Assembly (NCBI GenBank): GCA_013112575.1
Contig: JABFGG010000001.1
Span: 612,104-676,103 of the forward strand
Reading direction: 5' to 3'
Origin: Chloroflexota bacterium
Lineage (GTDB): Bacteria > Chloroflexota > Anaerolineae > Anaerolineales > UBA11579
Length of the DNA stretch: 64,000 nucleotides
In this document: piece after piece, positions 1 through 64,000 of the stretch
Numbering within the stretch: the stretch's first letter is position 1
Layout of the letters: each line of letters starts with the position of its first letter
The notes under the pieces: generated by a model
Told to the model about the DNA's origin: nothing
The model's input: the letters and a program-made list of their open reading frames with translations, nothing else
Database searches by the model: none
Position numbers and translations under genes: made by a program

Positions 1-915
1 GACGATCTCAAATATGTTGCGGTAAGAATTGACAAGCGTATCGCTGGCGCGGTCGAAGACCGGAGACGCCGACCATGGTGTGGCTGTGGGGGTCGGGGTG
101 GGCGTGGGGGTTGGCGTGGGAGTGGATGTGGCGGTGGGGACAAAGTCAGGCAGCTCTGGCTGTAGGGTAACGGTGATGGTCGAGAAGGCGGCGCGTCCCT
201 CCAGGAAGTTAATGCGTCCTTTGATCTCCTCGATCTCTTGTTCGATACCGGCGAGTTCGGCATTGACCTCCAGGGCTTCCTGCACGGTCTTGGCCTGGTC
301 GAGGAATTCGCGGATGCGGGCACTGGTGGCTTCCAGGTTACGCAAACGCGACTCGAGGTCAACGAATTCCTGAGTGACGTCTTCGCCGGAAGCCTGCTCA
401 TCCAACACTTCAACGGCAATGCCACGCAGGCGGCGCAAGGCGTTCTCGAACTGGTACACGGGCACGGAGAAGGTGACGGTGGCGTGTTTGTAGTTCTCGC
501 CGTACCAGTCCTGGAACCACTCGCGGGAGCTGACGATGTAGCCGCCGTTATCGGCGATGATCTGCGTGAGGCGGTCGATGGCCGTTTCCGTTTCGGCGAC
601 CATCAAAATAATTTCGGCGTTCTTGATGATCTTGCGATCCGCGCCAGGGATGGTGCCCACGATGGTTTCGGCGTCGGTGCGCACCACGGCGTTTGTGTCG
701 TCTGGTGATTCCTGGGCAGGTTCGGCTTCAGCCTCAAAGCCTATAACTTCTTCCATTGGCTCTTCGGCGGCAGGCTCATCCATTTCCGCGGGAACTTCGA
801 CCTCAACCACGGATAAGTCAGGTTCGAAAGTGGCCGCTCCCGCGCCGCCGCAAGCAGCCAACAATAAGGCCATAAGCAGCAGGGGGAGTAGGGTAAAGGG
901 TGATCGGTTCTTCAT
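1..915 (-). CDS. DUF4349-family lipoprotein (partial, C-terminus off the left edge)
   Basis: The frame is open from an ATG at 915 to the window edge, about 305 codons. Residues 1-22 form a lipoprotein signal peptide ending LLLAAC, so the mature protein should be anchored on the outer face of the membrane. The middle part (about 105-240) has the DUF4349 pattern: a strand segment around DRKIIKNAEI, then NGGYIVSS, then a heptad-like coiled coil with EQEIEEIKGRINFLEG and a final STITVTL strand. A Thr-Pro repeat linker follows and accounts for the GTG/GGG-rich run at 78-131. A perfect Shine-Dalgarno (ACCTCCTT on the plus strand, 921-928) sets the start. DUF4349 members usually end in a transmembrane helix, which would lie outside the window. 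The molecular function is unknown. Confidence 0.85.
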   Translation of the reverse strand, partial: MKNRSPFTLLPLLLMALLLAACGGAGAATFEPDLSVVEVEVPAEMDEPAAEEPMEEVIGFEAEAEPAQESPDDTNAVVRTDAETIVGTIPGADRKIIKNAEIILMVAETETAIDRLTQIIADNGGYIVSSREWFQDWYGENYKHATVTFSVPVYQFENALRRLRGIAVEVLDEQASGEDVTQEFVDLESRLRNLEATSARIREFLDQAKTVQEALEVNAELAGIEQEIEEIKGRINFLEGRAAFSTITVTLQPELPDFVPTATSTPTPTPTPTPTPTATPWSASPVFDRASDTLVNSYRNIFEIV

Positions 916-982
916 GAAATACCTCCTTGTATGGTATTTGGCGTGTGTGCCAAAGACGCTGGGAGGTGGGGTTTGGTTCCCG

Positions 983-1028
983 ACTCAACCGCTAAGCGGT
1001 TGAGTTTTTAAGTTTGCTGCGCAAACTT
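983..1028. repeat. Two adjacent GC-closed triloop hairpins
   Basis: The first is a perfect 10-bp inverted repeat (ACTCAACCGC at 983-992, loop TAA, right arm 996-1005) followed by TTTT. The second is a perfect 8-bp repeat (AAGTTTGC at 1010-1017, loop TGC, right arm 1021-1028). Both stems close with GC-NNN-GC. They lie upstream of the minus-strand gene starting at 915, so they are not an obvious terminator of it. They look like small dispersed palindromes. Confidence 0.6.
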
Positions 1029-1109
1029 TATGACTTACGAAGGTATTGTGTGCATCACCTTCAGGAAGTGCCCGAAATCTTGGTTTGCTTTTTCTGTTTC
1101 TGCTTAGGG

Positions 1110-1124
1110 TTTTGCATAGCAAAA
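1110..1124. repeat. GC-closed triloop hairpin
   Basis: TTTTGC at 1110-1115, loop ATA, GCAAAA at 1119-1124. It has the same geometry as the two hairpins at 983-1028. Confidence 0.5.
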
Positions 1125-1347
1125 TCTACGAATATTAAGAAGTCCAAAGTCATCTACATTTCCTGATAACTTTTTTGGCGATTCCCTCGTTATACAAGTG
1201 ATAGAATTCACATTGTTTTGTGAAGGCACGAGCCCAACCAGAGAGAGATTGCGCTTGGTACTCCACACTACGAACGTTGTAGCCAGGGTTTTCAAGTAGA
1301 TAGTTTCCCGAGAAGTTTGCATGGGCTTTGTTCCTTCGAGGAGGAAT

Positions 1348-2442
1348 ATGATGCTCAAGCGCTTGTTTACCCCCCTGGGCTTCCCATTAATTATCATCAT
1401 CTTCATAATAGCCGGCTGTTCCGGCGCGGTCCCGTCAGAGGGGACGCACGTATGGATCGATGTGCCCATCGATGGACTGACCATTCCCGTGGATCAGCCC
1501 ATCCACATTGAGGGCCATGCCGCCAGTTCGGAGGGTTTGGCACAAGTAGAGATATGGATCGATGGGGCCTTGACCCACAGCATTGACACTACCAGTGTGG
1601 CGGACGAATTGGTCTACTACAACCATTCATGGACACCCCCCGGGATGGGCCATTACACGATCCAGGCGATGGCCATCGGCGCTTCCGGTACGGCCAGTGA
1701 AGCGGATTTCGTGCGTGTGCTGGTGGGGGACGTGGTCTCACCAACCCCTGTTGATGAAGAAGATGCGGATAAAGAGCCGACACCCACGCCAACTGAAGTA
1801 GTGGAAGAAGAAATGCCAGCCACAACCGTTGAACTGTGGGTGGAACCGGCGGAAGTGCAGGCCGGGGAATGTGCCAATATCTACTGGCGGGTAGAGAACG
1901 CCCAGTCGGTCAGATTAGGCAATTCGGAAGTGCCTGCTGAAGGACACTATGAAGCCTGCCACTGCAGCAACGAACTCTACCGGCTGACCGTGACTGACCT
2001 GGATGGCGCAGAAGAAGAGCACCAGGCCATCATCCAGGTGACGGGCTCGTGTGATGCTGCCCCTGAAGAAGGCGAGGAGCCGCCCCCTGACGACAGCGAC
2101 CCGCCTCCCCCCAGTACTGATACAACAGCCCCACCCGCTCCCACACTCAATAGTCCCTCGAATGGGTCCGACCTGGGCTGTGTGAGCAGCACGGCCCTGA
2201 GTTGGAGCGCGGTTTCTGACGAAAGTGGCATTGCTGAGTATCGCATTGAAGTGCAGCGGCATGCCGGGGATAACAACTGGAGTACAGCACCTGGCACCCC
2301 ACTTAGCGGCCTTGGTTCCACAAGCACGAGCATCAGCGTGGAATGTGGCTGGACCTACCGCTGGCGCGTGCAGGCTGTTGATGGCGCGGGTAACGTGGGG
2401 GCCTGGTCCGGCTGGTTCCAATTTAACGTACCTTTGATCTAG
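1348..2442 (+). CDS. Ig-like / fibronectin-type lipoprotein
   Basis: A 364-residue exported lipoprotein. The signal peptide has a long IIIIIF core and the lipobox IAGC. An Ig-like module (about residues 35-125) contains HVWIDVPIDG and LAQVEIWIDG. An acidic Thr-Pro linker follows. A second beta module (about 150-225) has the AGECANIYWRVENAQSVRL pattern with paired cysteines. The C-terminal FN3-like module (about 255-364) is typical of EYRIEVQR...YRWRVQAVDGAGNVG domains. The start at 1348 was chosen because GAGGAGG lies 6 nt upstream; a frame-consistent ATG at 1321 would push the signal peptide inward. It is followed 10 nt later by the LysM protein and probably co-transcribed with it. Likely surface adhesion or ligand binding; no enzyme motif is visible. 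Confidence 0.85.
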   Translation: MMLKRLFTPLGFPLIIIIFIIAGCSGAVPSEGTHVWIDVPIDGLTIPVDQPIHIEGHAASSEGLAQVEIWIDGALTHSIDTTSVADELVYYNHSWTPPGMGHYTIQAMAIGASGTASEADFVRVLVGDVVSPTPVDEEDADKEPTPTPTEVVEEEMPATTVELWVEPAEVQAGECANIYWRVENAQSVRLGNSEVPAEGHYEACHCSNELYRLTVTDLDGAEEEHQAIIQVTGSCDAAPEEGEEPPPDDSDPPPPSTDTTAPPAPTLNSPSNGSDLGCVSSTALSWSAVSDESGIAEYRIEVQRHAGDNNWSTAPGTPLSGLGSTSTSISVECGWTYRWRVQAVDGAGNVGAWSGWFQFNVPLI

Positions 2443-2452
2443 GAAGATGGCG

Positions 2453-5400
2453 ATGAATAAAAATAAACGTTTTGGTTGTATCCTGATTGCAGTGCTGCTT
2501 GGCGGCGTGCTACTCGTAGCTGCATTTGTGGGTGGCTCACTGGTCTTCACCGGTCAGACAGCAGCGGCATCGCAGCCTCTTGTGTTGATCCACAGCCCGC
2601 TCAATCACGAAGAATTCAATTCTGGCGAGGGGCTCATTATGCATGCCACGGCCCGCTCTAAAGCCAATCTGACCCACATCGAACTGTGGGCAGATAACGA
2701 ACTGGTACACACTGAGCATGCGCCTGAAGGCGAAGCGGCTTCGCCGCTGGTCTTGAGCCGGGGCTGGGAGGCTGCCACCCTGGGTAAACACACCCTGGTG
2801 GTGCGCGCTTTCTCTACCATCGGTGCTGCGGGGCAAGCCAGCGTGGTCGTTAATGTAGTTGAAAGCGATGTGGCCCAACTGACCGCCCCCTACATCGTGC
2901 AAGAAGGGGACACTGTTGAGTCGATCGCTGCTGGTACGGGCATTAGCACGGATGAGTTGATCGAGAACAATCCCGATTTAGGTTCGGGGCTACCTACAGG
3001 TGGGGAAGTGGTAGATATCCCAGTCAGCGATGGGCCATCTGGAAGCGGCCTGCCACCTGTCGATGAACCCGAAGCAGATGATGAAACCCCGCCGGACCCG
3101 CATGGAGAGGCTCCCAGCAGTGGATTTGATTTCCCGCTCCTGATCCTGGAGTTCATCGACCCGGAACCCGAGGAGCTTTACGGGTTGCGCGTTGAGGCGT
3201 TGACCCTGGAAGCGGATGCAGCCTACGAAAGCCTGCATTGTTACGTGAGCATGGCCGAACGCACACCGCAATGGTATCCCGATCGCGATGGTGACCAGAC
3301 CACCGACGAATCCTTTGATCCCCTGGGTGGGACGGCCTGGGACGTGGCCGCGCACCTCTCCAGTTTCTCCGCTCCGCTGTTCCCCTGGCCTTCCAACCAG
3401 GAGTTACCCTTGGAGGTCAACTGTGTGGGTATCACCGGGGGCGGCACGGATGCCGTTGAATTGGGGCAGGTGGCCTTGTCTGTGCCTCCCGAGGATTGGG
3501 ATGGCGTTATCCGTCAGGCGACCAGCAGCGACGGTGAGGGTGGCTTTACTCTCGGCTATCGCATTAGCCAGGAGGAGATCCACTTCCTCGACCTGAATCC
3601 CGACATGGCGCGCCCCACGAATTTGTGGATCGATTACGAACACTCTTTCCTGCACTGGTCTTACCAGCCCAACACCGACCCCGAGCCTGAGGAGCCCATC
3701 GACGGTTTCCTGGTGTTCATCAATGAAACGCTGGTTTTTACCGTGCCTGCGGAGGAGCGCTTTACACCCCTGCCGGATGCCTGGCTGCACCCGCCCTGTG
3801 GCGATGACTACATCATTACCATGCGGGCCTATCATCATCCCTACCCCGAGGGCGACTATTCCTACCCTTCGTCGGGCCTGGAAGTGTCCTCCGGCGAGCT
3901 AGGTGATGAAAGCTGCAACACGGAATTCGTGGTGACCTTCACGCGCCTGACCACCAGCCCTGACCTGCCTGAAGACCCCTGGCCAAACAACTGGGCACAC
4001 GCCGTAGGGCCTATCTATGGGAGCTTTTTTGCCAATGACCAGAGCGTGGACTTTGAGTATCACTACCTGATCCCTGACTTCTCCTATGAAGGCAGCCACC
4101 TGACTTCGGGGGCGGCAGCGCAGGTGGTGGTAGAGGTACCTCCAGAAGAAATCCTCAATGTGGGTTTCAACATCATTGATGAGGAAGATGGGGTGGACGA
4201 ACTGCTGTGCTGGAGCAACAGAACACACCGCTACGATGAATTATTCTACGGCTTCCAGGAATTCGTCACCATCGATCCCGTATGCAACCTGTATTACACC
4301 GTGCAGCACGTGACCGACTCACCCGGCGGGGCCGGAGAGGGCAGCCTGCCCTTGCCCTGGCTGGAGCTGGTGGACGTCACAGTTGCGCCCACAGGTCGTT
4401 TGCAGATCCATCTGCACAACACGGGCACTGCAGCCTGGTCCACCCGCGATATCGAAATCGAGGTCACGCGCCATTCGGGGGAACCGATCGGCACGATCCG
4501 GCGGGGGCTGCAACTGGCGGTTGGCGAAACCATCATCATCGAAGACGTCAACATTGCCCCCGAGCACCCGCAGGATGTGTGTGTGACATTAGATCCAAAT
4601 GACGAAGTGTTGGAACTGTACGAACACACCGATACACGGATACATAACCCTTACTGTTTGCCTTTACCTGATATGACCATCACCGACGCTCGCTTCGATT
4701 CGGTCAGCGACAACCTCTACGTGACGGTGCATAACCGCGGCGAGGAGCCCATCGACTATGCTGATGTGGAAATAGGCATCAACTTCGCGGATGGGGAGAC
4801 GGCTTTGTTGCCTTTTGAAAGCCATTTGGATGGCAGTATGGCGCCATGGGACTCCTACACGCTAAGCTGGCGCAGGGGCACGGTGCTTGACCGGGACAGT
4901 ATGGCCGAGGGCTATACCATCGTGGCCGATCCGCGCGACCGGCTGGCCGAATCTGATGAAGACAACAATGAGTTCGCTATGCGAGGTTCGAATGAGTTGA
5001 GTGTGTACTGGTTTGGGGTGTGCACGCCCTTGTACGTGGATGGCGGCTTGAACGAGGTCACGGCCCATCTGGACATTTACGCCGGGGGGCAGCTGGTGGC
5101 CTCGTTCACGGCACCACGCATCGAATACCGTTCCAGTTGGGAGGATTATGACGGTGAGACCGAATGTTGGTACAGTGACTATCCTATGAGCTACGATCAC
5201 GTCACCCCTTTCTTCGACATCTCTGGGGACGAGTTGTTGGAGATCCATAGCTACGCAGAGCTGGATGCGCCAGGTTCGCGCCTGGATGGTTCGATTGGGG
5301 GAAGTGTGTTGATCGTGTACCCACATGACCTTTCGATGATCGAGCCTTATGGAACATGTGGCAGCCGTACTGGGCCTGGCGCTCACCGACTGGCGACCGA

Positions 5401-5485
5401 CCCAGACCGCACCTTTGGCCAGTTGGGCGACCCGGGCTACGATCCCTGGTTCAGCTACTTTGCGATATGCCAGATCGAGCGGTGA
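2453..5485 (+). CDS. Membrane-anchored LysM and CARDB repeat surface protein
   Basis: About 1010 residues. An N-terminal hydrophobic helix (residues 8-32) can serve as signal or anchor. An Ig-like module follows, related to that of the upstream lipoprotein (ELWADNELVHTEH). A LysM domain lies at about 148-193 (YIVQEGDTVESIAAGTGIS) and could bind peptidoglycan or other glycans. A long central region has no recognised domain. At least two CARDB-type beta modules follow, around residues 640-725 and 740-840, the second ending in the typical LAESDEDNNEF. Start 2453 is preferred over 2447 because the AGGA motif overlapping the previous stop is then 8 nt upstream. Probably the second gene of a two-gene surface-protein operon. 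Confidence 0.8.
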   Translation: MNKNKRFGCILIAVLLGGVLLVAAFVGGSLVFTGQTAAASQPLVLIHSPLNHEEFNSGEGLIMHATARSKANLTHIELWADNELVHTEHAPEGEAASPLVLSRGWEAATLGKHTLVVRAFSTIGAAGQASVVVNVVESDVAQLTAPYIVQEGDTVESIAAGTGISTDELIENNPDLGSGLPTGGEVVDIPVSDGPSGSGLPPVDEPEADDETPPDPHGEAPSSGFDFPLLILEFIDPEPEELYGLRVEALTLEADAAYESLHCYVSMAERTPQWYPDRDGDQTTDESFDPLGGTAWDVAAHLSSFSAPLFPWPSNQELPLEVNCVGITGGGTDAVELGQVALSVPPEDWDGVIRQATSSDGEGGFTLGYRISQEEIHFLDLNPDMARPTNLWIDYEHSFLHWSYQPNTDPEPEEPIDGFLVFINETLVFTVPAEERFTPLPDAWLHPPCGDDYIITMRAYHHPYPEGDYSYPSSGLEVSSGELGDESCNTEFVVTFTRLTTSPDLPEDPWPNNWAHAVGPIYGSFFANDQSVDFEYHYLIPDFSYEGSHLTSGAAAQVVVEVPPEEILNVGFNIIDEEDGVDELLCWSNRTHRYDELFYGFQEFVTIDPVCNLYYTVQHVTDSPGGAGEGSLPLPWLELVDVTVAPTGRLQIHLHNTGTAAWSTRDIEIEVTRHSGEPIGTIRRGLQLAVGETIIIEDVNIAPEHPQDVCVTLDPNDEVLELYEHTDTRIHNPYCLPLPDMTITDARFDSVSDNLYVTVHNRGEEPIDYADVEIGINFADGETALLPFESHLDGSMAPWDSYTLSWRRGTVLDRDSMAEGYTIVADPRDRLAESDEDNNEFAMRGSNELSVYWFGVCTPLYVDGGLNEVTAHLDIYAGGQLVASFTAPRIEYRSSWEDYDGETECWYSDYPMSYDHVTPFFDISGDELLEIHSYAELDAPGSRLDGSIGGSVLIVYPHDLSMIEPYGTCGSRTGPGAHRLATDPDRTFGQLGDPGYDPWFSYFAICQIER

Positions 5486-5495
5486 AGTTACCGCG

Positions 5496-5535
5496 CAGGG
5501 CCATTAGGGGGGTGGCCCTGTAGATTTTATTGGGG
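5496..5535 (+). terminator. Rho-independent terminator of the surface-protein operon
   Basis: A perfect 8-bp stem, CAGGGCCA (5496-5503) with TGGCCCTG (5513-5520), and a 9-nt loop, followed by TAGATTTTATT. It starts 10 nt after the stop codon at 5485. Confidence 0.65.
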
Positions 5536-5555
5536 AAGTGTAATAAGGGGGCATA

Positions 5556-5584
5556 CTGACATTATTTCCGTTTGCCTGTACAAT
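5556..5584 (+). promoter_or_regulatory. Sigma-70-type promoter
   Basis: CTGACA at 5556-5561, a 17-nt spacer and TACAAT at 5579-5584, followed 44 nt later by the first of two paralogous small genes. The identical hexamers with the same spacing recur in front of pcrA. Confidence 0.6.
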
Positions 5585-5627
5585 CCCCTGCCTACAAAAA
5601 AGACATGCTTTCAAGCAAGGTTGGAAA

Positions 5628-6050
5628 ATGTACCAAATGCGGGTAAAAGAGATGCGAACAAGATGGAAAGTGTTAGTGGTTATATTGGGTGGTGCAGCCC
5701 TTTGTCTCGCCACACTTCTACTGTCCGCCTTCTCATTAGATAATTATCATTACCCCAATGCTCAAAGAGTCGACGGTTGTGGCACGTCAGGGTTTTCTGA
5801 ATTTTTAAATACACTGCGATTTGATTATTCGAATTGTTATGAGGTTGCAGCTGATCCAGATGATGTAAATACATGGTACAGATCGGCAGGATGGATACAT
5901 TTTGGGAAAGGGGACGGTGGTGGTCTTAGATTGGACATTGGACCATTTTGCTACAGTTTCCAAAAAATCTACATGATAAATGATGTAAAAGACAATTTGC
6001 TTAGCCTCCGCCATTACTTCATTATGTATATAGGTTTATGCACCAGGTAG
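5628..6050 (+). CDS. Small membrane-anchored protein of unknown function, paralogue 1
   Basis: 140 residues, not recognised. A basic N-terminus is followed by one hydrophobic helix (about 13-33), then a soluble domain with four conserved cysteines shared with its neighbour, in the contexts GCGTSG, NCYEVAAD, GPFCYSF and GLC. It is likely exported and disulphide-bonded. The gene at 6057 is a tandem duplicate with near-identical blocks. An internal ATG at 5652 (MRTRWKVL) is conserved in both copies and could be the true start, but similarity also extends upstream of it. The gene is AT-richer than the surrounding genes. No function is proposed. Confidence 0.7.
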   Translation: MYQMRVKEMRTRWKVLVVILGGAALCLATLLLSAFSLDNYHYPNAQRVDGCGTSGFSEFLNTLRFDYSNCYEVAADPDDVNTWYRSAGWIHFGKGDGGGLRLDIGPFCYSFQKIYMINDVKDNLLSLRHYFIMYIGLCTR

Positions 6051-6056
6051 GATTGG

Positions 6057-6497
6057 ATGAGTATCCAAATACGCGGAAAAGAGATGCGAACAAGATGGAA
6101 AGTATTGTTGGTAGTTTTGGGCATTGCTGCTCTTTGTTCTGCCACACTTCTCCTCTCAGTGATTTCACTAGATAATTACCATTATCCAAACGCCGAACGA
6201 ATCGCGGGGTGTGGGACGTCAGGAGTTTCTGAATTATCGTATACTCTTCGATTTAACCATTCAAATTGTTATGAGGTGGCAGCTGATTGGGATGTTGTAC
6301 ACTCATGGTACGAATCAGCAGGATGGATACATACTGGGAAAGGGGACGGAGGTGGTCTTAGATTGGACATTGGACCATTTTGCTACAGCTTTAAAAAACT
6401 ATATTACATCGCTCAACAAGAAGATGATCTGCTAACGCTTTATCATTACTTCGGTACCCATATAGGTTTATGTGGTGTGGATAATAAGAAAGGCTGA
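6057..6497 (+). CDS. Small membrane-anchored protein of unknown function, paralogue 2
   Basis: 146 residues, the downstream copy of a tandem duplication. It shares the N-terminal helix, the four cysteine contexts and the GKGDGGGLRLDIGPFCYSF block with the gene at 5628. It begins 6 nt after that gene's stop, so the two are probably translated from one transcript. The alternative conserved start is the ATG at 6084. Divergence is concentrated in the central and C-terminal parts. No known domain was recognised. Confidence 0.7.
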   Translation: MSIQIRGKEMRTRWKVLLVVLGIAALCSATLLLSVISLDNYHYPNAERIAGCGTSGVSELSYTLRFNHSNCYEVAADWDVVHSWYESAGWIHTGKGDGGGLRLDIGPFCYSFKKLYYIAQQEDDLLTLYHYFGTHIGLCGVDNKKG

Positions 6498-6541
6498 GTT
6501 TTAGCTTAACGTCCTAACTTCTCTAAATCTAGAGCACAATC

Positions 6542-6570
6542 CTGACATTTGTTCTAATATCAATTACAAT
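6542..6570 (+). promoter_or_regulatory. Promoter of pcrA giving a leaderless or near-leaderless mRNA
   Basis: CTGACA at 6542-6547, a 17-nt spacer and TACAAT at 6565-6570. The pcrA ATG at 6580 begins only 10 nt after the end of the -10 box, so transcription should start within a few bases of the start codon. No Shine-Dalgarno sequence is present, which fits. Confidence 0.65.
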
Positions 6571-6579
6571 CCCACCCGT

Positions 6580-8754
6580 ATGGACCTCCTGGCAGGATTA
6601 AACTCCCAACAACAACAGGCGCTCAGCGCGGGCCTAGGACCGGTGCTGGTGCTGGCCGGACCTGGCTCGGGCAAGACGCGTGTGCTCACACACCGCATCG
6701 CTTATCTCGTCGGGCACCTGGCGGTGCGACCCTACAACATCCTGGCGGTGACCTTTACCAACAAGGCAGCCCGCGAGATGGAAAGCCGCGTTGAGGAGCT
6801 GCTAGGCTCGCGGCCCAATGGTTTATGGCTGGGCACCTTCCACAGCGTGTGTGCCCGCATCCTGCGGCGTGAGGCCGACAAGCTGCCCTTCGATAACAAC
6901 TTTGTGATCTTTGACGATGACGACCAGCGCGGCCTGGTCAAACGTGCCATCCGCGACCTGGATCTGGACGAAAAACAATACCGCCCCCACACCGTACACA
7001 ACAGCATCTCGCGCGCCAAGAACGAACTGATTCTGGCCGACGACTTCCCGGTGCAGACCTATCGCGATGAGGTCGTGCAGCGCGTGTTTGCACGTTACCA
7101 GGAATTGCTGTTGACCAGCAACGCCGTGGACTTCGATGACCTGCTGCTGTGGACGGCCATGCTGTTGGAAGAGAACGAGGAAGTACGCCAGAAATACGCG
7201 CGGCGATTCGAGCACGTGCTGGTGGACGAATTCCAGGACACCAACATGGCGCAGTACACGCTGCTCAAGCACCTGGCTTCCTTCCATAACAACATCTTCG
7301 TGGTGGGTGACGTGGACCAGTCCATCTATCGCTGGCGCGGGGCCGATTACCGCAACGTGATCCGTTTTGAGAACGACTACCCCGACGCGCAAGTGATCCT
7401 TCTGGAGCAGAACTACCGCTCGACGCAGACCATCCTGGACGCGGCTATGGCAGTGATCGACCGCAACCCTAACCGCACGGCCAAGAGCCTGTTCACCGAC
7501 CGGGCCGGGGGTGAGAAGATCGAATTGCAGGAACTGTTCGACGGGCGTGAAGAGGGCACCTTTATCGTCAATACGATTGCCACCAATGTGCAGTTGGAAG
7601 GACGCGAGCCGGGCGAGTACGCCGTGATGTACCGCACCAATGCCCAGTCGCGCCAGATCGAAGAGGCCTTTTTGCAGGCCAACCTGCCCTACAAGCTGGT
7701 GGGCGCGCAGCGCTTTTATGGCCGCCGAGAGGTCAAGGACGTGCTGGCCTACTTGCGGCTGGTGCACAATCCCAACGACGAAGCCAGCCTGGGGCGTGTG
7801 ATCAACACCCCCACGCGGCGCATCGGGGCCAAGACACAAGCCGCCCTGCGCACGCTGGCCGTCAACGAGAACATCAGCATGGGCACGGCTTTGCTCAATT
7901 TAGCGAAGGGCGACAAGAGCGATTACATCGGGGCTTTCAGTAAAGGGGCGGGCCAGGCGCTGGCCGTTTTCGGACAGATGCTGGCGGGCTGGCGCGAGAA
8001 GGTCGTGGAAGTGTCCCCGCTGAAACTGATGGATGCCATCCTAAGCGACATCGATTATCAACACTACCTCGACGACGGCACCGAAGAGGGTGTGGACCGT
8101 TGGGAGAACGTGCTGGAATTGCGACGGCTGGCAGCAGAATACAACGAGCGCGGCCTTGGTGAATTTTTGGAAGAATTGGCATTGGTATCCGACCAGGATA
8201 CGGTGGATGCTGACGCCAACGTGCCCACGTTGCTGACCCTGCATGCCGCCAAGGGGCTGGAGTTCCCGGTGGTGATCATCACCGGCCTGGAAGACGGCAC
8301 ACTGCCCCACATCCGCTCCTTTGATGACCCCGAGGGTATGGCCGAGGAACGCCGCCTGTTCTACGTGGGCATCACGCGGGCCAAAGACAAACTCTACATG
8401 ACCCATGCCCAAAACCGCAGTTCTTACGGCTACCAGGAACCGACCGATCCCTCGCGCTTTCTGGAAGATATTCCCGATGAATTGGTGGAGGGGGGCAACG
8501 CGGCGCGCGTGACGGGGCGGCCCAAGGTCAGCGAGCAGGCCTATGATTGGGATTCACCCGCTTACCAGTCTGCCGAGATATTGCAACCCAGCTACAAGGC
8601 CGGGATGCGCGTGCTGCACCCAACCTGGGACGAGGGCATGGTGCTCAACAGCCGCATCGAAGATGGGGATGAGGTGGTGGACGTGTTCTTCAAAGACCTC
8701 GGCCAAAAAACATTGATTGCTTCTTTAGCACAGTTGGAGATAATTGACGCGTAA
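6580..8754 (+). CDS. pcrA: ATP-dependent DNA helicase UvrD/PcrA
   Basis: 724 residues, full length for this superfamily 1A 3'-5' helicase. It unwinds DNA in repair, replication restart and plasmid replication. The Q-motif is LNSQQQQAL. Walker A is AGPGSGKT (residues 26-33), motif Ia is AVTFTNKAAREM, Walker B is VDEFQDTN (about 215), motif III is GDVDQSIYRWRGA, motif IV is LEQNYRS, motif V is TLHAAKGLEFPVV, and motif VI is EERRLFYVGITRAKD. The C-terminal tail (about 665-724) is the Tudor-like domain that contacts RNA polymerase in PcrA: VLHPTWDEGMVLN...DVFFKDLGQKTL. It stands alone between a promoter and a membrane-protein gene. Confidence 0.96.
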   Translation: MDLLAGLNSQQQQALSAGLGPVLVLAGPGSGKTRVLTHRIAYLVGHLAVRPYNILAVTFTNKAAREMESRVEELLGSRPNGLWLGTFHSVCARILRREADKLPFDNNFVIFDDDDQRGLVKRAIRDLDLDEKQYRPHTVHNSISRAKNELILADDFPVQTYRDEVVQRVFARYQELLLTSNAVDFDDLLLWTAMLLEENEEVRQKYARRFEHVLVDEFQDTNMAQYTLLKHLASFHNNIFVVGDVDQSIYRWRGADYRNVIRFENDYPDAQVILLEQNYRSTQTILDAAMAVIDRNPNRTAKSLFTDRAGGEKIELQELFDGREEGTFIVNTIATNVQLEGREPGEYAVMYRTNAQSRQIEEAFLQANLPYKLVGAQRFYGRREVKDVLAYLRLVHNPNDEASLGRVINTPTRRIGAKTQAALRTLAVNENISMGTALLNLAKGDKSDYIGAFSKGAGQALAVFGQMLAGWREKVVEVSPLKLMDAILSDIDYQHYLDDGTEEGVDRWENVLELRRLAAEYNERGLGEFLEELALVSDQDTVDADANVPTLLTLHAAKGLEFPVVIITGLEDGTLPHIRSFDDPEGMAEERRLFYVGITRAKDKLYMTHAQNRSSYGYQEPTDPSRFLEDIPDELVEGGNAARVTGRPKVSEQAYDWDSPAYQSAEILQPSYKAGMRVLHPTWDEGMVLNSRIEDGDEVVDVFFKDLGQKTLIASLAQLEIIDA

Positions 8755-8795
8755 TTGTGCATCTTATCTCATGATTTAGCGGGAGAGATGATTTG

Positions 8796-9302
8796 ATGGA
8801 AGAAAAAAGATTGTATCAACATGCTATTGCCCCTAGAGTAACTGTAATAATCATTGCAGTCATCATGATCGGTCTAAGTCTTTTCCTTTTTCGGTTTGCG
8901 TTTCTAATACTATTTCGTTTCGGATCCGGTGGAAATTTGTCGTTTAACGCTCTCCTTTACAGTCTAATTTTAATAGCTGGGGCGCTTATTCTTCCGAGTA
9001 TTTGGATGAACTGGTGGCAAAGTTTCGAGATAGATGAAAACGGCATTACTTTTTCCGTTTTCCTTTTATGGAAAAAATTCGTTCCCTGGAAATCAGTGAT
9101 TGGTATCAAAAAACGCCGTCAGTTCATTGCAACCAAATACAACAAGATGTATGTCGTGTTCGCTGAACAGATTACCCCGGCACACCTGATCCTGGGATTA
9201 CTATATGGAGGGAAACTGAAGCCGGGATTTGTAATACAGATCGGCCCACAGGAATTTGAGGAAGCTATCAAAGAAATATCTGCCAGGACAGCAATCCTCT
9301 AA
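8796..9302 (+). CDS. Membrane protein with a PH-like domain
   Basis: 168 residues. Two hydrophobic segments (about 14-40 and 48-70) are followed by a beta-rich soluble part typical of bacterial PH-like domains: SFEIDENGITFSVFLLWKKFVPWKSVIGIKK. No closer family was recognised. Start 8796 has GGGAGAG eight nt upstream; a TTG at 8793 is less likely. The gene is AT-rich compared with the flanking pcrA and galE, suggesting a different history. Role unknown. Confidence 0.7.
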   Translation: MEEKRLYQHAIAPRVTVIIIAVIMIGLSLFLFRFAFLILFRFGSGGNLSFNALLYSLILIAGALILPSIWMNWWQSFEIDENGITFSVFLLWKKFVPWKSVIGIKKRRQFIATKYNKMYVVFAEQITPAHLILGLLYGGKLKPGFVIQIGPQEFEEAIKEISARTAIL

Positions 9303-9367
9303 GCTATGCTCAAACGCTGCAAAAAAAGCCCAAGCACAACATACAACAAATGAGGGATAATTAAGCC

Positions 9368-10345
9368 ATGCGAATATTCCTCACTGGCGGGGCAGGCTAC
9401 ATCGGCTCTGCCGTCACCCAAACATTAATTGAAGCTGGCCACGAGGTCACGGTGTACGACTCGCTGGTCAAGGGCTATCGTGCCGCGATCCCCTCGGAGG
9501 CTGAGTTCGTGCAGGCTGACCTGGCCGACAAAGAAGCTTTGACCGCGGCGCTGACCGCCAAAGACTATGATGCCGTGATGCACTTTGCAGCTTTCATTGA
9601 AGCGGGCGAGAGCATGCAAAAGCCCGGCTTGTATTTCGAGAACAATGTTAGCCATTCGATCCAGTTGATCGAGGCCGCCTGCCAGGCAGGTATCCAACGC
9701 TTTGTGATGTCTTCTACAGCAGCGGTGTACCAGAGCAGCGATGAGCCATTGAGCGAGGATTCGCCGTTGGGGCCGACCAATACCTATGGGGCCACCAAAT
9801 TGATGATCGAGCAGAGCCTGAACTGGTTTGGGCAGATCCACGGGCTGCGCTTTGCGGCCTTGCGTTACTTCAACGCAGCAGGGGCGTTGCCGAGGCGCGG
9901 TGAGGCCCACAATCCCGAAACACATCTGATCCCGCTGGTGTTGCAGGTGCCTTTGGGCCAGCGTGAGAACATCAAGATCTACGGCACGGATTACCCCACG
10001 CGTGACGGCACGGCCACTCGCGACTACATCCATATCGCCGACCTGGCCTCGGCGCATATACTGGCTTTGGAAGCCCTGGAGAACAGGGACAAGCTGATCT
10101 ACAACCTGGGCAACGGTAAAGGTTACTCCGTGCGAGAGGTGATCGACACAGCTCGCGAAGTGACGGGCCATGCTATCCCCGCCGAAGAAACGCCGCGCCG
10201 CCCGGGTGACTCGCCGCGTTTGGTGGCCTCTTCAAAACGCATCCGCGAGGAGCTGGGCTGGCAGCCGCAGATCCCGGACCTCAAGGACATCATCGCCAGC
10301 GCCTGGGAGTGGCACCAGAGCCACCCGGAGGGTTATGGGGGCTAG
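9368..10345 (+). CDS. galE: UDP-glucose 4-epimerase
   Basis: 325 residues, a short-chain dehydrogenase/reductase of the extended type. It interconverts UDP-glucose and UDP-galactose using bound NAD. The N-terminal Rossmann motif is TGGAGYIGS (residues 6-14). The catalytic SSTAAVY serine region and the YxxxK pair (Tyr140, Lys144 in TYGATKLM) are present. ALRYFNAAGA, RDYIHIADLA and NLGNGKGYSV are GalE family signatures. The enzyme would supply sugar nucleotides for surface glycans, which fits the glycosyltransferase block at 55-61 kb. A WD40 lipoprotein gene starts 2 nt after its stop and may be co-transcribed. Confidence 0.94.
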   Translation: MRIFLTGGAGYIGSAVTQTLIEAGHEVTVYDSLVKGYRAAIPSEAEFVQADLADKEALTAALTAKDYDAVMHFAAFIEAGESMQKPGLYFENNVSHSIQLIEAACQAGIQRFVMSSTAAVYQSSDEPLSEDSPLGPTNTYGATKLMIEQSLNWFGQIHGLRFAALRYFNAAGALPRRGEAHNPETHLIPLVLQVPLGQRENIKIYGTDYPTRDGTATRDYIHIADLASAHILALEALENRDKLIYNLGNGKGYSVREVIDTAREVTGHAIPAEETPRRPGDSPRLVASSKRIREELGWQPQIPDLKDIIASAWEWHQSHPEGYGG

Positions 10346-10347
10346 TG

Positions 10348-12405
10348 ATGCGTAAAACCGTTTTACTATTAAGCCTATGTTTACTGGCCGCCTGCTCCGG
10401 GCCGCCTATCTCTCAGTTTCCAGAGACGATTGTCCCGCCAACTGTTACAAACACTCCCCCACCGACACTCACTCCAACTTATCTGCCACTCACACCTGTA
10501 TCCGTAGGAACACCTGTCCCTGAAACCAGCGGGGTTATCACAGCGGACAATGTGGGCAGGCTGACCCACATCGCTACTTGGGGGGATGGGAATGTAACCT
10601 CGGCAGAATATACAGCGGATGGCAAATATTTGCTTGCGGGTAGCCTGATTGGCATTCATATCTATGATGCCACCGACTTTTCGCAAGTCGATTTCATTGA
10701 TGTTTCGAGAGAAACCTTGGACATTGCTGTGTCGCCTGACAATAAGATGATTGCAGCATCAACTACAAATAGCTTTCTGCTCATTGATCTTGCTGAAAAG
10801 AAAAAAGTATATGAAATTGAGATTCCTATCGCCCGACGTATTGGGGAGGCAGAATTGGCTTTCTCCCCTGATAGTCAAATATTGGCTACGGGGAGCTCCG
10901 ATTCCAGATGGGGATTTGTGCAATTATGGAATGTTAATGATGGAGCCTTGATACGAAGCTTTGAAGGCAAAGATGACTATATAAGCGACATTCAGTTCTC
11001 TTCGAATGGAAACCATCTAATTACTGCTGGTACCTATACTAGGATTTGGGATTTAAGCGGCAACCAATTGGAAGAATTTTGGGCTAGGTCAAGCAGTCTC
11101 GAAATAATGGACAGCGGACAAACTATAGTTGAGAGTTCATTTTCTTTTCCCGATGTAGGCTTTTGGACGTTGTCAGATATTGGAGAACCCAAATATCTAA
11201 ACTCTATTGAAGTAGGTGTAACTGGTGTCGATAGTATAGCGGTTTCTCCAGATAGCAAATTTCTAGCAGCGGCTATAGATGAGGGCATAAGTTTTTGGAA
11301 TCTCCCGTCAGGCGAATTGGCATATGCTCATAATGATGAGCAACTAACAATTCGTGAGCTAGTGTGGTCCCCAGATGGAAACCACGTGATAGCAACCTCA
11401 ACTGCTAAAGGAATAGAAATATGGAGTGTAGATGATTGGGTATTAGAAAGAACTATTAGTAATATGACGGGCGCTATGCAAACTCTTGATTGGGCGTCAA
11501 CGGGAGATTTTGTTGCTGTTGGGACTTTTGAAGGAAATGCTTACATTCTAGATGCTCAAACAGGTGAGATACACCAAGAATTCAATGATTTGTACAATGT
11601 CACTAGTGTAGAGTTTTCCCCGGATGGACAAAGTTTGGCGATTGGTACTCAATTTACTAGTGTGCAAATTCGAGCAATAGATGGAATTTTGGTAAAGGAG
11701 CTAGAAGAGATCGGTTTTGGTTCTACGATCGTTCAGTATTTTGGAGAAGGCGAATGGTTAGCTCTAAATCTTCCAGGGGAAGAATATTCGAACGAAACAA
11801 TTCAAATTTGGGAAACTAATAATTGGACTCAACTTTATAGTTGGGATATCGGAGACGTACTAGTTCAAACTGCTGATTTGTCAAATGATGGAAAACTGCT
11901 GGCGTATTCAATATTAAATGGCAAAGTCGTTCATCTTCTAGAGACAGATACAGGAGAACATTTACAAGAACTTGATCTCAAAGGTATTGGTGGCCGGTCA
12001 CACATCACGTCCATCGCTTTCTCTTCAGATGGAAAATATGTGGCGACGGTCTCAGATGAGGGGAATATATTCGAAGAAGATGAATGGCATGAATTCCTGC
12101 GAGTGTGGCAAGTTTCCAATTGGGAACTTGTGTATGAGGTTCAACTGTTCACATTTGGAGCCGCGAGGACGAGGGGATATGGATTTCAACAACCTGGTGT
12201 GGTTGCTTGGTCTCCTGATAGCAAATTGCTAGCAGTGGGGCTGCCGAATGGCCGGATACACTTATTGGATGCAGAGGAGGGAGAAGTGTTGCACGAATTC
12301 TTTGGACATACCATGTGGGTGACCAATCTTGCTTTTTCCCCTAATGGGCGTTTGCTGGTATCCGGTTCGGAAGATGGCACCGTGCGGTTGTGGGGATTAA
12401 AATAA
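10348..12405 (+). CDS. WD40-repeat lipoprotein
   Basis: 685 residues. Residues 1-18 form a signal peptide with the lipobox LAAC (MRKTVLLLSLCLLAAC). A Thr/Pro-rich linker to about residue 55 tethers a beta-propeller region that fills the rest. SPDGK/SPDS-type repeats recur about every 40 residues, including AVSPDNKMIA, AFSPDSQILA, EFSPDGQSLA and AFSPNGRLLV, and the last ends SGSEDGTVRLWGLK. This is probably an extracytoplasmic protein-interaction scaffold. The start at ATG 10348 is set by GGGGG 6 nt upstream and the signal peptide. The coding sequence from about 10.9 to 12.2 kb is AT-richer than galE. Confidence 0.88.
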   Translation: MRKTVLLLSLCLLAACSGPPISQFPETIVPPTVTNTPPPTLTPTYLPLTPVSVGTPVPETSGVITADNVGRLTHIATWGDGNVTSAEYTADGKYLLAGSLIGIHIYDATDFSQVDFIDVSRETLDIAVSPDNKMIAASTTNSFLLIDLAEKKKVYEIEIPIARRIGEAELAFSPDSQILATGSSDSRWGFVQLWNVNDGALIRSFEGKDDYISDIQFSSNGNHLITAGTYTRIWDLSGNQLEEFWARSSSLEIMDSGQTIVESSFSFPDVGFWTLSDIGEPKYLNSIEVGVTGVDSIAVSPDSKFLAAAIDEGISFWNLPSGELAYAHNDEQLTIRELVWSPDGNHVIATSTAKGIEIWSVDDWVLERTISNMTGAMQTLDWASTGDFVAVGTFEGNAYILDAQTGEIHQEFNDLYNVTSVEFSPDGQSLAIGTQFTSVQIRAIDGILVKELEEIGFGSTIVQYFGEGEWLALNLPGEEYSNETIQIWETNNWTQLYSWDIGDVLVQTADLSNDGKLLAYSILNGKVVHLLETDTGEHLQELDLKGIGGRSHITSIAFSSDGKYVATVSDEGNIFEEDEWHEFLRVWQVSNWELVYEVQLFTFGAARTRGYGFQQPGVVAWSPDSKLLAVGLPNGRIHLLDAEEGEVLHEFFGHTMWVTNLAFSPNGRLLVSGSEDGTVRLWGLK

Positions 12406-12473
12406 TAAACACTTAGTTCGATTGACCTATTTGCACAAAAGCTGATTCTGTGCCATGCTAGAGGGGAAATACC

Positions 12474-13112
12474 ATGCAAACTCGACGCAAACGCCGCAAG
12501 ACTGCCGGCAAACGCCACACACTAATTGTCTATCGCCGCATGATGACGCGTATCCTGCGTACCGCGCTGATCGCCGACCTTGGCCTGTGGGTGACCTACT
12601 ACTTTGCCCGCCTGGGACGCGTGCCCGCACTGTACCCACCGCGGGACCTCATCCTGCTGGCTGGGGCTGCGATTGGGCTTATCGTAGTCATGCTGATTAT
12701 GGTCGCTCGTATACGGGGCTTCGTGCAGGCGCGCTTGGGTTACCTGGTGATCGCTACCTCTATCTTCACGCTGAAGATCTCCTACCGGCGGGTGCTGAGT
12801 GCCCGGCCTGTGGAGTTCGGCCAGCTATACTCGCCTGCCGAGATGAAATGGGGCGACAAGAATTTCTTGCAACCTTACTTCGGCAAGACCATTCTGGCAA
12901 TCATTACCAAAGGTTATCCGGTCTCGCCACGCTTACTGCGTTTGTTCTTCCCAAAATATTTCATTCATCCCAAAGACACCGGCTTCCTGCTGATCATCGA
13001 AGACTGGATGGGGCTGAGCACGGAGATCGATCAGTTGATGAACACCTGGCGCGAAAAGCGCGGGCCAAAACGAACGCGCGGCAATACGATCAGGGGGATG
13101 TATGGACAATAA
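12474..13112 (+). CDS. Two-helix membrane protein of unknown function
   Basis: 212 residues with a very basic N-terminus (MQTRRKRRKTAGKRH), two hydrophobic helices (about 30-48 and 58-80) and a cytoplasmic C-terminal domain ending in another basic stretch. The segment GYLVIATSIFTLKISYRRVLSARP resembles the first strands of a PH-like domain, but that is only a suggestion. An AGAGGGG Shine-Dalgarno lies just upstream. An overlapping reading frame from 12455 lacks protein-like composition and was rejected. Confidence 0.75.
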   Translation: MQTRRKRRKTAGKRHTLIVYRRMMTRILRTALIADLGLWVTYYFARLGRVPALYPPRDLILLAGAAIGLIVVMLIMVARIRGFVQARLGYLVIATSIFTLKISYRRVLSARPVEFGQLYSPAEMKWGDKNFLQPYFGKTILAIITKGYPVSPRLLRLFFPKYFIHPKDTGFLLIIEDWMGLSTEIDQLMNTWREKRGPKRTRGNTIRGMYGQ

Positions 13113-13125
13113 CAGCAACCCTTTA

Positions 13126-13153
13126 TTGACAATTACGTATTAGATGATAGAGT
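13126..13153 (+). promoter_or_regulatory. Sigma-70-type promoter
   Basis: TTGACA at 13126-13131, a 16-nt spacer and TAGAGT at 13148-13153, upstream of the GTG-started gene at 13274. The leader of about 110 nt contains the hairpin at 13214-13235. Confidence 0.5.
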
Positions 13154-13213
13154 TTTTGTTGCTACATCTTAATTAGCCTGGCAACAAGCCAACTGCATAG
13201 AGGAGAATTCGGA

Positions 13214-13245
13214 GCCCAATTCTAATTGAATGGGCTGTTTTGCTT
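13214..13245 (+). terminator. Hairpin with short T tract (terminator or leader attenuator)
   Basis: GCCCA-A-TTC (13214-13222) pairs with GAATGGGC (13228-13235) with one bulged A, followed by TGTTTTGCTT. It can end the transcript of 12474-13112. Because it lies downstream of the TTGACA promoter at 13126, it could equally act as a leader hairpin for the next gene. Confidence 0.4.
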
Positions 13246-13273
13246 AAAGCGCGGCCCATAAGGAGCTACACAG

Positions 13274-14089
13274 GTGAAGAACTTACTAATAATCCTCGGT
13301 GTACTTGTTGTGGGGATACCCTTGCTGGGATGGATCGGTTTGCAGATCAGGCCTAAGGCTTTTGACCCCGTCCCAGTACAAGGGCAGGTGACCCAAACGA
13401 TGCCTTTGCCCGAGGGCTTACCGGCCCCCGTCGAACGTTTTTATCGCACAGTATATGGTGAAGAGATCCCGGTGATCGAATCGGCGGTGGTCTCGGGCCG
13501 GGCGGAGTTGCGTTTTATGGGCATCACGTTCCCCTCCCGCTTCCGCTTCACGCATGTGACAGGGCAGGATTACCGCCACTATATTGAAGCAACTATCTTT
13601 GGCTTTCCGCTGATGAAAGTCAACGAGCACTATCTGGATGGACACTCGCGGCTGGCCCTGCCCTTTGGAGTAGTCGAGAACGAACCCAAGATCGACCAGG
13701 CCGCCAACCTCGGATTATGGGGCGAAGGTTTCTGGTTTCCTGCAATTTACATTACTGACTCACGGGTGCGCTGGGCAGCGATTGATGATACCAGCGCCAG
13801 GATGTACGTGCCCTTTGGAGAAGGTGAGGATGAGTTTGTTGTTACCTTTGATTCGGAAACAGATCTAATAATCAGCCTGGATGCCATGCGCTACAAAGAA
13901 GTCACGGATGAAGCCAAAACCCCCTGGCACAATGAAGCCCTGTATTGGGCTGAGCTAGACGGGGGTTTCCTGCCCACAACCGGGACCGTAACCTGGATGG
14001 ACGAAGGCAGTCCCTGGGCTACATTCATCGTGGAAGAAGTGGTCTACAACGCCAACGTGAGCGATTACGTTAGAGCTACTGGGCCCTGA
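13274..14089 (+). CDS. DUF6544-like (formerly DUF6920) membrane-anchored protein
   Basis: 271 residues. One N-terminal transmembrane helix (about 3-24) precedes a soluble domain with patterns I associate with the DUF6544 family: LPAPVERFYRTVYG, EATIFGFPLMKVNEHYLDGH, WGEGFWFPAIYI and VRWAAIDDTSARMYVPFG. The function of this family is unknown. The start is GTG, supported by AGGAG eight nt upstream at 13261-13265. The gene ends before a pair of bidirectional terminators separating it from the convergent gene at 14263. Confidence 0.75.
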   Translation: MKNLLIILGVLVVGIPLLGWIGLQIRPKAFDPVPVQGQVTQTMPLPEGLPAPVERFYRTVYGEEIPVIESAVVSGRAELRFMGITFPSRFRFTHVTGQDYRHYIEATIFGFPLMKVNEHYLDGHSRLALPFGVVENEPKIDQAANLGLWGEGFWFPAIYITDSRVRWAAIDDTSARMYVPFGEGEDEFVVTFDSETDLIISLDAMRYKEVTDEAKTPWHNEALYWAELDGGFLPTTGTVTWMDEGSPWATFIVEEVVYNANVSDYVRATGP

Positions 14090-14155
14090 TGGCTAAATAG
14101 TTTAACCAAGTTTGCATACAAACCCGAGTTTTGAAACAGCTAATCATTGGGATAC

Positions 14156-14181
14156 AAAATCCGCTCGGCTGAGCGGATTTT
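14156..14181. terminator. Bidirectional rho-independent terminator
   Basis: AAAATCCGCTC (14156-14166), loop GGCT, GAGCGGATTTT (14171-14181). An A-run on the left and a T-run on the right allow use from either side, between convergent genes. Confidence 0.8.
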
Positions 14182-14186
14182 CATTT

Positions 14187-14232
14187 AATTAAAACACCGC
14201 GCATGGTCTAACTTTAGCGCGGTGTTTTAATT
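14187..14232. terminator. Second bidirectional terminator, 16-bp stem
   Basis: A perfect 16-bp inverted repeat, AATTAAAACACCGCGC (14187-14202) with its complement at 14217-14232, and a 14-nt loop. It abuts the first terminator, giving a double stop between convergent transcripts. Confidence 0.8.
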
Positions 14233-14262
14233 CTTATTGTGGTTTCAGTTTCAAACAGCCAA

Positions 14263-14823
14263 TTACTGAGTAACCGGTTGGAGACCAAATCTTTGGGCAA
14301 CTTCAGGGGTAATCAGGCCCAACAGTGCGTAACCGAGGCCGGCAATCACAGCGCCGAGCAGCGCAAACGCCACACCGAGTGCAATTGCACCGTAGGCCAT
14401 ACCGATTGCCATGGCGGACAGGCTCAAAGATGTGACCAGGCCGGAGGCCGTCAGCTGTGTGTTGCGGGCTGAGTTAGCAACAGGCGCACCATTGGCATCT
14501 TTCAAGGCTTCTTCCGGATTACTAGTCCCGGCCGGATCACCACTTTCTACTTCAAAGCGTCCCATTTCAGCGTAGCTCAAGCCACCAGTATATTTCAGTG
14601 AGTGTTCTCGAATAATACTTGCCATGCTTAGCGCAGTGGGGATATTCGTTACCGGAGTATTCGGGATTGAAGCATCATCGGGAGTGACGATGTTTTGTGC
14701 AGCCAACTGCTGCCCAATGAATGAATTGATATAAATACCAGTGCCCACCGTTGCCACACCTACAAGCGCAAAAATGATGCCGATAGCGATGACCAATTTG
14801 GGGAAAGTTCTTACCTTATCCAT
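14263..14823 (-). CDS. Multi-helix membrane protein of unknown function
   Basis: 186 residues. One N-terminal helix (about 10-32), an extracytoplasmic loop of roughly 90 residues containing GGLSYAEMGRFEVESGDPAG, and two closely spaced C-terminal helices rich in Ala and Gly (about 130-170). A clear AAGGAG Shine-Dalgarno lies 6 nt before the ATG at 14823. A TATAAT-like -10 box lies on the minus strand at 14866-14861. No family with a known role was recognised. The 175 bp upstream, to the kinase gene, hold nothing else recognisable. Confidence 0.75.
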   Translation of the reverse strand: MDKVRTFPKLVIAIGIIFALVGVATVGTGIYINSFIGQQLAAQNIVTPDDASIPNTPVTNIPTALSMASIIREHSLKYTGGLSYAEMGRFEVESGDPAGTSNPEEALKDANGAPVANSARNTQLTASGLVTSLSLSAMAIGMAYGAIALGVAFALLGAVIAGLGYALLGLITPEVAQRFGLQPVTQ

Positions 14824-14999
14824 TAAATTCTCCTTTGGATATATGACTTAATTTATCCAAATTATAGGAGATATGTATTTGTGAAGATAGGTACATACGT
14901 CCCTCTCTAAGCAGTGTAAATGTCCTAATTTAGATAGGAATTGTAGTATTTAGAGATTTGACTTGGAGATTTAGGCAGATTTTACGGATGGGAGATTTG

Positions 15000-16913
15000 T
15001 TATTCTGTGACCGGCAAAACGACGGTAAAGGTTGAACCCTCCCCCACCTTTGAGTCTACCCAGATGCGCCCCCGATGGTTTTCGACGATAGATTGCACGA
15101 TGGCCAGCCCCAGGCCAGTACCCTGTATCTCTTCGGGTACGTTGTTGGCACGGTAGAACTTATCGAAGATGCGGGCCTGCGATTCCTGGGGAATGCCGGG
15201 GCCGGTGTCCACAATCTGTAAATAGACCTGGCCGTCTTCCTGCCCTGTGCGCAGGGTGATGGTGCCACCATTGGGCGTATATTTGACGGCGTTACCCAGG
15301 ATGTTATCCAGCATTTGACGTAATTGGATGGGGTTGCCCACCACGGCGGGTACCTCTCCACTGGCATTTACGCTCAGGTCCTGCCCTTTTTGGTCAGCGA
15401 GGTGTTTGATGCCATCCATTGAATAGCCAATGATAGATGCCAGGGGCACGCGCTCGATGTTCTCATCCAGGCCGACTTCAATGCGGCCCAGATCGAGCAG
15501 GTCGTTGATCAGATCAGTAATGTTCTTGACGCTGGTTTGGACGCGGTCGATGAACATGGATTGCTGCTGGTTGACTTCCCCCGCACGAGTAATCAACTCT
15601 ACATAACCCAAAATCGCGGTCAGAGGTGAACGTAGGTCGTGCGAGACAGCCGTGACAAAGTCGCTTTTAACGCGGTCTAGTTCTTTGAGATAAGTAATGT
15701 CGTGCAGTGTGACCACCCTACCGATATCGGGAATCTCGGTGACATTGGCATTGTAGGTGCGTCCCCCGGCCAATTCCAGTTCCACCCGGTAGGGGTCTTC
15801 GTTTTTGCCCTCGATGACATCGATCAGGCCTTCGTGGGTAAATACCCGGCTGTAGTGCCAGTTCGAGAAATCCGCTTCGCCCAGTTCAAGGGCTTTACGG
15901 GCGGCGCGGTTGATCAGCGTGGGTTGCCCGGAAGCATCCAGCACGATCACACCGTCCTGGATCTGGCGCAGGATACGCTCCAACTTGCTGCGCTCGACTT
16001 CGGTATGGGAGTAGAGGTTGGCGTTCTCGATGGCGATGGCAGCGTAGTCGGCGATGGCCGAGAGCAGCGTCACATGGCGATCTTCAAAGCCGCGACCTGA
16101 TTCGCGATTGTCAACACCCAGGACACCGATCGACTCGCCGTGGGCCTTGAGCGGCACGTAGATTAGTGAGTGCACCAGGTAAGCGGTCTTGATCTTTTGC
16201 GGGGTTTGTTCGTTGATCACCTTGGGCTCGCCACTATGAAAAACTTCGCCAGCCAGCGAGTCTTCCGTTTCGAGGCGGAAGGTGCTCACGAATTCATCCT
16301 GGAAGTTGAGAGCGGCGCGCATGTAAAGGTCGCTGGTGTCCTCATCGTAAAGCAGGATGCTGCCCTCTTCTGCGCCAGTGAGTGACACGGCGGCTTCAAG
16401 GGCGTTCTTTAATACCCGGTCAATGTCGAGGTGGGCAGTAACAGATTGGCCGACCTGTGCCAGGGCCTCCAGTTCATCAAGGCGTTGCAACAAAGGCCCG
16501 GTCTGGCGGCGAGCTTCAATGTCCAGCCAATCCTGCCAATGCTTGCGTCGTTTAAGGCCACGCTGCACAGAAGCCAGCAAACGGTCAGAGCGCAAGGGTG
16601 GACTGAGCCAGTCAATTACGCCCAGGCGCACAACCTCGAGAGGCACAGTGCGCGTGCCCAAGTGAGAATAAACGATCACCGGCATGGTGGGGCGTTGTTC
16701 CAGGATCTTGGCGGCCAATTCCAGATGGTCACCATCTTCCAACTGGTCGCCGATGACCATGATGTCGGGGCGTGTGTTGGCGGCCATGCGCTCGGCTTCT
16801 TCGCAGGATGTGGCAACAGAGACCTGATAGCCTTCTGGAGAGAGGGTTTGATCCTCAGCGATCTGGCGAACTTCGGGATTAGAGAGGACGAGCAGAATGC
16901 GTTCGTTGGCCAT
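15000..16913 (-). CDS. Sensor histidine kinase with N-terminal receiver-like, GAF and PAS domains
   Basis: 637 residues, with no transmembrane segment. Order: receiver-like domain (1-125), GAF (about 160-305, with SLTGAEEGSILLYDE), PAS (about 315-395, with QDGVIVLDASGQPTLINRAA), HisKA with phospho-acceptor His425 in VSHDLRSPLTAILGY, and a HATPase (about 530-637) with N-box LGNAVKYTP, DTGPGIP and GTGLGLAIV. The receiver has an Asp in VIGDQLEDGD, but its first strand ends LVLSNPEV and lacks the usual acidic pair, so phosphorylation there is doubtful. It starts 5 nt after the stop of the second kinase gene and is surely in the same operon. No separate response regulator is nearby. Confidence 0.9.
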   Translation of the reverse strand: MANERILLVLSNPEVRQIAEDQTLSPEGYQVSVATSCEEAERMAANTRPDIMVIGDQLEDGDHLELAAKILEQRPTMPVIVYSHLGTRTVPLEVVRLGVIDWLSPPLRSDRLLASVQRGLKRRKHWQDWLDIEARRQTGPLLQRLDELEALAQVGQSVTAHLDIDRVLKNALEAAVSLTGAEEGSILLYDEDTSDLYMRAALNFQDEFVSTFRLETEDSLAGEVFHSGEPKVINEQTPQKIKTAYLVHSLIYVPLKAHGESIGVLGVDNRESGRGFEDRHVTLLSAIADYAAIAIENANLYSHTEVERSKLERILRQIQDGVIVLDASGQPTLINRAARKALELGEADFSNWHYSRVFTHEGLIDVIEGKNEDPYRVELELAGGRTYNANVTEIPDIGRVVTLHDITYLKELDRVKSDFVTAVSHDLRSPLTAILGYVELITRAGEVNQQQSMFIDRVQTSVKNITDLINDLLDLGRIEVGLDENIERVPLASIIGYSMDGIKHLADQKGQDLSVNASGEVPAVVGNPIQLRQMLDNILGNAVKYTPNGGTITLRTGQEDGQVYLQIVDTGPGIPQESQARIFDKFYRANNVPEEIQGTGLGLAIVQSIVENHRGRIWVDSKVGEGSTFTVVLPVTE

Positions 16914-16918
16914 GATGT

Positions 16919-18562
16919 TTAGGCTGTAGGCAGGGTGAAATGAAAGGTCGAACCGGCTTCTAGTTTACTATCGACCCATACTTCGCCGCCATGCGCATTG
17001 ACGATATTCTTCACCAGTGCCAGCCCCATGCCCAACCCTTCGACCTTGCTTTCGCTGATCTGGTACATGGGTTCAAAAATATGGTTCTGGTGTTTCTTGC
17101 CGATACCCACGCCGTTGTCGTGTACGGAAACCTGGTTATGGCCATTGCGGCCGCGCTGTACCGAAACCGTAACCTTATCGGCGTGGGGGCTGAATTTGAT
17201 GGCATTGGACAAAAGGGCATCGAAGACGGCGTTGATCTGTTGGCGGTCGGCCAGGGCGTAGAGGGCATCCTGGGCGATCTCAGCGCTGAGCGTGACCTGA
17301 TTCTGTTGGGCGACGTTATCGAAACGACCCACGGCCTGGTTGGCCAGATCGTTGAGATTGACCTTGGTGGTCTGGCGCGGCTGGGAATTCTCATACATGG
17401 CGACCATCGAATCGACGATCTGTTCCATGTGCTGCATTTTGTCAGCGGCAATACTGAGGCGCTCCATCTGGTCGGCGGCGATTTCGCCCAAGTCACTGTC
17501 CAAAACATTCTGCAATTGCAGGCGGGCAGCTTCAAGGGGTTTATTGAGTTCGCCACTCAGCCGTTGAATGATCTCGTCCTTGACGCGCTCCCCCTCCTGG
17601 GCTTTGTCAACCGTGGCTTGCAGGCTGGCGGCGCGTTCATCAAGGGCACGGAATAAACGTGCGTTGACCATCGATATGGAAGCATAATCGGAGACGGCAT
17701 CCAGCATGGCCTGGTCGCTGGTGGTGAACTCCTGTTCGGCCTTGCGCATGACGACCATCAAGGCCACGATCTCTTTACCCACCTTGACAGGGGTGACCAG
17801 GGCAGCACGGCCCAACACGGCGATCTTAAAACGTTCCAGAGCCACACCATGAATGGTGAGGGCTTCGCCGGAGAGGGCCACCAACGAACTGATGCCATCA
17901 TCCCAGGGTTTGTTGAGGTTGCCGGCTAATGATGGGGGCAAGCCTTTTTGGGCGCGCAATAAATAAGCATCCGAACGCTCGTCTTTGGTGAGCAGCCAGC
18001 CGATGTCTGCACCGGTGATGCTGATGGCGCCATCCACGATTTTGGAGGACAGGTCTTGCTGGTCGGTGATGGACGTCACGGCCTTGCCGACGGCGAAGAT
18101 GGTGGTCAGTTCATTAACGCGCTTTTCCAGCTGTTTGTTGGAGCGCGCCAATTGGTCGGCAAGGCGCTGGCGCTCACGGCGAGCACGTACCTGTTTGAGG
18201 GCGCGTTCCACGGCTGAAACCACTTCAGCCTCGCGCATGGGCATGGTGACGTAATCCGAGGCCCCCAAACGGAAGGCGCGGATCACATCCAGTTCTTTGC
18301 CCTCAGGAGCGATCATGATCACAGGGATGTCGATGCTCTGGGCTGTGAGGGCGACCATGAGGTCTTTGCCACTCAGGCCGGGCAGGAAGAGGTTGGCAAT
18401 CACTACATCAGGGATATAAGTAGCGGCCTGCTGGATGGCATCAGCAGCCTGTGTGACGATCTTGGTTTCATAGCCTTGCGGCCTGAGGGCCTGACGCGCG
18501 ATCAGATCGGCGATTGCGGGGTCGTTTTCGACAATCAGGATGCGTTCGGGTTGTTCAGCCAT
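16919..18562 (-). CDS. Histidine-kinase-like protein with degenerate receiver and H-box
   Basis: 547 residues from ATG 18562; an ATG at 18580 in the same frame is possible. Order: receiver-like domain (1-120), coiled linker, GAF (about 150-300), dimerisation helices, HATPase (about 430-547). The ATPase motifs are intact: LLSNAIKFSP, HDNGVGI and GLGMGLAL. However, the H-box reads LSGELNKPL with Gly337 where the phosphorylated His should be. The receiver's Asp is Asn57 in VIANLFLPG, and the terminal Lys of the receiver is Met. It therefore looks like a pseudokinase that may bind nucleotide and regulate its downstream operon partner. It was seen directly in the translation; no frameshift is involved. 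Confidence 0.88.
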   Translation of the reverse strand: MAEQPERILIVENDPAIADLIARQALRPQGYETKIVTQAADAIQQAATYIPDVVIANLFLPGLSGKDLMVALTAQSIDIPVIMIAPEGKELDVIRAFRLGASDYVTMPMREAEVVSAVERALKQVRARRERQRLADQLARSNKQLEKRVNELTTIFAVGKAVTSITDQQDLSSKIVDGAISITGADIGWLLTKDERSDAYLLRAQKGLPPSLAGNLNKPWDDGISSLVALSGEALTIHGVALERFKIAVLGRAALVTPVKVGKEIVALMVVMRKAEQEFTTSDQAMLDAVSDYASISMVNARLFRALDERAASLQATVDKAQEGERVKDEIIQRLSGELNKPLEAARLQLQNVLDSDLGEIAADQMERLSIAADKMQHMEQIVDSMVAMYENSQPRQTTKVNLNDLANQAVGRFDNVAQQNQVTLSAEIAQDALYALADRQQINAVFDALLSNAIKFSPHADKVTVSVQRGRNGHNQVSVHDNGVGIGKKHQNHIFEPMYQISESKVEGLGMGLALVKNIVNAHGGEVWVDSKLEAGSTFHFTLPTA

Positions 18563-18685
18563 ACCATTAAATAATAGCATGATTGAGATTGATTTGGGTT
18601 TACGGTTTCGTTACAAAGTATCGCTGTGTTTAAAAGGCGAATGCTGCCAGGGTGTTAGCGTTTTATTAGACGCCACAACAATCGC

Positions 18686-18715
18686 TTGACTCTAGTGTTA
18701 AGCTATTCATACAAT
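18686..18715 (+). promoter_or_regulatory. Promoter of dnaJ-like gene with an embedded inverted repeat
   Basis: TTGACT at 18686-18691, an 18-nt spacer and TACAAT at 18710-18715. The -35 box overlaps a near-perfect inverted repeat, CTTGAC-N6-GTTAAG (18685-18702). It is loosely reminiscent of the HAIR element bound by HspR, a MerR-family heat-shock repressor, but the spacing differs, so this is only a hint of stress regulation. Confidence 0.5.
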
Positions 18716-18755
18716 TAACTGCCTAGCTTCTTTTAAAGAGTTGGCCGGAAAAACA

Positions 18756-19703
18756 ATGGATTACAAAGATTATTACGACATCCTCGGTGTGGCCCGCAAC
18801 GCCAGCGCCGAAGAGATAAAAAAAGCCTATCGCAAACTGGCCCTGCAATACCACCCGGACCGCAATCCGGACGATGCCAGCGCCGAAGATAAGTTCAAAG
18901 AGATCAATGAAGCTTATCAGGTGCTGAGCGACGATGAAAAGCGCGCCCACTTCGACCGCCTGGGTTCTGCTTACCAGGACTGGCAGCAGCGCGGCGCACC
19001 CAGCGGCGGCTTCGATTTTAGCCAGTGGTTCACCCAAGGCGCGCCCGGTGGTGGCGGCACACGCGTCGAGTATCGTGACTTTAGTGACCTGTTTGGCGAC
19101 ATGGGTGGAGGCGGCGGAGGTTTCTCCGACTTCTTCAGCAGTGTCTTCGGCGGCATGGGTGGCTTTTCCCAACCTCCCAACGTTGACCCCCGCCAGGCCA
19201 GACGTGCCGCGCAGACACCACGCTACGAGCAGGAGATGGAGATCAGCCTGCAGGAAGCCTACAATGGCAGTTCGCGGCGCCTCGACATCAACGGCCGTAA
19301 GCTGGATGTGAATGTCCCAAAAGGGGCTCGCACCGGCACCAAGATCCGCATGAAAGGGGTGGCCCCCGGCAACGGCGACCTTTACCTGAAAATCAAGATC
19401 GCCAATGACCCACGCTTTGAACGTAAGGGCGATGACCTGTACGCAGATGCTGAGGTTGATCTATACACGGCTGTGCTGGGCGGCGAAGTGCGCGTGACCA
19501 CTCTGAACGGCGACGTGATGCTCAACATCCCCGCGGGTACGCAACCCGGACAGCACGTACGGTTGAAGGGCAAAGGCATGCCCAAGCTGAAGGACAAGAG
19601 CAAAGCCGGTGATCTGTTTGCACGTATTAAAGTTGAGATCCCCAAAGACCTCAATCCGCGAGAGAAAGAACTGTTTGAAGAACTAGCCGGGAAGCCCGAA
19701 TAG
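18756..19703 (+). CDS. DnaJ-class co-chaperone of the CbpA/DnaJ type II kind
   Basis: 315 residues. The J-domain (1-66) has the HPD motif in [10 protein letters not shown] and would stimulate the DnaK ATPase. A Gly/Phe-rich region (about 85-135) precedes two beta-barrel substrate-binding domains (about 150-300), with [15 protein letters not shown] and [19 protein letters not shown]. The zinc-finger CxxCxGxG repeats of type I DnaJ are absent, so it is CbpA-like. ATG 18756 was chosen because the J-domain begins there ([12 protein letters not shown]); a TTG at 18741 has no properly spaced Shine-Dalgarno. It has its own promoter, and the HtrA-like protease gene downstream suggests a protein quality-control setting. 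Confidence 0.93.
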
Positions 19704-19779
19704 TATCCCTACGGTTTTCATGCCTGATTAATCTGCATAGTTGAGAATTAGCATACTTTTTCTCAACAAAGGACTCATT

Positions 19780-20958
19780 ATGACAAAAGTTAGTTTTCGT
19801 ATTTTATCGGTGATATTTGTGCTTACCTTTGCCGCTCTGGCCTGTGGCTTGCCCTCCCCCGCTCAGCTACTGCAATCTGAACCGGTTGAAGTTGTTGAAG
19901 GTGTTTCCCCGGATACTCCCGTAAATGCCTCAGAGGCTTTACCCACATTGGTCTCCGAAACTGGCGCGGTGCCTGTAGTCCAGCCGCCCGTAGACCTCGT
20001 GTCCCAACAGGATGCATTGATCGCATTGCATGCCAAAGTCAGCCCTGGGGTGGTATCCATCCAGGTGCTTACCGAGCTTGGTGGCGGACAGGGTTCCGGC
20101 TTCGTGATCGACAATGACGGGCACATCGTGACCAATTTCCACGTGGTGCATGGCGGTACCGATATTGAAGTTGCCTTCCCTTCCGGCCTGAAAGTCAAAG
20201 GCGAGATTATCGGTGAAGACGCCGATTCTGATCTGGCCATCATCAAAGTAGACGTGCCAGCAGACCAGCTTGTGCCGCTCACGCTGGGCGATTCATCCAA
20301 CCTTCAGGTCGGGCAAATCGTTGTAGCTATCGGCAACCCCTTCGGCCTCAACGGCACCATGACCACCGGCATCCTCTCTGGTCAGGGACGCACACTGGAC
20401 TCTTTGAATGAAACACCCGAAGGCGGACGATTCTATTCGACTGGTGACCTGCTGCAAACTGACGCAGCCATCAACCCGGGCAACTCTGGCGGTCCCTTGC
20501 TGAACCTGAATGGTGAGGTCATTGGCGTCAACCGTGCTATCCGCACCTTCAACTCTACGGATGCGGGTGAACCATTGAACTCCGGTGTTGGTTTTGCAAT
20601 TTCCATCAACATCGTCAAACGTGTGGCCCCGGCCTTGATCGCCAATGGCAGTTACGATTACCCATATCTGGGTATCTCCAGCCTGAACGAGATCACGCTG
20701 GACATTGCCAACGAACTCGGCCTGGAGCGCGCCGTGGGTGTAGTCATCACCCAGGTTGTACCCGGCGGCCCCTCTGACGATGCCGGTTTGCAGGTCAGTG
20801 ACGTCATCACAGCGGTTGATGGCCAAGAATTGAACAGTTTTGGCGACATGATCAGTTATCTGTTCAATAACACCAGTCCGGGCGACACCATTACATTTAC
20901 GGTGTTCCGCGATGGTAGTTCCATCCCCATCGAACTGGTGGTGGGTAGCCGGCCCTAG
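19780..20958 (+). CDS. HtrA/DegP-like serine protease, lipoprotein-anchored, with PDZ domain
   Basis: 392 residues. A signal peptide with the lipobox AALAC near residue 23 implies lipid anchoring outside the membrane. The trypsin-like domain (about 85-280) carries the full triad: His121 in TNFHVVHG, Asp151 in DADSDLAII and Ser236 in NPGNSGGPLL. One PDZ domain (about 295-390) has YLGISSLNEI, GGPSDDAGLQVSDVI and DGQELNSFGDM. It would degrade or refold damaged envelope proteins. Start 19780 has AAAGGA upstream. The NUDIX gene begins 1 nt after its stop, so the two are cotranscribed. Confidence 0.93.
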   Translation: MTKVSFRILSVIFVLTFAALACGLPSPAQLLQSEPVEVVEGVSPDTPVNASEALPTLVSETGAVPVVQPPVDLVSQQDALIALHAKVSPGVVSIQVLTELGGGQGSGFVIDNDGHIVTNFHVVHGGTDIEVAFPSGLKVKGEIIGEDADSDLAIIKVDVPADQLVPLTLGDSSNLQVGQIVVAIGNPFGLNGTMTTGILSGQGRTLDSLNETPEGGRFYSTGDLLQTDAAINPGNSGGPLLNLNGEVIGVNRAIRTFNSTDAGEPLNSGVGFAISINIVKRVAPALIANGSYDYPYLGISSLNEITLDIANELGLERAVGVVITQVVPGGPSDDAGLQVSDVITAVDGQELNSFGDMISYLFNNTSPGDTITFTVFRDGSSIPIELVVGSRP

Positions 20959-20959
20959 T

Positions 20960-21460
20960 ATGACCAGCTTTGTTTATTGCCCGCATTGCGGGACTGAACT
21001 AACAACGGCCTCCATTGGGGGCCGTTTGCGTTCTCGATGCCCTGCCTGTGGCTGGGTTCATTACCAGAATCCGACAGTGGGTGTGGCCGTGATCTTGATG
21101 GAGGACGACAAATTGCTGCTCGGCAAACGCCGTGATGGAGGCTGGTGTATCCCTTGCGGGCATGTGGAGTGGGACGAGGATGTGGAAAACGCGGCCATCC
21201 GCGAGTTTAAAGAAGAGACGGGCCTGGATGTTACCTTGCAAGGAGTATATGCCGTGCACTCCAATTTCCACAACACTGAGCAACACACCGTGGGTATCTG
21301 GTACACGGGTGAGCGTCTTGATGGTGATTTGCAAGCTGCCGAAGACTTGTTGGAAGTGGCCTTCTTTGCCTTAGATGAACTACCGGATTTAAAATTCCCT
21401 ACCGATGAAGAGGTGGTGGCGCAGTTGAGAGGGAACTCCTCACCCTCTTATAACGTCTAG
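20960..21460 (+). CDS. NUDIX hydrolase with N-terminal zinc ribbon
   Basis: 166 residues. A zinc ribbon with two CxxC pairs (Cys7/Cys10 and Cys27/Cys30) precedes a NUDIX domain. The complete NUDIX box GX5EX7REUXEEXGU is present, from GHVEWDE to REFKEETGL. This zinc-ribbon arrangement is shared by NudC-like and ADP-ribose or sugar-nucleotide pyrophosphatases; the substrate cannot be told from the sequence. The ATG begins 1 nt after the protease stop, so translation is probably coupled. A longer in-frame start at 20912 would overlap the protease and displace the zinc ribbon from the N-terminus. Confidence 0.88.
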   Translation: MTSFVYCPHCGTELTTASIGGRLRSRCPACGWVHYQNPTVGVAVILMEDDKLLLGKRRDGGWCIPCGHVEWDEDVENAAIREFKEETGLDVTLQGVYAVHSNFHNTEQHTVGIWYTGERLDGDLQAAEDLLEVAFFALDELPDLKFPTDEEVVAQLRGNSSPSYNV

Positions 21461-21497
21461 GCTCTAGTAGAATCATGTTGCTATACTGGAGCGGATG

Positions 21498-22058
21498 ATG
21501 AAAAAACTGACTGTTATCCTAGCTTTATTGTTGTCTTCCTGCACGGCTTCCCTGCAGGAACCCCCTACCACCGTTCCCACTAATACTCCCCTGCCAACAC
21601 CGACTACCACGCTTGCCCCCACTCCTGAAGAGGCTCCCGTGAACGAAATACCACCTCCAGGCCCACAAAACCAACCCCAACTACCACCCATAAAAGGCGG
21701 CAACACTATCCCCAATATCGGACAGCCCTTCTGGATACCCGTTGGGCAGACTGCCGAATTGGAAGTTGATGGGGCCAAATATGCCATCACTTTCTTAGAA
21801 GTCACAGAGGATTCGCGCTGCCCACAGGGGGCGCAGTGCATTGTGGCGGGCAATGTGGGGGTCAAGCTGTCCGTGTCGAAAGATGGCGGGGAAGCGGTTG
21901 AGGTCATCTTGTCACGCGGTGATGTGGGTGAAACGCAACCTACTGTGCAATTCGAAGCCATTTCCATGACACTCAACAACGTGGCCCCGTTGGCATCCGT
22001 TGGTGAAGCAGTAGACCCTGCTACTTACCATCTTGAACTGTTGATAGTACATCAGTAA
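21498..22058 (+). CDS. Lipoprotein of unknown function
   Basis: 186 residues with a signal peptide and lipobox LLSSC (MKKLTVILALLLSSC). A Thr/Pro-rich linker to about residue 60 leads to a small beta domain with VGQTAELEV and a Cys pair in DSRCPQGAQCIVAGNV. That pattern is common in short exported proteins of unknown function. ATG 21498 is preferred to the adjacent ATG 21495 because the GGAG motif is then 6 nt away. Confidence 0.75.
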   Translation: MKKLTVILALLLSSCTASLQEPPTTVPTNTPLPTPTTTLAPTPEEAPVNEIPPPGPQNQPQLPPIKGGNTIPNIGQPFWIPVGQTAELEVDGAKYAITFLEVTEDSRCPQGAQCIVAGNVGVKLSVSKDGGEAVEVILSRGDVGETQPTVQFEAISMTLNNVAPLASVGEAVDPATYHLELLIVHQ

Positions 22059-22096
22059 TCCTTTCAGCTCCGTTAGGCTGGAACACCCTGGGCTGG

Positions 22097-22104
22097 TATA
22101 AAAT
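22097..22104 (+). promoter_or_regulatory. -10 box directly before the kinase start (leaderless transcript)
   Basis: TATAAAAT at 22097-22104 lies 6 nt before the kinase ATG at 22111, and no Shine-Dalgarno sequence is present. This fits a leaderless mRNA. No good -35 hexamer was seen. Confidence 0.45.
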
Positions 22105-22110
22105 AGTAAT

Positions 22111-24057
22111 ATGACTGATGCGCCTCCGCCATCGGGTATGTCTCATATTGGCCCGTACAAGTTGCAACAGGTAATTGGTAGTGGGGGGACTTCCACCGTA
22201 TACCAGGCACAGGATACAGCGCGCCAGCAGGCTGTGGCAGTTAAGGTCTTGTGGCCGCTGGGCCCCATCAATGATGAAATGGTCACGCGTTTCCAGCGTG
22301 AGATCAAAGCGGTACGTGCCCTCGAACACCCCAACATCGTGCCTGTCCTGGATGCCGGCCAGCATGAAGGTCGTTTTTATCTGGTCATGCCGCTGCACAG
22401 CGCCGGCAGCCTTGAAGACCGCCTGGATAAAGGTCACCTAAAACCTGACGAAGGTCTGCGCATTGTGGGCCAGGTCAGTGAGGCACTTGATTACGTGCAT
22501 GCCCAGGGCATTGTGCATCGCGACATTAAACCGGCCAACATCCTCTTCGATGAACAGGGTAATGCCCTGCTGACCGATTTTGGCCTGGTACACCTCCCCG
22601 ACGCGTCCATCAGCCTGACCGGTTCGGCCGTAGTCGGCACGCCGCGCTACATGGCCCCAGAACAGGCCCGCGGCGACAAGATCGATAAACAAGCCGATCA
22701 GTATGCCATGGGTGTCATCTTGTTCCAATTGCTGACGGGCAAATTGCCCTTTGAGGCCGATACGCCTTTGGGTGTGATCGTCAAACATATTACCGAGCCG
22801 ATGCCGCTGCTGAGTTCTTTGCGGCCACATCTTGCAGGCCCCATCGAACGCGTCATCCAGAAAGCCACAGCCAAAGAACCGGAAGATCGCTTTGAATCAG
22901 TCGGCGAAATGAACAGTGCTTTTCAGCAAGCTGTACACCACGCCCAAAACCCTGCTGCCACGGTTGCCCCCGAAATCCCTGTGGTGGTTTCCGGGCAGGA
23001 GACCTTGTTGCTGCCCGACGGCCCGGATGAGCCGCCGCCACCTGCCAAACCCTTGGCATCACGCTGGCGCCGCTGGGGGCTGATCGGCGGGACAGTATTG
23101 TTGATGATCTTCGCCTGTCCCCTGCTGGCTTCAGCCGCCTTAGGACTGCTGGAAGCCGTTTCCAATCCGGTGGCTGCCGAGGCCCCACTGGAAGGGGAAA
23201 CGGATACGGAGGCCACCCACTTAGCGGCGACCATCCACGCCCTTTCCACAGAAGTGGCTGCCGGGCAGGCTGGCGGCTTAAGCTCCAGCGAAATCGAAAC
23301 GGCCGTCTTTCTGACACTCAATGCCCACACCATTACGCCGGAGGCCCTCACGCAAGAGGCTGCAGGAAAAACACAGAGTGCGCAGGTTGCGGAGATCATG
23401 ACCCAGACGGCCACGGCTGCAAACCAGACAGGGGCGACACCTTCCCCTACCAACCAGGATACTGAAACCACCAGCACACATACAGCTACTACCATTTCAG
23501 CCTCTTCCAGCCCGACGCCCACCACTGCGGTGCCAACTAACACCCAGGCCCCACCCAGCCATACAGCTACCAAGACCAACCCGCCAGCACCTACGAAAAC
23601 CCCTACGCCAACTAAAACTGTTGCACCTGTGGAAAACACAGCCACGCCTACCATCGCGATTACACCTACCCAAACCAACGTGCCTACGGAAACTGAGGAT
23701 GTCTGTGGGGCTATCTATCTGGATGGCTTTCACATCGACGATAATTACACTTTTTGGTGGATCAACAACAACAGCAGTGAGACTATCAAGGTCATGGGTA
23801 TTTACCTGGAGTGGCCTGAAGAGAATGAAAAGCTAAAGCGGATCAAGATGGATTGGCAGGTGATCGCCTTTCCGAATGACCCGGAACCACCCACCATGGT
23901 TTCCAGTGGCTGGGACGGGCCGCTGAGTTGGCGTGAGGTCAACCCCTTCAACGCCAAGTTGCTGATCTTTGAGTTCACTGAAGATGTTGAAGGTGGACCA
24001 TACTACGTTGAGGTCACCTTCTTTAACGGTTGCCAGATCGTGGCGGATGGCAACTAG
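22111..24057 (+). CDS. Membrane-anchored Ser/Thr protein kinase (PknB-like)
   Basis: 648 residues. The cytoplasmic kinase domain (about 14-275) has the glycine loop IGSGGTSTVY, catalytic Lys45 in VAVKVL, HRDIKPAN with Asp138, DFG with Asp156 and the APE-like motif RYMAPEQARG. One transmembrane helix (about 325-348) is followed by an Ala-rich helical segment, a long Thr-Pro stalk (about 430-530) and a C-terminal beta domain that starts DVCGAIYLDGFHIDDNYTFWW. This last part is probably an extracellular sensor. No PASTA repeats are present. A matching phosphatase or FHA protein is not in the neighbourhood. Confidence 0.93.
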   Translation: MTDAPPPSGMSHIGPYKLQQVIGSGGTSTVYQAQDTARQQAVAVKVLWPLGPINDEMVTRFQREIKAVRALEHPNIVPVLDAGQHEGRFYLVMPLHSAGSLEDRLDKGHLKPDEGLRIVGQVSEALDYVHAQGIVHRDIKPANILFDEQGNALLTDFGLVHLPDASISLTGSAVVGTPRYMAPEQARGDKIDKQADQYAMGVILFQLLTGKLPFEADTPLGVIVKHITEPMPLLSSLRPHLAGPIERVIQKATAKEPEDRFESVGEMNSAFQQAVHHAQNPAATVAPEIPVVVSGQETLLLPDGPDEPPPPAKPLASRWRRWGLIGGTVLLMIFACPLLASAALGLLEAVSNPVAAEAPLEGETDTEATHLAATIHALSTEVAAGQAGGLSSSEIETAVFLTLNAHTITPEALTQEAAGKTQSAQVAEIMTQTATAANQTGATPSPTNQDTETTSTHTATTISASSSPTPTTAVPTNTQAPPSHTATKTNPPAPTKTPTPTKTVAPVENTATPTIAITPTQTNVPTETEDVCGAIYLDGFHIDDNYTFWWINNNSSETIKVMGIYLEWPEENEKLKRIKMDWQVIAFPNDPEPPTMVSSGWDGPLSWREVNPFNAKLLIFEFTEDVEGGPYYVEVTFFNGCQIVADGN

Positions 24058-24065
24058 GTTTGTGG

Positions 24066-24680
24066 TTAAGCCACTCGTTTGAAGACATACGAAAAAGCAC
24101 TTTTTGTGTAGCCTACGCCGCGCCCAATACTTTCTAAATATTCCCGCGTAATTTCGATATCCTTCTTGGGGATGAAATAAGCATCAAGGTCTTTTTCTGA
24201 AAGGCTGAACTTTTCCCCGCGCCGGTTGATGACGGCCACCAATTGATAGTCCGGGTCGATGAAGGCCATGCCCGCGTCACCGTGACTGTTGTTGGCCAAT
24301 AAATAGCCATCCCGCTTAAGGTAGCCTTTGCAGCCCTGGGAGACAAAACCGGCATATTGGGAGATAAGCAGATCGAAAGCTTCCTCATCTTCTTCAAAGC
24401 CCTTGGCATAATCGCCATGATGAAAGTGTACAACCGGCTCTTCTGTATAGGTCTTGTGATCCCTGACAAGGTCCAGGACCGCAGGATCTGCAAAGAAACG
24501 CGCGGCGCGCTTGTCCATATCCACGAAACAGGTGTTTGGAAAAACAAAGGCCGGGGTGACGTGTGTGAAGCTGCCCGCATACAGCGCGCTGTGGGTAGGG
24601 TAGTGCTCTGCCATAAGAGCAAAAAGCCCCAACCGTTCATCCTGCTTATCAACAAAATGTTTCTGGTAGAGATCTAGCAA
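24066..24680 (-). CDS. Unknown protein, in frame and directly after yjbQ (TTG start or readthrough product)
   Basis: 204 residues. The segment ALYAGSFTHVTPAFVFPNTCFVDMDKRAARFF resembles the glycine-rich loop and acidic strand end of a Rossmann-type methyltransferase, but the assignment is tentative. The frame is the same as that of YjbQ. The YjbQ stop TAA (24683-24681) is followed at once by TTG (24680-24678), so there is no gap and no own Shine-Dalgarno. Expression therefore needs re-initiation at TTG or stop-codon readthrough. The next ATG in frame, at 24614, would cut into the conserved-looking N-terminal part. Confidence 0.7.
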   Translation of the reverse strand: MLDLYQKHFVDKQDERLGLFALMAEHYPTHSALYAGSFTHVTPAFVFPNTCFVDMDKRAARFFADPAVLDLVRDHKTYTEEPVVHFHHGDYAKGFEEDEEAFDLLISQYAGFVSQGCKGYLKRDGYLLANNSHGDAGMAFIDPDYQLVAVINRRGEKFSLSEKDLDAYFIPKKDIEITREYLESIGRGVGYTKSAFSYVFKRVA

Positions 24681-25106
24681 TTATGATGTCGTAGACAAAC
24701 CACGCATCAGCACGCGCCTTTGATGGGGGCGGGAGCGGTGTTCAAAGAGATAGATGCCCTGCCACTGTCCCAGGCTCAGGCGGCCTTCGTCGATGGGGAT
24801 AGCCAGGTCGCTGTTGGTGAGCATGGCGCGCATGTGCGAGGGGGAGTCGTCTGCGCCTTCCAGAGTATGTACGTACCAGCTTTCATTTTCCGGAGCCAGA
24901 CGCTGCATGAACTCTTGCATGTCGGCTTTGGCACTGGGGTCGTAACTCTCCTGGATGACAAGCGAGGCACTGGTGTGCTGCATGTATAAGTAACACATGC
25001 CTTCTTCTATGCCCCACTCCCGCACCTGTGCAGACACCACTTCGGTGAAGTTGTACATGCCTTTGCCCTGGCTACTGATATTGAGTGTCGCTTTGTACCA
25101 GTCCAT
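24681..25106 (-). CDS. yjbQ: YjbQ family protein (UPF0047, secondary thiamine-phosphate synthase fold)
   Basis: 141 residues, full length for the family. Signatures are MQHTSASLVIQES, DDSPSHMRAMLTNSD and LSLGQWQGIYLFEHRSRPHQR, which carry the conserved histidines and acidic residues of the metal site. E. coli YjbQ has weak thiamine-phosphate synthase activity; the physiological role is unsettled. An AGGA Shine-Dalgarno lies 6 nt before the ATG. It sits between the L7/L12-like gene (stop 8 nt upstream of its start) and the same-frame ORF at 24066. Confidence 0.92.
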   Translation of the reverse strand: MDWYKATLNISSQGKGMYNFTEVVSAQVREWGIEEGMCYLYMQHTSASLVIQESYDPSAKADMQEFMQRLAPENESWYVHTLEGADDSPSHMRAMLTNSDLAIPIDEGRLSLGQWQGIYLFEHRSRPHQRRVLMRGLSTTS

Positions 25107-25114
25107 ATCTTTTC

Positions 25115-25453
25115 CTATAACAATATATCCTTTTCGATGTTCTCGATAAAATCTTTGGCTTCCTTGAGGCCGGTGCCTGTCAGTTGGCGCACACGTTTGA
25201 TGGCCTGTATCTTGCCTTTGTTGCGTAGCATATCGCGCAATTCGCCTTCATGGTCGCGCATCACTTCTTCGAAACTCAGCAATGTGGATTCCTGATCCCC
25301 AAAAGCAGGCTGCTTTGCCATATAGTCAATGTAATCCTTGGCTTCTTTTAGCCCCGCGCCGCTCAACTCACGCACGCGTTTGATGGCTTCGATCTTACGA
25401 CCGTCTTCCACCAGTGAGCGAATTTCGTCTTCTACGTATGGAGGCAAGTTCAT
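25115..25453 (-). CDS. Small protein with two ribosomal L7/L12 C-terminal-like motifs
   Basis: 112 residues made of an internal duplication. Residues about 18-46 (KIEAIKRVRELSGAGLKEAKDYI) and 80-108 (KIQAIKRVRQLTGTGLKEAKDFI) both match the helix-turn-helix face of the L7/L12 C-terminal domain, the part that contacts translational GTPases. The L12 N-terminal dimerisation domain is absent. Such stand-alone proteins are known as L7/L12-like hypothetical proteins; function unknown. AGAGG lies 5 nt before the ATG. It heads the yjbQ operon. Confidence 0.8.
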   Translation of the reverse strand: MNLPPYVEDEIRSLVEDGRKIEAIKRVRELSGAGLKEAKDYIDYMAKQPAFGDQESTLLSFEEVMRDHEGELRDMLRNKGKIQAIKRVRQLTGTGLKEAKDFIENIEKDILL

Positions 25454-25518
25454 AACAACCTCTGCTTTATAATGATGTAAATTATACGTTTACGCACTCA
25501 CATTATAGGAGGATTCCG

Positions 25519-26382
25519 ATGAAGATCGGTTTGCAATTACCCCATTTTCGCCCCAACAGCCCGGAAACGATGCGTGGCTGGTTCAAAGACGTGGCCCAGG
25601 CCGTAGATGGCGCGGGTTTCGACGACCTATGGATGATGGACCACTTTTTCCAGTTGGGCGGCGAGCTTGGCAAGCCCGAAACCGATATGCTGGAAGGCTA
25701 CACCACACTGGGCTATTTCGCCGGGTTGACCGAAAATATCAAGCTGGGTCTGATGGTCGGCGGGGTTATCTACCGCCACCCGGCCATCGTAGTAAAAACC
25801 GTGTCTACACTAGACGTGCTTTCCGGCGGGCGCGCCATCTGGGGCATCGGGGCGGCCTGGTACGAGCATGAAACAGTCAGCCTGGGGATGCGTTTCCCCA
25901 CCACAAAGGAACGTTTTGAGCAGCTTGAGGATGCTTTGCAGATCGCCCATCACATGTGGTCAGGCAAAACCGAGGCTTTTGAAGGTAAACAATTCAAATT
26001 ACCTTATCCGGTCAACACTCCCCAGCCACTACAAAAACCGCACCCGCCTATCCTGATCGGCGGCATGGGCCCCAAAAAGACACTGCGTTACGTAGCCCAG
26101 TATGCTAACGCCTGTAATTTCTTTGGTGGTGCCAGCAATGACATTTTGCGTGAGCGCCTGGATATTCTCAAACAACACTGCGAAGATGTGGGCCGCGACT
26201 ACGACGAGATCGACAAGAGCATTTTGGTCACAGTGCCCATAGGTGGCAATGGCGCTGAGCGTGCTGCGGAGCTAAACGAGATGGGCTTCCAACACATCAT
26301 CGTCAACACCATGGAAGATTACACACCTGAGGCCATTCAATATCTAACGGAAGAGCTTGCTCCGGCGGTGAAGGCGTTGTAG
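25519..26382 (+). CDS. LLM-class flavin-dependent (F420/FMN) oxidoreductase
   Basis: 287 residues with the luciferase-like TIM-barrel pattern: GLQLPHF at the N-terminus, GFDDLWMMDHF, YTTLGYFAGLTENIKLGLMVGGVIYRHPAIVVKTVSTLDVLSGGRAIWGIGAAWYEHE spread over residues 35-120, and HPPILIGGMGPKKTLR. The GGRAIWGIGAAW segment is the usual flavin or F420 phosphate site. Relatives commonly use coenzyme F420, but the cofactor cannot be fixed from sequence. A strong TAGGAGG Shine-Dalgarno precedes the ATG. It is a single gene, ended by a clear terminator. Confidence 0.92.
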   Translation: MKIGLQLPHFRPNSPETMRGWFKDVAQAVDGAGFDDLWMMDHFFQLGGELGKPETDMLEGYTTLGYFAGLTENIKLGLMVGGVIYRHPAIVVKTVSTLDVLSGGRAIWGIGAAWYEHETVSLGMRFPTTKERFEQLEDALQIAHHMWSGKTEAFEGKQFKLPYPVNTPQPLQKPHPPILIGGMGPKKTLRYVAQYANACNFFGGASNDILRERLDILKQHCEDVGRDYDEIDKSILVTVPIGGNGAERAAELNEMGFQHIIVNTMEDYTPEAIQYLTEELAPAVKAL

Positions 26383-26415
26383 CAGAGGAAACAGGAATTA
26401 GTAATTAGGAACAAG

Positions 26416-26442
26416 GCCGCCTGCGATTCAGGCGGCTTTTTT
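26416..26442 (+). terminator. Rho-independent terminator
   Basis: GCCGCCTG (26416-26423), loop CGATT, CAGGCGGC (26429-26436), then TTTTTT. It ends the flavin oxidoreductase transcript. Confidence 0.9.
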
Positions 26443-26482
26443 CTTATTCCGTCAAGATAAGCTAGTAATTATTGAACTATTG

Positions 26483-26746
26483 TTAAATAACCCAAGTGTA
26501 CAAGACATTTATGCAAATGAAAGATAAGAAAGGGAATCCGATGCGCGAGACCCAAATAATATACAGGCTTTTGGCCAATTTCAAATGCAAGCCCCTTACT
26601 GGGCGATCCTCTTGGAAACCCATTGCCTCGATTACAAATATCCAGTAACTTTGATAAGTTTTTGGGTGGAACCAGGATAAATAACTGAAGAGCAGGCTCA
26701 TCAAGCCTAAAAATGAAAAGAAGCCAGGGATCAATAATTCATCCAT
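26483..26746 (-). CDS. Small two-helix membrane protein
   Basis: 87 residues with two hydrophobic segments (about 4-26 and 67-86) separated by a polar loop. The ATG lies 2 nt after the stop of the GH25 lysozyme gene, so it is likely translated from the same mRNA. In GH25 systems such a neighbour could be a holin-like or immunity-like partner, but nothing in the sequence shows this. AT-rich. The family was not recognised. Confidence 0.55.
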   Translation of the reverse strand: MDELLIPGFFSFLGLMSLLFSYLSWFHPKTYQSYWIFVIEAMGFQEDRPVRGLHLKLAKSLYIIWVSRIGFPFLSFICINVLYTWVI

Positions 26747-26748
26747 GT

Positions 26749-28428
26749 TTATCCATTCACCATCGGCAACAGAGCCTGTAAAAGAGTGCCTTTCTGTGCG
26801 TCACTCAGGTTGGGTAGGTCTTCCATACGCGGGCCAGTGTAAGGCTTGCCGCGGTTCTCCTGAGGGATAGCCATATAGGTCAAGCCGGCGGTTACGATCC
26901 AGTTCCAGCCAGCCTGATTGAGCGTTGCGGCAGCCCGAAAAAAGATGTTGATGATGTCTTGGTTTTCCAGGTTGGGATAGGTAGGTTCAGCAGGTGGCTC
27001 TGGAGGCGCAATGTCCAGTTCTAGGGCAGCTTTGAGCGACACCTTTTCTGGCAGGGTCAGGTTAGGCAAGTCTTCGATCAACGGGCCTGTGTAGGAGGCG
27101 TTACGGTTCTCCTGCGAGTCGGCCATATGTGTCAGGTGTGCACGCGAGATCCAACTCCAGCCACTCTGCTTGACGTCCCCCGCCGCCTTATAAAAGGCGT
27201 TGATCATATCCTGGTTGCTGATGTCCTCATCCGGGTAGGTCGGCACAATATCGCCGGGGTCAGGTTCAAAGTCCAACACGCCGATGGCGCTTTTGAGGGC
27301 ATCTTGTTCTGCAACGGTCAGGGCGTGCATATCCTGGATGCGCGGGCCGCGGTAGGGTCGGATGCGCTGGCGCTCCCCGGTGATATCTAATAGGTCCAGT
27401 CGACCCAGCCACACGTTTCCGTTAGTGTTGAACTTGGCGGCGGCGCGATAAAAAGCATTAATCACGTGCTGATTGGCAAGGCCCTTAACGCCCAGGTCAG
27501 TGGGGGCACGGTTGACGCTGGCCAACTGTTCCTGTACAGCAGCCAGCATATCTGGCGTGAGGTTGGGTAGTTCATCCAGGGGTGGGCCGCCATAGATGTA
27601 GTCATGCTTGAAGCTATTTTGCTCGATGTGCAGCAGCCCAGCCCGTCCTAGCATGGTCTGTGGGCTCATGTTGAAACGTCGCGCAATAGCATTGAAGGCA
27701 TCCAGTAAATCGCGGTTGAAATACTCGACCTCAGGGGCGGGAGGCAAATTGCTCATCACGAAACGCGTGCGCATTTGCTGCACCGTGCCAGGGAACCAGT
27801 TGATATCGGTGGGGGGATCACCTTCGTTAACACCGTCCACCACGCCGCTTTCAGTAAATTGCCACAGGCTCCAGCCCTGCCCACCCCAGTTGTTGCCCGG
27901 CACATTGGGCTGGTTGACGCCGTAATTGGCAATCCACAGCGGGTAACGAGAAAGGGCTGAAGAGTCTCCAAAGTATTCGCGCCAGGTTGCCAGGTTGGTA
28001 TAAAGGATGGGGCGGCGTCCGGTACGCTGCTCCAGACGCTCGAGGCCACGACGCACGTGGCTGAGACGGGCATTGGTGTTTCCCAGGGCGCGCCAAAGTT
28101 CGCGTTCGCGAGCATTGCCGCGTTCCACGTCAAGGATCAGGGGCAGGTCATAGCTATGGTTGATGCCTTCCATGACGCGCAGGAAATGGTCGGCTTGTTT
28201 GACGGGATCGTACTCAGGGCGGAAATAATGGTAAGCGCCGCGGATCAGGCCAACGCGGCGCATGCCGCCCCAATTCTCATCGAAGGTAGGGTCGACGAAT
28301 TTGTCGCCCTGAGTGGCTTTGGTGATGGCAAATTTGTGGCCAGCTTCATCAGCGGCCACGCGGTGCCAGTTGACGTATTGCCGCCAATAGTTCAGGTCGG
28401 GCCCCTGGATCCAATGCGCTTCAGGCAT
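26749..28428 (-). CDS. GH25 lysozyme-like muramidase with four C-terminal repeats
   Basis: 559 residues. The N-terminal GH25 domain (about 8-225) has GPDLNYWRQYVNW with the first catalytic acid, FAITKATQGDKFVDPTF, GAYHYFRPEYDPVKQADHF, LILDVERG and GWSLWQFTESG. It would cleave peptidoglycan between MurNAc and GlcNAc. Four tandem repeats of about 80-90 residues follow (about 240-559), each with NQ-x-I/V/M-INAFY-RAA, a W-x-GR/SR core, and a Y-x-GP-x(3)-DLPNL end. They may form a wall-binding region. No signal peptide is visible, which is odd for an exported enzyme. Start ATG 28428 has GAGG 5 nt upstream; the in-frame GTG at 28434 overlaps that motif. Confidence 0.88.
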   Translation of the reverse strand: MPEAHWIQGPDLNYWRQYVNWHRVAADEAGHKFAITKATQGDKFVDPTFDENWGGMRRVGLIRGAYHYFRPEYDPVKQADHFLRVMEGINHSYDLPLILDVERGNARERELWRALGNTNARLSHVRRGLERLEQRTGRRPILYTNLATWREYFGDSSALSRYPLWIANYGVNQPNVPGNNWGGQGWSLWQFTESGVVDGVNEGDPPTDINWFPGTVQQMRTRFVMSNLPPAPEVEYFNRDLLDAFNAIARRFNMSPQTMLGRAGLLHIEQNSFKHDYIYGGPPLDELPNLTPDMLAAVQEQLASVNRAPTDLGVKGLANQHVINAFYRAAAKFNTNGNVWLGRLDLLDITGERQRIRPYRGPRIQDMHALTVAEQDALKSAIGVLDFEPDPGDIVPTYPDEDISNQDMINAFYKAAGDVKQSGWSWISRAHLTHMADSQENRNASYTGPLIEDLPNLTLPEKVSLKAALELDIAPPEPPAEPTYPNLENQDIINIFFRAAATLNQAGWNWIVTAGLTYMAIPQENRGKPYTGPRMEDLPNLSDAQKGTLLQALLPMVNG

Positions 28429-28654
28429 GTTCACCTCGGTTGCTGTGTTAATTGGGTTCGCGATTATAGCTTTAAAAAGAGTAAGGAATTGGGGACTGGG
28501 AATAAGGAGATTAGTCTTTTAGTCCTATGTCTGCTTGTCCAATGACGTAAATAGTCCCTGAAAGTCATGGGCCGTGTGTTTATTCAAGTATCTTCCGGCA
28601 GGTAACGATTTTGTAAGCTTACTCGTTTGCAAATTCATTGCCGATTAGTTGACC

Positions 28655-28675
28655 TATAATGTAGACAATTGTCTA
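28655..28675 (+). promoter_or_regulatory. -10 box and palindromic operator over the methyltransferase start
   Basis: TATAAT at 28655-28660 is followed by the perfect 14-bp palindrome TAGACAATTGTCTA (28662-28675), which covers the expected transcription start and touches the ATG at 28675. Such placement suits a repressor operator. There is no Shine-Dalgarno, so the transcript is nearly leaderless. No clear -35 box was found. Confidence 0.55.
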
Positions 28676-29379
28676 TGGCATCTTCTTCATGGTTTGAGCG
28701 TCAAATAGCTGACAGGGAATGGTTCGATCAATATTATCAGCACAGTGATTACCCGCGTCATTCTACGCATGACCGTGCCTTTGTGCATGTTTTGGCTTCC
28801 AAGTTCAATCTAAAACCAGGTGGCCAATTGCTCGACCTGGGCTGCGGCCTGGGCTGGTTCTCATATTTGTTTAGCAAGGCCGGTTTCCAGGTTACCGGGG
28901 TGGATGCCAGCGTAGTAGGTGTGGAGGGAGCCAGGAAAAACTACTATACCGGGGAGATTAATTGGCTGGTAGGGGATGCCCTCAATTTGGAATTCAATGC
29001 CCATTTCGACGTGATGTACACTGGCAACTTCAGCCCATTTACAGTAAGGGATAGCGAAAACGAAAAACATGCCGCGGTGATCGCCCAGCAGATCATGCAT
29101 TATCTCAAGCCTGGCGGTATGTTCATCTTCGTGTGGAACAGTCGGCTGGATGAGAGCGACCCGACGGGCGAATGGGTCAATTATTCTGTGCGGCAGATCA
29201 GGGATAATTTCGGGGGTTTGGAAGATGCAAGATTATTAGGGACCTACGCCACCCATCCGCAACTATGCACTTTGCTGGGGCAATATGCCCTAAGTGGGCC
29301 GGTTACCAGTCTGACAAATCTGGGGGTCAAGTTTCATACACGCACAGCGCGCATCGTGGCCGCTGTTCAAAAGAATTAG
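28675..29379 (+). CDS. Class I SAM-dependent methyltransferase
   Basis: 234 residues. Motif I is LLDLGCGLGWFSYLFSKAG (about 45-63). The acidic end of strand 2 is VTGVDAS, followed by WLVGDALNLEF and the post-motif LKPGGMFIFVWNSR. The fold is certain; the substrate is not known. The start is the ATG at 28675, immediately after a TATAAT box and inside a palindrome. It is followed by the convergent MmcQ gene. Confidence 0.85.
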   Translation: MASSSWFERQIADREWFDQYYQHSDYPRHSTHDRAFVHVLASKFNLKPGGQLLDLGCGLGWFSYLFSKAGFQVTGVDASVVGVEGARKNYYTGEINWLVGDALNLEFNAHFDVMYTGNFSPFTVRDSENEKHAAVIAQQIMHYLKPGGMFIFVWNSRLDESDPTGEWVNYSVRQIRDNFGGLEDARLLGTYATHPQLCTLLGQYALSGPVTSLTNLGVKFHTRTARIVAAVQKN

Positions 29380-29406
29380 TTTCAGTAGTCGGGCAGTCTT
29401 ACCAGT

Positions 29407-29772
29407 CTACTCTTCACCCAAATCGTAACTTTTTTGCAGCTTTTTGGTGGCGATCATACGCCAGGCTGTTTCGATGTGGTCGCTCAAATCCTCAACATCG
29501 ATTCTTTCTAACTCAATACCAACCCAACCGCGGTGGCCCACATAAGGCGGCTTGAAGAAGACCTCTGGTTGATGTTCGATCAGAAATTCCTGATCCCCGG
29601 GCGGAGCAGGTACCCAGATGGCAGCACGCCCTTCTTCATGATACTGCCCGGCAAATGATGTAAAAACGCGTTTACCTGTGAAGAAGTTAGGTTCACCGTG
29701 GCTCAATTTCTCCCAGGCTTCCGGGAAACGCAGGCACAAACGCCGAACCCGCTCTAATTGCACATCATCCAT
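29407..29772 (-). CDS. MmcQ/YjbR family protein
   Basis: 121 residues, normal length for the family. It has LCLRFPEAWEKLSHGEPNFFTGKRVFTSF, then VFFKPPYVGHRGWVGIEL and a C-terminal helix pair ending in LQKSYDLG. Members form a CyaY-like double-wing DNA-binding fold; the function is not established. ATG 29772 overlaps the stop of the YdcZ-like gene by 8 nt, indicating translational coupling. An in-frame TTG at 29787 lies deeper in that gene and is unlikely. Confidence 0.85.
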   Translation of the reverse strand: MDDVQLERVRRLCLRFPEAWEKLSHGEPNFFTGKRVFTSFAGQYHEEGRAAIWVPAPPGDQEFLIEHQPEVFFKPPYVGHRGWVGIELERIDVEDLSDHIETAWRMIATKKLQKSYDLGEE

Positions 29773-30214
29773 TATTTTGCAAACCAATTAAATAAGCCCC
29801 AGCGATCAGCAAAACTACCCCGGCGATACGCGCCAGGTCGATCTCGCTGCGCGGTGTATTCAGCCAGCCAAAATGATCGATGACTACCGAGAGCAACAAC
29901 TGCCCAACAACCAGGCCGGTAAGGGTAAAAGTAGCTCCGATACGCGGCACGAGAAATACAGGAGCAACCATGATGATTATCCCCAGAAAAGCGCCAATGT
30001 ATAAATACCATTCGGAAAGGCCAGGGGCATTACGCAAGTTAGAAGTGTTGGGGAAAAGCAGGACGACGGCCAGGGCGGAGATGAAGCCAATGATCGTTAC
30101 GATGAAGACAGTGCCAAAAAGACCAGCCCGCCGCCCGATCTCGGAATTGAGCACAGCCTGCAAACTGAGCATGGCCCCGGCAGAGACGCCAAACAGGAAA
30201 AGTAGTACACGCAT
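29765..30214 (-). CDS. DMT-superfamily transporter, YdcZ/DUF606 type
   Basis: 149 residues, with five hydrophobic helices spanning nearly the whole length. Typical elements are GVSAGAMLSLQAVLNSEIGRRAG, GLSEWYLYIGAFLGIIIM, PRIGATFTLTGLVVGQLLLSVVIDHFGWL and GVVLLIAGAYLIG. These half-size drug/metabolite transporters act as dimers in the inner membrane; the substrate is unknown. It is the first gene of a two-gene operon with the MmcQ protein. Confidence 0.88.
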   Translation of the reverse strand: MRVLLFLFGVSAGAMLSLQAVLNSEIGRRAGLFGTVFIVTIIGFISALAVVLLFPNTSNLRNAPGLSEWYLYIGAFLGIIIMVAPVFLVPRIGATFTLTGLVVGQLLLSVVIDHFGWLNTPRSEIDLARIAGVVLLIAGAYLIGLQNNG

Positions 30215-30335
30215 AATAGTTCCTTAGTGAATGGATTGGTTGGCACGAATGCCCCCATAAAACACATCCAATATGCGTTTATTCGTGGATAGGATTAACT
30301 ATAACAGTTTTTGAAAAATGGTGAATGCACTGCTT

Positions 30336-31301
30336 TTAGACTTGCTTGACGAAATTTATTGTCCCTTTGACTTTCTGGAAACCCAGCTTTTCGTATAGCT
30401 GCATAGCATTGGTGATGTTTTCCAGGTCTACATCCAGGCCAGCGTGAGTGTAACCGGCTTGCTTGTATTTATGCAGAGCATGGGTAGTTAGAGAAACTCC
30501 CAAACGGTGGCCCCGCCAGGAGGGGATCACCCCGAGCACCTCGAGCCAGGCCTCACCCTGCGCTTGTGGATGGATTTCGCTAAGGTAAAAGCCCACCACA
30601 CTATCCTCTACCAGAGCTATTTTGCTAAGCTCAGGGGCGAATTTATCCGTCCCGGTAAACCTTTCAGTCCACTCTTCTGGGCCAAGTTCTCCGATCCAGT
30701 GACCTTCAAAAGCCGCATTGAAAGCCATACGCATGGCATCGTCATATTCGGGACTGTACGGTATTAGTTTGATCTCATCAGGCAAGAGGATTTCTCGAAT
30801 GGGCTGGTCCAGATCACGGCGCATACGAATCTGGGTAACAAAGACCTGATAGCCGTGTTCCTCAAATAGCTCACCCAGGCGGGGATTATCATCCGGGCAG
30901 GTAGCACGCAAAACAATTGTCGTTTCATCATCCAGAGAGGGGCGTAATTGTTGCACAGCTTGCTTTTCCAGCCAGCCTATTGCTCGGCCACCAAGAGCAG
31001 ATTGATTGTGGTCGACGTGAAGGGTCAGATCAAGATGGGCCTGATGTTGGTCAGTTCCGGGTTGGGGAAGCATCAAGCCGAGAGCGGCAACTGTACTGTC
31101 CTTTGTAAGCGCCACCAGGCTGTTCGTCGCAACCCTGTCACCCAGCATGTTAAGTGCTCCGTGAATCTTCTCTGGAGGTGGCTCATCCGTTCCGGTTGCG
31201 GCTGCGTTGGCAGCGTGCATGGCCTGGATAGTTTCAATATGGTCACTCGACAAAGGCTGCCAGGTATAGTCTGCGAGTTGGGGATATTCGATCTCAGTCA
31301 T
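30336..31301 (-). CDS. GNAT N-acetyltransferase with two tandem domains
   Basis: 321 residues. The N-terminal half (1-150) looks like a degenerate GNAT copy (ALGLMLPQ, GGRAIGWLEKQAV). The C-terminal half (about 165-321) is complete, with VVGFYLSEI and motif A in LEVLGVIPSWRGHRLGVSL for acetyl-CoA, plus AMQLYEKLGFQKV. The layout resembles mycothiol-synthase-type tandem GNATs; the substrate is unknown. The ATG overlaps the stop of the ArsR-type regulator gene by 8 nt, so the regulator probably controls its own operon including this enzyme. Confidence 0.85.
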   Translation of the reverse strand: MTEIEYPQLADYTWQPLSSDHIETIQAMHAANAAATGTDEPPPEKIHGALNMLGDRVATNSLVALTKDSTVAALGLMLPQPGTDQHQAHLDLTLHVDHNQSALGGRAIGWLEKQAVQQLRPSLDDETTIVLRATCPDDNPRLGELFEEHGYQVFVTQIRMRRDLDQPIREILLPDEIKLIPYSPEYDDAMRMAFNAAFEGHWIGELGPEEWTERFTGTDKFAPELSKIALVEDSVVGFYLSEIHPQAQGEAWLEVLGVIPSWRGHRLGVSLTTHALHKYKQAGYTHAGLDVDLENITNAMQLYEKLGFQKVKGTINFVKQV

Positions 31302-31905
31302 ATAACACCGGATAAAAGAGGGTAGTCAACCCAAAAGTGTAGTTTTCAGGGCTGCTGGGTTCAAGCTGCGTGTACTCAGCCACTAATGCGCTGAGCCGTT
31401 CATGGAATTCATTGGCCTGTTCGACGCTTAATGTAGCAAGCTCGCGGCTGATATGTACATCCGGCTCTTTGAGTGCTTCCGGGAATTGATCTTTGATGTT
31501 GGCTTGAGCCAATGCCTGAAAGGACGAGCGCGTTCCTTCAAGCACAGTATTGGCAACCGAAAGCACCGTTTCACTGAGTTCTTGAGGGCTGATGTTCTGG
31601 GGGAAGATGTCTTCGGCGATACTGATCCGCTTAGCCATGACACGGTAACGTTTTTCGGGAATGCCGGAAACCAATTCTGTTTCGGCCACCTCGATCAGGC
31701 CGTGCTCCTCCAGAAGCTTGATGTGGTAGTACATCTTGGTTTGCGATTGATCCAACCAGTCTGCTAGCTGTTTGGCCGTCACGAGATCACCCTGTTGGTT
31801 AGCCAGCTCGATACGCTCCAGAATTTGCAAACGCAAGGGGTTGCTGAGGAGCTTGAGAGTTTCGAGGTCAGAGATGACAAAGTTGTCTTGTGTTTCTGTT
31901 TTCAT
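31294..31905 (-). CDS. ArsR-type winged-helix transcriptional regulator
   Basis: 203 residues. A winged helix lies at about 14-90: LKLLSNPLRLQILERIE, then TAKQLADWLDQSQTKMYYHIKLLEEHGLIEV, typical of ArsR-family and HTH_20 regulators. The C-terminal half is helical (ETVLSVANTVLEGTRSSFQALAQA, then LATLSVEQANEFHERLSALVAEY) and may be a ligand or dimerisation domain. The upstream gap holds two perfect inverted repeats that are likely operators. It overlaps and probably regulates the GNAT gene. Confidence 0.85.
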   Translation of the reverse strand: MKTETQDNFVISDLETLKLLSNPLRLQILERIELANQQGDLVTAKQLADWLDQSQTKMYYHIKLLEEHGLIEVAETELVSGIPEKRYRVMAKRISIAEDIFPQNISPQELSETVLSVANTVLEGTRSSFQALAQANIKDQFPEALKEPDVHISRELATLSVEQANEFHERLSALVAEYTQLEPSSPENYTFGLTTLFYPVLYD

Positions 31906-31923
31906 TCAATATTTTACCTAATC

Positions 31924-31941
31924 ATTCAAATTATTTTGAAT
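31924..31941. promoter_or_regulatory. Candidate operator ATTCAAA-N4-TTTGAAT
   Basis: A perfect 7-bp inverted repeat with a 4-nt centre, 19 bp upstream of the regulator start at 31905. Half-sites of the same ATTCAAAT type recur at 31988-31996. Autoregulation is inferred from its position. Confidence 0.5.
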
Positions 31942-31952
31942 ATCTCGCTCAT

Positions 31953-31973
31953 TTTATGCCTGGTCGGCATAAA
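31953..31973. promoter_or_regulatory. Candidate operator TTTATGCC-N5-GGCATAAA
   Basis: A perfect 8-bp inverted repeat with spacer TGGTC. No T tract follows on either strand, so a terminator is less likely than a protein-binding site. It lies between the regulator gene and the end of the gene at 32020. Confidence 0.5.
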
Positions 31974-32019
31974 TGTCAAGCTCAATTATTCAAATTTGGG
32001 AATCAGATATTGGCGAACG

Positions 32020-32382
32020 CTAAACCAGCCCCTCCGCCACAAACTTCTCATAACTCTTCTTGGTCAACGCATCCAGCTCGGCCATGGTGCCTTCTTCGAC
32101 CTTACTAAAGTTGAAGCAGGATTTACCCTGCATGCGTTTCTTTAGTTCCGGCGACATGTCTTCCAGCAATTCGGGGTAGAGGTAGACCGGCATGAGGTAG
32201 TAGCTGACGTAATTCTTGCGCACCTGTGCCGCAGCGAAGAAGTTCTGGCCCTTAGCGTACTCTTCTTTGACGTTGAGTCCGTAGCCATCGTCTTTATCCA
32301 CGGCCACGTCCATCTTTTTAGCGTAACCGGTGAGCATACTTTTCAGTTCTTTGAATACAGGTTTAAAATCTTTTGCAGCCAT
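32020..32382 (-). CDS. Small conserved protein, DUF1801-like
   Basis: 120 residues, soluble, no signal peptide. The pattern YYLMPVYLYPELLEDMSPEL followed by KKRMQGKSCFNFSKVEEG resembles the core of DUF1801-type proteins, whose function is unknown. A GGAGG Shine-Dalgarno lies 7 nt before the ATG. It is monocistronic as far as can be seen. Confidence 0.7.
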   Translation of the reverse strand: MAAKDFKPVFKELKSMLTGYAKKMDVAVDKDDGYGLNVKEEYAKGQNFFAAAQVRKNYVSYYLMPVYLYPELLEDMSPELKKRMQGKSCFNFSKVEEGTMAELDALTKKSYEKFVAEGLV

Positions 32383-32545
32383 GACACTGCCTCCATTACC
32401 TTCTGAGGCTACTCATTATAAATGAGAGCTAGTGAAGGCGACTTGATAATTTTTGCGAATTGTGTGTTCTTCTGCCAACAAGAATGCAAATAAGCTAATC
32501 ATCATTCTCATCTATAATTGCCCGACACCACCAGAAGAGGAGCTT

Positions 32546-33829
32546 ATGCGACCCCATCTCTATACGCGTACATTGTTACTGACCCTGCTGGCTGCCGCCA
32601 TTGTGCTGGCCTGCGGTTTGTTCGATCCATACCAGCCCGAAGATTTCGAACCAGTCCCCCCTCCACAGGTTGAAGAAGACCTACCAACAGAACCAGAGAC
32701 ACCCATTGAAGAAGAGGCACCCCTGCCGGAGGTCGAACCGCAGACCTTTTCGGATGGTGAGGACCTGCGCTTCCTCGAGTTCGACATCATCGAACCGGAG
32801 AGCTCTGTCACTATCACTATTGAACCGGACGATCTCTCTATCCTGTTCTACGCCCGCTCGGCAGACGAGCGCGATTTTGTGGCCGTCTTCGAGGTCATCG
32901 CCCCCGATGGCGAAACCTTGTATTTATTCGACTTCGAAACGGAGGAGGCCAGTGGGCCCATGGGAGGCCTGGAAGGTTTTATCGCTGAAGGCGAGGTTGC
33001 CATGTTCCTACCCCCTGCCCCGCAATTCGCGTTGCAGCCCGGCGAATACACTATCGAGTTTGGCACGGAGGGCGACGACTTTGCCGAGGTGGGTGCCATC
33101 ATCAAATCGGGCAACGCCAACGCGTCCCAGGCGATTGACTTCAACGTCTGGCTGGCAACCGACGCCGCTGATTTACAGGACAGTAGTTTCATCGAAACGA
33201 TTCAGGCCGACATCGATGCCATCCTCAACCCCCACGACATGCAGGTCGGCGAGTTCTACGTCAGTGAAGCACCTGCTGAAGTGGTGGAAGAATTCAACAG
33301 CGGGGGTGGTGAAGTCACGCTGGACGAAGACGACATCCCCACCGCCTGCCGCCTGGCCGCCGAGGACCTGGGCGCGGAACGGGCTGTCAACCTGGTGGTC
33401 GTGGATTGGATCACTGCCGCGGGTGTCCCCGAGGGTGAGATTGCCGGGGTGACCTCTGGGCTGCCAGGCACCATCTTTGTGCCTGACTCCAAACAATCCT
33501 GCGTTATCGCCTCTTATCTGGCTTACGAAGACAGCACCGTTGAACATGCCGCCAACTGGCTGCACGAGTCGGCCCATTTTATGTCGCTGGTGCACACCAC
33601 CGAAGAGGATGGGCAGTTCTTTGACCTGCTGGCCGACACGCCCGAATGCCCCGCGGATGTCTATGACGAGGACGGGGATGGTTTCGTGGACGACTTTGAA
33701 TGTGATCTCGAGGGAGGGGCGGACAACTTCATCTTCTACAGTGGCGTGATCGACTTCGCCCCATTCCAAATGACCGACGACCAGGCCTGGGTGCTGGCCC
33801 GCCACCCGCTGTTCTATCCGGTGGAGTGA
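32546..33829 (+). CDS. Exported lipoprotein with a metzincin-like zinc protease motif
   Basis: 427 residues. Signal peptide with lipobox VLACG (about residue 23), an acidic Pro/Glu linker, a beta domain (about 70-190), and a C-terminal region with the zinc signature HESAHFMSLVH: His340, Glu341, His344, His350. This is HExxHxxxxxH, but with Ser in place of the usual metzincin Gly. Near the C-terminus, FQMTDDQAWVLARHPLFYP resembles the segment after the Met-turn in pappalysin-like proteases. DEDGDGFVDDFECD looks like a calcium-binding loop. Start 32546 has AGAGGAG upstream; a TATAAT box lies at 32513-32518. Probably a secreted metalloprotease. Confidence 0.8.
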   Translation: MRPHLYTRTLLLTLLAAAIVLACGLFDPYQPEDFEPVPPPQVEEDLPTEPETPIEEEAPLPEVEPQTFSDGEDLRFLEFDIIEPESSVTITIEPDDLSILFYARSADERDFVAVFEVIAPDGETLYLFDFETEEASGPMGGLEGFIAEGEVAMFLPPAPQFALQPGEYTIEFGTEGDDFAEVGAIIKSGNANASQAIDFNVWLATDAADLQDSSFIETIQADIDAILNPHDMQVGEFYVSEAPAEVVEEFNSGGGEVTLDEDDIPTACRLAAEDLGAERAVNLVVVDWITAAGVPEGEIAGVTSGLPGTIFVPDSKQSCVIASYLAYEDSTVEHAANWLHESAHFMSLVHTTEEDGQFFDLLADTPECPADVYDEDGDGFVDDFECDLEGGADNFIFYSGVIDFAPFQMTDDQAWVLARHPLFYPVE

Positions 33830-33845
33830 GTGCTTCCATTAACCA

Positions 33846-33875
33846 AAAAGAGCTTCCGACGTCGGAAGCTCTTTT
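33846..33875. terminator. Bidirectional terminator, perfect 30-bp palindrome
   Basis: AAAAGAGCTTCCGAC (33846-33860) directly joined to its complement (33861-33875). A-run and T-run at the two ends serve the convergent genes ending at 33829 and 33892. Confidence 0.88.
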
Positions 33876-33891
33876 ACTTTAGGGGATAAAG

Positions 33892-35136
33892 TTAAGCTTT
33901 GCGGTACTCGTGCGGCACCGAGTCGCCACCTTCCCACACGATGCGGCGGAAGTCCTCAGGGTCCGTGTTGCCCTCGGAGTTGACCAGCAACACATGGGAG
34001 TCGGGGCCAAGTTCCAGCGCCTCACGTAATTCAGCATATTCCGGGCGTTCCATCAGGAAACTCAGCGCGCCAAGCGTCACCGCCCCAGACTCGCCGGAAA
34101 CGATGAAGGGGTCATCGGCCAGCGGCACACCGTAAACGCGCATGCCTTTGGCAGCCACGTAGTCCGGGCACTTCATGAATATATCCGTGCAATCCCACAG
34201 GATGTCCCAGGCGACGGGGTTAGGTTCGCCACAGGCCAGACCGGCCATGATGGTTTCCAGGTCGCCCTCAAAATTGTGCGGTTCTCCATCCCCGATCTGG
34301 GCCGAGAGGTAGAGGCAGGCGGCCAGGTCGGGTTCCACGACGACGGTCTTGGGACGCTCTGCGCCAAAACGCTCGGCATAAAAGCCGATGGTGGTGGCAG
34401 CCAAAGCGCCCACCCCGGCCTGTACGAAGATATGTGTCGGCTTCATCATGCCCACTGCAGAGAAACCTTCTTGAGCTTCGGTGAACATGGTGGCGTAGCC
34501 CTGCATCACCCAGCGGGGGATGTCTTCATAGCCGGGCCAGGCCGTATCGGAGATAATCTGCCAGCCGTTGGCCTGCGCATCTTCATTGACCTGGCGCACG
34601 GCATCATCATAAGTACCGTCGATTACCACGACTTTTGCGCCGTTCTTCTCAATTGAATCGATGCGTGATTGGGAAGTGAGTTTGTGCACGTAGATGATGG
34701 ACTTAAAACCCATCTGGCGGGCCGACCAGGCCACACCCCGCCCGTGGTTGCCGTCGGTTGCGGCGGCGAAGGTCATATCGCCCAGTTTCTTGCGGGTCTC
34801 TTCAGAGGTCAGTTCTTCAAAGGTCAACTCGCGGTCGGTGATGCCCAGCAATTCGCGCACGGCCTGGTAGATGGCGTAAGAACCACCCAGCACTTTGAAG
34901 GAGCCTAAATGCAGGCGGTCCGATTCGTCCTTGACCCAGATGCCGCCCAGCCCCAGCATGTTGGCCAGCCCGGACAAGCCTTTGAGAGGACTGACGCGGT
35001 AGCCGGGGATCTGGCTGTGGAAGGCCCTGACCTGTTGTGTGATCTCGTTGGAGAAGAGTTTTTCGGCATGCTCGCTGTTGTGGATGGAGCCCGCCCGTTC
35101 GTTATGTACCCATTCGATGGGTTGTGTGTGTTCCAT
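33892..35136 (-). CDS. dpaL: Diaminopropionate ammonia-lyase
   Basis: 414 residues, close to the E. coli YgeX length. A PLP fold-type II enzyme that splits 2,3-diaminopropionate into pyruvate and two ammonia. The PLP lysine is Lys81 in LHLGSFKVLGG. TFAAATDGNHGRGVAWSA, HIFVQAGVGALAATT and FIVSGESGAVTLGAL are family landmarks for cofactor phosphate binding and substrate recognition. Monocistronic, ending at a palindromic terminator. No other amino-acid degradation genes are adjacent. Confidence 0.93.
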   Translation of the reverse strand: MEHTQPIEWVHNERAGSIHNSEHAEKLFSNEITQQVRAFHSQIPGYRVSPLKGLSGLANMLGLGGIWVKDESDRLHLGSFKVLGGSYAIYQAVRELLGITDRELTFEELTSEETRKKLGDMTFAAATDGNHGRGVAWSARQMGFKSIIYVHKLTSQSRIDSIEKNGAKVVVIDGTYDDAVRQVNEDAQANGWQIISDTAWPGYEDIPRWVMQGYATMFTEAQEGFSAVGMMKPTHIFVQAGVGALAATTIGFYAERFGAERPKTVVVEPDLAACLYLSAQIGDGEPHNFEGDLETIMAGLACGEPNPVAWDILWDCTDIFMKCPDYVAAKGMRVYGVPLADDPFIVSGESGAVTLGALSFLMERPEYAELREALELGPDSHVLLVNSEGNTDPEDFRRIVWEGGDSVPHEYRKA

Positions 35137-35253
35137 ATTTCTGTTCCCTAAGACGCGCTATGCGTAAATATGTGCAGCTTGAAAGGCTGTTCGCATAATA
35201 GCATGAATCACGGGCGCGTTGTGTTGCGCGCTAGACAGGGGCTGGTTAGTTGG

Positions 35254-35286
35254 AAAAAAGTGTGAGCGTAGCTATGCGCCCACACT
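35254..35286 (-). terminator. Rho-independent terminator of the WD40 gene
   Basis: On the minus strand a 10-bp stem (arms 35286-35277 and 35268-35259, one G-U pair) is followed by a run of six T (35259-35254). It begins 17 nt after the gene's stop at 35303. Confidence 0.85.
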
Positions 35287-35302
35287 AATAAGATATTTGT
35301 GG

Positions 35303-37252
35303 TTATTCAATTTCCGGCACTTCCCACAGTAAGATGGTGCCATCCCCGGAAGCGGAAGCAAGCACTTTTCCATCGGGAGAAAAAGCAAGACTCCAAATAG
35401 GATCGAAATGCCCTTTGAATACAGCGATTTGCTCTCCCTTTTCAACATCCCAAATTACGATGCTCTTGTCATATGCCCCACTCGCAAGCAAGTTGCCATC
35501 AGGAGAAAATACTACTGAGACAATCCTTTTTGAATGCCCCTCCAATCGCTGGATTTGTTCGAAAGTTGAAAGGTTCCACAGGATGATGTCATGGTCCCAT
35601 GAACCAGAGGCCAAAATCTCATCATTCGGGGATATATCAATAGAATAGACTATATCAGAGTGCCCTTCCAGAACTGCCAGGATCTCCGTCGTGGCAACAT
35701 CCCAGATGATGATGGTCTCATCATCGGACCCAGATGCGAGAATTTTCCCGTTGGAAGAAAAATCAATACTTCCAACAGGGCCATTGTGTCCCTCAAAGAC
35801 CCTAATCAAATTCTGGTTGTTATGATCCCACATGGCGATCGACCTGTCTTGTGAGGCTGAGGCCAAAACAGCTCCATCAGGAGAAAATTCAACATCATAG
35901 ACACTTCTGCCATGGGCATCTGATATATGCCAGATTGGCAAGTTGTTACTTGGGTCCCAAATGAAGATCGAATCATCGCCCGAACCTGATGCTAACAAAT
36001 CCCCTTGTGGAGAAAAGGCAACACTTGAAACCCACTCTTGGTGGCCTTCAAGTTTACCCACCTGATTCCTTGTTTCTATATCCCAAAGCAATACAGATGT
36101 ATCATCCAACCCCGATGCGATGGTTTTGCCATCTGGTGAAAATGTAATGCTTTCAATATTGGTAAAGCCAGCCAGCTCAATAGTTTGGCTACCACTGGCT
36201 ACATCCCAAACAATGATCTTAGCTCCAGAAGTAGAAATGAGCTCTGCCTCGTCATCCGAAAATGAGATGTTCCAAACCCAGTCTGGATGTCCATCAAATA
36301 TCTCAGTTGGATTTTCATGGCCTTCTTCCCAGAGTAGGATTGTTCCATCCTCCGATGCTGAAGCCAAAAAACTACCGTTTGGCGAATAAGATACAGCCCG
36401 GACAACGTCAGAATGACCATTTAATCTTCCGATTTGTTCTCCAGTCGCGATTTCCCAAATGCGAACGCTTCGATCGCCCGAACCTGATACAAGGTTTCTC
36501 CCATCTAACGAAAAAGTGAGGCTGGTCACCCAATCGATATGTCCGGAGAACTGTTCAACTAATGACCCTGATGTGATGTCCCACAGTCTTATTTCGTGAT
36601 CTCCTGAGCCAGAGGCAAGCAATTGCATGTCAGGTGAAAAAGCAACGCTAGACACCCATTTTTGATGCCCAACCAATATGTGAATTGGTTTACCGCTTTC
36701 AATGTCCCAAATGATAGCTTTATTGTCATCCGCACCTGAAGCAATCAGGCCCCCTCCAGCAGAGTATTCAACACTGCGAATGGTACCGGAATGAGCCTCC
36801 ATAGTTTTCATTACTTCCCCACTATAGAAATCGAGCAACAGAATATCATCACCCACCCCAGCCGCGATGGTGTTTCCATCTGGTGACAAGGCCAGAGTAA
36901 TTCCATAATCATGGAGCGGAATGATGCGTTCAAGCTCCAGGCTATCGCTAAAATAAACGAATATCCCAATACTTGTACGAATGACCAATCTTTCCCCATC
37001 CGGATGGAACTCCGCATCATAGGCACGGCCCATTCCGAGCCTTGCCAATGCTCCCTCAGGAATTGGCAAATCAGCGAGGATTTGAGAATTGAAGTCTACA
37101 ACTTGCGGTTGGGAAAGATTACGAGTATAGGTATAGCCAAATATACCCAAACTAAAACAAAGCAGACAGAGACTGAGAATAAAGCCAACACCCCCCGTGA
37201 TCATTATGCGGCGGTTTGAAAGCTCGCGCTCAGGATTTTGATATTTACTCAT
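35303..37252 (-). CDS. Membrane-anchored protein with 14 WD40 repeats
   Basis: 649 residues. A short cytoplasmic tail and one transmembrane helix (about 17-42) are followed by 14 WD40 repeats of about 41-42 residues (about 72-645). Most keep the GH...W/I-xSVAFSPDG-LLASGSxDxxIxLWD pattern. Fourteen repeats fit two seven-bladed propellers in tandem. It should display a large protein-binding surface outside the membrane. It has no enzymatic domain, unlike WD40-kinase fusions. Its own terminator lies downstream. It differs from the WD40 lipoprotein at 10348 in anchor type and in the regularity of its repeats. Confidence 0.93.
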   Translation of the reverse strand: MSKYQNPERELSNRRIMITGGVGFILSLCLLCFSLGIFGYTYTRNLSQPQVVDFNSQILADLPIPEGALARLGMGRAYDAEFHPDGERLVIRTSIGIFVYFSDSLELERIIPLHDYGITLALSPDGNTIAAGVGDDILLLDFYSGEVMKTMEAHSGTIRSVEYSAGGGLIASGADDNKAIIWDIESGKPIHILVGHQKWVSSVAFSPDMQLLASGSGDHEIRLWDITSGSLVEQFSGHIDWVTSLTFSLDGRNLVSGSGDRSVRIWEIATGEQIGRLNGHSDVVRAVSYSPNGSFLASASEDGTILLWEEGHENPTEIFDGHPDWVWNISFSDDEAELISTSGAKIIVWDVASGSQTIELAGFTNIESITFSPDGKTIASGLDDTSVLLWDIETRNQVGKLEGHQEWVSSVAFSPQGDLLASGSGDDSIFIWDPSNNLPIWHISDAHGRSVYDVEFSPDGAVLASASQDRSIAMWDHNNQNLIRVFEGHNGPVGSIDFSSNGKILASGSDDETIIIWDVATTEILAVLEGHSDIVYSIDISPNDEILASGSWDHDIILWNLSTFEQIQRLEGHSKRIVSVVFSPDGNLLASGAYDKSIVIWDVEKGEQIAVFKGHFDPIWSLAFSPDGKVLASASGDGTILLWEVPEIE

Positions 37253-37273
37253 GTGAACCCCTACAAGATATGC

Positions 37274-38164
37274 TTAGGCAGAGTCCCCAATCACCTGCCG
37301 CGCCACGGTCTGCACGCCGGTGTGAGTATAGTAATTGGTGGTGGCGTCCAGAAAGGCGCTCAGGTAGTCGAGCTTGTCGTCGGTAAAGGCGATGGCGCTT
37401 TGCAGACTGCGGCGGATGTTCTCTGGGGTCAGGTTTCGTTTGGCGCGGAAGTCCTGCATCCAGCTGCTGGCTGAGGCAAAGGTATTCTGCACGAAGCCTA
37501 GTTGCGCACCCTCATCGTCTCCGGGGATCAGGTTGCCAATGCGCTGGAAGATGGCGTTGTTGCGCAGCCCCGAAGTATTCAGTCCGCCAATAGCCTCACC
37601 GGCCTTGGCTACGAAATCAGGGCCGAGGGGAATCAGGCCGTCGACAGCTACAAGAGTTGCCATGCGCATCAGGTTGGCCTGGCCGTAGTCTGCCAGGGAA
37701 CCTACAAAATCACCCACGCTGTCAGCTTTCAGGCCCTTGAGTTGGCTATAGGCCAGCGCCTCGGCCACCAGCTTGAGGCCCAGGTCGATACTCTGCGATA
37801 CGTCAGCCTTGGGGGTCAACTTGGTAAGGATAGAAAGGAACTGGATTTGCTCCCCAACCTTGTTAGCCAATGCAGCTGCAGCCAGGGCGGTGTCGCTGAG
37901 GTCTACAGCCTGATACAGCCACATGGCCTTCTGGTAGTGGCTGTCTTCGGCGTTGTAGCGCTCCAATGCCCGCGTGCGGATGACGGCCACGCGGCCTGCG
38001 TCGCTGATGCCGGTGGTTTCGGTGATGAGGGCGTCGAAGTTGTTGGTGTTGGTCCACTCGCCCGGGGCCAGATAGTCCAGCGCCTTGAGCATGTAGGTGG
38101 TCACGTTCTGTTGGGGCAGGTTGTTGACCAGGCTGTCGATGGGGTCGGTCTGGAACATGGACAT
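37274..38164 (-). CDS. Helical protein of unknown function
   Basis: 296 residues, mostly alpha-helical, without signal peptide or membrane segment. No known domain was recognised. Phrases such as ITETTGISDAGRVAVIRTRAL and LAAAALANKVGEQIQFLSILTKLTP suggest helical-bundle packing. Start 38164 has GGAGG eight nt upstream; an in-frame start at 38224 lacks one. It ends 21 nt before the WD40 gene start and could be co-transcribed with it. Confidence 0.7.
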   Translation of the reverse strand: MSMFQTDPIDSLVNNLPQQNVTTYMLKALDYLAPGEWTNTNNFDALITETTGISDAGRVAVIRTRALERYNAEDSHYQKAMWLYQAVDLSDTALAAAALANKVGEQIQFLSILTKLTPKADVSQSIDLGLKLVAEALAYSQLKGLKADSVGDFVGSLADYGQANLMRMATLVAVDGLIPLGPDFVAKAGEAIGGLNTSGLRNNAIFQRIGNLIPGDDEGAQLGFVQNTFASASSWMQDFRAKRNLTPENIRRSLQSAIAFTDDKLDYLSAFLDATTNYYTHTGVQTVARQVIGDSA

Positions 38165-38237
38165 GGTGATGGCCTCCAGGTAGGTTTGCTTGGGATGTGG
38201 GGATATTTTACCCGCCCTGTTCAAAGGATTCTCGGGT

Positions 38238-38265
38238 AGGGGCGACCGGCTAGTCGCCCTTGAGC
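38238..38265. repeat. Degenerate REP-like palindrome
   Basis: GTAGGGGCGAC (38238-38247 plus flank) pairs with GTCGCCC (38254-38260) around CGGCTA. It shares the GTAGGGGCG left end with the perfect palindrome inside the transposase gene at 50672-50699, but the right end (TTGAG) has decayed. It lies between genes at 38164 and 38294. Confidence 0.45.
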
Positions 38266-38293
38266 CTGGAAAAAGTTGTTTTTTACTCGGTGT

Positions 38294-38959
38294 CTACGGC
38301 TGGTTTTGCAAAGCTTCACCCATTTCATCGCTGGTTTGTTGGCGCAAGGCTGCCAACTGGTCGCTGGTGTAACCATATTGCTCTTGCATTTGAATTTCGA
38401 CCACGCTCAATATAAAGGCGTAAGTCTCCAGGATAGACTGTACTTCGTCAAGCACCTCGGTGGAGTCGATTTCTTTGTCGAACCAGCGCAAGACCAGATC
38501 GTTGATCTTTTTATTTGCAACCTGCATCTCCTCCCAATGGGGGACAAAGATGTCCGCCTGGGCGGATTGGTCGTAGGCTTCGTCCGCTGCTTTGGTCAGT
38601 GCTCCGACCAGCAGCGCGACTGCAAAGCCATCGGCGCTGGAGATGGCCTCACTTTGCACACCCTCCGCCGTTTCCTTGAGCAGGGTTGCAGACAGGTTGC
38701 TGAAAACGAAGACCTTGTAGTTTTGAAGCACAGTCGCAAGCTCTTCTTCCGTATAGACCACCTCAGACGGCTCAGGCGTGGGCGTGTCTGTGGAAGCCAC
38801 TACGGTCTCCGTTGCCGAGGGTGTTGCTGTGACTTCGGCTGGAGGGTTATTAACGATGGCGGGCTCAGTAACGTCTGCTTGTGTACAGGCAAATAGGAAG
38901 AGCGTGGAGAGAGTCAAGATTGTGATATTGAACTTACGTGTGTACATTTTCACTTTCAT
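38294..38959 (-). CDS. Lipoprotein of unknown function
   Basis: 221 residues. Signal peptide with lipobox LFAC (STLFLFAC), a Thr-Pro linker (about 40-68), and a helical C-terminal domain (about 75-221) with LATVLQNYKVFVFSNLSATL and EMQVANKKINDLVLRWFDKE. No family was recognised. The start could also be the ATG at 38947 (MYTRKFN). AT-richer N-terminal part. Confidence 0.72.
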   Translation of the reverse strand: MKVKMYTRKFNITILTLSTLFLFACTQADVTEPAIVNNPPAEVTATPSATETVVASTDTPTPEPSEVVYTEEELATVLQNYKVFVFSNLSATLLKETAEGVQSEAISSADGFAVALLVGALTKAADEAYDQSAQADIFVPHWEEMQVANKKINDLVLRWFDKEIDSTEVLDEVQSILETYAFILSVVEIQMQEQYGYTSDQLAALRQQTSDEMGEALQNQP

Positions 38960-39036
38960 TGATACATAAATGTTTATCCCTCAGGATTTAGGGGTCATAG
39001 TACCCCCCTCGCACAGAGTTGGCGCTCACCGTGGAG

Positions 39037-39076
39037 ATTAGCAAAGCTAATTTCCGAGTCAAACCTGCTGTTTGAC
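39037..39076. repeat. Two adjacent short hairpins between ftsK and the lipoprotein gene
   Basis: ATTAGC-AAA-GCTAAT at 39037-39051, and GTCAAAC-CTGCT-GTTTGAC at 39058-39076. The first has the same GC-closed triloop form as the hairpins at 983-1028 and 1110-1124. They sit just after the ftsK stop at 39079, so they could also serve in transcript ending, though no T run follows on the minus strand. Confidence 0.5.
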
Positions 39077-39078
39077 CA

Positions 39079-41463
39079 TCAACGCTCTCCAGCAGGCGGC
39101 GCGGCTTGCCCGTAATCCAATATTTCACGCGTATGTGCCCCGCCTTCTGGTGGGCCAATGATGCCGCGTGACTCCATGTCTTCAATGATGCGGGCAGCGC
39201 GTGTGTAGCCGATGCGCAAATGGCGCTGCAGCATGGAAATGCTGGCTCGGCCCTGACGCCGCACAAAATCCACCGACTCCTCAAAAAGGTCATCCTGGTT
39301 GCCCACCCGCTCCATTTCCTCCACACCCTCAAAGGGCATGTTGGTCTGCTTGAGATGCACGTTGGGTGGCAGGTCGCTCTGGCGAGTGGTAGCTGCTACA
39401 GGGGCTGTAGAGGTCGTGCCCGCAAAGCCACGCCAGAACTGCACCAGGCGCATGATCTCTGGGTCGGAAACATACACGCCCTGCATACGCACCGGGGCAG
39501 GCGCGTCCGGGGCCTGGAAGAGCATGTCCCCACGGCCCAGCAGACGTTCTGCGCCGGGCTGGTCGAGGATTACGCGGCTGTCCGTGCTGGAAGCCGTAGC
39601 AAAGGAAATACGTGAGGGCACGTTTGCTTTGATCAGCCCGGTGACTACGTCCACCGAGGGGCGCTGTGTGGAAATGACCAAATGGATGCCGGTGGCGCGC
39701 GCCAACTGCGCCAGGCGGGTTACCAGGCGTTCGGTCTGGTCGGGAGCCACCATCATCAGGTCGGCCAACTCGTCAATCACCACTACTAAATAAGGAAGCG
39801 GTTTGCCGACCTGCACAGGGTCAAGGTTGGCGCGGTTGTTGTAGTCCTGGATATTGCGTGCACCTACGTCGGAGAACTTCTGGTAGCGACTGTCCATCTC
39901 ACGGGTGACCCATTGCAATACGCCCACGACGCGGTCAATTTCCACAACCACGGGAGCTAACAGATGCGGGATGCCGTTGTAGCCGGTCAGTTCAACACGC
40001 TTGGGATCGACCATGATCATGCGCAGGGTTTCGGGGGTATTGTGCAGTAGCAGGCAGGCAATAAGGGCGTTGACACACACCGACTTACCCGAACCGGTAG
40101 AACCAGCGATCAGCATATGAGGCATGGCCGAGAGATCGGCAGTAACCGCATTGCCGGCCACGTCCTGGCCGAGGGCGAAGCGCAACGGGGAGCCCATGCG
40201 CTGGAAGCCTTCACTCTCGATGACATCGCGCAGGTTAACTGCGGATATCTGGTCGTTGGGCACTTCAATGCCCACGTAGCCTTTGCCCGGTACAGGAGCC
40301 TCCACGCGGATACGCGAGGCAGCTAGAGCCAGTGCAAGGTCATCGGCCAAGGAAGATATCTTATTGACACGTACACGCGTTTGACCCTGCCGGGTCTGGA
40401 TGAAGTCAGGCTCCACGCCGAACTGGGTGATGGTGGGGCCGCGGTTGATCTCCACTACTTTAACGGGTGCGCCAAAGGAAGCCAGCGTTTCTTCAATCAC
40501 GCGGCCACGTTGATCATCTGCGCTGCTGTCGTAATCCATGGACGTGCCGCGGTCGAGCATGGTGCTGACCTCGGGCAATTCCCAGGCGCGCTCTTCAATG
40601 TCCGCGGCAATGTGCGTCTGGGTCATTTCGTTGGCTGCGTCGGCAACCGCAGGTGTGGGTTGTGTGGCCGCTGTAGGGGCTGCAGCGTGGCTTTGGGCAG
40701 GAGGCGAGGTGGAAACCACCGGGCTATCCTGAAGCGGGTTGGGTGGGGGTGGAATGGTGGGTTGGTCAGCCAAACGCTGGCGCTTTTCCAACTCTCGTTG
40801 CTGCTGCCACTGTCCCCAGGCAGCTTGAAAACGTTTCCACAGCGGCGGTACCCAGTTGAACAAGGCCCATACTGGCACGTCCAGGGTAAGGGCCAGGCCA
40901 ATCAGGAATCCAGCCAGGAGGGCAATGCCCAGGCCCCATAAACCCAGCCCGTTACGCAGCAGAACTGCAAAGAAAGCACCCAGATAACCACCGCCACCAC
41001 CTTCGCTGGCAATACCGTAAGCCTGCTCAGAGCTATCAATGCCTGTGAAGCTGTGCAGCAAGATGAGCAAAGTGAGGAAGAGCGTGGTCATCCCGACAAT
41101 ACGCTCAACAGAAACCGAAGGGATACGCTCAAAGTTGCGCAGAATGAGCCAGGCCCCAATCGCAATCAGGGCCAAAGGCAAAACGTAAGCGCCCCAACCA
41201 AATAAGTTAGTAAGGAAGCTGATCCAGGCGCCGGTGAGGCTGCCGTTGTTCGTGGAGAGGGCACTGAGCAGAGTGAGCAAGCCAACCAGTGCCATGCCCA
41301 CACCGGCAATATCCAACTTTCGGTCCAGCGACAAACCAGTGTTGATACTTTTGGGGGCGGCTTTGCGGCGGCGTGACGTGGACTTGGCGCGGGTGGATTT
41401 GGACTTGCTGCGCGAAGTCGTTTTGGAACGGGAGCGGGTGGGTTTTTTCTTGCGTGCTGCCAT
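39079..41463 (-). CDS. ftsK: DNA translocase FtsK/SpoIIIE
   Basis: 794 residues. A very basic N-terminus is followed by four membrane helices (about 55-200), a Pro/Gln/Ala-rich linker (about 215-300), and the alpha-beta motor. Walker A is IAGSTGSGKS with Lys460, and PYLVVVIDELADLMMV is the Walker B region. A C-terminal gamma winged helix (about 725-794: SMLQRHLRIGYTRAARIIEDMESRGIIGP) reads KOPS-like polar sequences. It pumps chromosomal DNA through the closing septum and assists dimer resolution. Length and layout match a typical SpoIIIE-sized protein. Confidence 0.96.
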   Translation of the reverse strand: MAARKKKPTRSRSKTTSRSKSKSTRAKSTSRRRKAAPKSINTGLSLDRKLDIAGVGMALVGLLTLLSALSTNNGSLTGAWISFLTNLFGWGAYVLPLALIAIGAWLILRNFERIPSVSVERIVGMTTLFLTLLILLHSFTGIDSSEQAYGIASEGGGGGYLGAFFAVLLRNGLGLWGLGIALLAGFLIGLALTLDVPVWALFNWVPPLWKRFQAAWGQWQQQRELEKRQRLADQPTIPPPPNPLQDSPVVSTSPPAQSHAAAPTAATQPTPAVADAANEMTQTHIAADIEERAWELPEVSTMLDRGTSMDYDSSADDQRGRVIEETLASFGAPVKVVEINRGPTITQFGVEPDFIQTRQGQTRVRVNKISSLADDLALALAASRIRVEAPVPGKGYVGIEVPNDQISAVNLRDVIESEGFQRMGSPLRFALGQDVAGNAVTADLSAMPHMLIAGSTGSGKSVCVNALIACLLLHNTPETLRMIMVDPKRVELTGYNGIPHLLAPVVVEIDRVVGVLQWVTREMDSRYQKFSDVGARNIQDYNNRANLDPVQVGKPLPYLVVVIDELADLMMVAPDQTERLVTRLAQLARATGIHLVISTQRPSVDVVTGLIKANVPSRISFATASSTDSRVILDQPGAERLLGRGDMLFQAPDAPAPVRMQGVYVSDPEIMRLVQFWRGFAGTTSTAPVAATTRQSDLPPNVHLKQTNMPFEGVEEMERVGNQDDLFEESVDFVRRQGRASISMLQRHLRIGYTRAARIIEDMESRGIIGPPEGGAHTREILDYGQAAPPAGER

Positions 41464-41583
41464 AGTTAGCTATTAGCCTTTAGTCATAAGCTGTTAGCTT
41501 TTAAGCTTTGATTGGATTGTAGCACAAATGGTCTGATTTCCATTTGTGTGTATATTGTAGTGTTAGATAGTGATTTGGACAGG

Positions 41584-41615
41584 AAAAAAGAACCTGACGT
41601 GGACTCGCCAGGTTC
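41584..41615 (-). terminator. Rho-independent terminator of the gene at 41633
   Basis: On the minus strand GAACCTG (41615-41609) and CAGGTTC (41596-41590) form a 7-bp stem with a 12-nt loop, followed by six T (41589-41584). Confidence 0.8.
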
Positions 41616-41632
41616 AACTAGAGTCGTTTGAT

Positions 41633-42289
41633 TTATTGGAACTCAGCCAGCGGCTTGACCTCGGCGGGCATATCCAGGCCCAGGGTGTTGAACAGGATGA
41701 CGACTGCAATCACAAAAAGAACAATGGAAGCCGTGCCAAAAACAAATCCCACTTTGCTGTCATCGCCTAATAATGAAGACCAGCCTGCAAAACCGAGACC
41801 AACGGCCAGGATAAGTAAGGCTATATCATAACCTGTACGGATGTTACCCAGCGACCCCGCCGCCCCAAAAGCAATAAAGGCATTGTCATAGAGCGCATCT
41901 GCTTCAGCATAAAGCAAATCGTAATAGTCTTCATCCAGGTCATTGGAACGGAATAAGGAGGCCAAAGCTTCATCCGATAGGGTGTCTTCGAGGATATTAC
42001 TGGCTTCCTGGTCTGCGCCTGTGGCTCGAAACACAAGAATCTGGGTGATGGCATCGAAATCGGTGACAGCTTTGCGGTCGGCTACGGAGTAGGCATCGTT
42101 GCTGCGTGCCAGCTCCAACAATCCAACAATCTGCGCGTCGCCTTCCATATTATCAACCTGGCTTTGTTGGAAGGCAGTATAGGCGGTGGTGATGCCGTAC
42201 AGCACGATCATGGTGCTGAGCACAGGAGTGAACCAGCGCGCCATACGGCTGATGAAAGAGGGATTTATTTGCGGTGATTTGTCTGTCAT
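41633..42289 (-). CDS. Membrane protein of unknown function with extracytoplasmic helical loop
   Basis: 218 residues. One hydrophobic helix near the N-terminus (about 20-42), a polar helical region (about 45-145, acidic), and two C-terminal helices (about 150-170 and 180-205). The layout resembles a membrane-tethered sensor or scaffold, but no family was recognised. A clear terminator follows. The gene is divergent from rnz. Confidence 0.72.
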   Translation of the reverse strand: MTDKSPQINPSFISRMARWFTPVLSTMIVLYGITTAYTAFQQSQVDNMEGDAQIVGLLELARSNDAYSVADRKAVTDFDAITQILVFRATGADQEASNILEDTLSDEALASLFRSNDLDEDYYDLLYAEADALYDNAFIAFGAAGSLGNIRTGYDIALLILAVGLGFAGWSSLLGDDSKVGFVFGTASIVLFVIAVVILFNTLGLDMPAEVKPLAEFQ

Positions 42290-42392
42290 AAAGGCCTCAC
42301 AAAACGATTTTGCCCACTATACCATCGCTGTTTTTATCTCGCTAAGCCTGACAGCGGTACAATATGCCCTACCCTGACAACGAGGCAACATT

Positions 42393-43337
42393 TTGTTCGA
42401 ACTCATCTTTTTGGGCACATCCGCTTCAGCGCCATCCGTGCGCCGCGGGCTTTCCGCACAGGTCATCAAACACGACGAGCACCGCTTCCTGCTGGATTGT
42501 GGTGAGGGCACCCAGCGCCAGATCCTGCGTTCGGGCATCGGTTTTCGCGGCCTGTCGCGCATCCTGATCACGCACGGCCACCTGGACCACATCCTGGGAC
42601 TGGCCGGTTTGTTCTCTACGTTTACCCGCTGGGAGACCATGGAGCAGGTAGAGATCTTCGCAGGAGGCTGGGCCTTGGAGCGCATTCATGCCCTGCTGTA
42701 CGACGTGCGCGTCATCCCCAAAAAGTTCACGGCGGTGGAGGTCAAGTTCACCGAAGTGCAGCCGGGCACGATCATCCAGGAAGAAGATTTCAGCATTGAA
42801 GCCTTCCCGGTAACACACCGCGGACCGGACTGCTACGGCTACTTGTTTGAAGAACGCGCCCGGCGTCCCTTTTTGGTGGAGAAAGCCGAGGCCTTGAGCG
42901 TGCCGGCCGGGCCAGCCCGCCGCGATCTGGTGAACGGTAAAAGCATAACCCTGGAAGATGGGCGTGAGGTGAAACCGGACGAGGTGCTCGGTGAAGAAAC
43001 GCCGGGGACCAAGCTGGTGCATACGGGTGATACCGGCCGCACGGACAATATCCTGGAATATGCCCGCCATGCCGATGCCCTTGTAACAGAAGCTACCTAT
43101 ATAGAAGAAGAAGCTGAAATGGCGAAGGATTTCCACCACCTGACCGCCCAGCAGGCGGCTGACTTGGCCAAAAAAGCTGAGGTCAACAAGCTGATCCTGA
43201 CACACATCTCGCGGCGCTACCGCGAACGCGATGTGCGCGATGAGGCCCGCGCCGTGTTCCCCAATTCAATCGTAGCGCGCGACTTTGACGTTTTCCAGGT
43301 AAAACGCGGGGAAGTGAAGAAAGTAGTCGAAAGCTGA
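42393..43337 (+). CDS. rnz: Ribonuclease Z
   Basis: 314 residues, a metallo-beta-lactamase-fold endonuclease that trims the 3' end of tRNA precursors. N-terminal LIFLGTSASAPS, then the metal motif THGHLDHILGLAGL, the exosite-like arm around LYDVRVIPKKF, HTGDTGRTDN and ILTHISRRY are all present. The start is TTG 42393, supported by GAGG at 42382-42385. The region carries a TACAAT -10-like box at 42358-42363. Confidence 0.94.
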   Translation: MFELIFLGTSASAPSVRRGLSAQVIKHDEHRFLLDCGEGTQRQILRSGIGFRGLSRILITHGHLDHILGLAGLFSTFTRWETMEQVEIFAGGWALERIHALLYDVRVIPKKFTAVEVKFTEVQPGTIIQEEDFSIEAFPVTHRGPDCYGYLFEERARRPFLVEKAEALSVPAGPARRDLVNGKSITLEDGREVKPDEVLGEETPGTKLVHTGDTGRTDNILEYARHADALVTEATYIEEEAEMAKDFHHLTAQQAADLAKKAEVNKLILTHISRRYRERDVRDEARAVFPNSIVARDFDVFQVKRGEVKKVVES

Positions 43338-43396
43338 AAAGCAGATCGTTATTACCTCTTTTCTACGTCATCTTAGATCTAAGGTGAAAAACAGAA

Positions 43397-44050
43397 ATGA
43401 GTGATCCACCTGAGCAAGAAATCCCTGACAAAAACCTGTTCATGGTCTGTGAGCAGTTAAACAGGGACGCCCTAAGTGCGTTATCTGATGTTTATCACAT
43501 AAGAAATTGTAGGAAAGATGAATTAGATATATGGAAAGACATGCCTTTTGACGATCCCATTGAGCCAAATAAATATCGTCAATATATGACAGATTTCTTT
43601 TCCGCAGTGTATACCCCCAAGGGTGACCTATTCTATAAAAAGTGCTTATTCGTTTGTGATGAGCGCGACAGGCCGATTGGCACTGCCTTCATATGGAAGG
43701 CATACGATGAATTTAACACTGTTCATTGGCTGAAAGTGCTGAAAGAGCATGAAGGCAAAGGCATTGGCCGGGCATTGCTTTCCATTATTATGGAGGAGTT
43801 GCAAGAAGGCGATTATCCGGTTTACCTGCATACCCAACCGGGAAGCTTTCGAGCGGTGAAGTTATACTCCGACTTTGGCTTCAAGTTGTTGTCGGACCCG
43901 ATCATCGGCGCTCGCAGCAATGACCTAGAAGAATGCTTGCCAATCCTTGAAAAGCATATGAAGAAAGCAAATTTCGATAGATTACAGATTGTTAGCGCGC
44001 CGAAGGATTTTTTGAAAAAGATGAAAACGGAGAAGGAAAATCATTTTTAG
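43397..44050 (+). CDS. GNAT N-acetyltransferase
   Basis: 217 residues. The GNAT core lies at about 75-165, with PIGTAFIWKAY, WLKVLKEHEGKGIGRALLSIIME (motif A, acetyl-CoA pyrophosphate loop) and SFRAVKLYSDFGFKLL (motif B). The substrate is unknown. AAGGTG serves as Shine-Dalgarno. The gene is clearly AT-richer than rnz before it and the cyclase after it, which suggests separate acquisition. Confidence 0.85.
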   Translation: MSDPPEQEIPDKNLFMVCEQLNRDALSALSDVYHIRNCRKDELDIWKDMPFDDPIEPNKYRQYMTDFFSAVYTPKGDLFYKKCLFVCDERDRPIGTAFIWKAYDEFNTVHWLKVLKEHEGKGIGRALLSIIMEELQEGDYPVYLHTQPGSFRAVKLYSDFGFKLLSDPIIGARSNDLEECLPILEKHMKKANFDRLQIVSAPKDFLKKMKTEKENHF

Positions 44051-44085
44051 CATAAGCTTCTCAGGATGGAAGGAGCGTAGTAGTT

Positions 44086-44991
44086 ATGGTAGCTAGAAGC
44101 GAAGAAAAACGCGTCGTTTTCGATTTTGAGGTGGATTTTTCAAATGGGGGTGGCATTCAGGGTCAGGGCTTCCGGCTGGATATTGACGGGGATGACATCC
44201 TAGACAAAGCGTTGGCAGACTACATTGTAGAGGACATGCGTCTGTTGATGGTAGGAGAAGTGCGCATCCTCAACAAAAAGGTCATCACCGAAAAACACAA
44301 GCGCGCTGAACAAGGGGATGCCTTGAGCCAGGGCACAACCCTCATCAACCTCAGTCATACGATTGAGGATGGTTTGATCACCTATAAAGGCTTGCCCGCC
44401 CCCATCATCTGTGATTATTTGAGCCGCGAGGAATCACGCGCGCACTACTCCGAGGGCACAGAGTTCCACATCGGCAAGATCGAGATGGTCGCCAATACGG
44501 GGACTTATATCGACAGCCCCTTCCATCGTTTTGCGGAGGGCATGGATATCGCCGATCTACCCCTCTCCTCCGTGGCTGACCTGGAAGGTGTCGTGGTTTG
44601 GGCCGACCCCGATGCGCGCGCCGTCACCAAAGCAGCATTTGAAGATATCGACATATGGGGCAAGGCGGTGCTGGTGCACACCGGCTGGGACAGGCACTGG
44701 AAAACGGATCAATATTTTGAAGGCCATCCTTTCCTGACGGAAGATGCGGCCGAGTTCCTGAAGAAAGCCGGAGCAAAATTGGTCGGCATCGATTCCCTGA
44801 ACATCGACGACACAGAGGATGGCCGCAGGCCGGTTCACACCACCTTGCTGGGTGCCGACATTCCTGTGGTGGAGCATATGTGTGGTCTTGAGCATCTGCC
44901 GGATGCAGGCTTCCGTTTCTTCGCTGTTCCGGCCAAGGTGCAGGGCATGGGTACTTTTCCTATCCAGGCCTTTGCGATTGTTAATTCGTGA
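44086..44991 (+). CDS. Cyclase-family (kynurenine formamidase-like) protein with an extra N-terminal domain
   Basis: 301 residues. Residues 84-301 are the cyclase fold of metal-dependent amide hydrolases: INLSHTIEDGLITYKGLP, VANTGTYIDSPFHRFAEGMDIADLP, VLVHTGWDRHW and FLKKAGAKLVGIDSLNIDD. The metal motif is the NTGTYIDSPFH variant, with Tyr where many members have His. Residues 1-80 form an additional small domain (VVFDFEVDFSNGGGIQGQGFRLDIDGDDI, LADYIVEDMRLLMVG) that I cannot assign. AAGGAG lies 10 nt before the ATG. The substrate is unknown; amides or isatin-like compounds are usual for the fold. Confidence 0.85.
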   Translation: MVARSEEKRVVFDFEVDFSNGGGIQGQGFRLDIDGDDILDKALADYIVEDMRLLMVGEVRILNKKVITEKHKRAEQGDALSQGTTLINLSHTIEDGLITYKGLPAPIICDYLSREESRAHYSEGTEFHIGKIEMVANTGTYIDSPFHRFAEGMDIADLPLSSVADLEGVVVWADPDARAVTKAAFEDIDIWGKAVLVHTGWDRHWKTDQYFEGHPFLTEDAAEFLKKAGAKLVGIDSLNIDDTEDGRRPVHTTLLGADIPVVEHMCGLEHLPDAGFRFFAVPAKVQGMGTFPIQAFAIVNS

Positions 44992-45021
44992 AGAGGTCGA
45001 TTCAACCAACAACTATATAGT

Positions 45022-45888
45022 ATGAGGAATATTTACTCTTCGTTAAACCGATATGCGACTCGTCAGGAAGAAAACTTCCTTACAGAGGCTTTTGCTCATC
45101 TCTTAGAACTACTTATTGAGCAAGAGCCGGATTCGGCTTCTAGCCTTCTAGAGAAGATATTTGATTTGGAAATTGGGGAAACTGCATCTGCTTTGCATAT
45201 TGAAACTCAAAAGAGTTTTGAGGATGGTACACCAGACTTAATCATCTCAAATAAAGATACTGTGGTGTTTATAGAGATAAAACACGACTCACAGTTAGGG
45301 CATGCACAGTTAGAAAGGTATTTATCTCGTTTATCAACTCTAGACTTTCGTAGAAAGCAGCTAGTTCTGCTTACGCGATCGAAGCATGCCATCCAACAAA
45401 CTTCACTTTCTGCGGCGCAATTCCATCATATCTGTTGGTATCAAATTTCTGGATGGCTTTCTGAGCTTGACTTTGTTGATGAGGTATCAAATTATCATGT
45501 TGATAGCTTCATTAGGTTTTTAGGAGAAAAAGGAATGAATATGGAAAAAGTGGAATGGGAATATATACGTGGTGTGCCCGCCATGCGTAACCTTGTAAAT
45601 ATGATTGGAACTGCAATTTCTGAAGCTTTGCCGGAAGCGAATTCGAGGAGAAATGCTGGATGGGATTGGATAGGATATATCATTGAAGATAAGTTGTGGT
45701 TGGGCATTCAATATGATGAAGCATTATCAGTTATGATAAATAATTACGGTGAACAAAGCGCGACTTTTATAGAAACTATGGATTTGGAAGATGCACACTT
45801 TTTTGCCCTTAGTCCAGGGGAACAATTAGAGATTTTGATTAGTTTTATTAAAGAGAACGCAGAAAAATTCAATTCGATTGAGAATTAG
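45022..45888 (+). CDS. Orphan PD-(D/E)XK nuclease-superfamily protein
   Basis: 288 residues. The nuclease core is near residues 60-100: TPDLIISNKDTVVFIEIKHDSQLG carries the PD and E-x-K residues. The following QLERYLSRLS helix and LVLLTRSK strand are typical of the PDDEXK_4/DUF4420-like groups. No helicase, methylase or other restriction partner is adjacent, so a defence role is only possible, not shown. There is no Shine-Dalgarno, and the gene is AT-rich compared with its neighbours, consistent with horizontal acquisition. Confidence 0.78.
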   Translation: MRNIYSSLNRYATRQEENFLTEAFAHLLELLIEQEPDSASSLLEKIFDLEIGETASALHIETQKSFEDGTPDLIISNKDTVVFIEIKHDSQLGHAQLERYLSRLSTLDFRRKQLVLLTRSKHAIQQTSLSAAQFHHICWYQISGWLSELDFVDEVSNYHVDSFIRFLGEKGMNMEKVEWEYIRGVPAMRNLVNMIGTAISEALPEANSRRNAGWDWIGYIIEDKLWLGIQYDEALSVMINNYGEQSATFIETMDLEDAHFFALSPGEQLEILISFIKENAEKFNSIEN

Positions 45889-45904
45889 GTTTTGTAAGAG
45901 TACT

Positions 45905-45933
45905 TTGACACCCTATGTCCAATATGGTAGACT
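45905..45933 (+). promoter_or_regulatory. Promoter of the SAM-riboswitch/metH transcript
   Basis: A perfect -35 TTGACA at 45905-45910, a 17-nt spacer and TAGACT at 45928-45933. The riboswitch begins about 45 nt downstream. Confidence 0.65.
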
Positions 45934-45977
45934 ACCGCCCAATTAAATAAAGACTGTCAGATTCCTCTGGGATCTGG

Positions 45978-46138
45978 CACTCATCCAGAGAAGCTGAGGG
46001 ACCGGCCCTGTGAAGCTTCGGCAACCCCACCCCTGTGTGGACGGTGCCAAATCCGGCAGAAACGATAAAAAGGTTTCTGGAAGATGAGGATGACACATAA
46101 CAACAAATGTGCGCCTCTCTTCCAGGAGAGGTTTTTTT
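45978..46138 (+). ncRNA. SAM-I (S-box) riboswitch with terminator expression platform
   Basis: The core is recognisable: CTCATCCAGAGAAGCTGAGG, then CCGGCCCTGTGAAGCTTCGGCAACC, GGTGCCAAATCCGGCAG, and the closing GATGAG. P1 pairs CTCATC (45980-45985) with GATGAG (46083-46088). The terminator CCTCTC-N6-GAGAGG (46114-46131) is followed by seven T. The antiterminator pairs CTGGAAGA (46077-46084) with TCTTCCAG (46118-46125), excluding both P1 and the terminator. High S-adenosylmethionine should therefore stop transcription of metH and possibly the genes behind it. Confidence 0.95.
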
Positions 46139-46263
46139 ATGTAAGGCCATAAGTCAACGAGTTCTCAGACAACGAGGGCTACCGATAACCTGAAGCCGCC
46201 CTTTTTATGAACTTGTTGCCGCATCCACTGATTGACTGATTACTGCGGAATTAGGAGCATAAC

Positions 46264-49200
46264 TTGAACGCAAATAACCGAGCATTTACCAACCGCCGCT
46301 TTTTGGACGCCCTGGAAAAACGCGTCCTGGTCTACGATGGCGCCATGGGCACCAGCCTGCAAGAGCAGAACCTGACTGCAGAGCATTTTGGCGGCGAACA
46401 ATACAACGGCTGTAACGATTACCTGGTGATCTCCTACCCCGAAGCAGTAGAGAAAGTGCACCGTTCTTTCTTGGAAGTGGGTGTGGACGTCATTGAGACG
46501 GATACCTTCCGCTCCAATCGCCTGACCCTGGACGAATATGGTTTGGGCGACCAGACTGATGAAGTCAACATCGCGGCCGCGCAACTGGCCCGTAAGTTGG
46601 CAGACGAATTCAGCACACCCGAGCATCCTCGCTTTGTGGCTGGCTCCATCGGGCCATCCGGCAAGCTACCCTCAGCGGATGACCCGACCCTATCCGATTG
46701 GGACTATGACCAGTTGGTCGAGTTGTTCCGCGAGCAGGCTGTTGCCCTGATTAAAGGTGGCGTGGACGTGCTGTTGATCGAAACCTCGCAGGACATCCTC
46801 GAGGTCAAGGCGGTCATTCAAGGCATCCAACTGGCCTTCGAAGAGACCGGAGAAGTGCTGCCCATCCAAGCGCAGGTCACGCTGGACACCACCGGGCGCA
46901 TGCTACTGGGCACGGACATTGCCGCGGCCACAACCATTCTGGAAGGCATGCCCATCGACGTGATCGGCATCAACTGCTCTACCGGCCCGGAACACATGCA
47001 CCAGCCCATCGGCTATCTGGGCGAGCACACCCATTTGCCGGTGTCCTGTATCCCCAATGCAGGCCTGCCATTGAATGTAGATGGTGAGGCCGTGTACCCA
47101 CTGAAGCCACAGCCCTACGTTGATGACATGATGGAGTTCGTGGAGAAACACAACATCTCCATCGTGGGCGGCTGCTGCGGCACCACCCCCGAGCACCTCA
47201 AACTGTTGGTGGACAGCCTTGGGAATCGTGAAACCCCGCCACGCCCAGAGAAGGATACCCCGCGGCTTTCATCTTCGATGAAGGCCATGGATATGCTGCA
47301 AGCCCCGCCGCCTTTCCTGATCGGTGAGCGCCTAAACGCCACCGGCAGCCGCAAGTTCAAACGCCTGTTGCTGGAAGAAGATTACGACGCCATTCTGGAA
47401 GTGGCCCGTGAATTAGTGGAAGGTGGCGCGCATGCCCTGGACGTATCGGTGGCCGTCACCGAACGCGCCGACGAAGATGAGCAGATGGCCAAAGTGGTCA
47501 AGAAGCTGGCCATGGGCGTGGAAGCGCCACTGGTAATCGACACCACCGAACCGGACGTGATGGAACTGGCCCTCAAGCTGGCCCCCGGCCGCGCTTTGCT
47601 GAACTCGACGCACCTGGAAGCAGGCCGCCCCAAATTAGAGCGCGTGCTAGAGATCGCCAAAGAACATAATGCCGCCATCATCATCCTGACCATCGACGAA
47701 GACGGTATGGCCAAGACGGTGGATCGCAAGGTCGAGATCGCCAAACGTATTTACGACATCGCCGTTAATGAATATGGTTTCCAACCAGAAGACCTGGTCT
47801 ACGACGTACTGACCTTCCCACTGTCCACGGGTGACGCCGAATACATCAACTCGGCCGTGGATACCATTGAAGCCATCAGACAGATCAAGAGCGAATTACC
47901 CGGCGTGTTGACCTCGTTGGGTATCAGTAATGTCTCATTCGGCCTGAGTAAAGCGGCGCGTCCCGTGCTCAACAGCCTCATGCTGCATCACAGCGTACAG
48001 GCTGGGCTGGACATGGCCATCGTGCATGCTTCACACATCACGCCCTACGGTGAGATCGATGCCGAAGAGCGCGAAGTGATGGAAGACCTGATCTTCAACC
48101 GCCACCCGGATGCCTTGCAGAAGGTCATTGAGCTTTACGAAAACATCGACCGGCCCGAACCTGGCCAGGAAGTGGCTGACCCTACCGAGGGCATGAGCGC
48201 TGAAGAGCGCCTGCACTGGCGGGTCAATTTCCGCCATAAGGAACACGTCGTCGAAGATATCGACGAGATCATCAATCGTAAAGAATATCCAAACGACCAC
48301 GAGTGTGCCGTGTACATCCTCAATGATGTGCTGCTGCCCGCCATGAAGGAAGTCGGCGACAAATTCGGCGCGGGCGAGTTGATCCTGCCTTTCGTGCTGC
48401 AATCGGCTGAGGTTATGAAAGTGGCTGTGGGCCACCTGGACAATTACCTCGAAAAGATCGAAGGTGTCAGCAAGGGTAAGGTTGTGCTGGCGACGGTGTA
48501 CGGAGACGTGCACGACATCGGCAAGAACCTGGTCAAAACCATCCTCAGCAACAACGGCTACACGGTCTTCGATCTGGGCAAACAGGTCCCCGCGGAAACC
48601 ATCATCGAAAAAGCTGTTGAGGTGGATGCCACCGCTATTGGCCTGAGCGCTTTGCTGGTGAGCACCTCCAAACAGATGCCGCTGATCGTCAACGAACTGG
48701 CCCGCCGCGGCCACAACTATCCTGTACTGATCGGGGGAGCTGCCATCAACCGCCGCTTTGGCTACCGCATCGCCTTCACGGAAGACGACAACAGCTTCTA
48801 CGAACCGGGCGTTTTCTACTGTAACGATGCTTTTGAGGGCCTTGAAACCGTAGACCAACTGGTGGACGACGACAAACGCGTGGCCCTGTTGGGCAAGGTG
48901 CGCGGCAACGCGGACCGTGAGGCAAGCAAAGCCGAACAGAAATCTGCCAAACCCAAGAAGCAGCGTAAGGCCAAGGCGCTGCCCGCAGCCGAGACCATCC
49001 CGCAGCCGCCTGCCTGGGGCGTGAAGGTGGTGCGCGACATGCCGCTGGAAAGTGTCTTCCAGCACCTGTTCAAAAATGAACTGTTCCGCCTGTCCTGGGG
49101 CGCCAAGAACGCCCACGGCGAAGAATGGAAAAAGCTTGAGCAAGAATATGAAGAGCGCCTCCAGCGTATGCAGAAGGAAGCCATTTCCGAAGACTGGCTC

Positions 49201-49791
49201 AAACCGCAGGCCGTGTATGGTTACTGGCCTGTGCAGTCCCAGGGCGACGACTTGATCGTGTACGATCCCATCTCGTTAGAAAGCGACTCGCCGGAAGAGA
49301 TCACGCGCTTCAGTTTCCCGCGTCAGCCAGGGGGTGACCTGTTGGCCTTGTCCGATTATTTCGTCCCTGTGGATGGTGGCCAGATGGACGTGGTAGCCCT
49401 GCAGGTGGTGACAGTCGGCGATGTAGCCACAGAACGCTTTGACACACGCCAGGATGCGGGTGATTATTCAGAAGCTTACTTCACGCATGGCCTGGCCGTG
49501 CAAACGGCAGAAGCCACAGCCGAATACCTCCACCGCCACATTCGCCGCGAGTTGGGCTTGCTGGAAGGCCAGGGCAAACGCTACTCCTGGGGTTACCCGG
49601 CCATCCCCGACCTGGACGACCATGCCAAGGTCTTTGAGCTATTACCCGCCGAAGAAGAACTCGGCATGACTTTGACCTCAGCCTACCAGCTTGTGCCGGA
49701 GCAGTCCACGGCGGCCATCGTGGTACACCATCCCAAGGCCAGTTATTACAGTGTGGGCGAGAGCCGTGTGGAGCAGTTGTTGAAGGCGTGA
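46264..49791 (+). CDS. metH: Cobalamin-dependent methionine synthase
   Basis: 1175 residues, all four modules. The homocysteine-binding barrel (about 10-325) has zinc ligands in GINCSTGPEH and GGCCGTTPEH. The methyltetrahydrofolate barrel (about 345-620) starts LIGERLNATGSRKF. The cobalamin module (about 650-890) has the DxHxxG motif in VYGDVHDIGKN, with axial His750. The SAM-dependent reactivation domain (about 960-1175) has KRYSWGYPAIPDLDDH. It transfers a methyl group from methyl-THF via B12 to homocysteine. Start TTG 46264 has AGGAG 6 nt upstream. A Lys-rich linker (about 890-915) separates the last two modules. Under SAM-I riboswitch control. Confidence 0.97.
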   Translation: MNANNRAFTNRRFLDALEKRVLVYDGAMGTSLQEQNLTAEHFGGEQYNGCNDYLVISYPEAVEKVHRSFLEVGVDVIETDTFRSNRLTLDEYGLGDQTDEVNIAAAQLARKLADEFSTPEHPRFVAGSIGPSGKLPSADDPTLSDWDYDQLVELFREQAVALIKGGVDVLLIETSQDILEVKAVIQGIQLAFEETGEVLPIQAQVTLDTTGRMLLGTDIAAATTILEGMPIDVIGINCSTGPEHMHQPIGYLGEHTHLPVSCIPNAGLPLNVDGEAVYPLKPQPYVDDMMEFVEKHNISIVGGCCGTTPEHLKLLVDSLGNRETPPRPEKDTPRLSSSMKAMDMLQAPPPFLIGERLNATGSRKFKRLLLEEDYDAILEVARELVEGGAHALDVSVAVTERADEDEQMAKVVKKLAMGVEAPLVIDTTEPDVMELALKLAPGRALLNSTHLEAGRPKLERVLEIAKEHNAAIIILTIDEDGMAKTVDRKVEIAKRIYDIAVNEYGFQPEDLVYDVLTFPLSTGDAEYINSAVDTIEAIRQIKSELPGVLTSLGISNVSFGLSKAARPVLNSLMLHHSVQAGLDMAIVHASHITPYGEIDAEEREVMEDLIFNRHPDALQKVIELYENIDRPEPGQEVADPTEGMSAEERLHWRVNFRHKEHVVEDIDEIINRKEYPNDHECAVYILNDVLLPAMKEVGDKFGAGELILPFVLQSAEVMKVAVGHLDNYLEKIEGVSKGKVVLATVYGDVHDIGKNLVKTILSNNGYTVFDLGKQVPAETIIEKAVEVDATAIGLSALLVSTSKQMPLIVNELARRGHNYPVLIGGAAINRRFGYRIAFTEDDNSFYEPGVFYCNDAFEGLETVDQLVDDDKRVALLGKVRGNADREASKAEQKSAKPKKQRKAKALPAAETIPQPPAWGVKVVRDMPLESVFQHLFKNELFRLSWGAKNAHGEEWKKLEQEYEERLQRMQKEAISEDWLKPQAVYGYWPVQSQGDDLIVYDPISLESDSPEEITRFSFPRQPGGDLLALSDYFVPVDGGQMDVVALQVVTVGDVATERFDTRQDAGDYSEAYFTHGLAVQTAEATAEYLHRHIRRELGLLEGQGKRYSWGYPAIPDLDDHAKVFELLPAEEELGMTLTSAYQLVPEQSTAAIVVHHPKASYYSVGESRVEQLLKA

Positions 49792-49797
49792 GAAGGA

Positions 49798-50403
49798 ATG
49801 ACCTGGTCGATTACCTACCTGCTTACAGAATTCAAACCCGCAGTTGTCAAAAAATTGTGTCTCAATGAATCAATTGCCCGCAACTTGTATTCAGTAGCAG
49901 GTGAGGTCGACCTTTTGTTTGCTAAAGACGTTGGTGAGTTTTGGAATCAGGTAGAGGGTTCTGCTGAGGTTGAACTTGATATTGATGAACTCAAACCTCC
50001 AACAGTTATTGCTGCCGAAGACTTTAATGGCCTATTGAAAATGCCTCCTAGAGATTTCCGTTCATATCTTAAAGGGCTTGCTCAATTTGGAACCCAACCG
50101 GTTTGTCTGTATTGTCATGAAACTTGGGCAGGGGTTACCGAATATGAGAATGCCTGGGTCTTTGTAGATGGCAAAGAATATCTTTACTTTTTTGATTCGG
50201 AAGCTGAAGATAGTGCCATATATAGAAATGAAAACAGTGTTTGGGTACAGATTGAAACAAACAAGACCGTTCTGCAACTTATGCTTGAGTATTTAGGGTT
50301 CGAAGCACCCGATAAGGATTTTCCTCCACATACAAGGGAATTTGATTGGGCAAACCACAGGGTGCAATGTTCGGAGATTGGGAAGAGTAATTCAGATGCC
50401 TAA
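49798..50403 (+). CDS. Hypothetical protein between metH and the transposase
   Basis: 201 residues, acidic and soluble, with no signal peptide. No domain was recognised. It is AT-rich compared with metH and the fusion enzyme downstream. Segments such as ENAWVFVDGKEYLYFFDSEAEDSAIYRNENSVWVQIE suggest a beta-rich fold, loosely like SMI1/immunity-type proteins, but this is only an impression. It starts 6 nt after metH and its stop overlaps the transposase ATG by 8 nt. Confidence 0.68.
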   Translation: MTWSITYLLTEFKPAVVKKLCLNESIARNLYSVAGEVDLLFAKDVGEFWNQVEGSAEVELDIDELKPPTVIAAEDFNGLLKMPPRDFRSYLKGLAQFGTQPVCLYCHETWAGVTEYENAWVFVDGKEYLYFFDSEAEDSAIYRNENSVWVQIETNKTVLQLMLEYLGFEAPDKDFPPHTREFDWANHRVQCSEIGKSNSDA

Positions 50404-50947
50404 ATTGCACCATCGCCAAAGCCACCGGTTGCCCCATTACGATTATTCTCAGGCCGGGGCGTATTTTGTGACAGTGTGTGCCTACAATAGAGTCGCGATC
50501 CTTGGCGAAGTTATTGATGAAAGCGTGAAATTGAGTCCAATTGGTGAAATCGTACAAAATGCTTGGGAGGAAATCCCTGCCCATTTTGAAACTGTGGAGT
50601 TGGATGAGTTTGTAGTAATGCCGAACCATATGCATGGCATTATCTGGATTAGGGAAGATTCATCAAACCGCGTAGGGGCGCAGCATGCTGCGCCCCTACA
50701 AAAAACCGATAGACCGAATGTCAAACCGGGGTCTCTTGGGGCCATTATGCGCTCCTTCAAAGCTGCCGCAACCAAACGAATTAATGCCTTGGGGCCGGAC
50801 GCTTGCCAAAGAGTGTGGCAACGCGGCTACTACGACCATGTCCTTCGCGATGATGAAGACTTACACAACCACCGCAAATACATCCTTGACAACCCCCCGA
50901 AATGGACACTGGACGAATATTATCTTAAGGCTGTGCCCGATGGATAA
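50396..50947 (+). CDS. REP-associated tyrosine transposase (RayT, Y1/IS200-like)
   Basis: 183 residues. HUH-type transposase: RLPHYDYSQAGAYFVTVCAYNR at the N-terminus, the HUH motif in VMPNHMHGIIW, and the region with the catalytic Tyr in RGYYDHVLRDDEDLHNHRKYILDNP. Such domesticated single-copy enzymes act on REP palindromes and are not part of an insertion sequence with ends. Uniquely here, the coding region includes a perfect 28-bp palindrome (50672-50699) translated as VGAQHAAPL. Start ATG 50396 overlaps the preceding stop by 8 nt, and its own stop overlaps the methyltransferase ATG by 8 nt. Confidence 0.9.
   Translation: MPKLHHRQSHRLPHYDYSQAGAYFVTVCAYNRVAILGEVIDESVKLSPIGEIVQNAWEEIPAHFETVELDEFVVMPNHMHGIIWIREDSSNRVGAQHAAPLQKTDRPNVKPGSLGAIMRSFKAAATKRINALGPDACQRVWQRGYYDHVLRDDEDLHNHRKYILDNPPKWTLDEYYLKAVPDG
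50672..50699. repeat. Perfect 28-bp REP-like palindrome inside the rayT coding sequence
   Basis: The left arm GTAGGGGCGCAGCA (50672-50685) is followed directly by its exact complement (50686-50699). It keeps the reading frame and encodes VGAQHAAPL. The same left end is found in the degenerate palindrome at 38238. Confidence 0.85.
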
Positions 50948-51749
50948 ATATCGCCGCGCCAACCAAAACCTGTGGAACGAGAAGACAGCCATCCACGCTA
51001 AATCGGATTTCTATGACGTCGAGGCTTTCAAAGCGGGCAAATCCAGACTCAATCATATTGAATTGGAAGAGTTGGGCGATGTCAACGGCAAAAGCCTGCT
51101 GCACTTGCAATGTCATTTTGGCCTCGACAGCATGGGCTGGGCCCGCCTGGGCGCCAGAGTGACAGGTGTTGATTTTTCAGATAAATCCATTGCACTGGCG
51201 CGCGAACTGAATACAGAGCTTGGACTGGATTGTGAATTCGTTTTGTCCGACATTATGGAATTGCCGGACAAGCTTAGCGGGCAATTTGATATCGTTTTCA
51301 CATCGTACGGTGTGTTAGTGTGGCTGCCGGAGATCAAACGCTGGGGTGAGGTCGTAGGACATTTCCTTAAACCCGGCGGCACATTCTATATCGTCGAATA
51401 TCATCCATCTGCCATGGTTTTTGACATGGAGAGCAAAAAACCGGAATTGCGTGCTACTTACCCATATTTTCATTCAACTGAGCCACTACTCTTTCATGCC
51501 GGCGGTTCCTATGCAGAGCCGGATGCCACATTCGAGCAAGCAGAGCAATTCGAGTGGTCACATTCTATGGGCGACATCATGAACGCCCTCATCGACCAGG
51601 GCCTGCACATCGAATTCCTGCACGAATATGCCTACTGCGACTGGCAGATGTTCCCCTTCCTGGAGAAGCGTGGCGATTATTATCACTTGCCAGAAGGCCT
51701 GCCAAAGGTACCGCTGATGTTTTCGTTGAAAGCGACCAAACATGAGTGA
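50940..51749 (+). CDS. Class I SAM-dependent methyltransferase
   Basis: 269 residues. SAM-binding motif I is LLHLQCHFGLDSMGWARLGA (with QCHFG in place of GxGxG, as in a subgroup of Methyltransf_11-type enzymes). GVDFSDKSIALAREL and LKPGGTFYIVEYHP follow. The C-terminal half has many aromatic and acidic residues (FEWSHSMGDIMNALIDQGLHIEFLHEY). The substrate is unknown. The ATG overlaps the transposase stop by 8 nt, and the stop overlaps the MerB-like ATG by 8 nt, so these genes are translationally coupled. Confidence 0.88.
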   Translation: MDKYRRANQNLWNEKTAIHAKSDFYDVEAFKAGKSRLNHIELEELGDVNGKSLLHLQCHFGLDSMGWARLGARVTGVDFSDKSIALARELNTELGLDCEFVLSDIMELPDKLSGQFDIVFTSYGVLVWLPEIKRWGEVVGHFLKPGGTFYIVEYHPSAMVFDMESKKPELRATYPYFHSTEPLLFHAGGSYAEPDATFEQAEQFEWSHSMGDIMNALIDQGLHIEFLHEYAYCDWQMFPFLEKRGDYYHLPEGLPKVPLMFSLKATKHE

Positions 51750-52416
51750 TTTTAACCAGCAGTTGCGCATGCACGTCTATGAACATTTTGTGGAAACCAG
51801 CCGCGCCCCCAGCATCGCGCAATGTGCAGAAGCCTTGCAAATCACAGCAGATGAGGTGCGCAGGGATTTCCGCCAATTGGCCGACCTGAGCATGCTGGTG
51901 CTGCAGGCCGACGATGAGATCCTCATGGCCGAGCCTTTTTCAGCGGTACCAACGGCCTTCAACGTTGATGTGAATGTACAACGCTATTGGGCCAACTGCA
52001 TGTGGGATGCCCTGGGGGTTGCCGCTGCCTTAAACAAAGATGCCGTAGTGACGACCTGTTGTGCAGATTGCGGCGATGCCCTGGAGGTCGTCATTGAGAA
52101 TAGCGCCATCACCAGTGGAGCAGGTTTGGTCCATTTTGCTGTCCCCGCCAGCGAGTGGTGGCGCGACGTGGTGTTTACCTGACAGACGATCCTCTTCTTC
52201 CGGTCGGAAGAGCACGTACAACGCTGGTGCGAAAAATGGAAGCAGTCTTACGGGGAAACCATTTCATTAGCACAATCTTGGGGGCTGGCACAGGCCTGGT
52301 ACAGCGACCGCCTTGCGCTTGATTTTCAACGCAAAACGCTGGAAGAAGCACATGACATCTTTGCCTCCTTAGCCATGACTTCAGATTTTTGGTCTTTGAC
52401 CAAAAGCTGGAAATGA
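51742..52416 (+). CDS. MerB-like (alkylmercury lyase family) protein with in-frame TGA, candidate selenoprotein
   Basis: 224 codons if TGA 52180-52182 (codon 147) is read through; 146 residues if it stops. N-terminal winged-helix-like part (about 20-60). CMWD (Cys86, Asp89) matches the Cys96-x-x-Asp99 pair of E. coli MerB. The TGA falls in DVVFT-TGA-QTILFFRSEEHVQRW, aligned with catalytic Cys159 of MerB (SFCCHVHFFAS), and the 61-residue spacing to Cys86 is nearly the MerB value of 63. Downstream the frame continues with SLAQSWGLAQAWYSDRL, matching the MerB C-terminus (SVHEAFGLGQEFNRHL). A SECIS-like hairpin follows the TGA. The alternative is a pseudogene made by a TGC/TGT-to-TGA change. MerB cleaves carbon-mercury bonds; this homologue's substrate is unproven. 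Confidence 0.8.
52195..52212 (+). promoter_or_regulatory. SECIS-like hairpin after the in-frame TGA
   Basis: Stem TTCTTCC (52195-52201) with GGAAGAG (52206-52212), 7 bp including one T-G pair, and a 4-nt apical loop GGTC (52202-52205). The loop starts 20 nt after the TGA. In the E. coli fdhF element a GGUC-type loop lies at almost the same distance and binds SelB. The hairpin lies within the coding frame, as bacterial SECIS elements do. Confidence 0.7.
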
Positions 52417-52433
52417 AACCATAGGAAGAGAAA

Positions 52434-54311
52434 ATGGCCAAAAATAAATTTCTCGCATTACTGGAAAAAGACACCCCCCTGATCGCTGATGGCGCTATGG
52501 GCACCATTCTGCATGGGCGCGGCGAAGGCTTTGAGGGCTGTTTCGACGCCCTCAACCTGGACAACCCTGCCCTGGTGGCGGATGTGCATAAAGCCTACAT
52601 CGACGCCGGCGCGCAGATCATCATGACCAATACCTTCGGGGCCAACCGCTACAAGCTGGCAGAACACGGCCTGGAAGACAAGGTCGAAGAAATCAACTGT
52701 GCTGCGGCACAGTTAGCCAAGCGCGTGGTCGAAGCTTCATTTAAAGATGTTCTGGTGGCTGGCGACGTTGGCCCGCTGGGCGTACGCCTGGTGCCCTTCG
52801 GGCGCGTACAGCTTGAAGATGCGCGTGCAGCTTTCAAGGAACAGATCAAGGGTCTAGCTGACTGTAACGTGGACCTGATCATCATCGAGACCATGACAGA
52901 CTTGTATGAGGTCAATGAAGCTGTTTTGGCTGCCAAGGAAGTGACTGATTTGCCAGTGGTTGCGTCAATGACCTTTACGCGTGACGACCGCACCCTATTA
53001 GGTGATGACCCCGCCAAGGTAGCCCGCCGCATAGCAGACGCAGGCGCGGACGTGATCGGCGTGAACTGTTCGGGCGGCCCGGCCCAGATCCTGCGCATCC
53101 TCAAGCAGATGCGCGAAGAAGTGCCCGAAGCGCGTTTCTCGGTGATGCCCAACGCCGGCTGGCCGGAGCAGGTGGGGGGGCGCATCATGTATCCTGCAGC
53201 ACCGGAGTATTTCGGTGAATATGCACTGGCTTTCCGCCATGCTGGTGCCAGTTTGATTGGTGGCTGTTGCGGCACAACCCCTCAGCACGTCACTTCCATG
53301 CGCACCGCCATAGAGGAGACGGCCGTTGAGGATTACAGCAATGGTATGCAGATCATCGGGGCGCGCACCCCGGACCCGGTTACAGATGCCAGCACGCCAT
53401 CCCAATTCAGCCTCAAGCTGGCCGACAAACAATTTGCCGTAGCTGTGGAAATGAGCCCCCCGCGCGGCCTTTCCACCCATAAACTGCACGCAGGGGCCGG
53501 TCTGCTGGCCGATGCCGGTGCCGATGTGATCAATGTGGCGGATAGCCCTATGGCGCGTATGCGCATGAGTCCCTGGGCAGTGTGTGAGTTGGTGCAAAAT
53601 GAAGTAGGCATCGAGGCTACTTTGCACTTCCCTACCCGCGGGCGCAACCTGCTGCGTTTACAGGGCGACCTGCTGGCAGCTCATTCGCTGGGCGTGCGCA
53701 ACGTGTTCGTGGTGATGGGCGACCCCACTGCCATCGGTGATTATCCGGAGGCGATGGACAATTTTGACTTGGCGCCAACCGGCCTCATCAAGCTCATCAA
53801 ACAGAGTTTTAACGCCGGGGTTGATCACTCCGGTTCGGACATCGGTTCACCGACCAACTTCTTTGTGGGCGCGGCCCTCAATCTCACACCGCAAGACCCT
53901 GATCGCGAGATCAAGGTCTTGCGCCGCAAATTGGCCAATGGGACGGATTTCTTCCTGACCCAGCCAGTGTACCAGCCAGAGAAAGCCGTTGAGTTCCTGG
54001 ATTATTACGCCAAAAAATATGAACCTTTAGAGCAGCCAGTTTTGGCCGGTGTGCTGCCCTTATATGGAGCGCGACACGCCGCCTTCCTGCACAACGAAGT
54101 GCCGGGCATTAATATCCCTGAGACCACGCGTGACAGGATGGAAGCCGCCGGGGATGATGGCCCCAATGAAGGCGTTCAAATTGCCATTGAATTGGTTGAG
54201 CAGCTAAGGGGTTTCGCCTCCGGCATCTACATCAGCCCCGCTTTTGGCCGTTATGACCTCGTTGCCAACCTGATAGAAGCCGTTAAAGATAAGGAAGCGG
54301 TTGGTAATTAG
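52434..54311 (+). CDS. Bifunctional homocysteine S-methyltransferase / methylenetetrahydrofolate reductase
   Basis: 625 residues, a two-domain fusion like B. subtilis YitJ. Residues 1-295 form a homocysteine methyltransferase barrel with zinc ligands in GVNCSGGPAQ and GGCCGTTPQH. Residues about 330-620 form a MetF-like barrel: FAVEMSPPRG-type start (VAVEMSPPRGLS), ADVINVADSP, VFVVMGDP, FFVGAALNLTPQD and FFLTQPVYQPEKAVEFL. The MetF part makes methyl-THF, the substrate of MetH. GGAAGAG lies just before the ATG. It starts 17 nt after the full-length MerB-like frame, so the block from metH to here probably forms one methionine-cycle operon. Confidence 0.94.
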   Translation: MAKNKFLALLEKDTPLIADGAMGTILHGRGEGFEGCFDALNLDNPALVADVHKAYIDAGAQIIMTNTFGANRYKLAEHGLEDKVEEINCAAAQLAKRVVEASFKDVLVAGDVGPLGVRLVPFGRVQLEDARAAFKEQIKGLADCNVDLIIIETMTDLYEVNEAVLAAKEVTDLPVVASMTFTRDDRTLLGDDPAKVARRIADAGADVIGVNCSGGPAQILRILKQMREEVPEARFSVMPNAGWPEQVGGRIMYPAAPEYFGEYALAFRHAGASLIGGCCGTTPQHVTSMRTAIEETAVEDYSNGMQIIGARTPDPVTDASTPSQFSLKLADKQFAVAVEMSPPRGLSTHKLHAGAGLLADAGADVINVADSPMARMRMSPWAVCELVQNEVGIEATLHFPTRGRNLLRLQGDLLAAHSLGVRNVFVVMGDPTAIGDYPEAMDNFDLAPTGLIKLIKQSFNAGVDHSGSDIGSPTNFFVGAALNLTPQDPDREIKVLRRKLANGTDFFLTQPVYQPEKAVEFLDYYAKKYEPLEQPVLAGVLPLYGARHAAFLHNEVPGINIPETTRDRMEAAGDDGPNEGVQIAIELVEQLRGFASGIYISPAFGRYDLVANLIEAVKDKEAVGN

Positions 54312-54326
54312 GCTTCGGTAACGAGA

Positions 54327-54359
54327 GACTGGAGATTTTATAATTACTAATCTCCAGTC
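54327..54359. terminator. 11-bp hairpin after the methionine block
   Basis: GACTGGAGATT (54327-54337) and AATCTCCAGTC (54349-54359), perfect, with an AT-rich 11-nt loop. It sits 16 nt after the stop at 54311. The T tract behind it is poor, so it may be a weak or factor-dependent terminator. The same letters recur in degenerate form near 28480-28520. Confidence 0.5.
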
Positions 54360-54432
54360 CCTAATTGACTTCATCTTGTTTTCCCTGTAACCTTACATTG
54401 CAATTTAGACATTACGAAGGAGCTTTACATTT

Positions 54433-55398
54433 ATGCATTATCGTCGTCTTGGAAAATCAGGTTTAAAGGTAAGTGAGATCTCTTTAGGGGCCTGGGTTAC
54501 CTTCGGTTCCCAGATCAAGGATAATACGGCGGGCGATCTGATCCGCGCCGCTTTTGATAAAGGCATCAACTTTTTCGATAACGCCGACATTTACGCTAAT
54601 GGTCAGGCCGAGACTGTGATGGGGGAGGCCATCAAAGACCTGCCGCGTGAGGAATTGGTGATCTCCAGCAAGGTGTTCTGGCCTACGATGGAAGGCCCTA
54701 ACGGGCGCGGCCTGTCGCGCAAACACATCATGGAGTCGATCGACTGCTCTTTGCAGCGCCTGGGATTAGATTATCTGGACCTGTACTTCTGCCACCGCTA
54801 TGACCCCGATACACCCATCGAGGAAGTGGTGTTCACCATGAACTCCCTCATCCAGCAGGGCAAGATCCTGTATTGGGGCACCTCGGAGTGGCGTGCTTCG
54901 CAGATCGCAGAAGCCTATGGTATTGCTCGACAATACAACCTCATCCCACCAACCATGGAGCAGCCACAGTACAACATGTTCCATCGCGAACGGGTCGAGT
55001 CAGAGTTGTCCTTGATCTCGGAAGACCTGGGCATCGGCCTGACGGTGTGGAGCCCACTGTATTCCGGCTTGTTGACGGGTAAATACAATGAGGGTATTCC
55101 AGAGGGCAGCCGCGCTTCCATGGAAAGCATGGCCTGGCTCAAAGACCGTATGACGGCAGATAAGATCGAGAAGGTAAAACAGCTTGAGGGTGTGGCGGCT
55201 GAACTAGGTATCACCACGGCGCAGTTGGCGATTGCCTGGCTATTACGTCGCAAAGAGGTCAGCAGCGTGATCACGGGCGCGACCAAGATGTCGCAGTTGG
55301 AAGACAATATCAAAGCGCGCGATGCAGTTGACCAACTGTCCAATGAGGTGCAGGAGCACATTGAGGAGATATTGGACAATCATCCGGAGGATGAATAA
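54433..55398 (+). CDS. Aldo/keto reductase
   Basis: 321 residues, of the potassium-channel beta-subunit-like / YghZ group. N-terminal MHYRRLGKSGLKVSEISLGAW. The catalytic tetrad is complete: Asp and Tyr in FFDNADIYANGQAE, Lys in VISSKVFW, His in LYFCHRYDPDTP. WSPLYSGLLTGKY and the NADPH site SSVITGATKMSQLEDNIKA follow. It reduces aldehydes or ketones with NADPH; the natural substrate is unknown. AAGGAG lies 11 nt before the ATG. Monocistronic. Confidence 0.93.
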   Translation: MHYRRLGKSGLKVSEISLGAWVTFGSQIKDNTAGDLIRAAFDKGINFFDNADIYANGQAETVMGEAIKDLPREELVISSKVFWPTMEGPNGRGLSRKHIMESIDCSLQRLGLDYLDLYFCHRYDPDTPIEEVVFTMNSLIQQGKILYWGTSEWRASQIAEAYGIARQYNLIPPTMEQPQYNMFHRERVESELSLISEDLGIGLTVWSPLYSGLLTGKYNEGIPEGSRASMESMAWLKDRMTADKIEKVKQLEGVAAELGITTAQLAIAWLLRRKEVSSVITGATKMSQLEDNIKARDAVDQLSNEVQEHIEEILDNHPEDE

Positions 55399-55549
55399 AG
55401 GGATGGTAATTAGTAAATAGGAATAAGGAATTAGGGGGGGATGCTTGGCTGGAAAAGATATGTTGAAGATGGAGAGTTGAGGGATTCCTCACTCTGTTCG
55501 GAATGACATAAGACCACTCCACCGCTTTGGTATTAGGCTGGAGTGGCTT
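55399..55549. repeat. Intergenic block with degenerate AATTAG repeats and a GGAATGAC-type palindrome
   Basis: At 55403-55435 there is an AT-rich run of the type TAATTAG-TAAATAGGAATAAGGAATTAG. At 55481-55510 lies a copy of the widespread repeat GGGATTCCTCAC...GTTCGGAATGACA, with ATTCC and GGAAT as the short palindromic ends. Its reverse-strand translation gives the tell-tale peptide VIPNRVRNPST. Neither is a gene. Confidence 0.55.
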
Positions 55550-55556
55550 TTATTTT
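55514..55556 (+). terminator. Terminator between aldo/keto reductase and GT2-GtrA genes
   Basis: CCACTCCA (55514-55521) pairs with TGGAGTGG (55539-55546), followed by CTTTTATTTT. The T tract overlaps the last codons of the convergent gene ending at 55550. Confidence 0.65.
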
Positions 55557-56578
55557 CGGCGGTTGATGAAGATGTAACTGCGGTTGACCAAAAAGTTCAG
55601 GACAAACAGCGTGCTTTCGACCAGCACCTTGGCCAAGCCGATGTTCATGCTTATTGAGTTGGCCAGCAGGTCAATCAGCCCTGAGGCTATGAAACCGGAT
55701 ACGATCACCAGTGCAACGTAACGCGGAAATGTTTGGCGTACCGTACCGGTGGCGAAAAAGACCCTTGTGCGCAACAGGAAATAGTTGACCAGCAGCGATA
55801 CAGCGCGGGCAATAAATATGCTGAATAGGGTGTTTTCGTTGAGAGGGAGAACGATAAAGAAGACGATGTAATCAACGATGGCGGCGGCCAGTGAGGCAAA
55901 TACGTAGCGGAAGAGCACAAAGTAAATGCGGGTTGAATCGACCCAGGGGTTAAAGCTGGAAGCAGCATTGTTCTCAATATAAATGGTTTCGATGCGATGC
56001 TCGACCATAGCCACCCCATTGCGATTACAGACCATGAGCATCTCCGACTCAAACTCGTAACGGTCGTAGGGGATGGTGAGGAGCAGGTCGATAAGGTCCG
56101 TGGCGAAGCCGCGCAAGCCGGTTTGTGTATCAGAGATGTTGAGTCCAAAGAAGACGCGGAAGACAAAGCGCGTGATGGAATTGCCCAAATAGCTCTTTGT
56201 AGGCATTTCATCGACTTCGCGGGAGCCTAAGAGCAGTGCATTAGGATTTTGTGGGATGGCCTCACCGATAGCTAAAACATCTTTCGTGATGTGTTGCCCA
56301 TCTGCGTCGGCGGTGACCACGCCGGAGGTCTTGACATGTTTTTGGATGTGCGCCAGACCGACCTTTAGTGCGGCCCCCTTGCCGCGATTTTGTGCATACT
56401 CAATGAGCGTAACCTTGGGCAGGTTTCTGACATTTGCAAAGATGGCAGCATGTGTGTCATCAGTACTGCCGTCGTTGACGATGACAATGGCATCCACGTT
56501 CGTTTGGGATAGTTCCTGGGTTAAATCGACTAGTTGTTCCGTCGGGTTGTAGGCGGGGATGAGAACGCTGAAGCCCAT
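55550..56578 (-). CDS. Glycosyltransferase family 2 fused to GtrA-like membrane domain
   Basis: 342 residues. The GT2 domain (1-215) has FSVLIPAYNPTEQL, VIVNDGSTDDTHAAIF and TADADGQHITKDVLAI (the DxD-like metal motif), and GLRGFATDLIDLLL. The C-terminal GtrA domain (about 220-342) has four membrane helices, including FASLAAAIVDYIVFF and ARAVSLLVNYFLLRTRVFF. Such fusions make and flip polyprenyl-phosphate-linked sugars for surface glycosylation. The ATG lies 1 nt after the stop of the membrane glycosyltransferase gene, so translation is coupled. Confidence 0.9.
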   Translation of the reverse strand: MGFSVLIPAYNPTEQLVDLTQELSQTNVDAIVIVNDGSTDDTHAAIFANVRNLPKVTLIEYAQNRGKGAALKVGLAHIQKHVKTSGVVTADADGQHITKDVLAIGEAIPQNPNALLLGSREVDEMPTKSYLGNSITRFVFRVFFGLNISDTQTGLRGFATDLIDLLLTIPYDRYEFESEMLMVCNRNGVAMVEHRIETIYIENNAASSFNPWVDSTRIYFVLFRYVFASLAAAIVDYIVFFIVLPLNENTLFSIFIARAVSLLVNYFLLRTRVFFATGTVRQTFPRYVALVIVSGFIASGLIDLLANSISMNIGLAKVLVESTLFVLNFLVNRSYIFINRRK

Positions 56579-56579
56579 G

Positions 56580-58421
56580 TTAATAATCTTGCTCAACTAC
56601 TTTGATGAAGCGATAATGGAAGTGTTCAAAGAGCAATTCGTAATTGCCCAGTTCGATCTGGTGATTGATCTCTTCTATGATTTTGGAGTGGGCGGTTCTG
56701 GGCAGAAGTATCAGGTCCACGTGCGGGTGATTGCTGCGCTTGCGGACATAACTGTCATAATCCTCAAAACGCTCGGCGACTTGAAGACCTTCCAAGTCTG
56801 GCAGGAAACCCAAGGGATAATCCGTGATGATCTGCTGTGAAAAGCCGGTTTCTTCCAGATAATCATAGACCTGTTGGTTAACTCCTGAGTAGAAAAGCTC
56901 TCCTTGCTGCTCAATGTTTTGCTCTAGCATGCGCTCGGCGGGGAAATAGCGCGTGCCCAGTAGCATGAGGACTACCAATAAGACCAGGAGAACGTAGCCT
57001 CTCAATCGGTCAAAGCGTATGCGCTCCAGGATGCGGTCAAAGCCCAGGCCGACGGCCAAAGCCAGGAAGGGGAAGACCAGGGCCAGGTTGCGCGGGGAGT
57101 AGCTGAAATAAAAGCCCCAGAGGACGGTGAAGGGGATAATGATGCTGATGACCAGAATGCGTTGTTTGCGACCCAGCCATAGCAGGGCCACGAGCACAAA
57201 AATGAAGAGGAGGATATATTCTTCCAGGGAGCGCATGCCGTTAATGAAACGTTCGGGGAGCGTGGCACCTTTGTAGATGCCTTCCGTAACCCAGGGGACT
57301 TCTGATTCTGCCAGGCCGGCATTGATTCGCGAACGGACGTATATGTACCAGGGCAGGACAATGGCTAAAGCCAGACCAAAACCGCCTCCCAGATTTTTCC
57401 ACAGCGTGGATTTACTCTCAGATGTTGATGGCCGGATGACCATCAGGTAGGCCAGCAAAGGATAAAGCACGAGAATGTATATGCCTGCCTGCTTGGTGAC
57501 GGCGGACCCGGCAGCCAATAAGGCTCCGAGTAGTAGGTAGCGGGCTTGTTGCCCATCTTCCTGGAGTTTGCTGGAGACCAGAAGCGTATAAACTGCTGCA
57601 AAGCCAAAGAAGGTCACGGGCAGATCTACGTAGCCGTCCGGGATGTAGATCAATAAGAATTTGCGCAGGATGAACAATAAAGCCAGCATAGCGATGAAGT
57701 AGCCTGCTTTTTTGCGCTCAAGCCCTAGCTGGAACAATAACAAAAGCATGAAAAGGGTGAACAAGGGCATGATGGCCTTGGCGAAGAACTGCACCTGAAT
57801 GCTGCCGATCAGTACGTAAGTGAGTGACCAGTTGGTTGGAATCAGTTGCGGATATTGCCAGGTGCCGACCGGAAACGCATTGCCTGCCCAGGCGATGGCC
57901 CAGGGGTTCCAGGAGACGATGGCATCATAGGTCTGGAACACGGTGCCCAGGTTTTTGATGCCGATCTGGATTGCCCAAACCAGGGTGTATACGGCAATCA
58001 GGAAAGCGAGGAGGAGGATGAGTTTCTGGGATAGCTCATTAACGGCTTGCTTGCGCTGGTCCGGATCATCCAGCTTTTGGACGGAACTGCGCCATGCATT
58101 TCTTTGTGTTTGGATTGCAGCCCCAACCTTTGAAAAGCTTTTGTGTATTGCTAACCAGATCTCATCAAATGACCACAACCAGAAGGGGAATAGACGCAAT
58201 AAAAGAATGACCTCAGCAGCAATGACCACATAGATCAGCCAGTCGTAATAGATGCCGAAGGTGGTGAGCAGGGCAACCACACAATAGTTAAAGATAAGAC
58301 TCAGGGCGAAAGAGAATACCAGCGTGCAGATGAAACCCTGTCGCGGGAGTATGACACGCAATAACAAAAAGCCCGGCAAAAAGGCCATTTGGATGATCGC
58401 GAGCATTCCGAGGAAGAACAT
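56580..58421 (-). CDS. Polytopic membrane protein, GT39/ArnT-like glycosyltransferase (copy 1)
   Basis: 613 residues with about 12 membrane helices and a C-terminal extracytoplasmic part. WAIQIGIKNLGTVFQTYDAIVSWNPWAIAWAGN has the Asp-containing first loop typical of GT-C enzymes that use polyprenyl-phosphate sugars. It shares layout and many sequence blocks with the protein at 59520-61382 (start FFLGMLAIIQMAFLPGFLLLR, TYDAIVSWNPWA, NLALVFPFLALAVGLG), so the two are paralogues. Sits in a glycan operon with GT2 enzymes. Donor and acceptor cannot be told. Confidence 0.85.
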   Translation of the reverse strand: MFFLGMLAIIQMAFLPGFLLLRVILPRQGFICTLVFSFALSLIFNYCVVALLTTFGIYYDWLIYVVIAAEVILLLRLFPFWLWSFDEIWLAIHKSFSKVGAAIQTQRNAWRSSVQKLDDPDQRKQAVNELSQKLILLLAFLIAVYTLVWAIQIGIKNLGTVFQTYDAIVSWNPWAIAWAGNAFPVGTWQYPQLIPTNWSLTYVLIGSIQVQFFAKAIMPLFTLFMLLLLFQLGLERKKAGYFIAMLALLFILRKFLLIYIPDGYVDLPVTFFGFAAVYTLLVSSKLQEDGQQARYLLLGALLAAGSAVTKQAGIYILVLYPLLAYLMVIRPSTSESKSTLWKNLGGGFGLALAIVLPWYIYVRSRINAGLAESEVPWVTEGIYKGATLPERFINGMRSLEEYILLFIFVLVALLWLGRKQRILVISIIIPFTVLWGFYFSYSPRNLALVFPFLALAVGLGFDRILERIRFDRLRGYVLLVLLVVLMLLGTRYFPAERMLEQNIEQQGELFYSGVNQQVYDYLEETGFSQQIITDYPLGFLPDLEGLQVAERFEDYDSYVRKRSNHPHVDLILLPRTAHSKIIEEINHQIELGNYELLFEHFHYRFIKVVEQDY

Positions 58422-58504
58422 TGCAGTGAGTGGGGAAGGATTTTTGTATTGGGTAGCTAGAGGTCGCAGGGATTATAACAACACCCTGCACAATTACCCC
58501 AAGA

Positions 58505-58840
58505 TTATTTGGCCTGGTCTGGTTTTTTAGCTTCCAAAATGGCGATCTGGCGGGTAAGTTCTGTAAGCTGGGTGTCCAGTTTGCGCAGGCGCGTATAAAG
58601 CATCAGCCATAAATAGGCGATGATGACGAAACCCAAATAAGTGACCAGGTCTGCGCCGCGGCCCACACCAAAGAGGTTAGCAAGACCGGTGGCCCAATCA
58701 GGACGAATGACCAGTAGCGCGCCGCCAACTACCAGCCCCAAAAAGAGTACACGGTCGAGCAGGCGTGTGCGAAAGCGGATGAAGTACAGCAGCGCAAGCA
58801 GCCCGCCGCTGCCCAGAAGAATGATCTGAATGGGTGTCAT
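58505..58840 (-). CDS. DUF2304 membrane protein
   Basis: 111 residues, three hydrophobic helices (about 5-22, 30-47, 62-82) and a C-terminal coiled coil (YTRLRKLDTQLTELTRQIAILEAKK). DUF2304 proteins commonly lie beside GT2 dolichol-phosphate-mannose-synthase-like genes, as here. Its ATG overlaps the GT2 stop by 4 nt (ATGA). Possibly a membrane tether for that enzyme. Confidence 0.85.
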   Translation of the reverse strand: MTPIQIILLGSGGLLALLYFIRFRTRLLDRVLFLGLVVGGALLVIRPDWATGLANLFGVGRGADLVTYLGFVIIAYLWLMLYTRLRKLDTQLTELTRQIAILEAKKPDQAK

Positions 58841-59523
58841 TTAAAGATCCTCCCCAGGAAGAGATCGAATAAGATGTCAAAGGCATTCCAGAAACGCTGG
58901 CCTTTGAAACGCGAATAGTCTGTGTAGATGATATTTGTGGGAACTTCAACGTAGTGCAATTTGTGGGCCCGCATCTGTTGCAGGATCTCGGTAGCGTGGG
59001 CAAAGCCGTCTTCCTGCAATTGAATCTGTTTGGCGGCCTCAGTGGACAAGGCGCGCGCGCCGTTATGAGCGTCACTGAGCCACAGCCCGGTCATGATGCC
59101 GTTAACTATTTTGGCGATCTGTAAGAGGAAACGGCGCCCAGCTGGCACAGCTTGCCTATCTTCGGGACGCAAAAAACGCGAACCAAGTACGATGTCCGCC
59201 TTGCCGTCCAGAATGGGCTGGATTAATGTAGGGATATTGGTGGGGCTGTGCTGGCCATCGGCGTCGTAGTGCAAAATGATGGCTGCGCCCTGGCGGAGCG
59301 CGTAACTCATGGCTGTCTGCAAGGCAGCCCCCTGGCCACGGTTGATGGGATGGCGTAAGGCGTGGATGGGGAGTTGCTGAAGAGTTACCCAGGTATCGTC
59401 CTGGGAGCCGTCATCCACCACAATTATGGAATAGCCTGACTCGATGAGGGGCAGCAGAGTGTCTTTGATGACAGAGCCTTCATTGTAAGCAGGGACAACA
59501 ATGAAGATCGAGGCGGGTTTCAC
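58837..59523 (-). CDS. Glycosyltransferase family 2 (polyprenyl-phosphate sugar synthase-like)
   Basis: 228 residues, soluble or membrane-associated. GT2 motifs: IFIVVPAYNEGSVI, IIVVDDGSQDDTW, HYDADGQHSPTNIPTLI with the DxD-type metal site, and LSDAHNGARALSTEAA. It resembles dolichol/undecaprenyl-phosphate mannose or glucose synthases, which would charge the lipid carrier used by the two GT39-like proteins. The start overlaps the upstream gene by 4 nt and its end overlaps the DUF2304 gene by 4 nt. Confidence 0.92.
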   Translation of the reverse strand: MKPASIFIVVPAYNEGSVIKDTLLPLIESGYSIIVVDDGSQDDTWVTLQQLPIHALRHPINRGQGAALQTAMSYALRQGAAIILHYDADGQHSPTNIPTLIQPILDGKADIVLGSRFLRPEDRQAVPAGRRFLLQIAKIVNGIMTGLWLSDAHNGARALSTEAAKQIQLQEDGFAHATEILQQMRAHKLHYVEVPTNIIYTDYSRFKGQRFWNAFDILFDLFLGRIFK

Positions 59524-61382
59524 CCTTCGGGTTCCTGGAAGGGGTCCTGGATGATCCTGATGAACAGGAAACTGTCCTGCCTGAAGATGAGTTCATAGTT
59601 CCCCGCTGAGATGCCCTCATTGATCTCATCATAGATGCGGGCATTGCCCGTATGGGTGGGGAACAACATGTGGTCCGCTTCAGGGTTGTCCTTGCGGCTG
59701 TCCAGGTAGACTTCATAGTCTTCAAAGCGTTCGTGGACCCAGCGGCCATCCATGTCCGGCAGGAAACCAATCGGGTAACTGCTCAAGATGCGTCCAGGCT
59801 CTTCATTCCTGTCGTAATAGTCATAGAGCGCATCGTTAAGGTCCTGTAGATAGACCTGCCGGGCCAGCGTGTCCTGTCGTTCATAAAGAACGTTGTCATT
59901 AAATTTCCAGGCGGAGGCCAATACCAAAAGTATAAGGGGCACAGCAATCACATAGGAACGCAAACGGGCAAGGTTGAGGCGGTTAAATATCGCTTCAAGG
60001 CCAATGCCGGTGGCTACGGCGATAAAAGGCATAGGGATAGCCCAGTTGCGGAATTCGTAACTCAGGAAGATGGACCACAAGAATGAATAGCCAAAGACAA
60101 ACAGCAGGGCCAGCCAGCGGTAGCCGGAATCCATGAAGAAAAAGGCAATGACAAGAAAGCCGAAGACCAGCACGTAACGCCCAAGGCCGTCGATGGCTAC
60201 CAGGAAACGGTCGAAGTAGCTCAGGCCGGCATAAATGTCATTGGTCACGTAGGCAAAGACCGATTCGTCACGGCCAGTCATAATGCGCCATTGGGTGAAG
60301 ATGTACCAGGGCGCTACGTAGATGAGTAACACCAATGAAGGGATTACCAGGATGCGCACTTTTTCCCAGAAGCGTATTTCTTTGACGTGGTGCAAGACTA
60401 ACAGGTAGCCCAGGAAAGGATAAAAGAAATAGATGTAGAGGCCGGTTTGTTTGGTGATGGCCGCGGCGGCGCTGATGATGGCTCCGAAGAGGAGGTATTG
60501 TTTGATGGTGTCCAGATTTTCCAGGTTACGGGCTTTCAGCAAGGCGTATACGGCCAGGAAACTCATAAAGGCTACAGGTATGTCAACGTAACCAGCCCCG
60601 ATGTATTCCGGCAAAAAGCGCTGGAAGATCTGCTGGAGCATGAAGATGCCAAAGAAGTAACCCAACGAGCGATGCTCGATAGCCAGGTCGAGGAAGAGCA
60701 GCATGATCGCCAGGGTGAATATAGGCATGATGGCCTTGGCGAAAAATACCACTTCATAGCTGTCGATGAAGACGTAGGAGATCGACCAGAGGATGGGGAT
60801 CAACTGGGGATATTCCCAGGTGCTGGTGGCGGGTTTGTTGGTGGCCCAGTCGACGGCCCAGGGGTGCCAGGAACTGAGTGCATCCCAGGTATTCCACACC
60901 GTACCAACATTGCTGCCAAGGAAATTCAGTATCCACCACAGGCTGCTCAATGCTAAAAGCCCGGCAACTACGGTCAGCAAGGTCTTGATGCGCTCGGAAA
61001 CGATGGCCTCTTTGTTTTCCTGTTCGTCAAGATGGCGCAGGGGGTCGATGAAGTTGTGCCAGGCCTGGCGTAGTTGGGCTAACCAGTTGTCCAGAATTTT
61101 GACGGCCTGCACGCTCAGGTCGCTGATGGACAGCGAAAAGGCAGATCGGTAAAGCCAGATTAGCAAGCCCACTTCTAATGCGAAGATGGTTAATAGGATG
61201 GGGCGGATATACAGGTCGGTGATTACTAAAAGGCCCACCCCGGCGTAATTGGCGGCCATGCTGAGGGCCAGGGAGAAGACGAGAATCTGTAGCAGGTTCT
61301 TATTAAAACGGAACAGCCTGAGCAAAAGAAAGCCAGGCAGGAAAGTCATTTGAATGATGGCGAGGATGCCGAAGATGAACAT
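59520..61382 (-). CDS. Polytopic membrane protein, GT39/ArnT-like glycosyltransferase (copy 2)
   Basis: 620 residues with about 12 membrane helices. The same N-terminal block as copy 1 (FGILAIIQMTFLPGFLLLRLF), then LGSNVGTVWNTWDALSSWHPWAVDWATN with the loop-1 Asp, and the C-terminal region with LPDMDGRWVHERFEDYEVYLDS, which matches GFLPDLEGLQVAERFEDYDSY of copy 1. It probably transfers a sugar from a polyprenyl-phosphate carrier on the outer face. First gene of the tightly overlapping cluster that runs down to 58505. Confidence 0.87.
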   Translation of the reverse strand: MFIFGILAIIQMTFLPGFLLLRLFRFNKNLLQILVFSLALSMAANYAGVGLLVITDLYIRPILLTIFALEVGLLIWLYRSAFSLSISDLSVQAVKILDNWLAQLRQAWHNFIDPLRHLDEQENKEAIVSERIKTLLTVVAGLLALSSLWWILNFLGSNVGTVWNTWDALSSWHPWAVDWATNKPATSTWEYPQLIPILWSISYVFIDSYEVVFFAKAIMPIFTLAIMLLFLDLAIEHRSLGYFFGIFMLQQIFQRFLPEYIGAGYVDIPVAFMSFLAVYALLKARNLENLDTIKQYLLFGAIISAAAAITKQTGLYIYFFYPFLGYLLVLHHVKEIRFWEKVRILVIPSLVLLIYVAPWYIFTQWRIMTGRDESVFAYVTNDIYAGLSYFDRFLVAIDGLGRYVLVFGFLVIAFFFMDSGYRWLALLFVFGYSFLWSIFLSYEFRNWAIPMPFIAVATGIGLEAIFNRLNLARLRSYVIAVPLILLVLASAWKFNDNVLYERQDTLARQVYLQDLNDALYDYYDRNEEPGRILSSYPIGFLPDMDGRWVHERFEDYEVYLDSRKDNPEADHMLFPTHTGNARIYDEINEGISAGNYELIFRQDSFLFIRIIQDPFQEPEG

Positions 61383-61508
61383 TCAGGAAACTCCGCAATA
61401 ATCACCAGCAAATCTGGCGAATGCGGCCTGATTATAACGCGCAGAGCTTAATCTGCCATGTGTCGCTAACTTCAGATCAAATAAGTTGGGTTTCGTCTTC
61501 TGCAGGTT

Positions 61509-61796
61509 TTATTCGCCTGACAAAGGGTCGGGGATGGGATCATCCACGTTTTTGATCTGAGGTTCAGGTTGGCTGCGGCGGAAGGTGACGAGGCCAGTGA
61601 TCAAAGGGACCAGCACAGAGAGGCAGCCAGCACAAACAATAAGCACGCCAAACCAGGTGGCGGCGCTGGCATCGGCAATCAGATCAGTACGCCCGGTAGC
61701 TGCTATATTGCCGCCATAGGCCAGAATACACAGACCGGGGCAGCCGCACAAGAGGGTAGCAGCCAAAGTGGCTAAGATCGCGATACGTCGTTCCAT
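61509..61796 (-). CDS. Small two-helix membrane protein
   Basis: 95 residues with two hydrophobic helices (about 5-32 and 45-70) and a polar C-terminal tail. An N-terminal Cys-rich stretch (LLCGCPGLCILAYGG) is notable. Its ATG overlaps the TAA of the peptidase gene by one base (TAATG), so it is translationally coupled. No family was recognised. Confidence 0.7.
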   Translation of the reverse strand: MERRIAILATLAATLLCGCPGLCILAYGGNIAATGRTDLIADASAATWFGVLIVCAGCLSVLVPLITGLVTFRRSQPEPQIKNVDDPIPDPLSGE

Positions 61797-63742
61797 TATG
61801 GAGTGTCCTCCTCGTAAAGATTCTCAATGTGAACGGGTTCAATGTCGTCGGCCAGCGGGAAGCCGAAGATGCGAGAATAGAAATAGAGTTCGGCTTCGAG
61901 AGCGCGTTTGATGTTCTCTGCCTGACGGAAGCCGTGCTGTTCGCCTTCAAATGGTAAATAAGCTACAGGCAGCTCTTTGAACTTGACGGCCTCGGCCATA
62001 CTCTCAGACTGTTCCGGGGGCACGATCTTGTCCTCCAGGCCCTGAAAGAAGATCACCGGCTTGGAGAGCTTGTGGGCGTTGTGGATGGGCGAGCGCTGCT
62101 TGTAGAGTTCTTTTTCTTCGGGATACGGCCCTATCATACTGTCCAGGTAACGCGACTCGAACTTATGGGTGTGCAGCGCCAGAGCTTCCAGGTCACTTAC
62201 GCCGTAGTGGCTGGCCCCGACGTGAAAGGTGTCCCCGAAGGTGAGAGCGGCCAGGGTGGTATAGCCCCCGGCGCTGCCGCCTGTGATAGCCAACCGTTCC
62301 CCATCCACGTCGCCGCGTGCAACCAGGTATCTGGCGCCATATTCACAGTCTTCTACATCGACAACGCCCCAGTTGCCATTTAGGCGTAACTGATATGCGC
62401 GTCCGTAACCTGTGCTACCCCCATAATTGACATCCAGTACGGCAACACCGCGGCTGGTCCAATATTGGATGCCGAGGCGCAAACTGCTGACGGTGGCCGA
62501 AGTAGGGCCGCCGTGGCTCATGACGAGCAGAGGCGGTTTTTCATTCTGCGGCCCATCATAACGAGGGTTTATGGGAGGATAGTAAAGGCCATAAGCGGTG
62601 CGCTCATTGGCAGTGGGAAAAGCAACGGGTTCTGGTTGTGAGAGATAGCCCGCATCCAGACCTATCTCGGTGGAGCGCTTGAGGACAGTCTCCTCCCCAG
62701 ATTGCAGTTCGCGCAGGATGATGCTGGTTGGTGTGTTGGGCGAACCGCCCTCAAATACAACCTTGTTGCCGAAGACGTGCAGGTCGCTGATCTGTGTGTG
62801 GGGTGCTTCAACTTTAGTGAATTCACCGTTTTTGGTATTGATGCGCCCCAGACCCCAAAAGCCATTTTGAGTGTAGGTGCAAAAGATACTTGTTGAGGAT
62901 TCGAAGCCATAATTGCTCAGTCCAAAAACCCATTGTGGATAGCCAAACTCGGCTTCTATTTCGAGGACGGCTTCGACGGCCCCATCCACCCAGCGGTAGA
63001 AATTGCCCCAGCCGTTGCGGTCGGAGATGAAATAGAGTGTACCGTCCGGGGACCATTCCGGTTGAAAGACCGTTTCGTCAATGGCCCCGGCTATCTGGTG
63101 CCCGTTTGAAATCGAACCATCTTCATTAACGTCTGCCAGCCACAATTCGGTGCCGTCCCAGGGCATGTTGGGGTGGTTCCAGGTCAGCCAGGCCAGTTGT
63201 TTACCGTCCGGGCTGAGGCGCGGGGAAGCATAGAAGTCGTTGCCGGAAGCCAAGACAGCGGTGACCTCACCACTATCGAGATCCAAGGCAACCAGCGAAT
63301 TGCTCTCTTCTTGTCCGTCCTGGCGATGGTCTTCAAGGATACACAACATGCGCTGGCGATGCGTATCGTAGTGATAATCGGCATAGCGCAGCGCGGCCTC
63401 GGGGGTGACAGCCACCGGTTCTTCCCCGGGAAGCTGGCGGTACAAACGCTGGTCGCTGAAGTTGGAGAAGTAGACGACGCCATCCACAACTGTAAATGCT
63501 CCGCCGCCATATTCGTGCACGCGTGTGCGGGCATTAAACGGAGCAGGGTTGATGTCTTCCATTTTGCCGTCCGGGCTGCGTTTGACGATAACGTAACGGC
63601 CAGCTTCAGAGGGGCGGCGTTCCGTCCAATAGATATCCTCGCCATCAAAACAGATCTCATTCAATTTTATACTGGCCGAGGCGATCAGGTCGCTGGTGAT
63701 GGGGGACTTCCAGGAGCCGTAAGGAGCGGTTTGTTTGGTCAT
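61796..63742 (-). CDS. S9 family prolyl-oligopeptidase-type serine peptidase
   Basis: 648 residues, cytoplasmic (no signal peptide). The N-terminal beta-propeller (about 30-390) has repeats such as SPDGKQLAWLTWNHPNMPWDGTELW. The alpha/beta-hydrolase domain (about 395-640) carries the triad: Ser490 in GGSAGGYTTL, Asp571 in GLEDKIVPPEQSE, His603 in EGEQHGFRQAENI. GRAYQLRLNGNWGVVDVEDCEYGARYLV is the usual oxyanion-side region. It cleaves short peptides, as acylaminoacyl or dipeptidyl peptidases do; the exact class is not certain. Confidence 0.93.
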   Translation of the reverse strand: MTKQTAPYGSWKSPITSDLIASASIKLNEICFDGEDIYWTERRPSEAGRYVIVKRSPDGKMEDINPAPFNARTRVHEYGGGAFTVVDGVVYFSNFSDQRLYRQLPGEEPVAVTPEAALRYADYHYDTHRQRMLCILEDHRQDGQEESNSLVALDLDSGEVTAVLASGNDFYASPRLSPDGKQLAWLTWNHPNMPWDGTELWLADVNEDGSISNGHQIAGAIDETVFQPEWSPDGTLYFISDRNGWGNFYRWVDGAVEAVLEIEAEFGYPQWVFGLSNYGFESSTSIFCTYTQNGFWGLGRINTKNGEFTKVEAPHTQISDLHVFGNKVVFEGGSPNTPTSIILRELQSGEETVLKRSTEIGLDAGYLSQPEPVAFPTANERTAYGLYYPPINPRYDGPQNEKPPLLVMSHGGPTSATVSSLRLGIQYWTSRGVAVLDVNYGGSTGYGRAYQLRLNGNWGVVDVEDCEYGARYLVARGDVDGERLAITGGSAGGYTTLAALTFGDTFHVGASHYGVSDLEALALHTHKFESRYLDSMIGPYPEEKELYKQRSPIHNAHKLSKPVIFFQGLEDKIVPPEQSESMAEAVKFKELPVAYLPFEGEQHGFRQAENIKRALEAELYFYSRIFGFPLADDIEPVHIENLYEEDTP

Positions 63743-63767
63743 ACTCTGCTGCCCTATACCTTCTCAC

Positions 63768-64000
63768 TCAGCATTGGAATAGCGACCAGAACTTTTGGTT
63801 GCGAAGCTCTTCATCCGAAAGCACCAGGGCGCGGATGGCTTCAGGAAGTTGCTCTCGCTGCCAGTGGCATTCGTTTCGTCCAGCCTCATCACGTTTATTG
63901 GGCAGTGAAGCTGCCCGAACAGCCCGAATGGCATAGGCTGCCGCGCCGAGTTCGTGGTCGGCCATATGCGCGGTGGCCACTGCATGTCCGGCCGAACGGG
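63768..64000 (-). CDS. Putative immunity-protein-family gene (partial, N-terminus off the right edge)
   Basis: The frame is open from the right edge to the stop at 63768 (about 76 codons). AGHAVATAHMADHELGAAAY, AIRAV, NECHWQREQLPEAIRALVLSD and NQKFWSLF match a conserved family annotated as putative immunity protein (Imm5-like) and common in soil bacteria. Whether it protects against a toxin is not shown; no toxin gene is visible in the window. It ends 25 nt before the peptidase gene on the same strand. Confidence 0.75.
   Translation of the reverse strand, partial: RSAGHAVATAHMADHELGAAAYAIRAVRAASLPNKRDEAGRNECHWQREQLPEAIRALVLSDEELRNQKFWSLFQC

Follow-up and report, generated by a model that had tools for sequence, protein, structure and literature searches.

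In the alkylmercury lyase MerB, either Cys96 or Cys159 binds mercury and the other hands a proton to Asp99, which then protonates the leaving carbon, according to PMC4525700, and PMC8261052 examined MerB homologues for Cys96, Asp99, Cys159 and Cys117. A MerB relative with a single selenocysteine (Sec) is already known: SaoL (NCBIfam NF040728; record WP_238493467.1), a MerB-like organometallic lyase of the SAO system with one Sec in a CU motif and typified by an operon with SaoB, SaoC, SaoT and others, is the one MerB-like selenoprotein in the table of 119 families of PMC13188914, and a passage of PMC9312934 enters its accession as an alkylmercury lyase MerB-like protein. The main text of PMC2398784, which is the reference given in PMC13188914 for the MerB-like family, does not contain the word MerB, and the same holds for the deep-Sep paper.

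The window analysed here, a stretch of 64,000 nucleotides from a Chloroflexota genome, carries a gene for a MerB-related protein with an in-frame UGA at the position of Cys159. This protein resembles SaoL, as described in the table of PMC13188914, in being related to MerB and in having one (predicted) Sec, but its NF040728 score of 56 bits, far below the curated cut-off (140), excludes it from that family, its gene lies in a methionine cluster, and Thr rather than Cys precedes the UGA. On sequence comparison it is placed in a separate, mostly unannotated branch. SaoL was found over the cut-off in none of 400 genomes drawn from the window genome's phylum and was absent among 78 in a further search, and no protein of that name was among the best 120 of 758. 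A CC motif in Cys homologues such as P0196 and L077 suggests that the Sec of SaoL, which is known here from its model and the table, occupies the same Cys159 site. With MerB (1s6l/3f0o) and MerB2 (5c17) the window protein shares the fold, the Cys96 and Asp99 positions and the Pfam domain, but it has UGA for Cys159, and its genome encodes no MerA over the cut-off. The SelD gene of the same genome likewise has an in-frame TGA and a downstream hairpin, presumably served by the same decoding machinery, but it encodes an unrelated protein and has GGT at +32 rather than +19. The present branch, together with putative double-Sec MerB forms, some of them fused to AAA+, appears to be new; no account of these was found among the results listed in the literature searches, the original SaoL papers lying outside them.

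The gene and its MerB domain

The original prediction of an in-frame TGA at codon 147 with an open frame beyond it was confirmed from the sequence, in which the ATG at 51742 opens a frame with this single internal TGA, 77 more sense codons and a terminal TGA at 52414-52416. Alignments also confirmed the predicted correspondence of its three key positions to the MerB catalytic residues:

51742..52416, + strand: predicted MerB-superfamily selenoprotein gene, 224 residues with UGA147 read as Sec
51997..51999, + strand: Cys86 codon TGC, MerB Cys96 position (sequence, alignments)
52006..52008, + strand: Asp89 codon GAT, MerB Asp99 position, catalytic acid (sequence, alignment)
52180..52182, + strand: predicted Sec codon, in-frame TGA at codon 147, MerB Cys159 position (sequence, alignments)

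The Pfam MerB domain (PF03243, gathering cut-off 27 bits), of which this gene is the sole match in the genome, scores 61.6 bits on the part before the TGA alone and 101.2 bits on the read-through protein (residues 66-187), and because of this rise both sides of the TGA are taken to belong to one MerB domain. The structure predicted for the read-through protein has a MerB fold (pLDDT 96.9), with mercury-bound MerB2 (5c17) as its best structural match, and known MerB structures match the model across residues ~1-192, including the N-terminal part. Nearly all rows of the alignment have an acidic residue at the Asp99 position. The MerB equivalog models NF009710 and NF033555 give 47.1 and 35.6 bits, below their curated cut-offs of 193 and 200, and of the full Cys96/Asp99/Cys159 set of the equivalog the first two residues are present, with UGA at the third; no NCBIfam model reaches its own cut-off on the window protein.

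Codon 147 in relatives and the downstream hairpin

A search of 201 related genomes in which any stop was read through gave matches at 20 places in 19 genomes, with TGA at the site in 16, no stop in four, and TAA or TAG replacing the TGA in none; one of these matches is a remnant with an additional TAG, and in another a TAA is the gene end. The protein database gave 201 matches, and 116 of the 120 listed end at query residue 146, one of them being the window gene's own product, which leaves 115 of the 119 relatives listed, protein entries known from proteins alone, ending right before the TGA site. Of the remaining four listed, P0083 stops earlier, and P0005, P0044 and P0093 are full-length proteins that carry Ser, Trp or Cys there. 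By way of control, all 154 classical MerB relatives listed extend past the site; 153 of them have Cys there, and in the other the residue is unread. The relatives thus bear out the expectation of TGA or Cys at codon 147, with Ser or Trp a rarity (P0005, P0044). Two named entries ending at residue 146 come from Gemmatimonadota or Gemmatimonadales, and the family therefore extends beyond Chloroflexota.

Residue states were read in fetched loci, which comprised all 20 matches from the 201 genomes, 30 of the matches listed for the SaoL model in the 400 phylum genomes, and 12 from a later search (10 of them new). Three states were found: Cys86/UGA147 at 21 loci (in the alignment and tree, window included), Cys/Cys at five loci of the same subfamily and in the classical MerB relatives, and UGA/UGA at eight loci. 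Many MerB-MerT fusions, in which the lyase and a mercury transporter form one chain, were also seen (PF03243 + PF02411, mostly 380-395 aa; P0192, P0207, P0209, P0212 and others), some of them named Nitrospira. P0199 is MerB-like, and its N-terminal part matches the 'DF family (seleno)protein' domain of NCBIfam at 38.5 bits, where the cut-off is 70.

Downstream of the TGA lies a hairpin of the type that directs Sec insertion:

52195..52212, + strand: SECIS-type hairpin with a 7-bp stem and a GGUC loop at 52202-52205, 19 nt past the TGA (conservation, published model)

All 29 aligned sites have a GGTC tetraloop that caps a stem of six or seven pairs and starts exactly 19 nt past the TGA; that all 29 have TGA is partly by construction, TGA having been read as a residue and frames split at TAA/TAG, and the unselected evidence for the codon is the 20-match search. 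With the three sites outside the alignment (L052, L055 and L084) included, GGT at +19 is found in 30 of 32 sites with TGA at codon 147, and in none of the five Cys homologues. L052 is a decayed copy with the loop AGTC, and L055 is a remnant or partial copy with GGTC at +19 present. The same hairpin is seen in all ten loci fetched later, several of which are near kin, with the sites located by the protein motif F.[SD][EDKNQ]; seven other matches to this motif in an unrelated repeat stretch of L099 were dropped. L084 encodes a classical-type MerB with Cys at the first site and TGA near the second, followed by a different hairpin without GGT at +19.

Across the 29 aligned sites pairing is kept in 94.1% of cells. 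Two-sided changes are seen at three of the seven stem pairs (12 cells, compared with 4.1 in shuffles), and the covariation score is above that of 500 out of 500 shuffles and of all slid versions; further pair types in the covariation count are no more numerous than in shuffles, and the outermost stem pair is unpaired in 11 of 29. Compensatory changes include CGG-TCG to TGG-TCA in one branch and, with amino acids unchanged, to AGG-TCT in L091. Under random synonymous recoding the loop survives in 27% of cases, and loop and stem together survive in an average of 7%. The Arg codons of the loop are CGG in 26 of 26 against 24% of 495 elsewhere (counts without kinship correction), and the window gene uses CGG for none of its nine other Arg codons and TCG for none of its 16 other Ser codons. 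The bSECIS model, as outlined in PMC13188914, has a loop of 3-9 nt with G in the first two places, a stem of 4-16 bp, a distance of 16-37 nt from the UGA and an MFE of at most -7.5; the window hairpin (GGUC, 7 bp, 19 nt, -10 kcal/mol for a 48-nt stretch) falls within this outline, and that of the relative L040 folds at -5.7 only. Its folding energy is not below that of shuffles (z 0.29), so the case for the hairpin rests on position and conservation. A search of Rfam returned nothing credible for the hairpin.

In the genome (5.13 Mb in 44 contigs, 93.8% complete) there are genes for SelA (541.9 bits), SelB (374.5 bits) and SelD (360.3 bits), the last with an in-frame TGA of its own, together with a tRNA-Sec (70.9 bits; ARAGORN anticodon TCA). 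The four genes named as a check on the original prediction, selA, selB, selC and selD, are therefore all present, and with this machinery and the TGA in selD, UGA is very likely decoded as Sec elsewhere in the organism. Among genomes with the TGA form, 29 of 30 have a tRNA-Sec, against none of five with the Cys form of the same subfamily (Fisher p 1.8e-5 without kinship correction, which overstates the case because only two families are represented among the Cys carriers); the count is 27 of 28 without the genomes of L052 and L055 (G102 and G119, both among the 29 of 30; p 2.5e-5); G557, the genome of L084, stands outside these counts. The contrast is valid inside the subfamily only: among genomes with classical MerB, in which the site is Cys or unread, tRNA-Sec occurs in eight of the nine tested. 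The score threshold that separates tRNA-Sec from tRNA-Ser (at least 55 vs at most 49 bits for a genome's best match) was chosen once the scores were known. ARAGORN classifies the best matches of G242 and G413 (55 and 59 bits) as tRNA-SeC and those of G025 and all five Cys carriers as tRNA-Ser; three Cys carriers score 47.1-47.6 bits, just above Rfam's 47. G025, the exceptional TGA carrier, is a fragmented assembly of 640 contigs with neither tRNA-Sec nor SelB over the cut-off. SelB is over the cut-off in 149 of the 201 related genomes. This set has 15 UGA carriers, 14 of them with SelB, and two Cys carriers, both without it by E-value.

It is very improbable that the TGA is an ordinary stop, with the 146-residue product either a real protein or the trace of a decaying gene. 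Gene callers do report that end for nearly all the relatives listed, and decayed copies exist, as in one or two relatives (L052, with its TAG and changed loop, and L055); against this, no other stop replaces the TGA in the 20 matches, the hairpin is kept with compensatory changes, every classical relative listed continues past the site, and the protein is conserved equally on both sides, with no drop in identity past the TGA in 21 TGA rows, and relatives other than the decayed copies keep the frame. Decay or sequencing error at the window gene is rejected on the TGA-only pattern, the hairpin covariation, the conservation past the TGA and the ends of the relatives, and a reassigned genetic code is rejected because TGA also serves as the terminal stop of this gene and both tRNA-Sec and SelB are encoded in the genome. 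On these sequence grounds the UGA at codon 147 is very likely read as selenocysteine, and the hairpin, the Sec machinery and the TGA/Cys relatives lend support to the proposed Sec-containing MerB-family protein. L052 and L056 are gene remnants near flanking genes conserved with L046, which suggests ongoing loss of the selenoprotein in part of L046's family.

Relatives with UGA at both catalytic positions

Four of the eight UGA/UGA loci encode proteins of 517-519 residues, with a MerB part in front of an AAA+ ATPase (37.6 and 30.9 bits for Pfam AAA in the two fusions scanned); these four come from three families and have 60-63% identity to the first row. The later search added one more fusion (L089) and L090, whose open frame of 283 is too short for the ATPase. 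The acid is Glu or Asp (UGLE, UGME, UGFD, UAID, UAVD), and the stretch after the first UGA is more variable, with GGT at +17 in four of eight. In the tree the double-UGA rows form two supported groups; a single clade was not rejected (AU p 0.085), and a twofold origin of the double UGA is accordingly not established. Five of these relatives scanned with the SaoL model gave 35-48 bits (cut-off 140). The structure model of a MerB-AAA fusion was poor (pLDDT 51.5) and was left unused.

In these relatives both metal-gripping residues would be selenocysteine, which, if true, would make an unusual natural two-selenium metal site. We consider it reasonably probable that the MerB superfamily includes a large Sec branch hidden by annotation that ends proteins at the UGA, and in addition Sec-Glu/Asp-Sec enzymes in two architectures, one with an AAA+ ATPase whose role would be to load the metal-bound domain, unload it or extract it.

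Gene neighbourhood and proposed chemistry

The gene lies within a cluster of methionine-related genes:

45978..46090, + strand: SAM riboswitch ahead of metH (89.5 bits)
46264..49791, + strand: MetH, B12-dependent methionine synthase, first gene of a likely operon
49798-50403: ORF without match
50685..51749, + strand: class I SAM-dependent methyltransferase ORF, longest frame, true start probably further in
52434..54311, + strand: homocysteine S-methyltransferase/methylenetetrahydrofolate reductase fusion, starting 17 nt past the predicted selenoprotein gene

The methyltransferase ORF overlaps the MerB-like gene by 8 nt, so the two are probably translationally coupled, and the SAM riboswitch might control the whole cluster, selenoprotein included. 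The five nearest ORFs scanned comprise methionine-cycle genes, the methyltransferase, an aldo/keto reductase and the one without match, with no mer gene among them. Terminator-like hairpins lie at 46113-46132, between riboswitch and metH, and at 54313-54334, after the reductase fusion; the promoter/terminator scan as a whole was not above shuffles. Between the 49798-50403 gene and the methyltransferase, an overlapping ORF (50342-50947) resembles a REP-associated tyrosine transposase by eye, and an ORF beside the G005 copy has a marginal Y1-transposase match (22.7 bits vs a cut-off of 23).

Counterparts of the methyltransferase (64%) and of the reductase fusion (70%) lie close to the local copy of the gene in one of 17 other neighbourhoods, which belongs to the same family. 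Across 18 other neighbourhoods few genes are common between families, mostly as weak matches, with one 73% match ~8 kb off, and the 20 neighbour proteins scanned include HMG-CoA reductase, a penicillin-binding protein, ABC transporter ATPases and a trimethylamine methyltransferase. With so few genes in common, assignment of function from the neighbourhood was dropped; the local cluster, partly matched in that one same-family neighbourhood, hints at a link to methyl-group metabolism.

By analogy with MerB, the best-supported mechanism would be the MerB scheme with Sec at 147 and with organomercury as the putative substrate. The metal would be gripped by Cys86 and Sec147; a proton from one of these would pass to Asp89 and from there to the leaving carbon, and the metal ion would stay on the Cys/Sec pair until removed by small thiols. 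MerA is over the cut-off in six of 30 TGA carriers and below it in 24, the window genome included; the classical mer pathway therefore appears to be lacking, and metal release would need small thiols or another partner. Selenium binds mercury very strongly, and a selenolate binds it tighter than a thiolate does and is ionised at neutral pH, so that Sec would favour capture of a scarce substrate at the price of slower product release. Overall, it is probable that UGA147 is decoded as Sec by SelB and tRNA-Sec via the hairpin, giving a MerB-type protein that cleaves C-Hg or related C-metal bonds at a Cys86-Asp89-Sec147 site.

Sec could also be inserted for a different substrate, either another organometal (arsenic, tin, lead or tellurium) or a thiol or selenol in methyl transfer tied to the methionine genes. 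The lack of a MerA over the cut-off in this genome, the position of the gene between methyltransferase and methionine-cycle genes downstream of a SAM riboswitch, and the one same-family neighbourhood with a similar arrangement would fit such a role, but the MerB triad is retained as Cys-Asp-Sec, the closest structure is a mercury-bound one and the remaining neighbourhoods compared lack the cluster, which makes this reading rather unlikely. Still less likely is a Sec-based metal sensor, with an N-terminal winged helix on DNA and the MerB-like domain on a metal or organometal, since the N-terminal part is itself covered by known MerB structures and a sensor would not need the nearly invariant acid. 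If organometal cleavage with Sec at 147 is the true function, bacteria use selenium for carbon-metal bond cleavage in a widespread family, one that may escape surveys looking for Cys159 of the kind made in PMC8261052, and what Sec adds over Cys becomes testable in an enzyme of known mechanism.

G005, a genome with both single- and double-UGA MerB, has a MerA-like flavoprotein gene with one in-frame TGA (G005:C27:19421-20776; 374.5 bits, below the MerA cut-off) ~6 kb from a MerA over the cut-off, possibly a Sec-containing relative of mercuric reductase.
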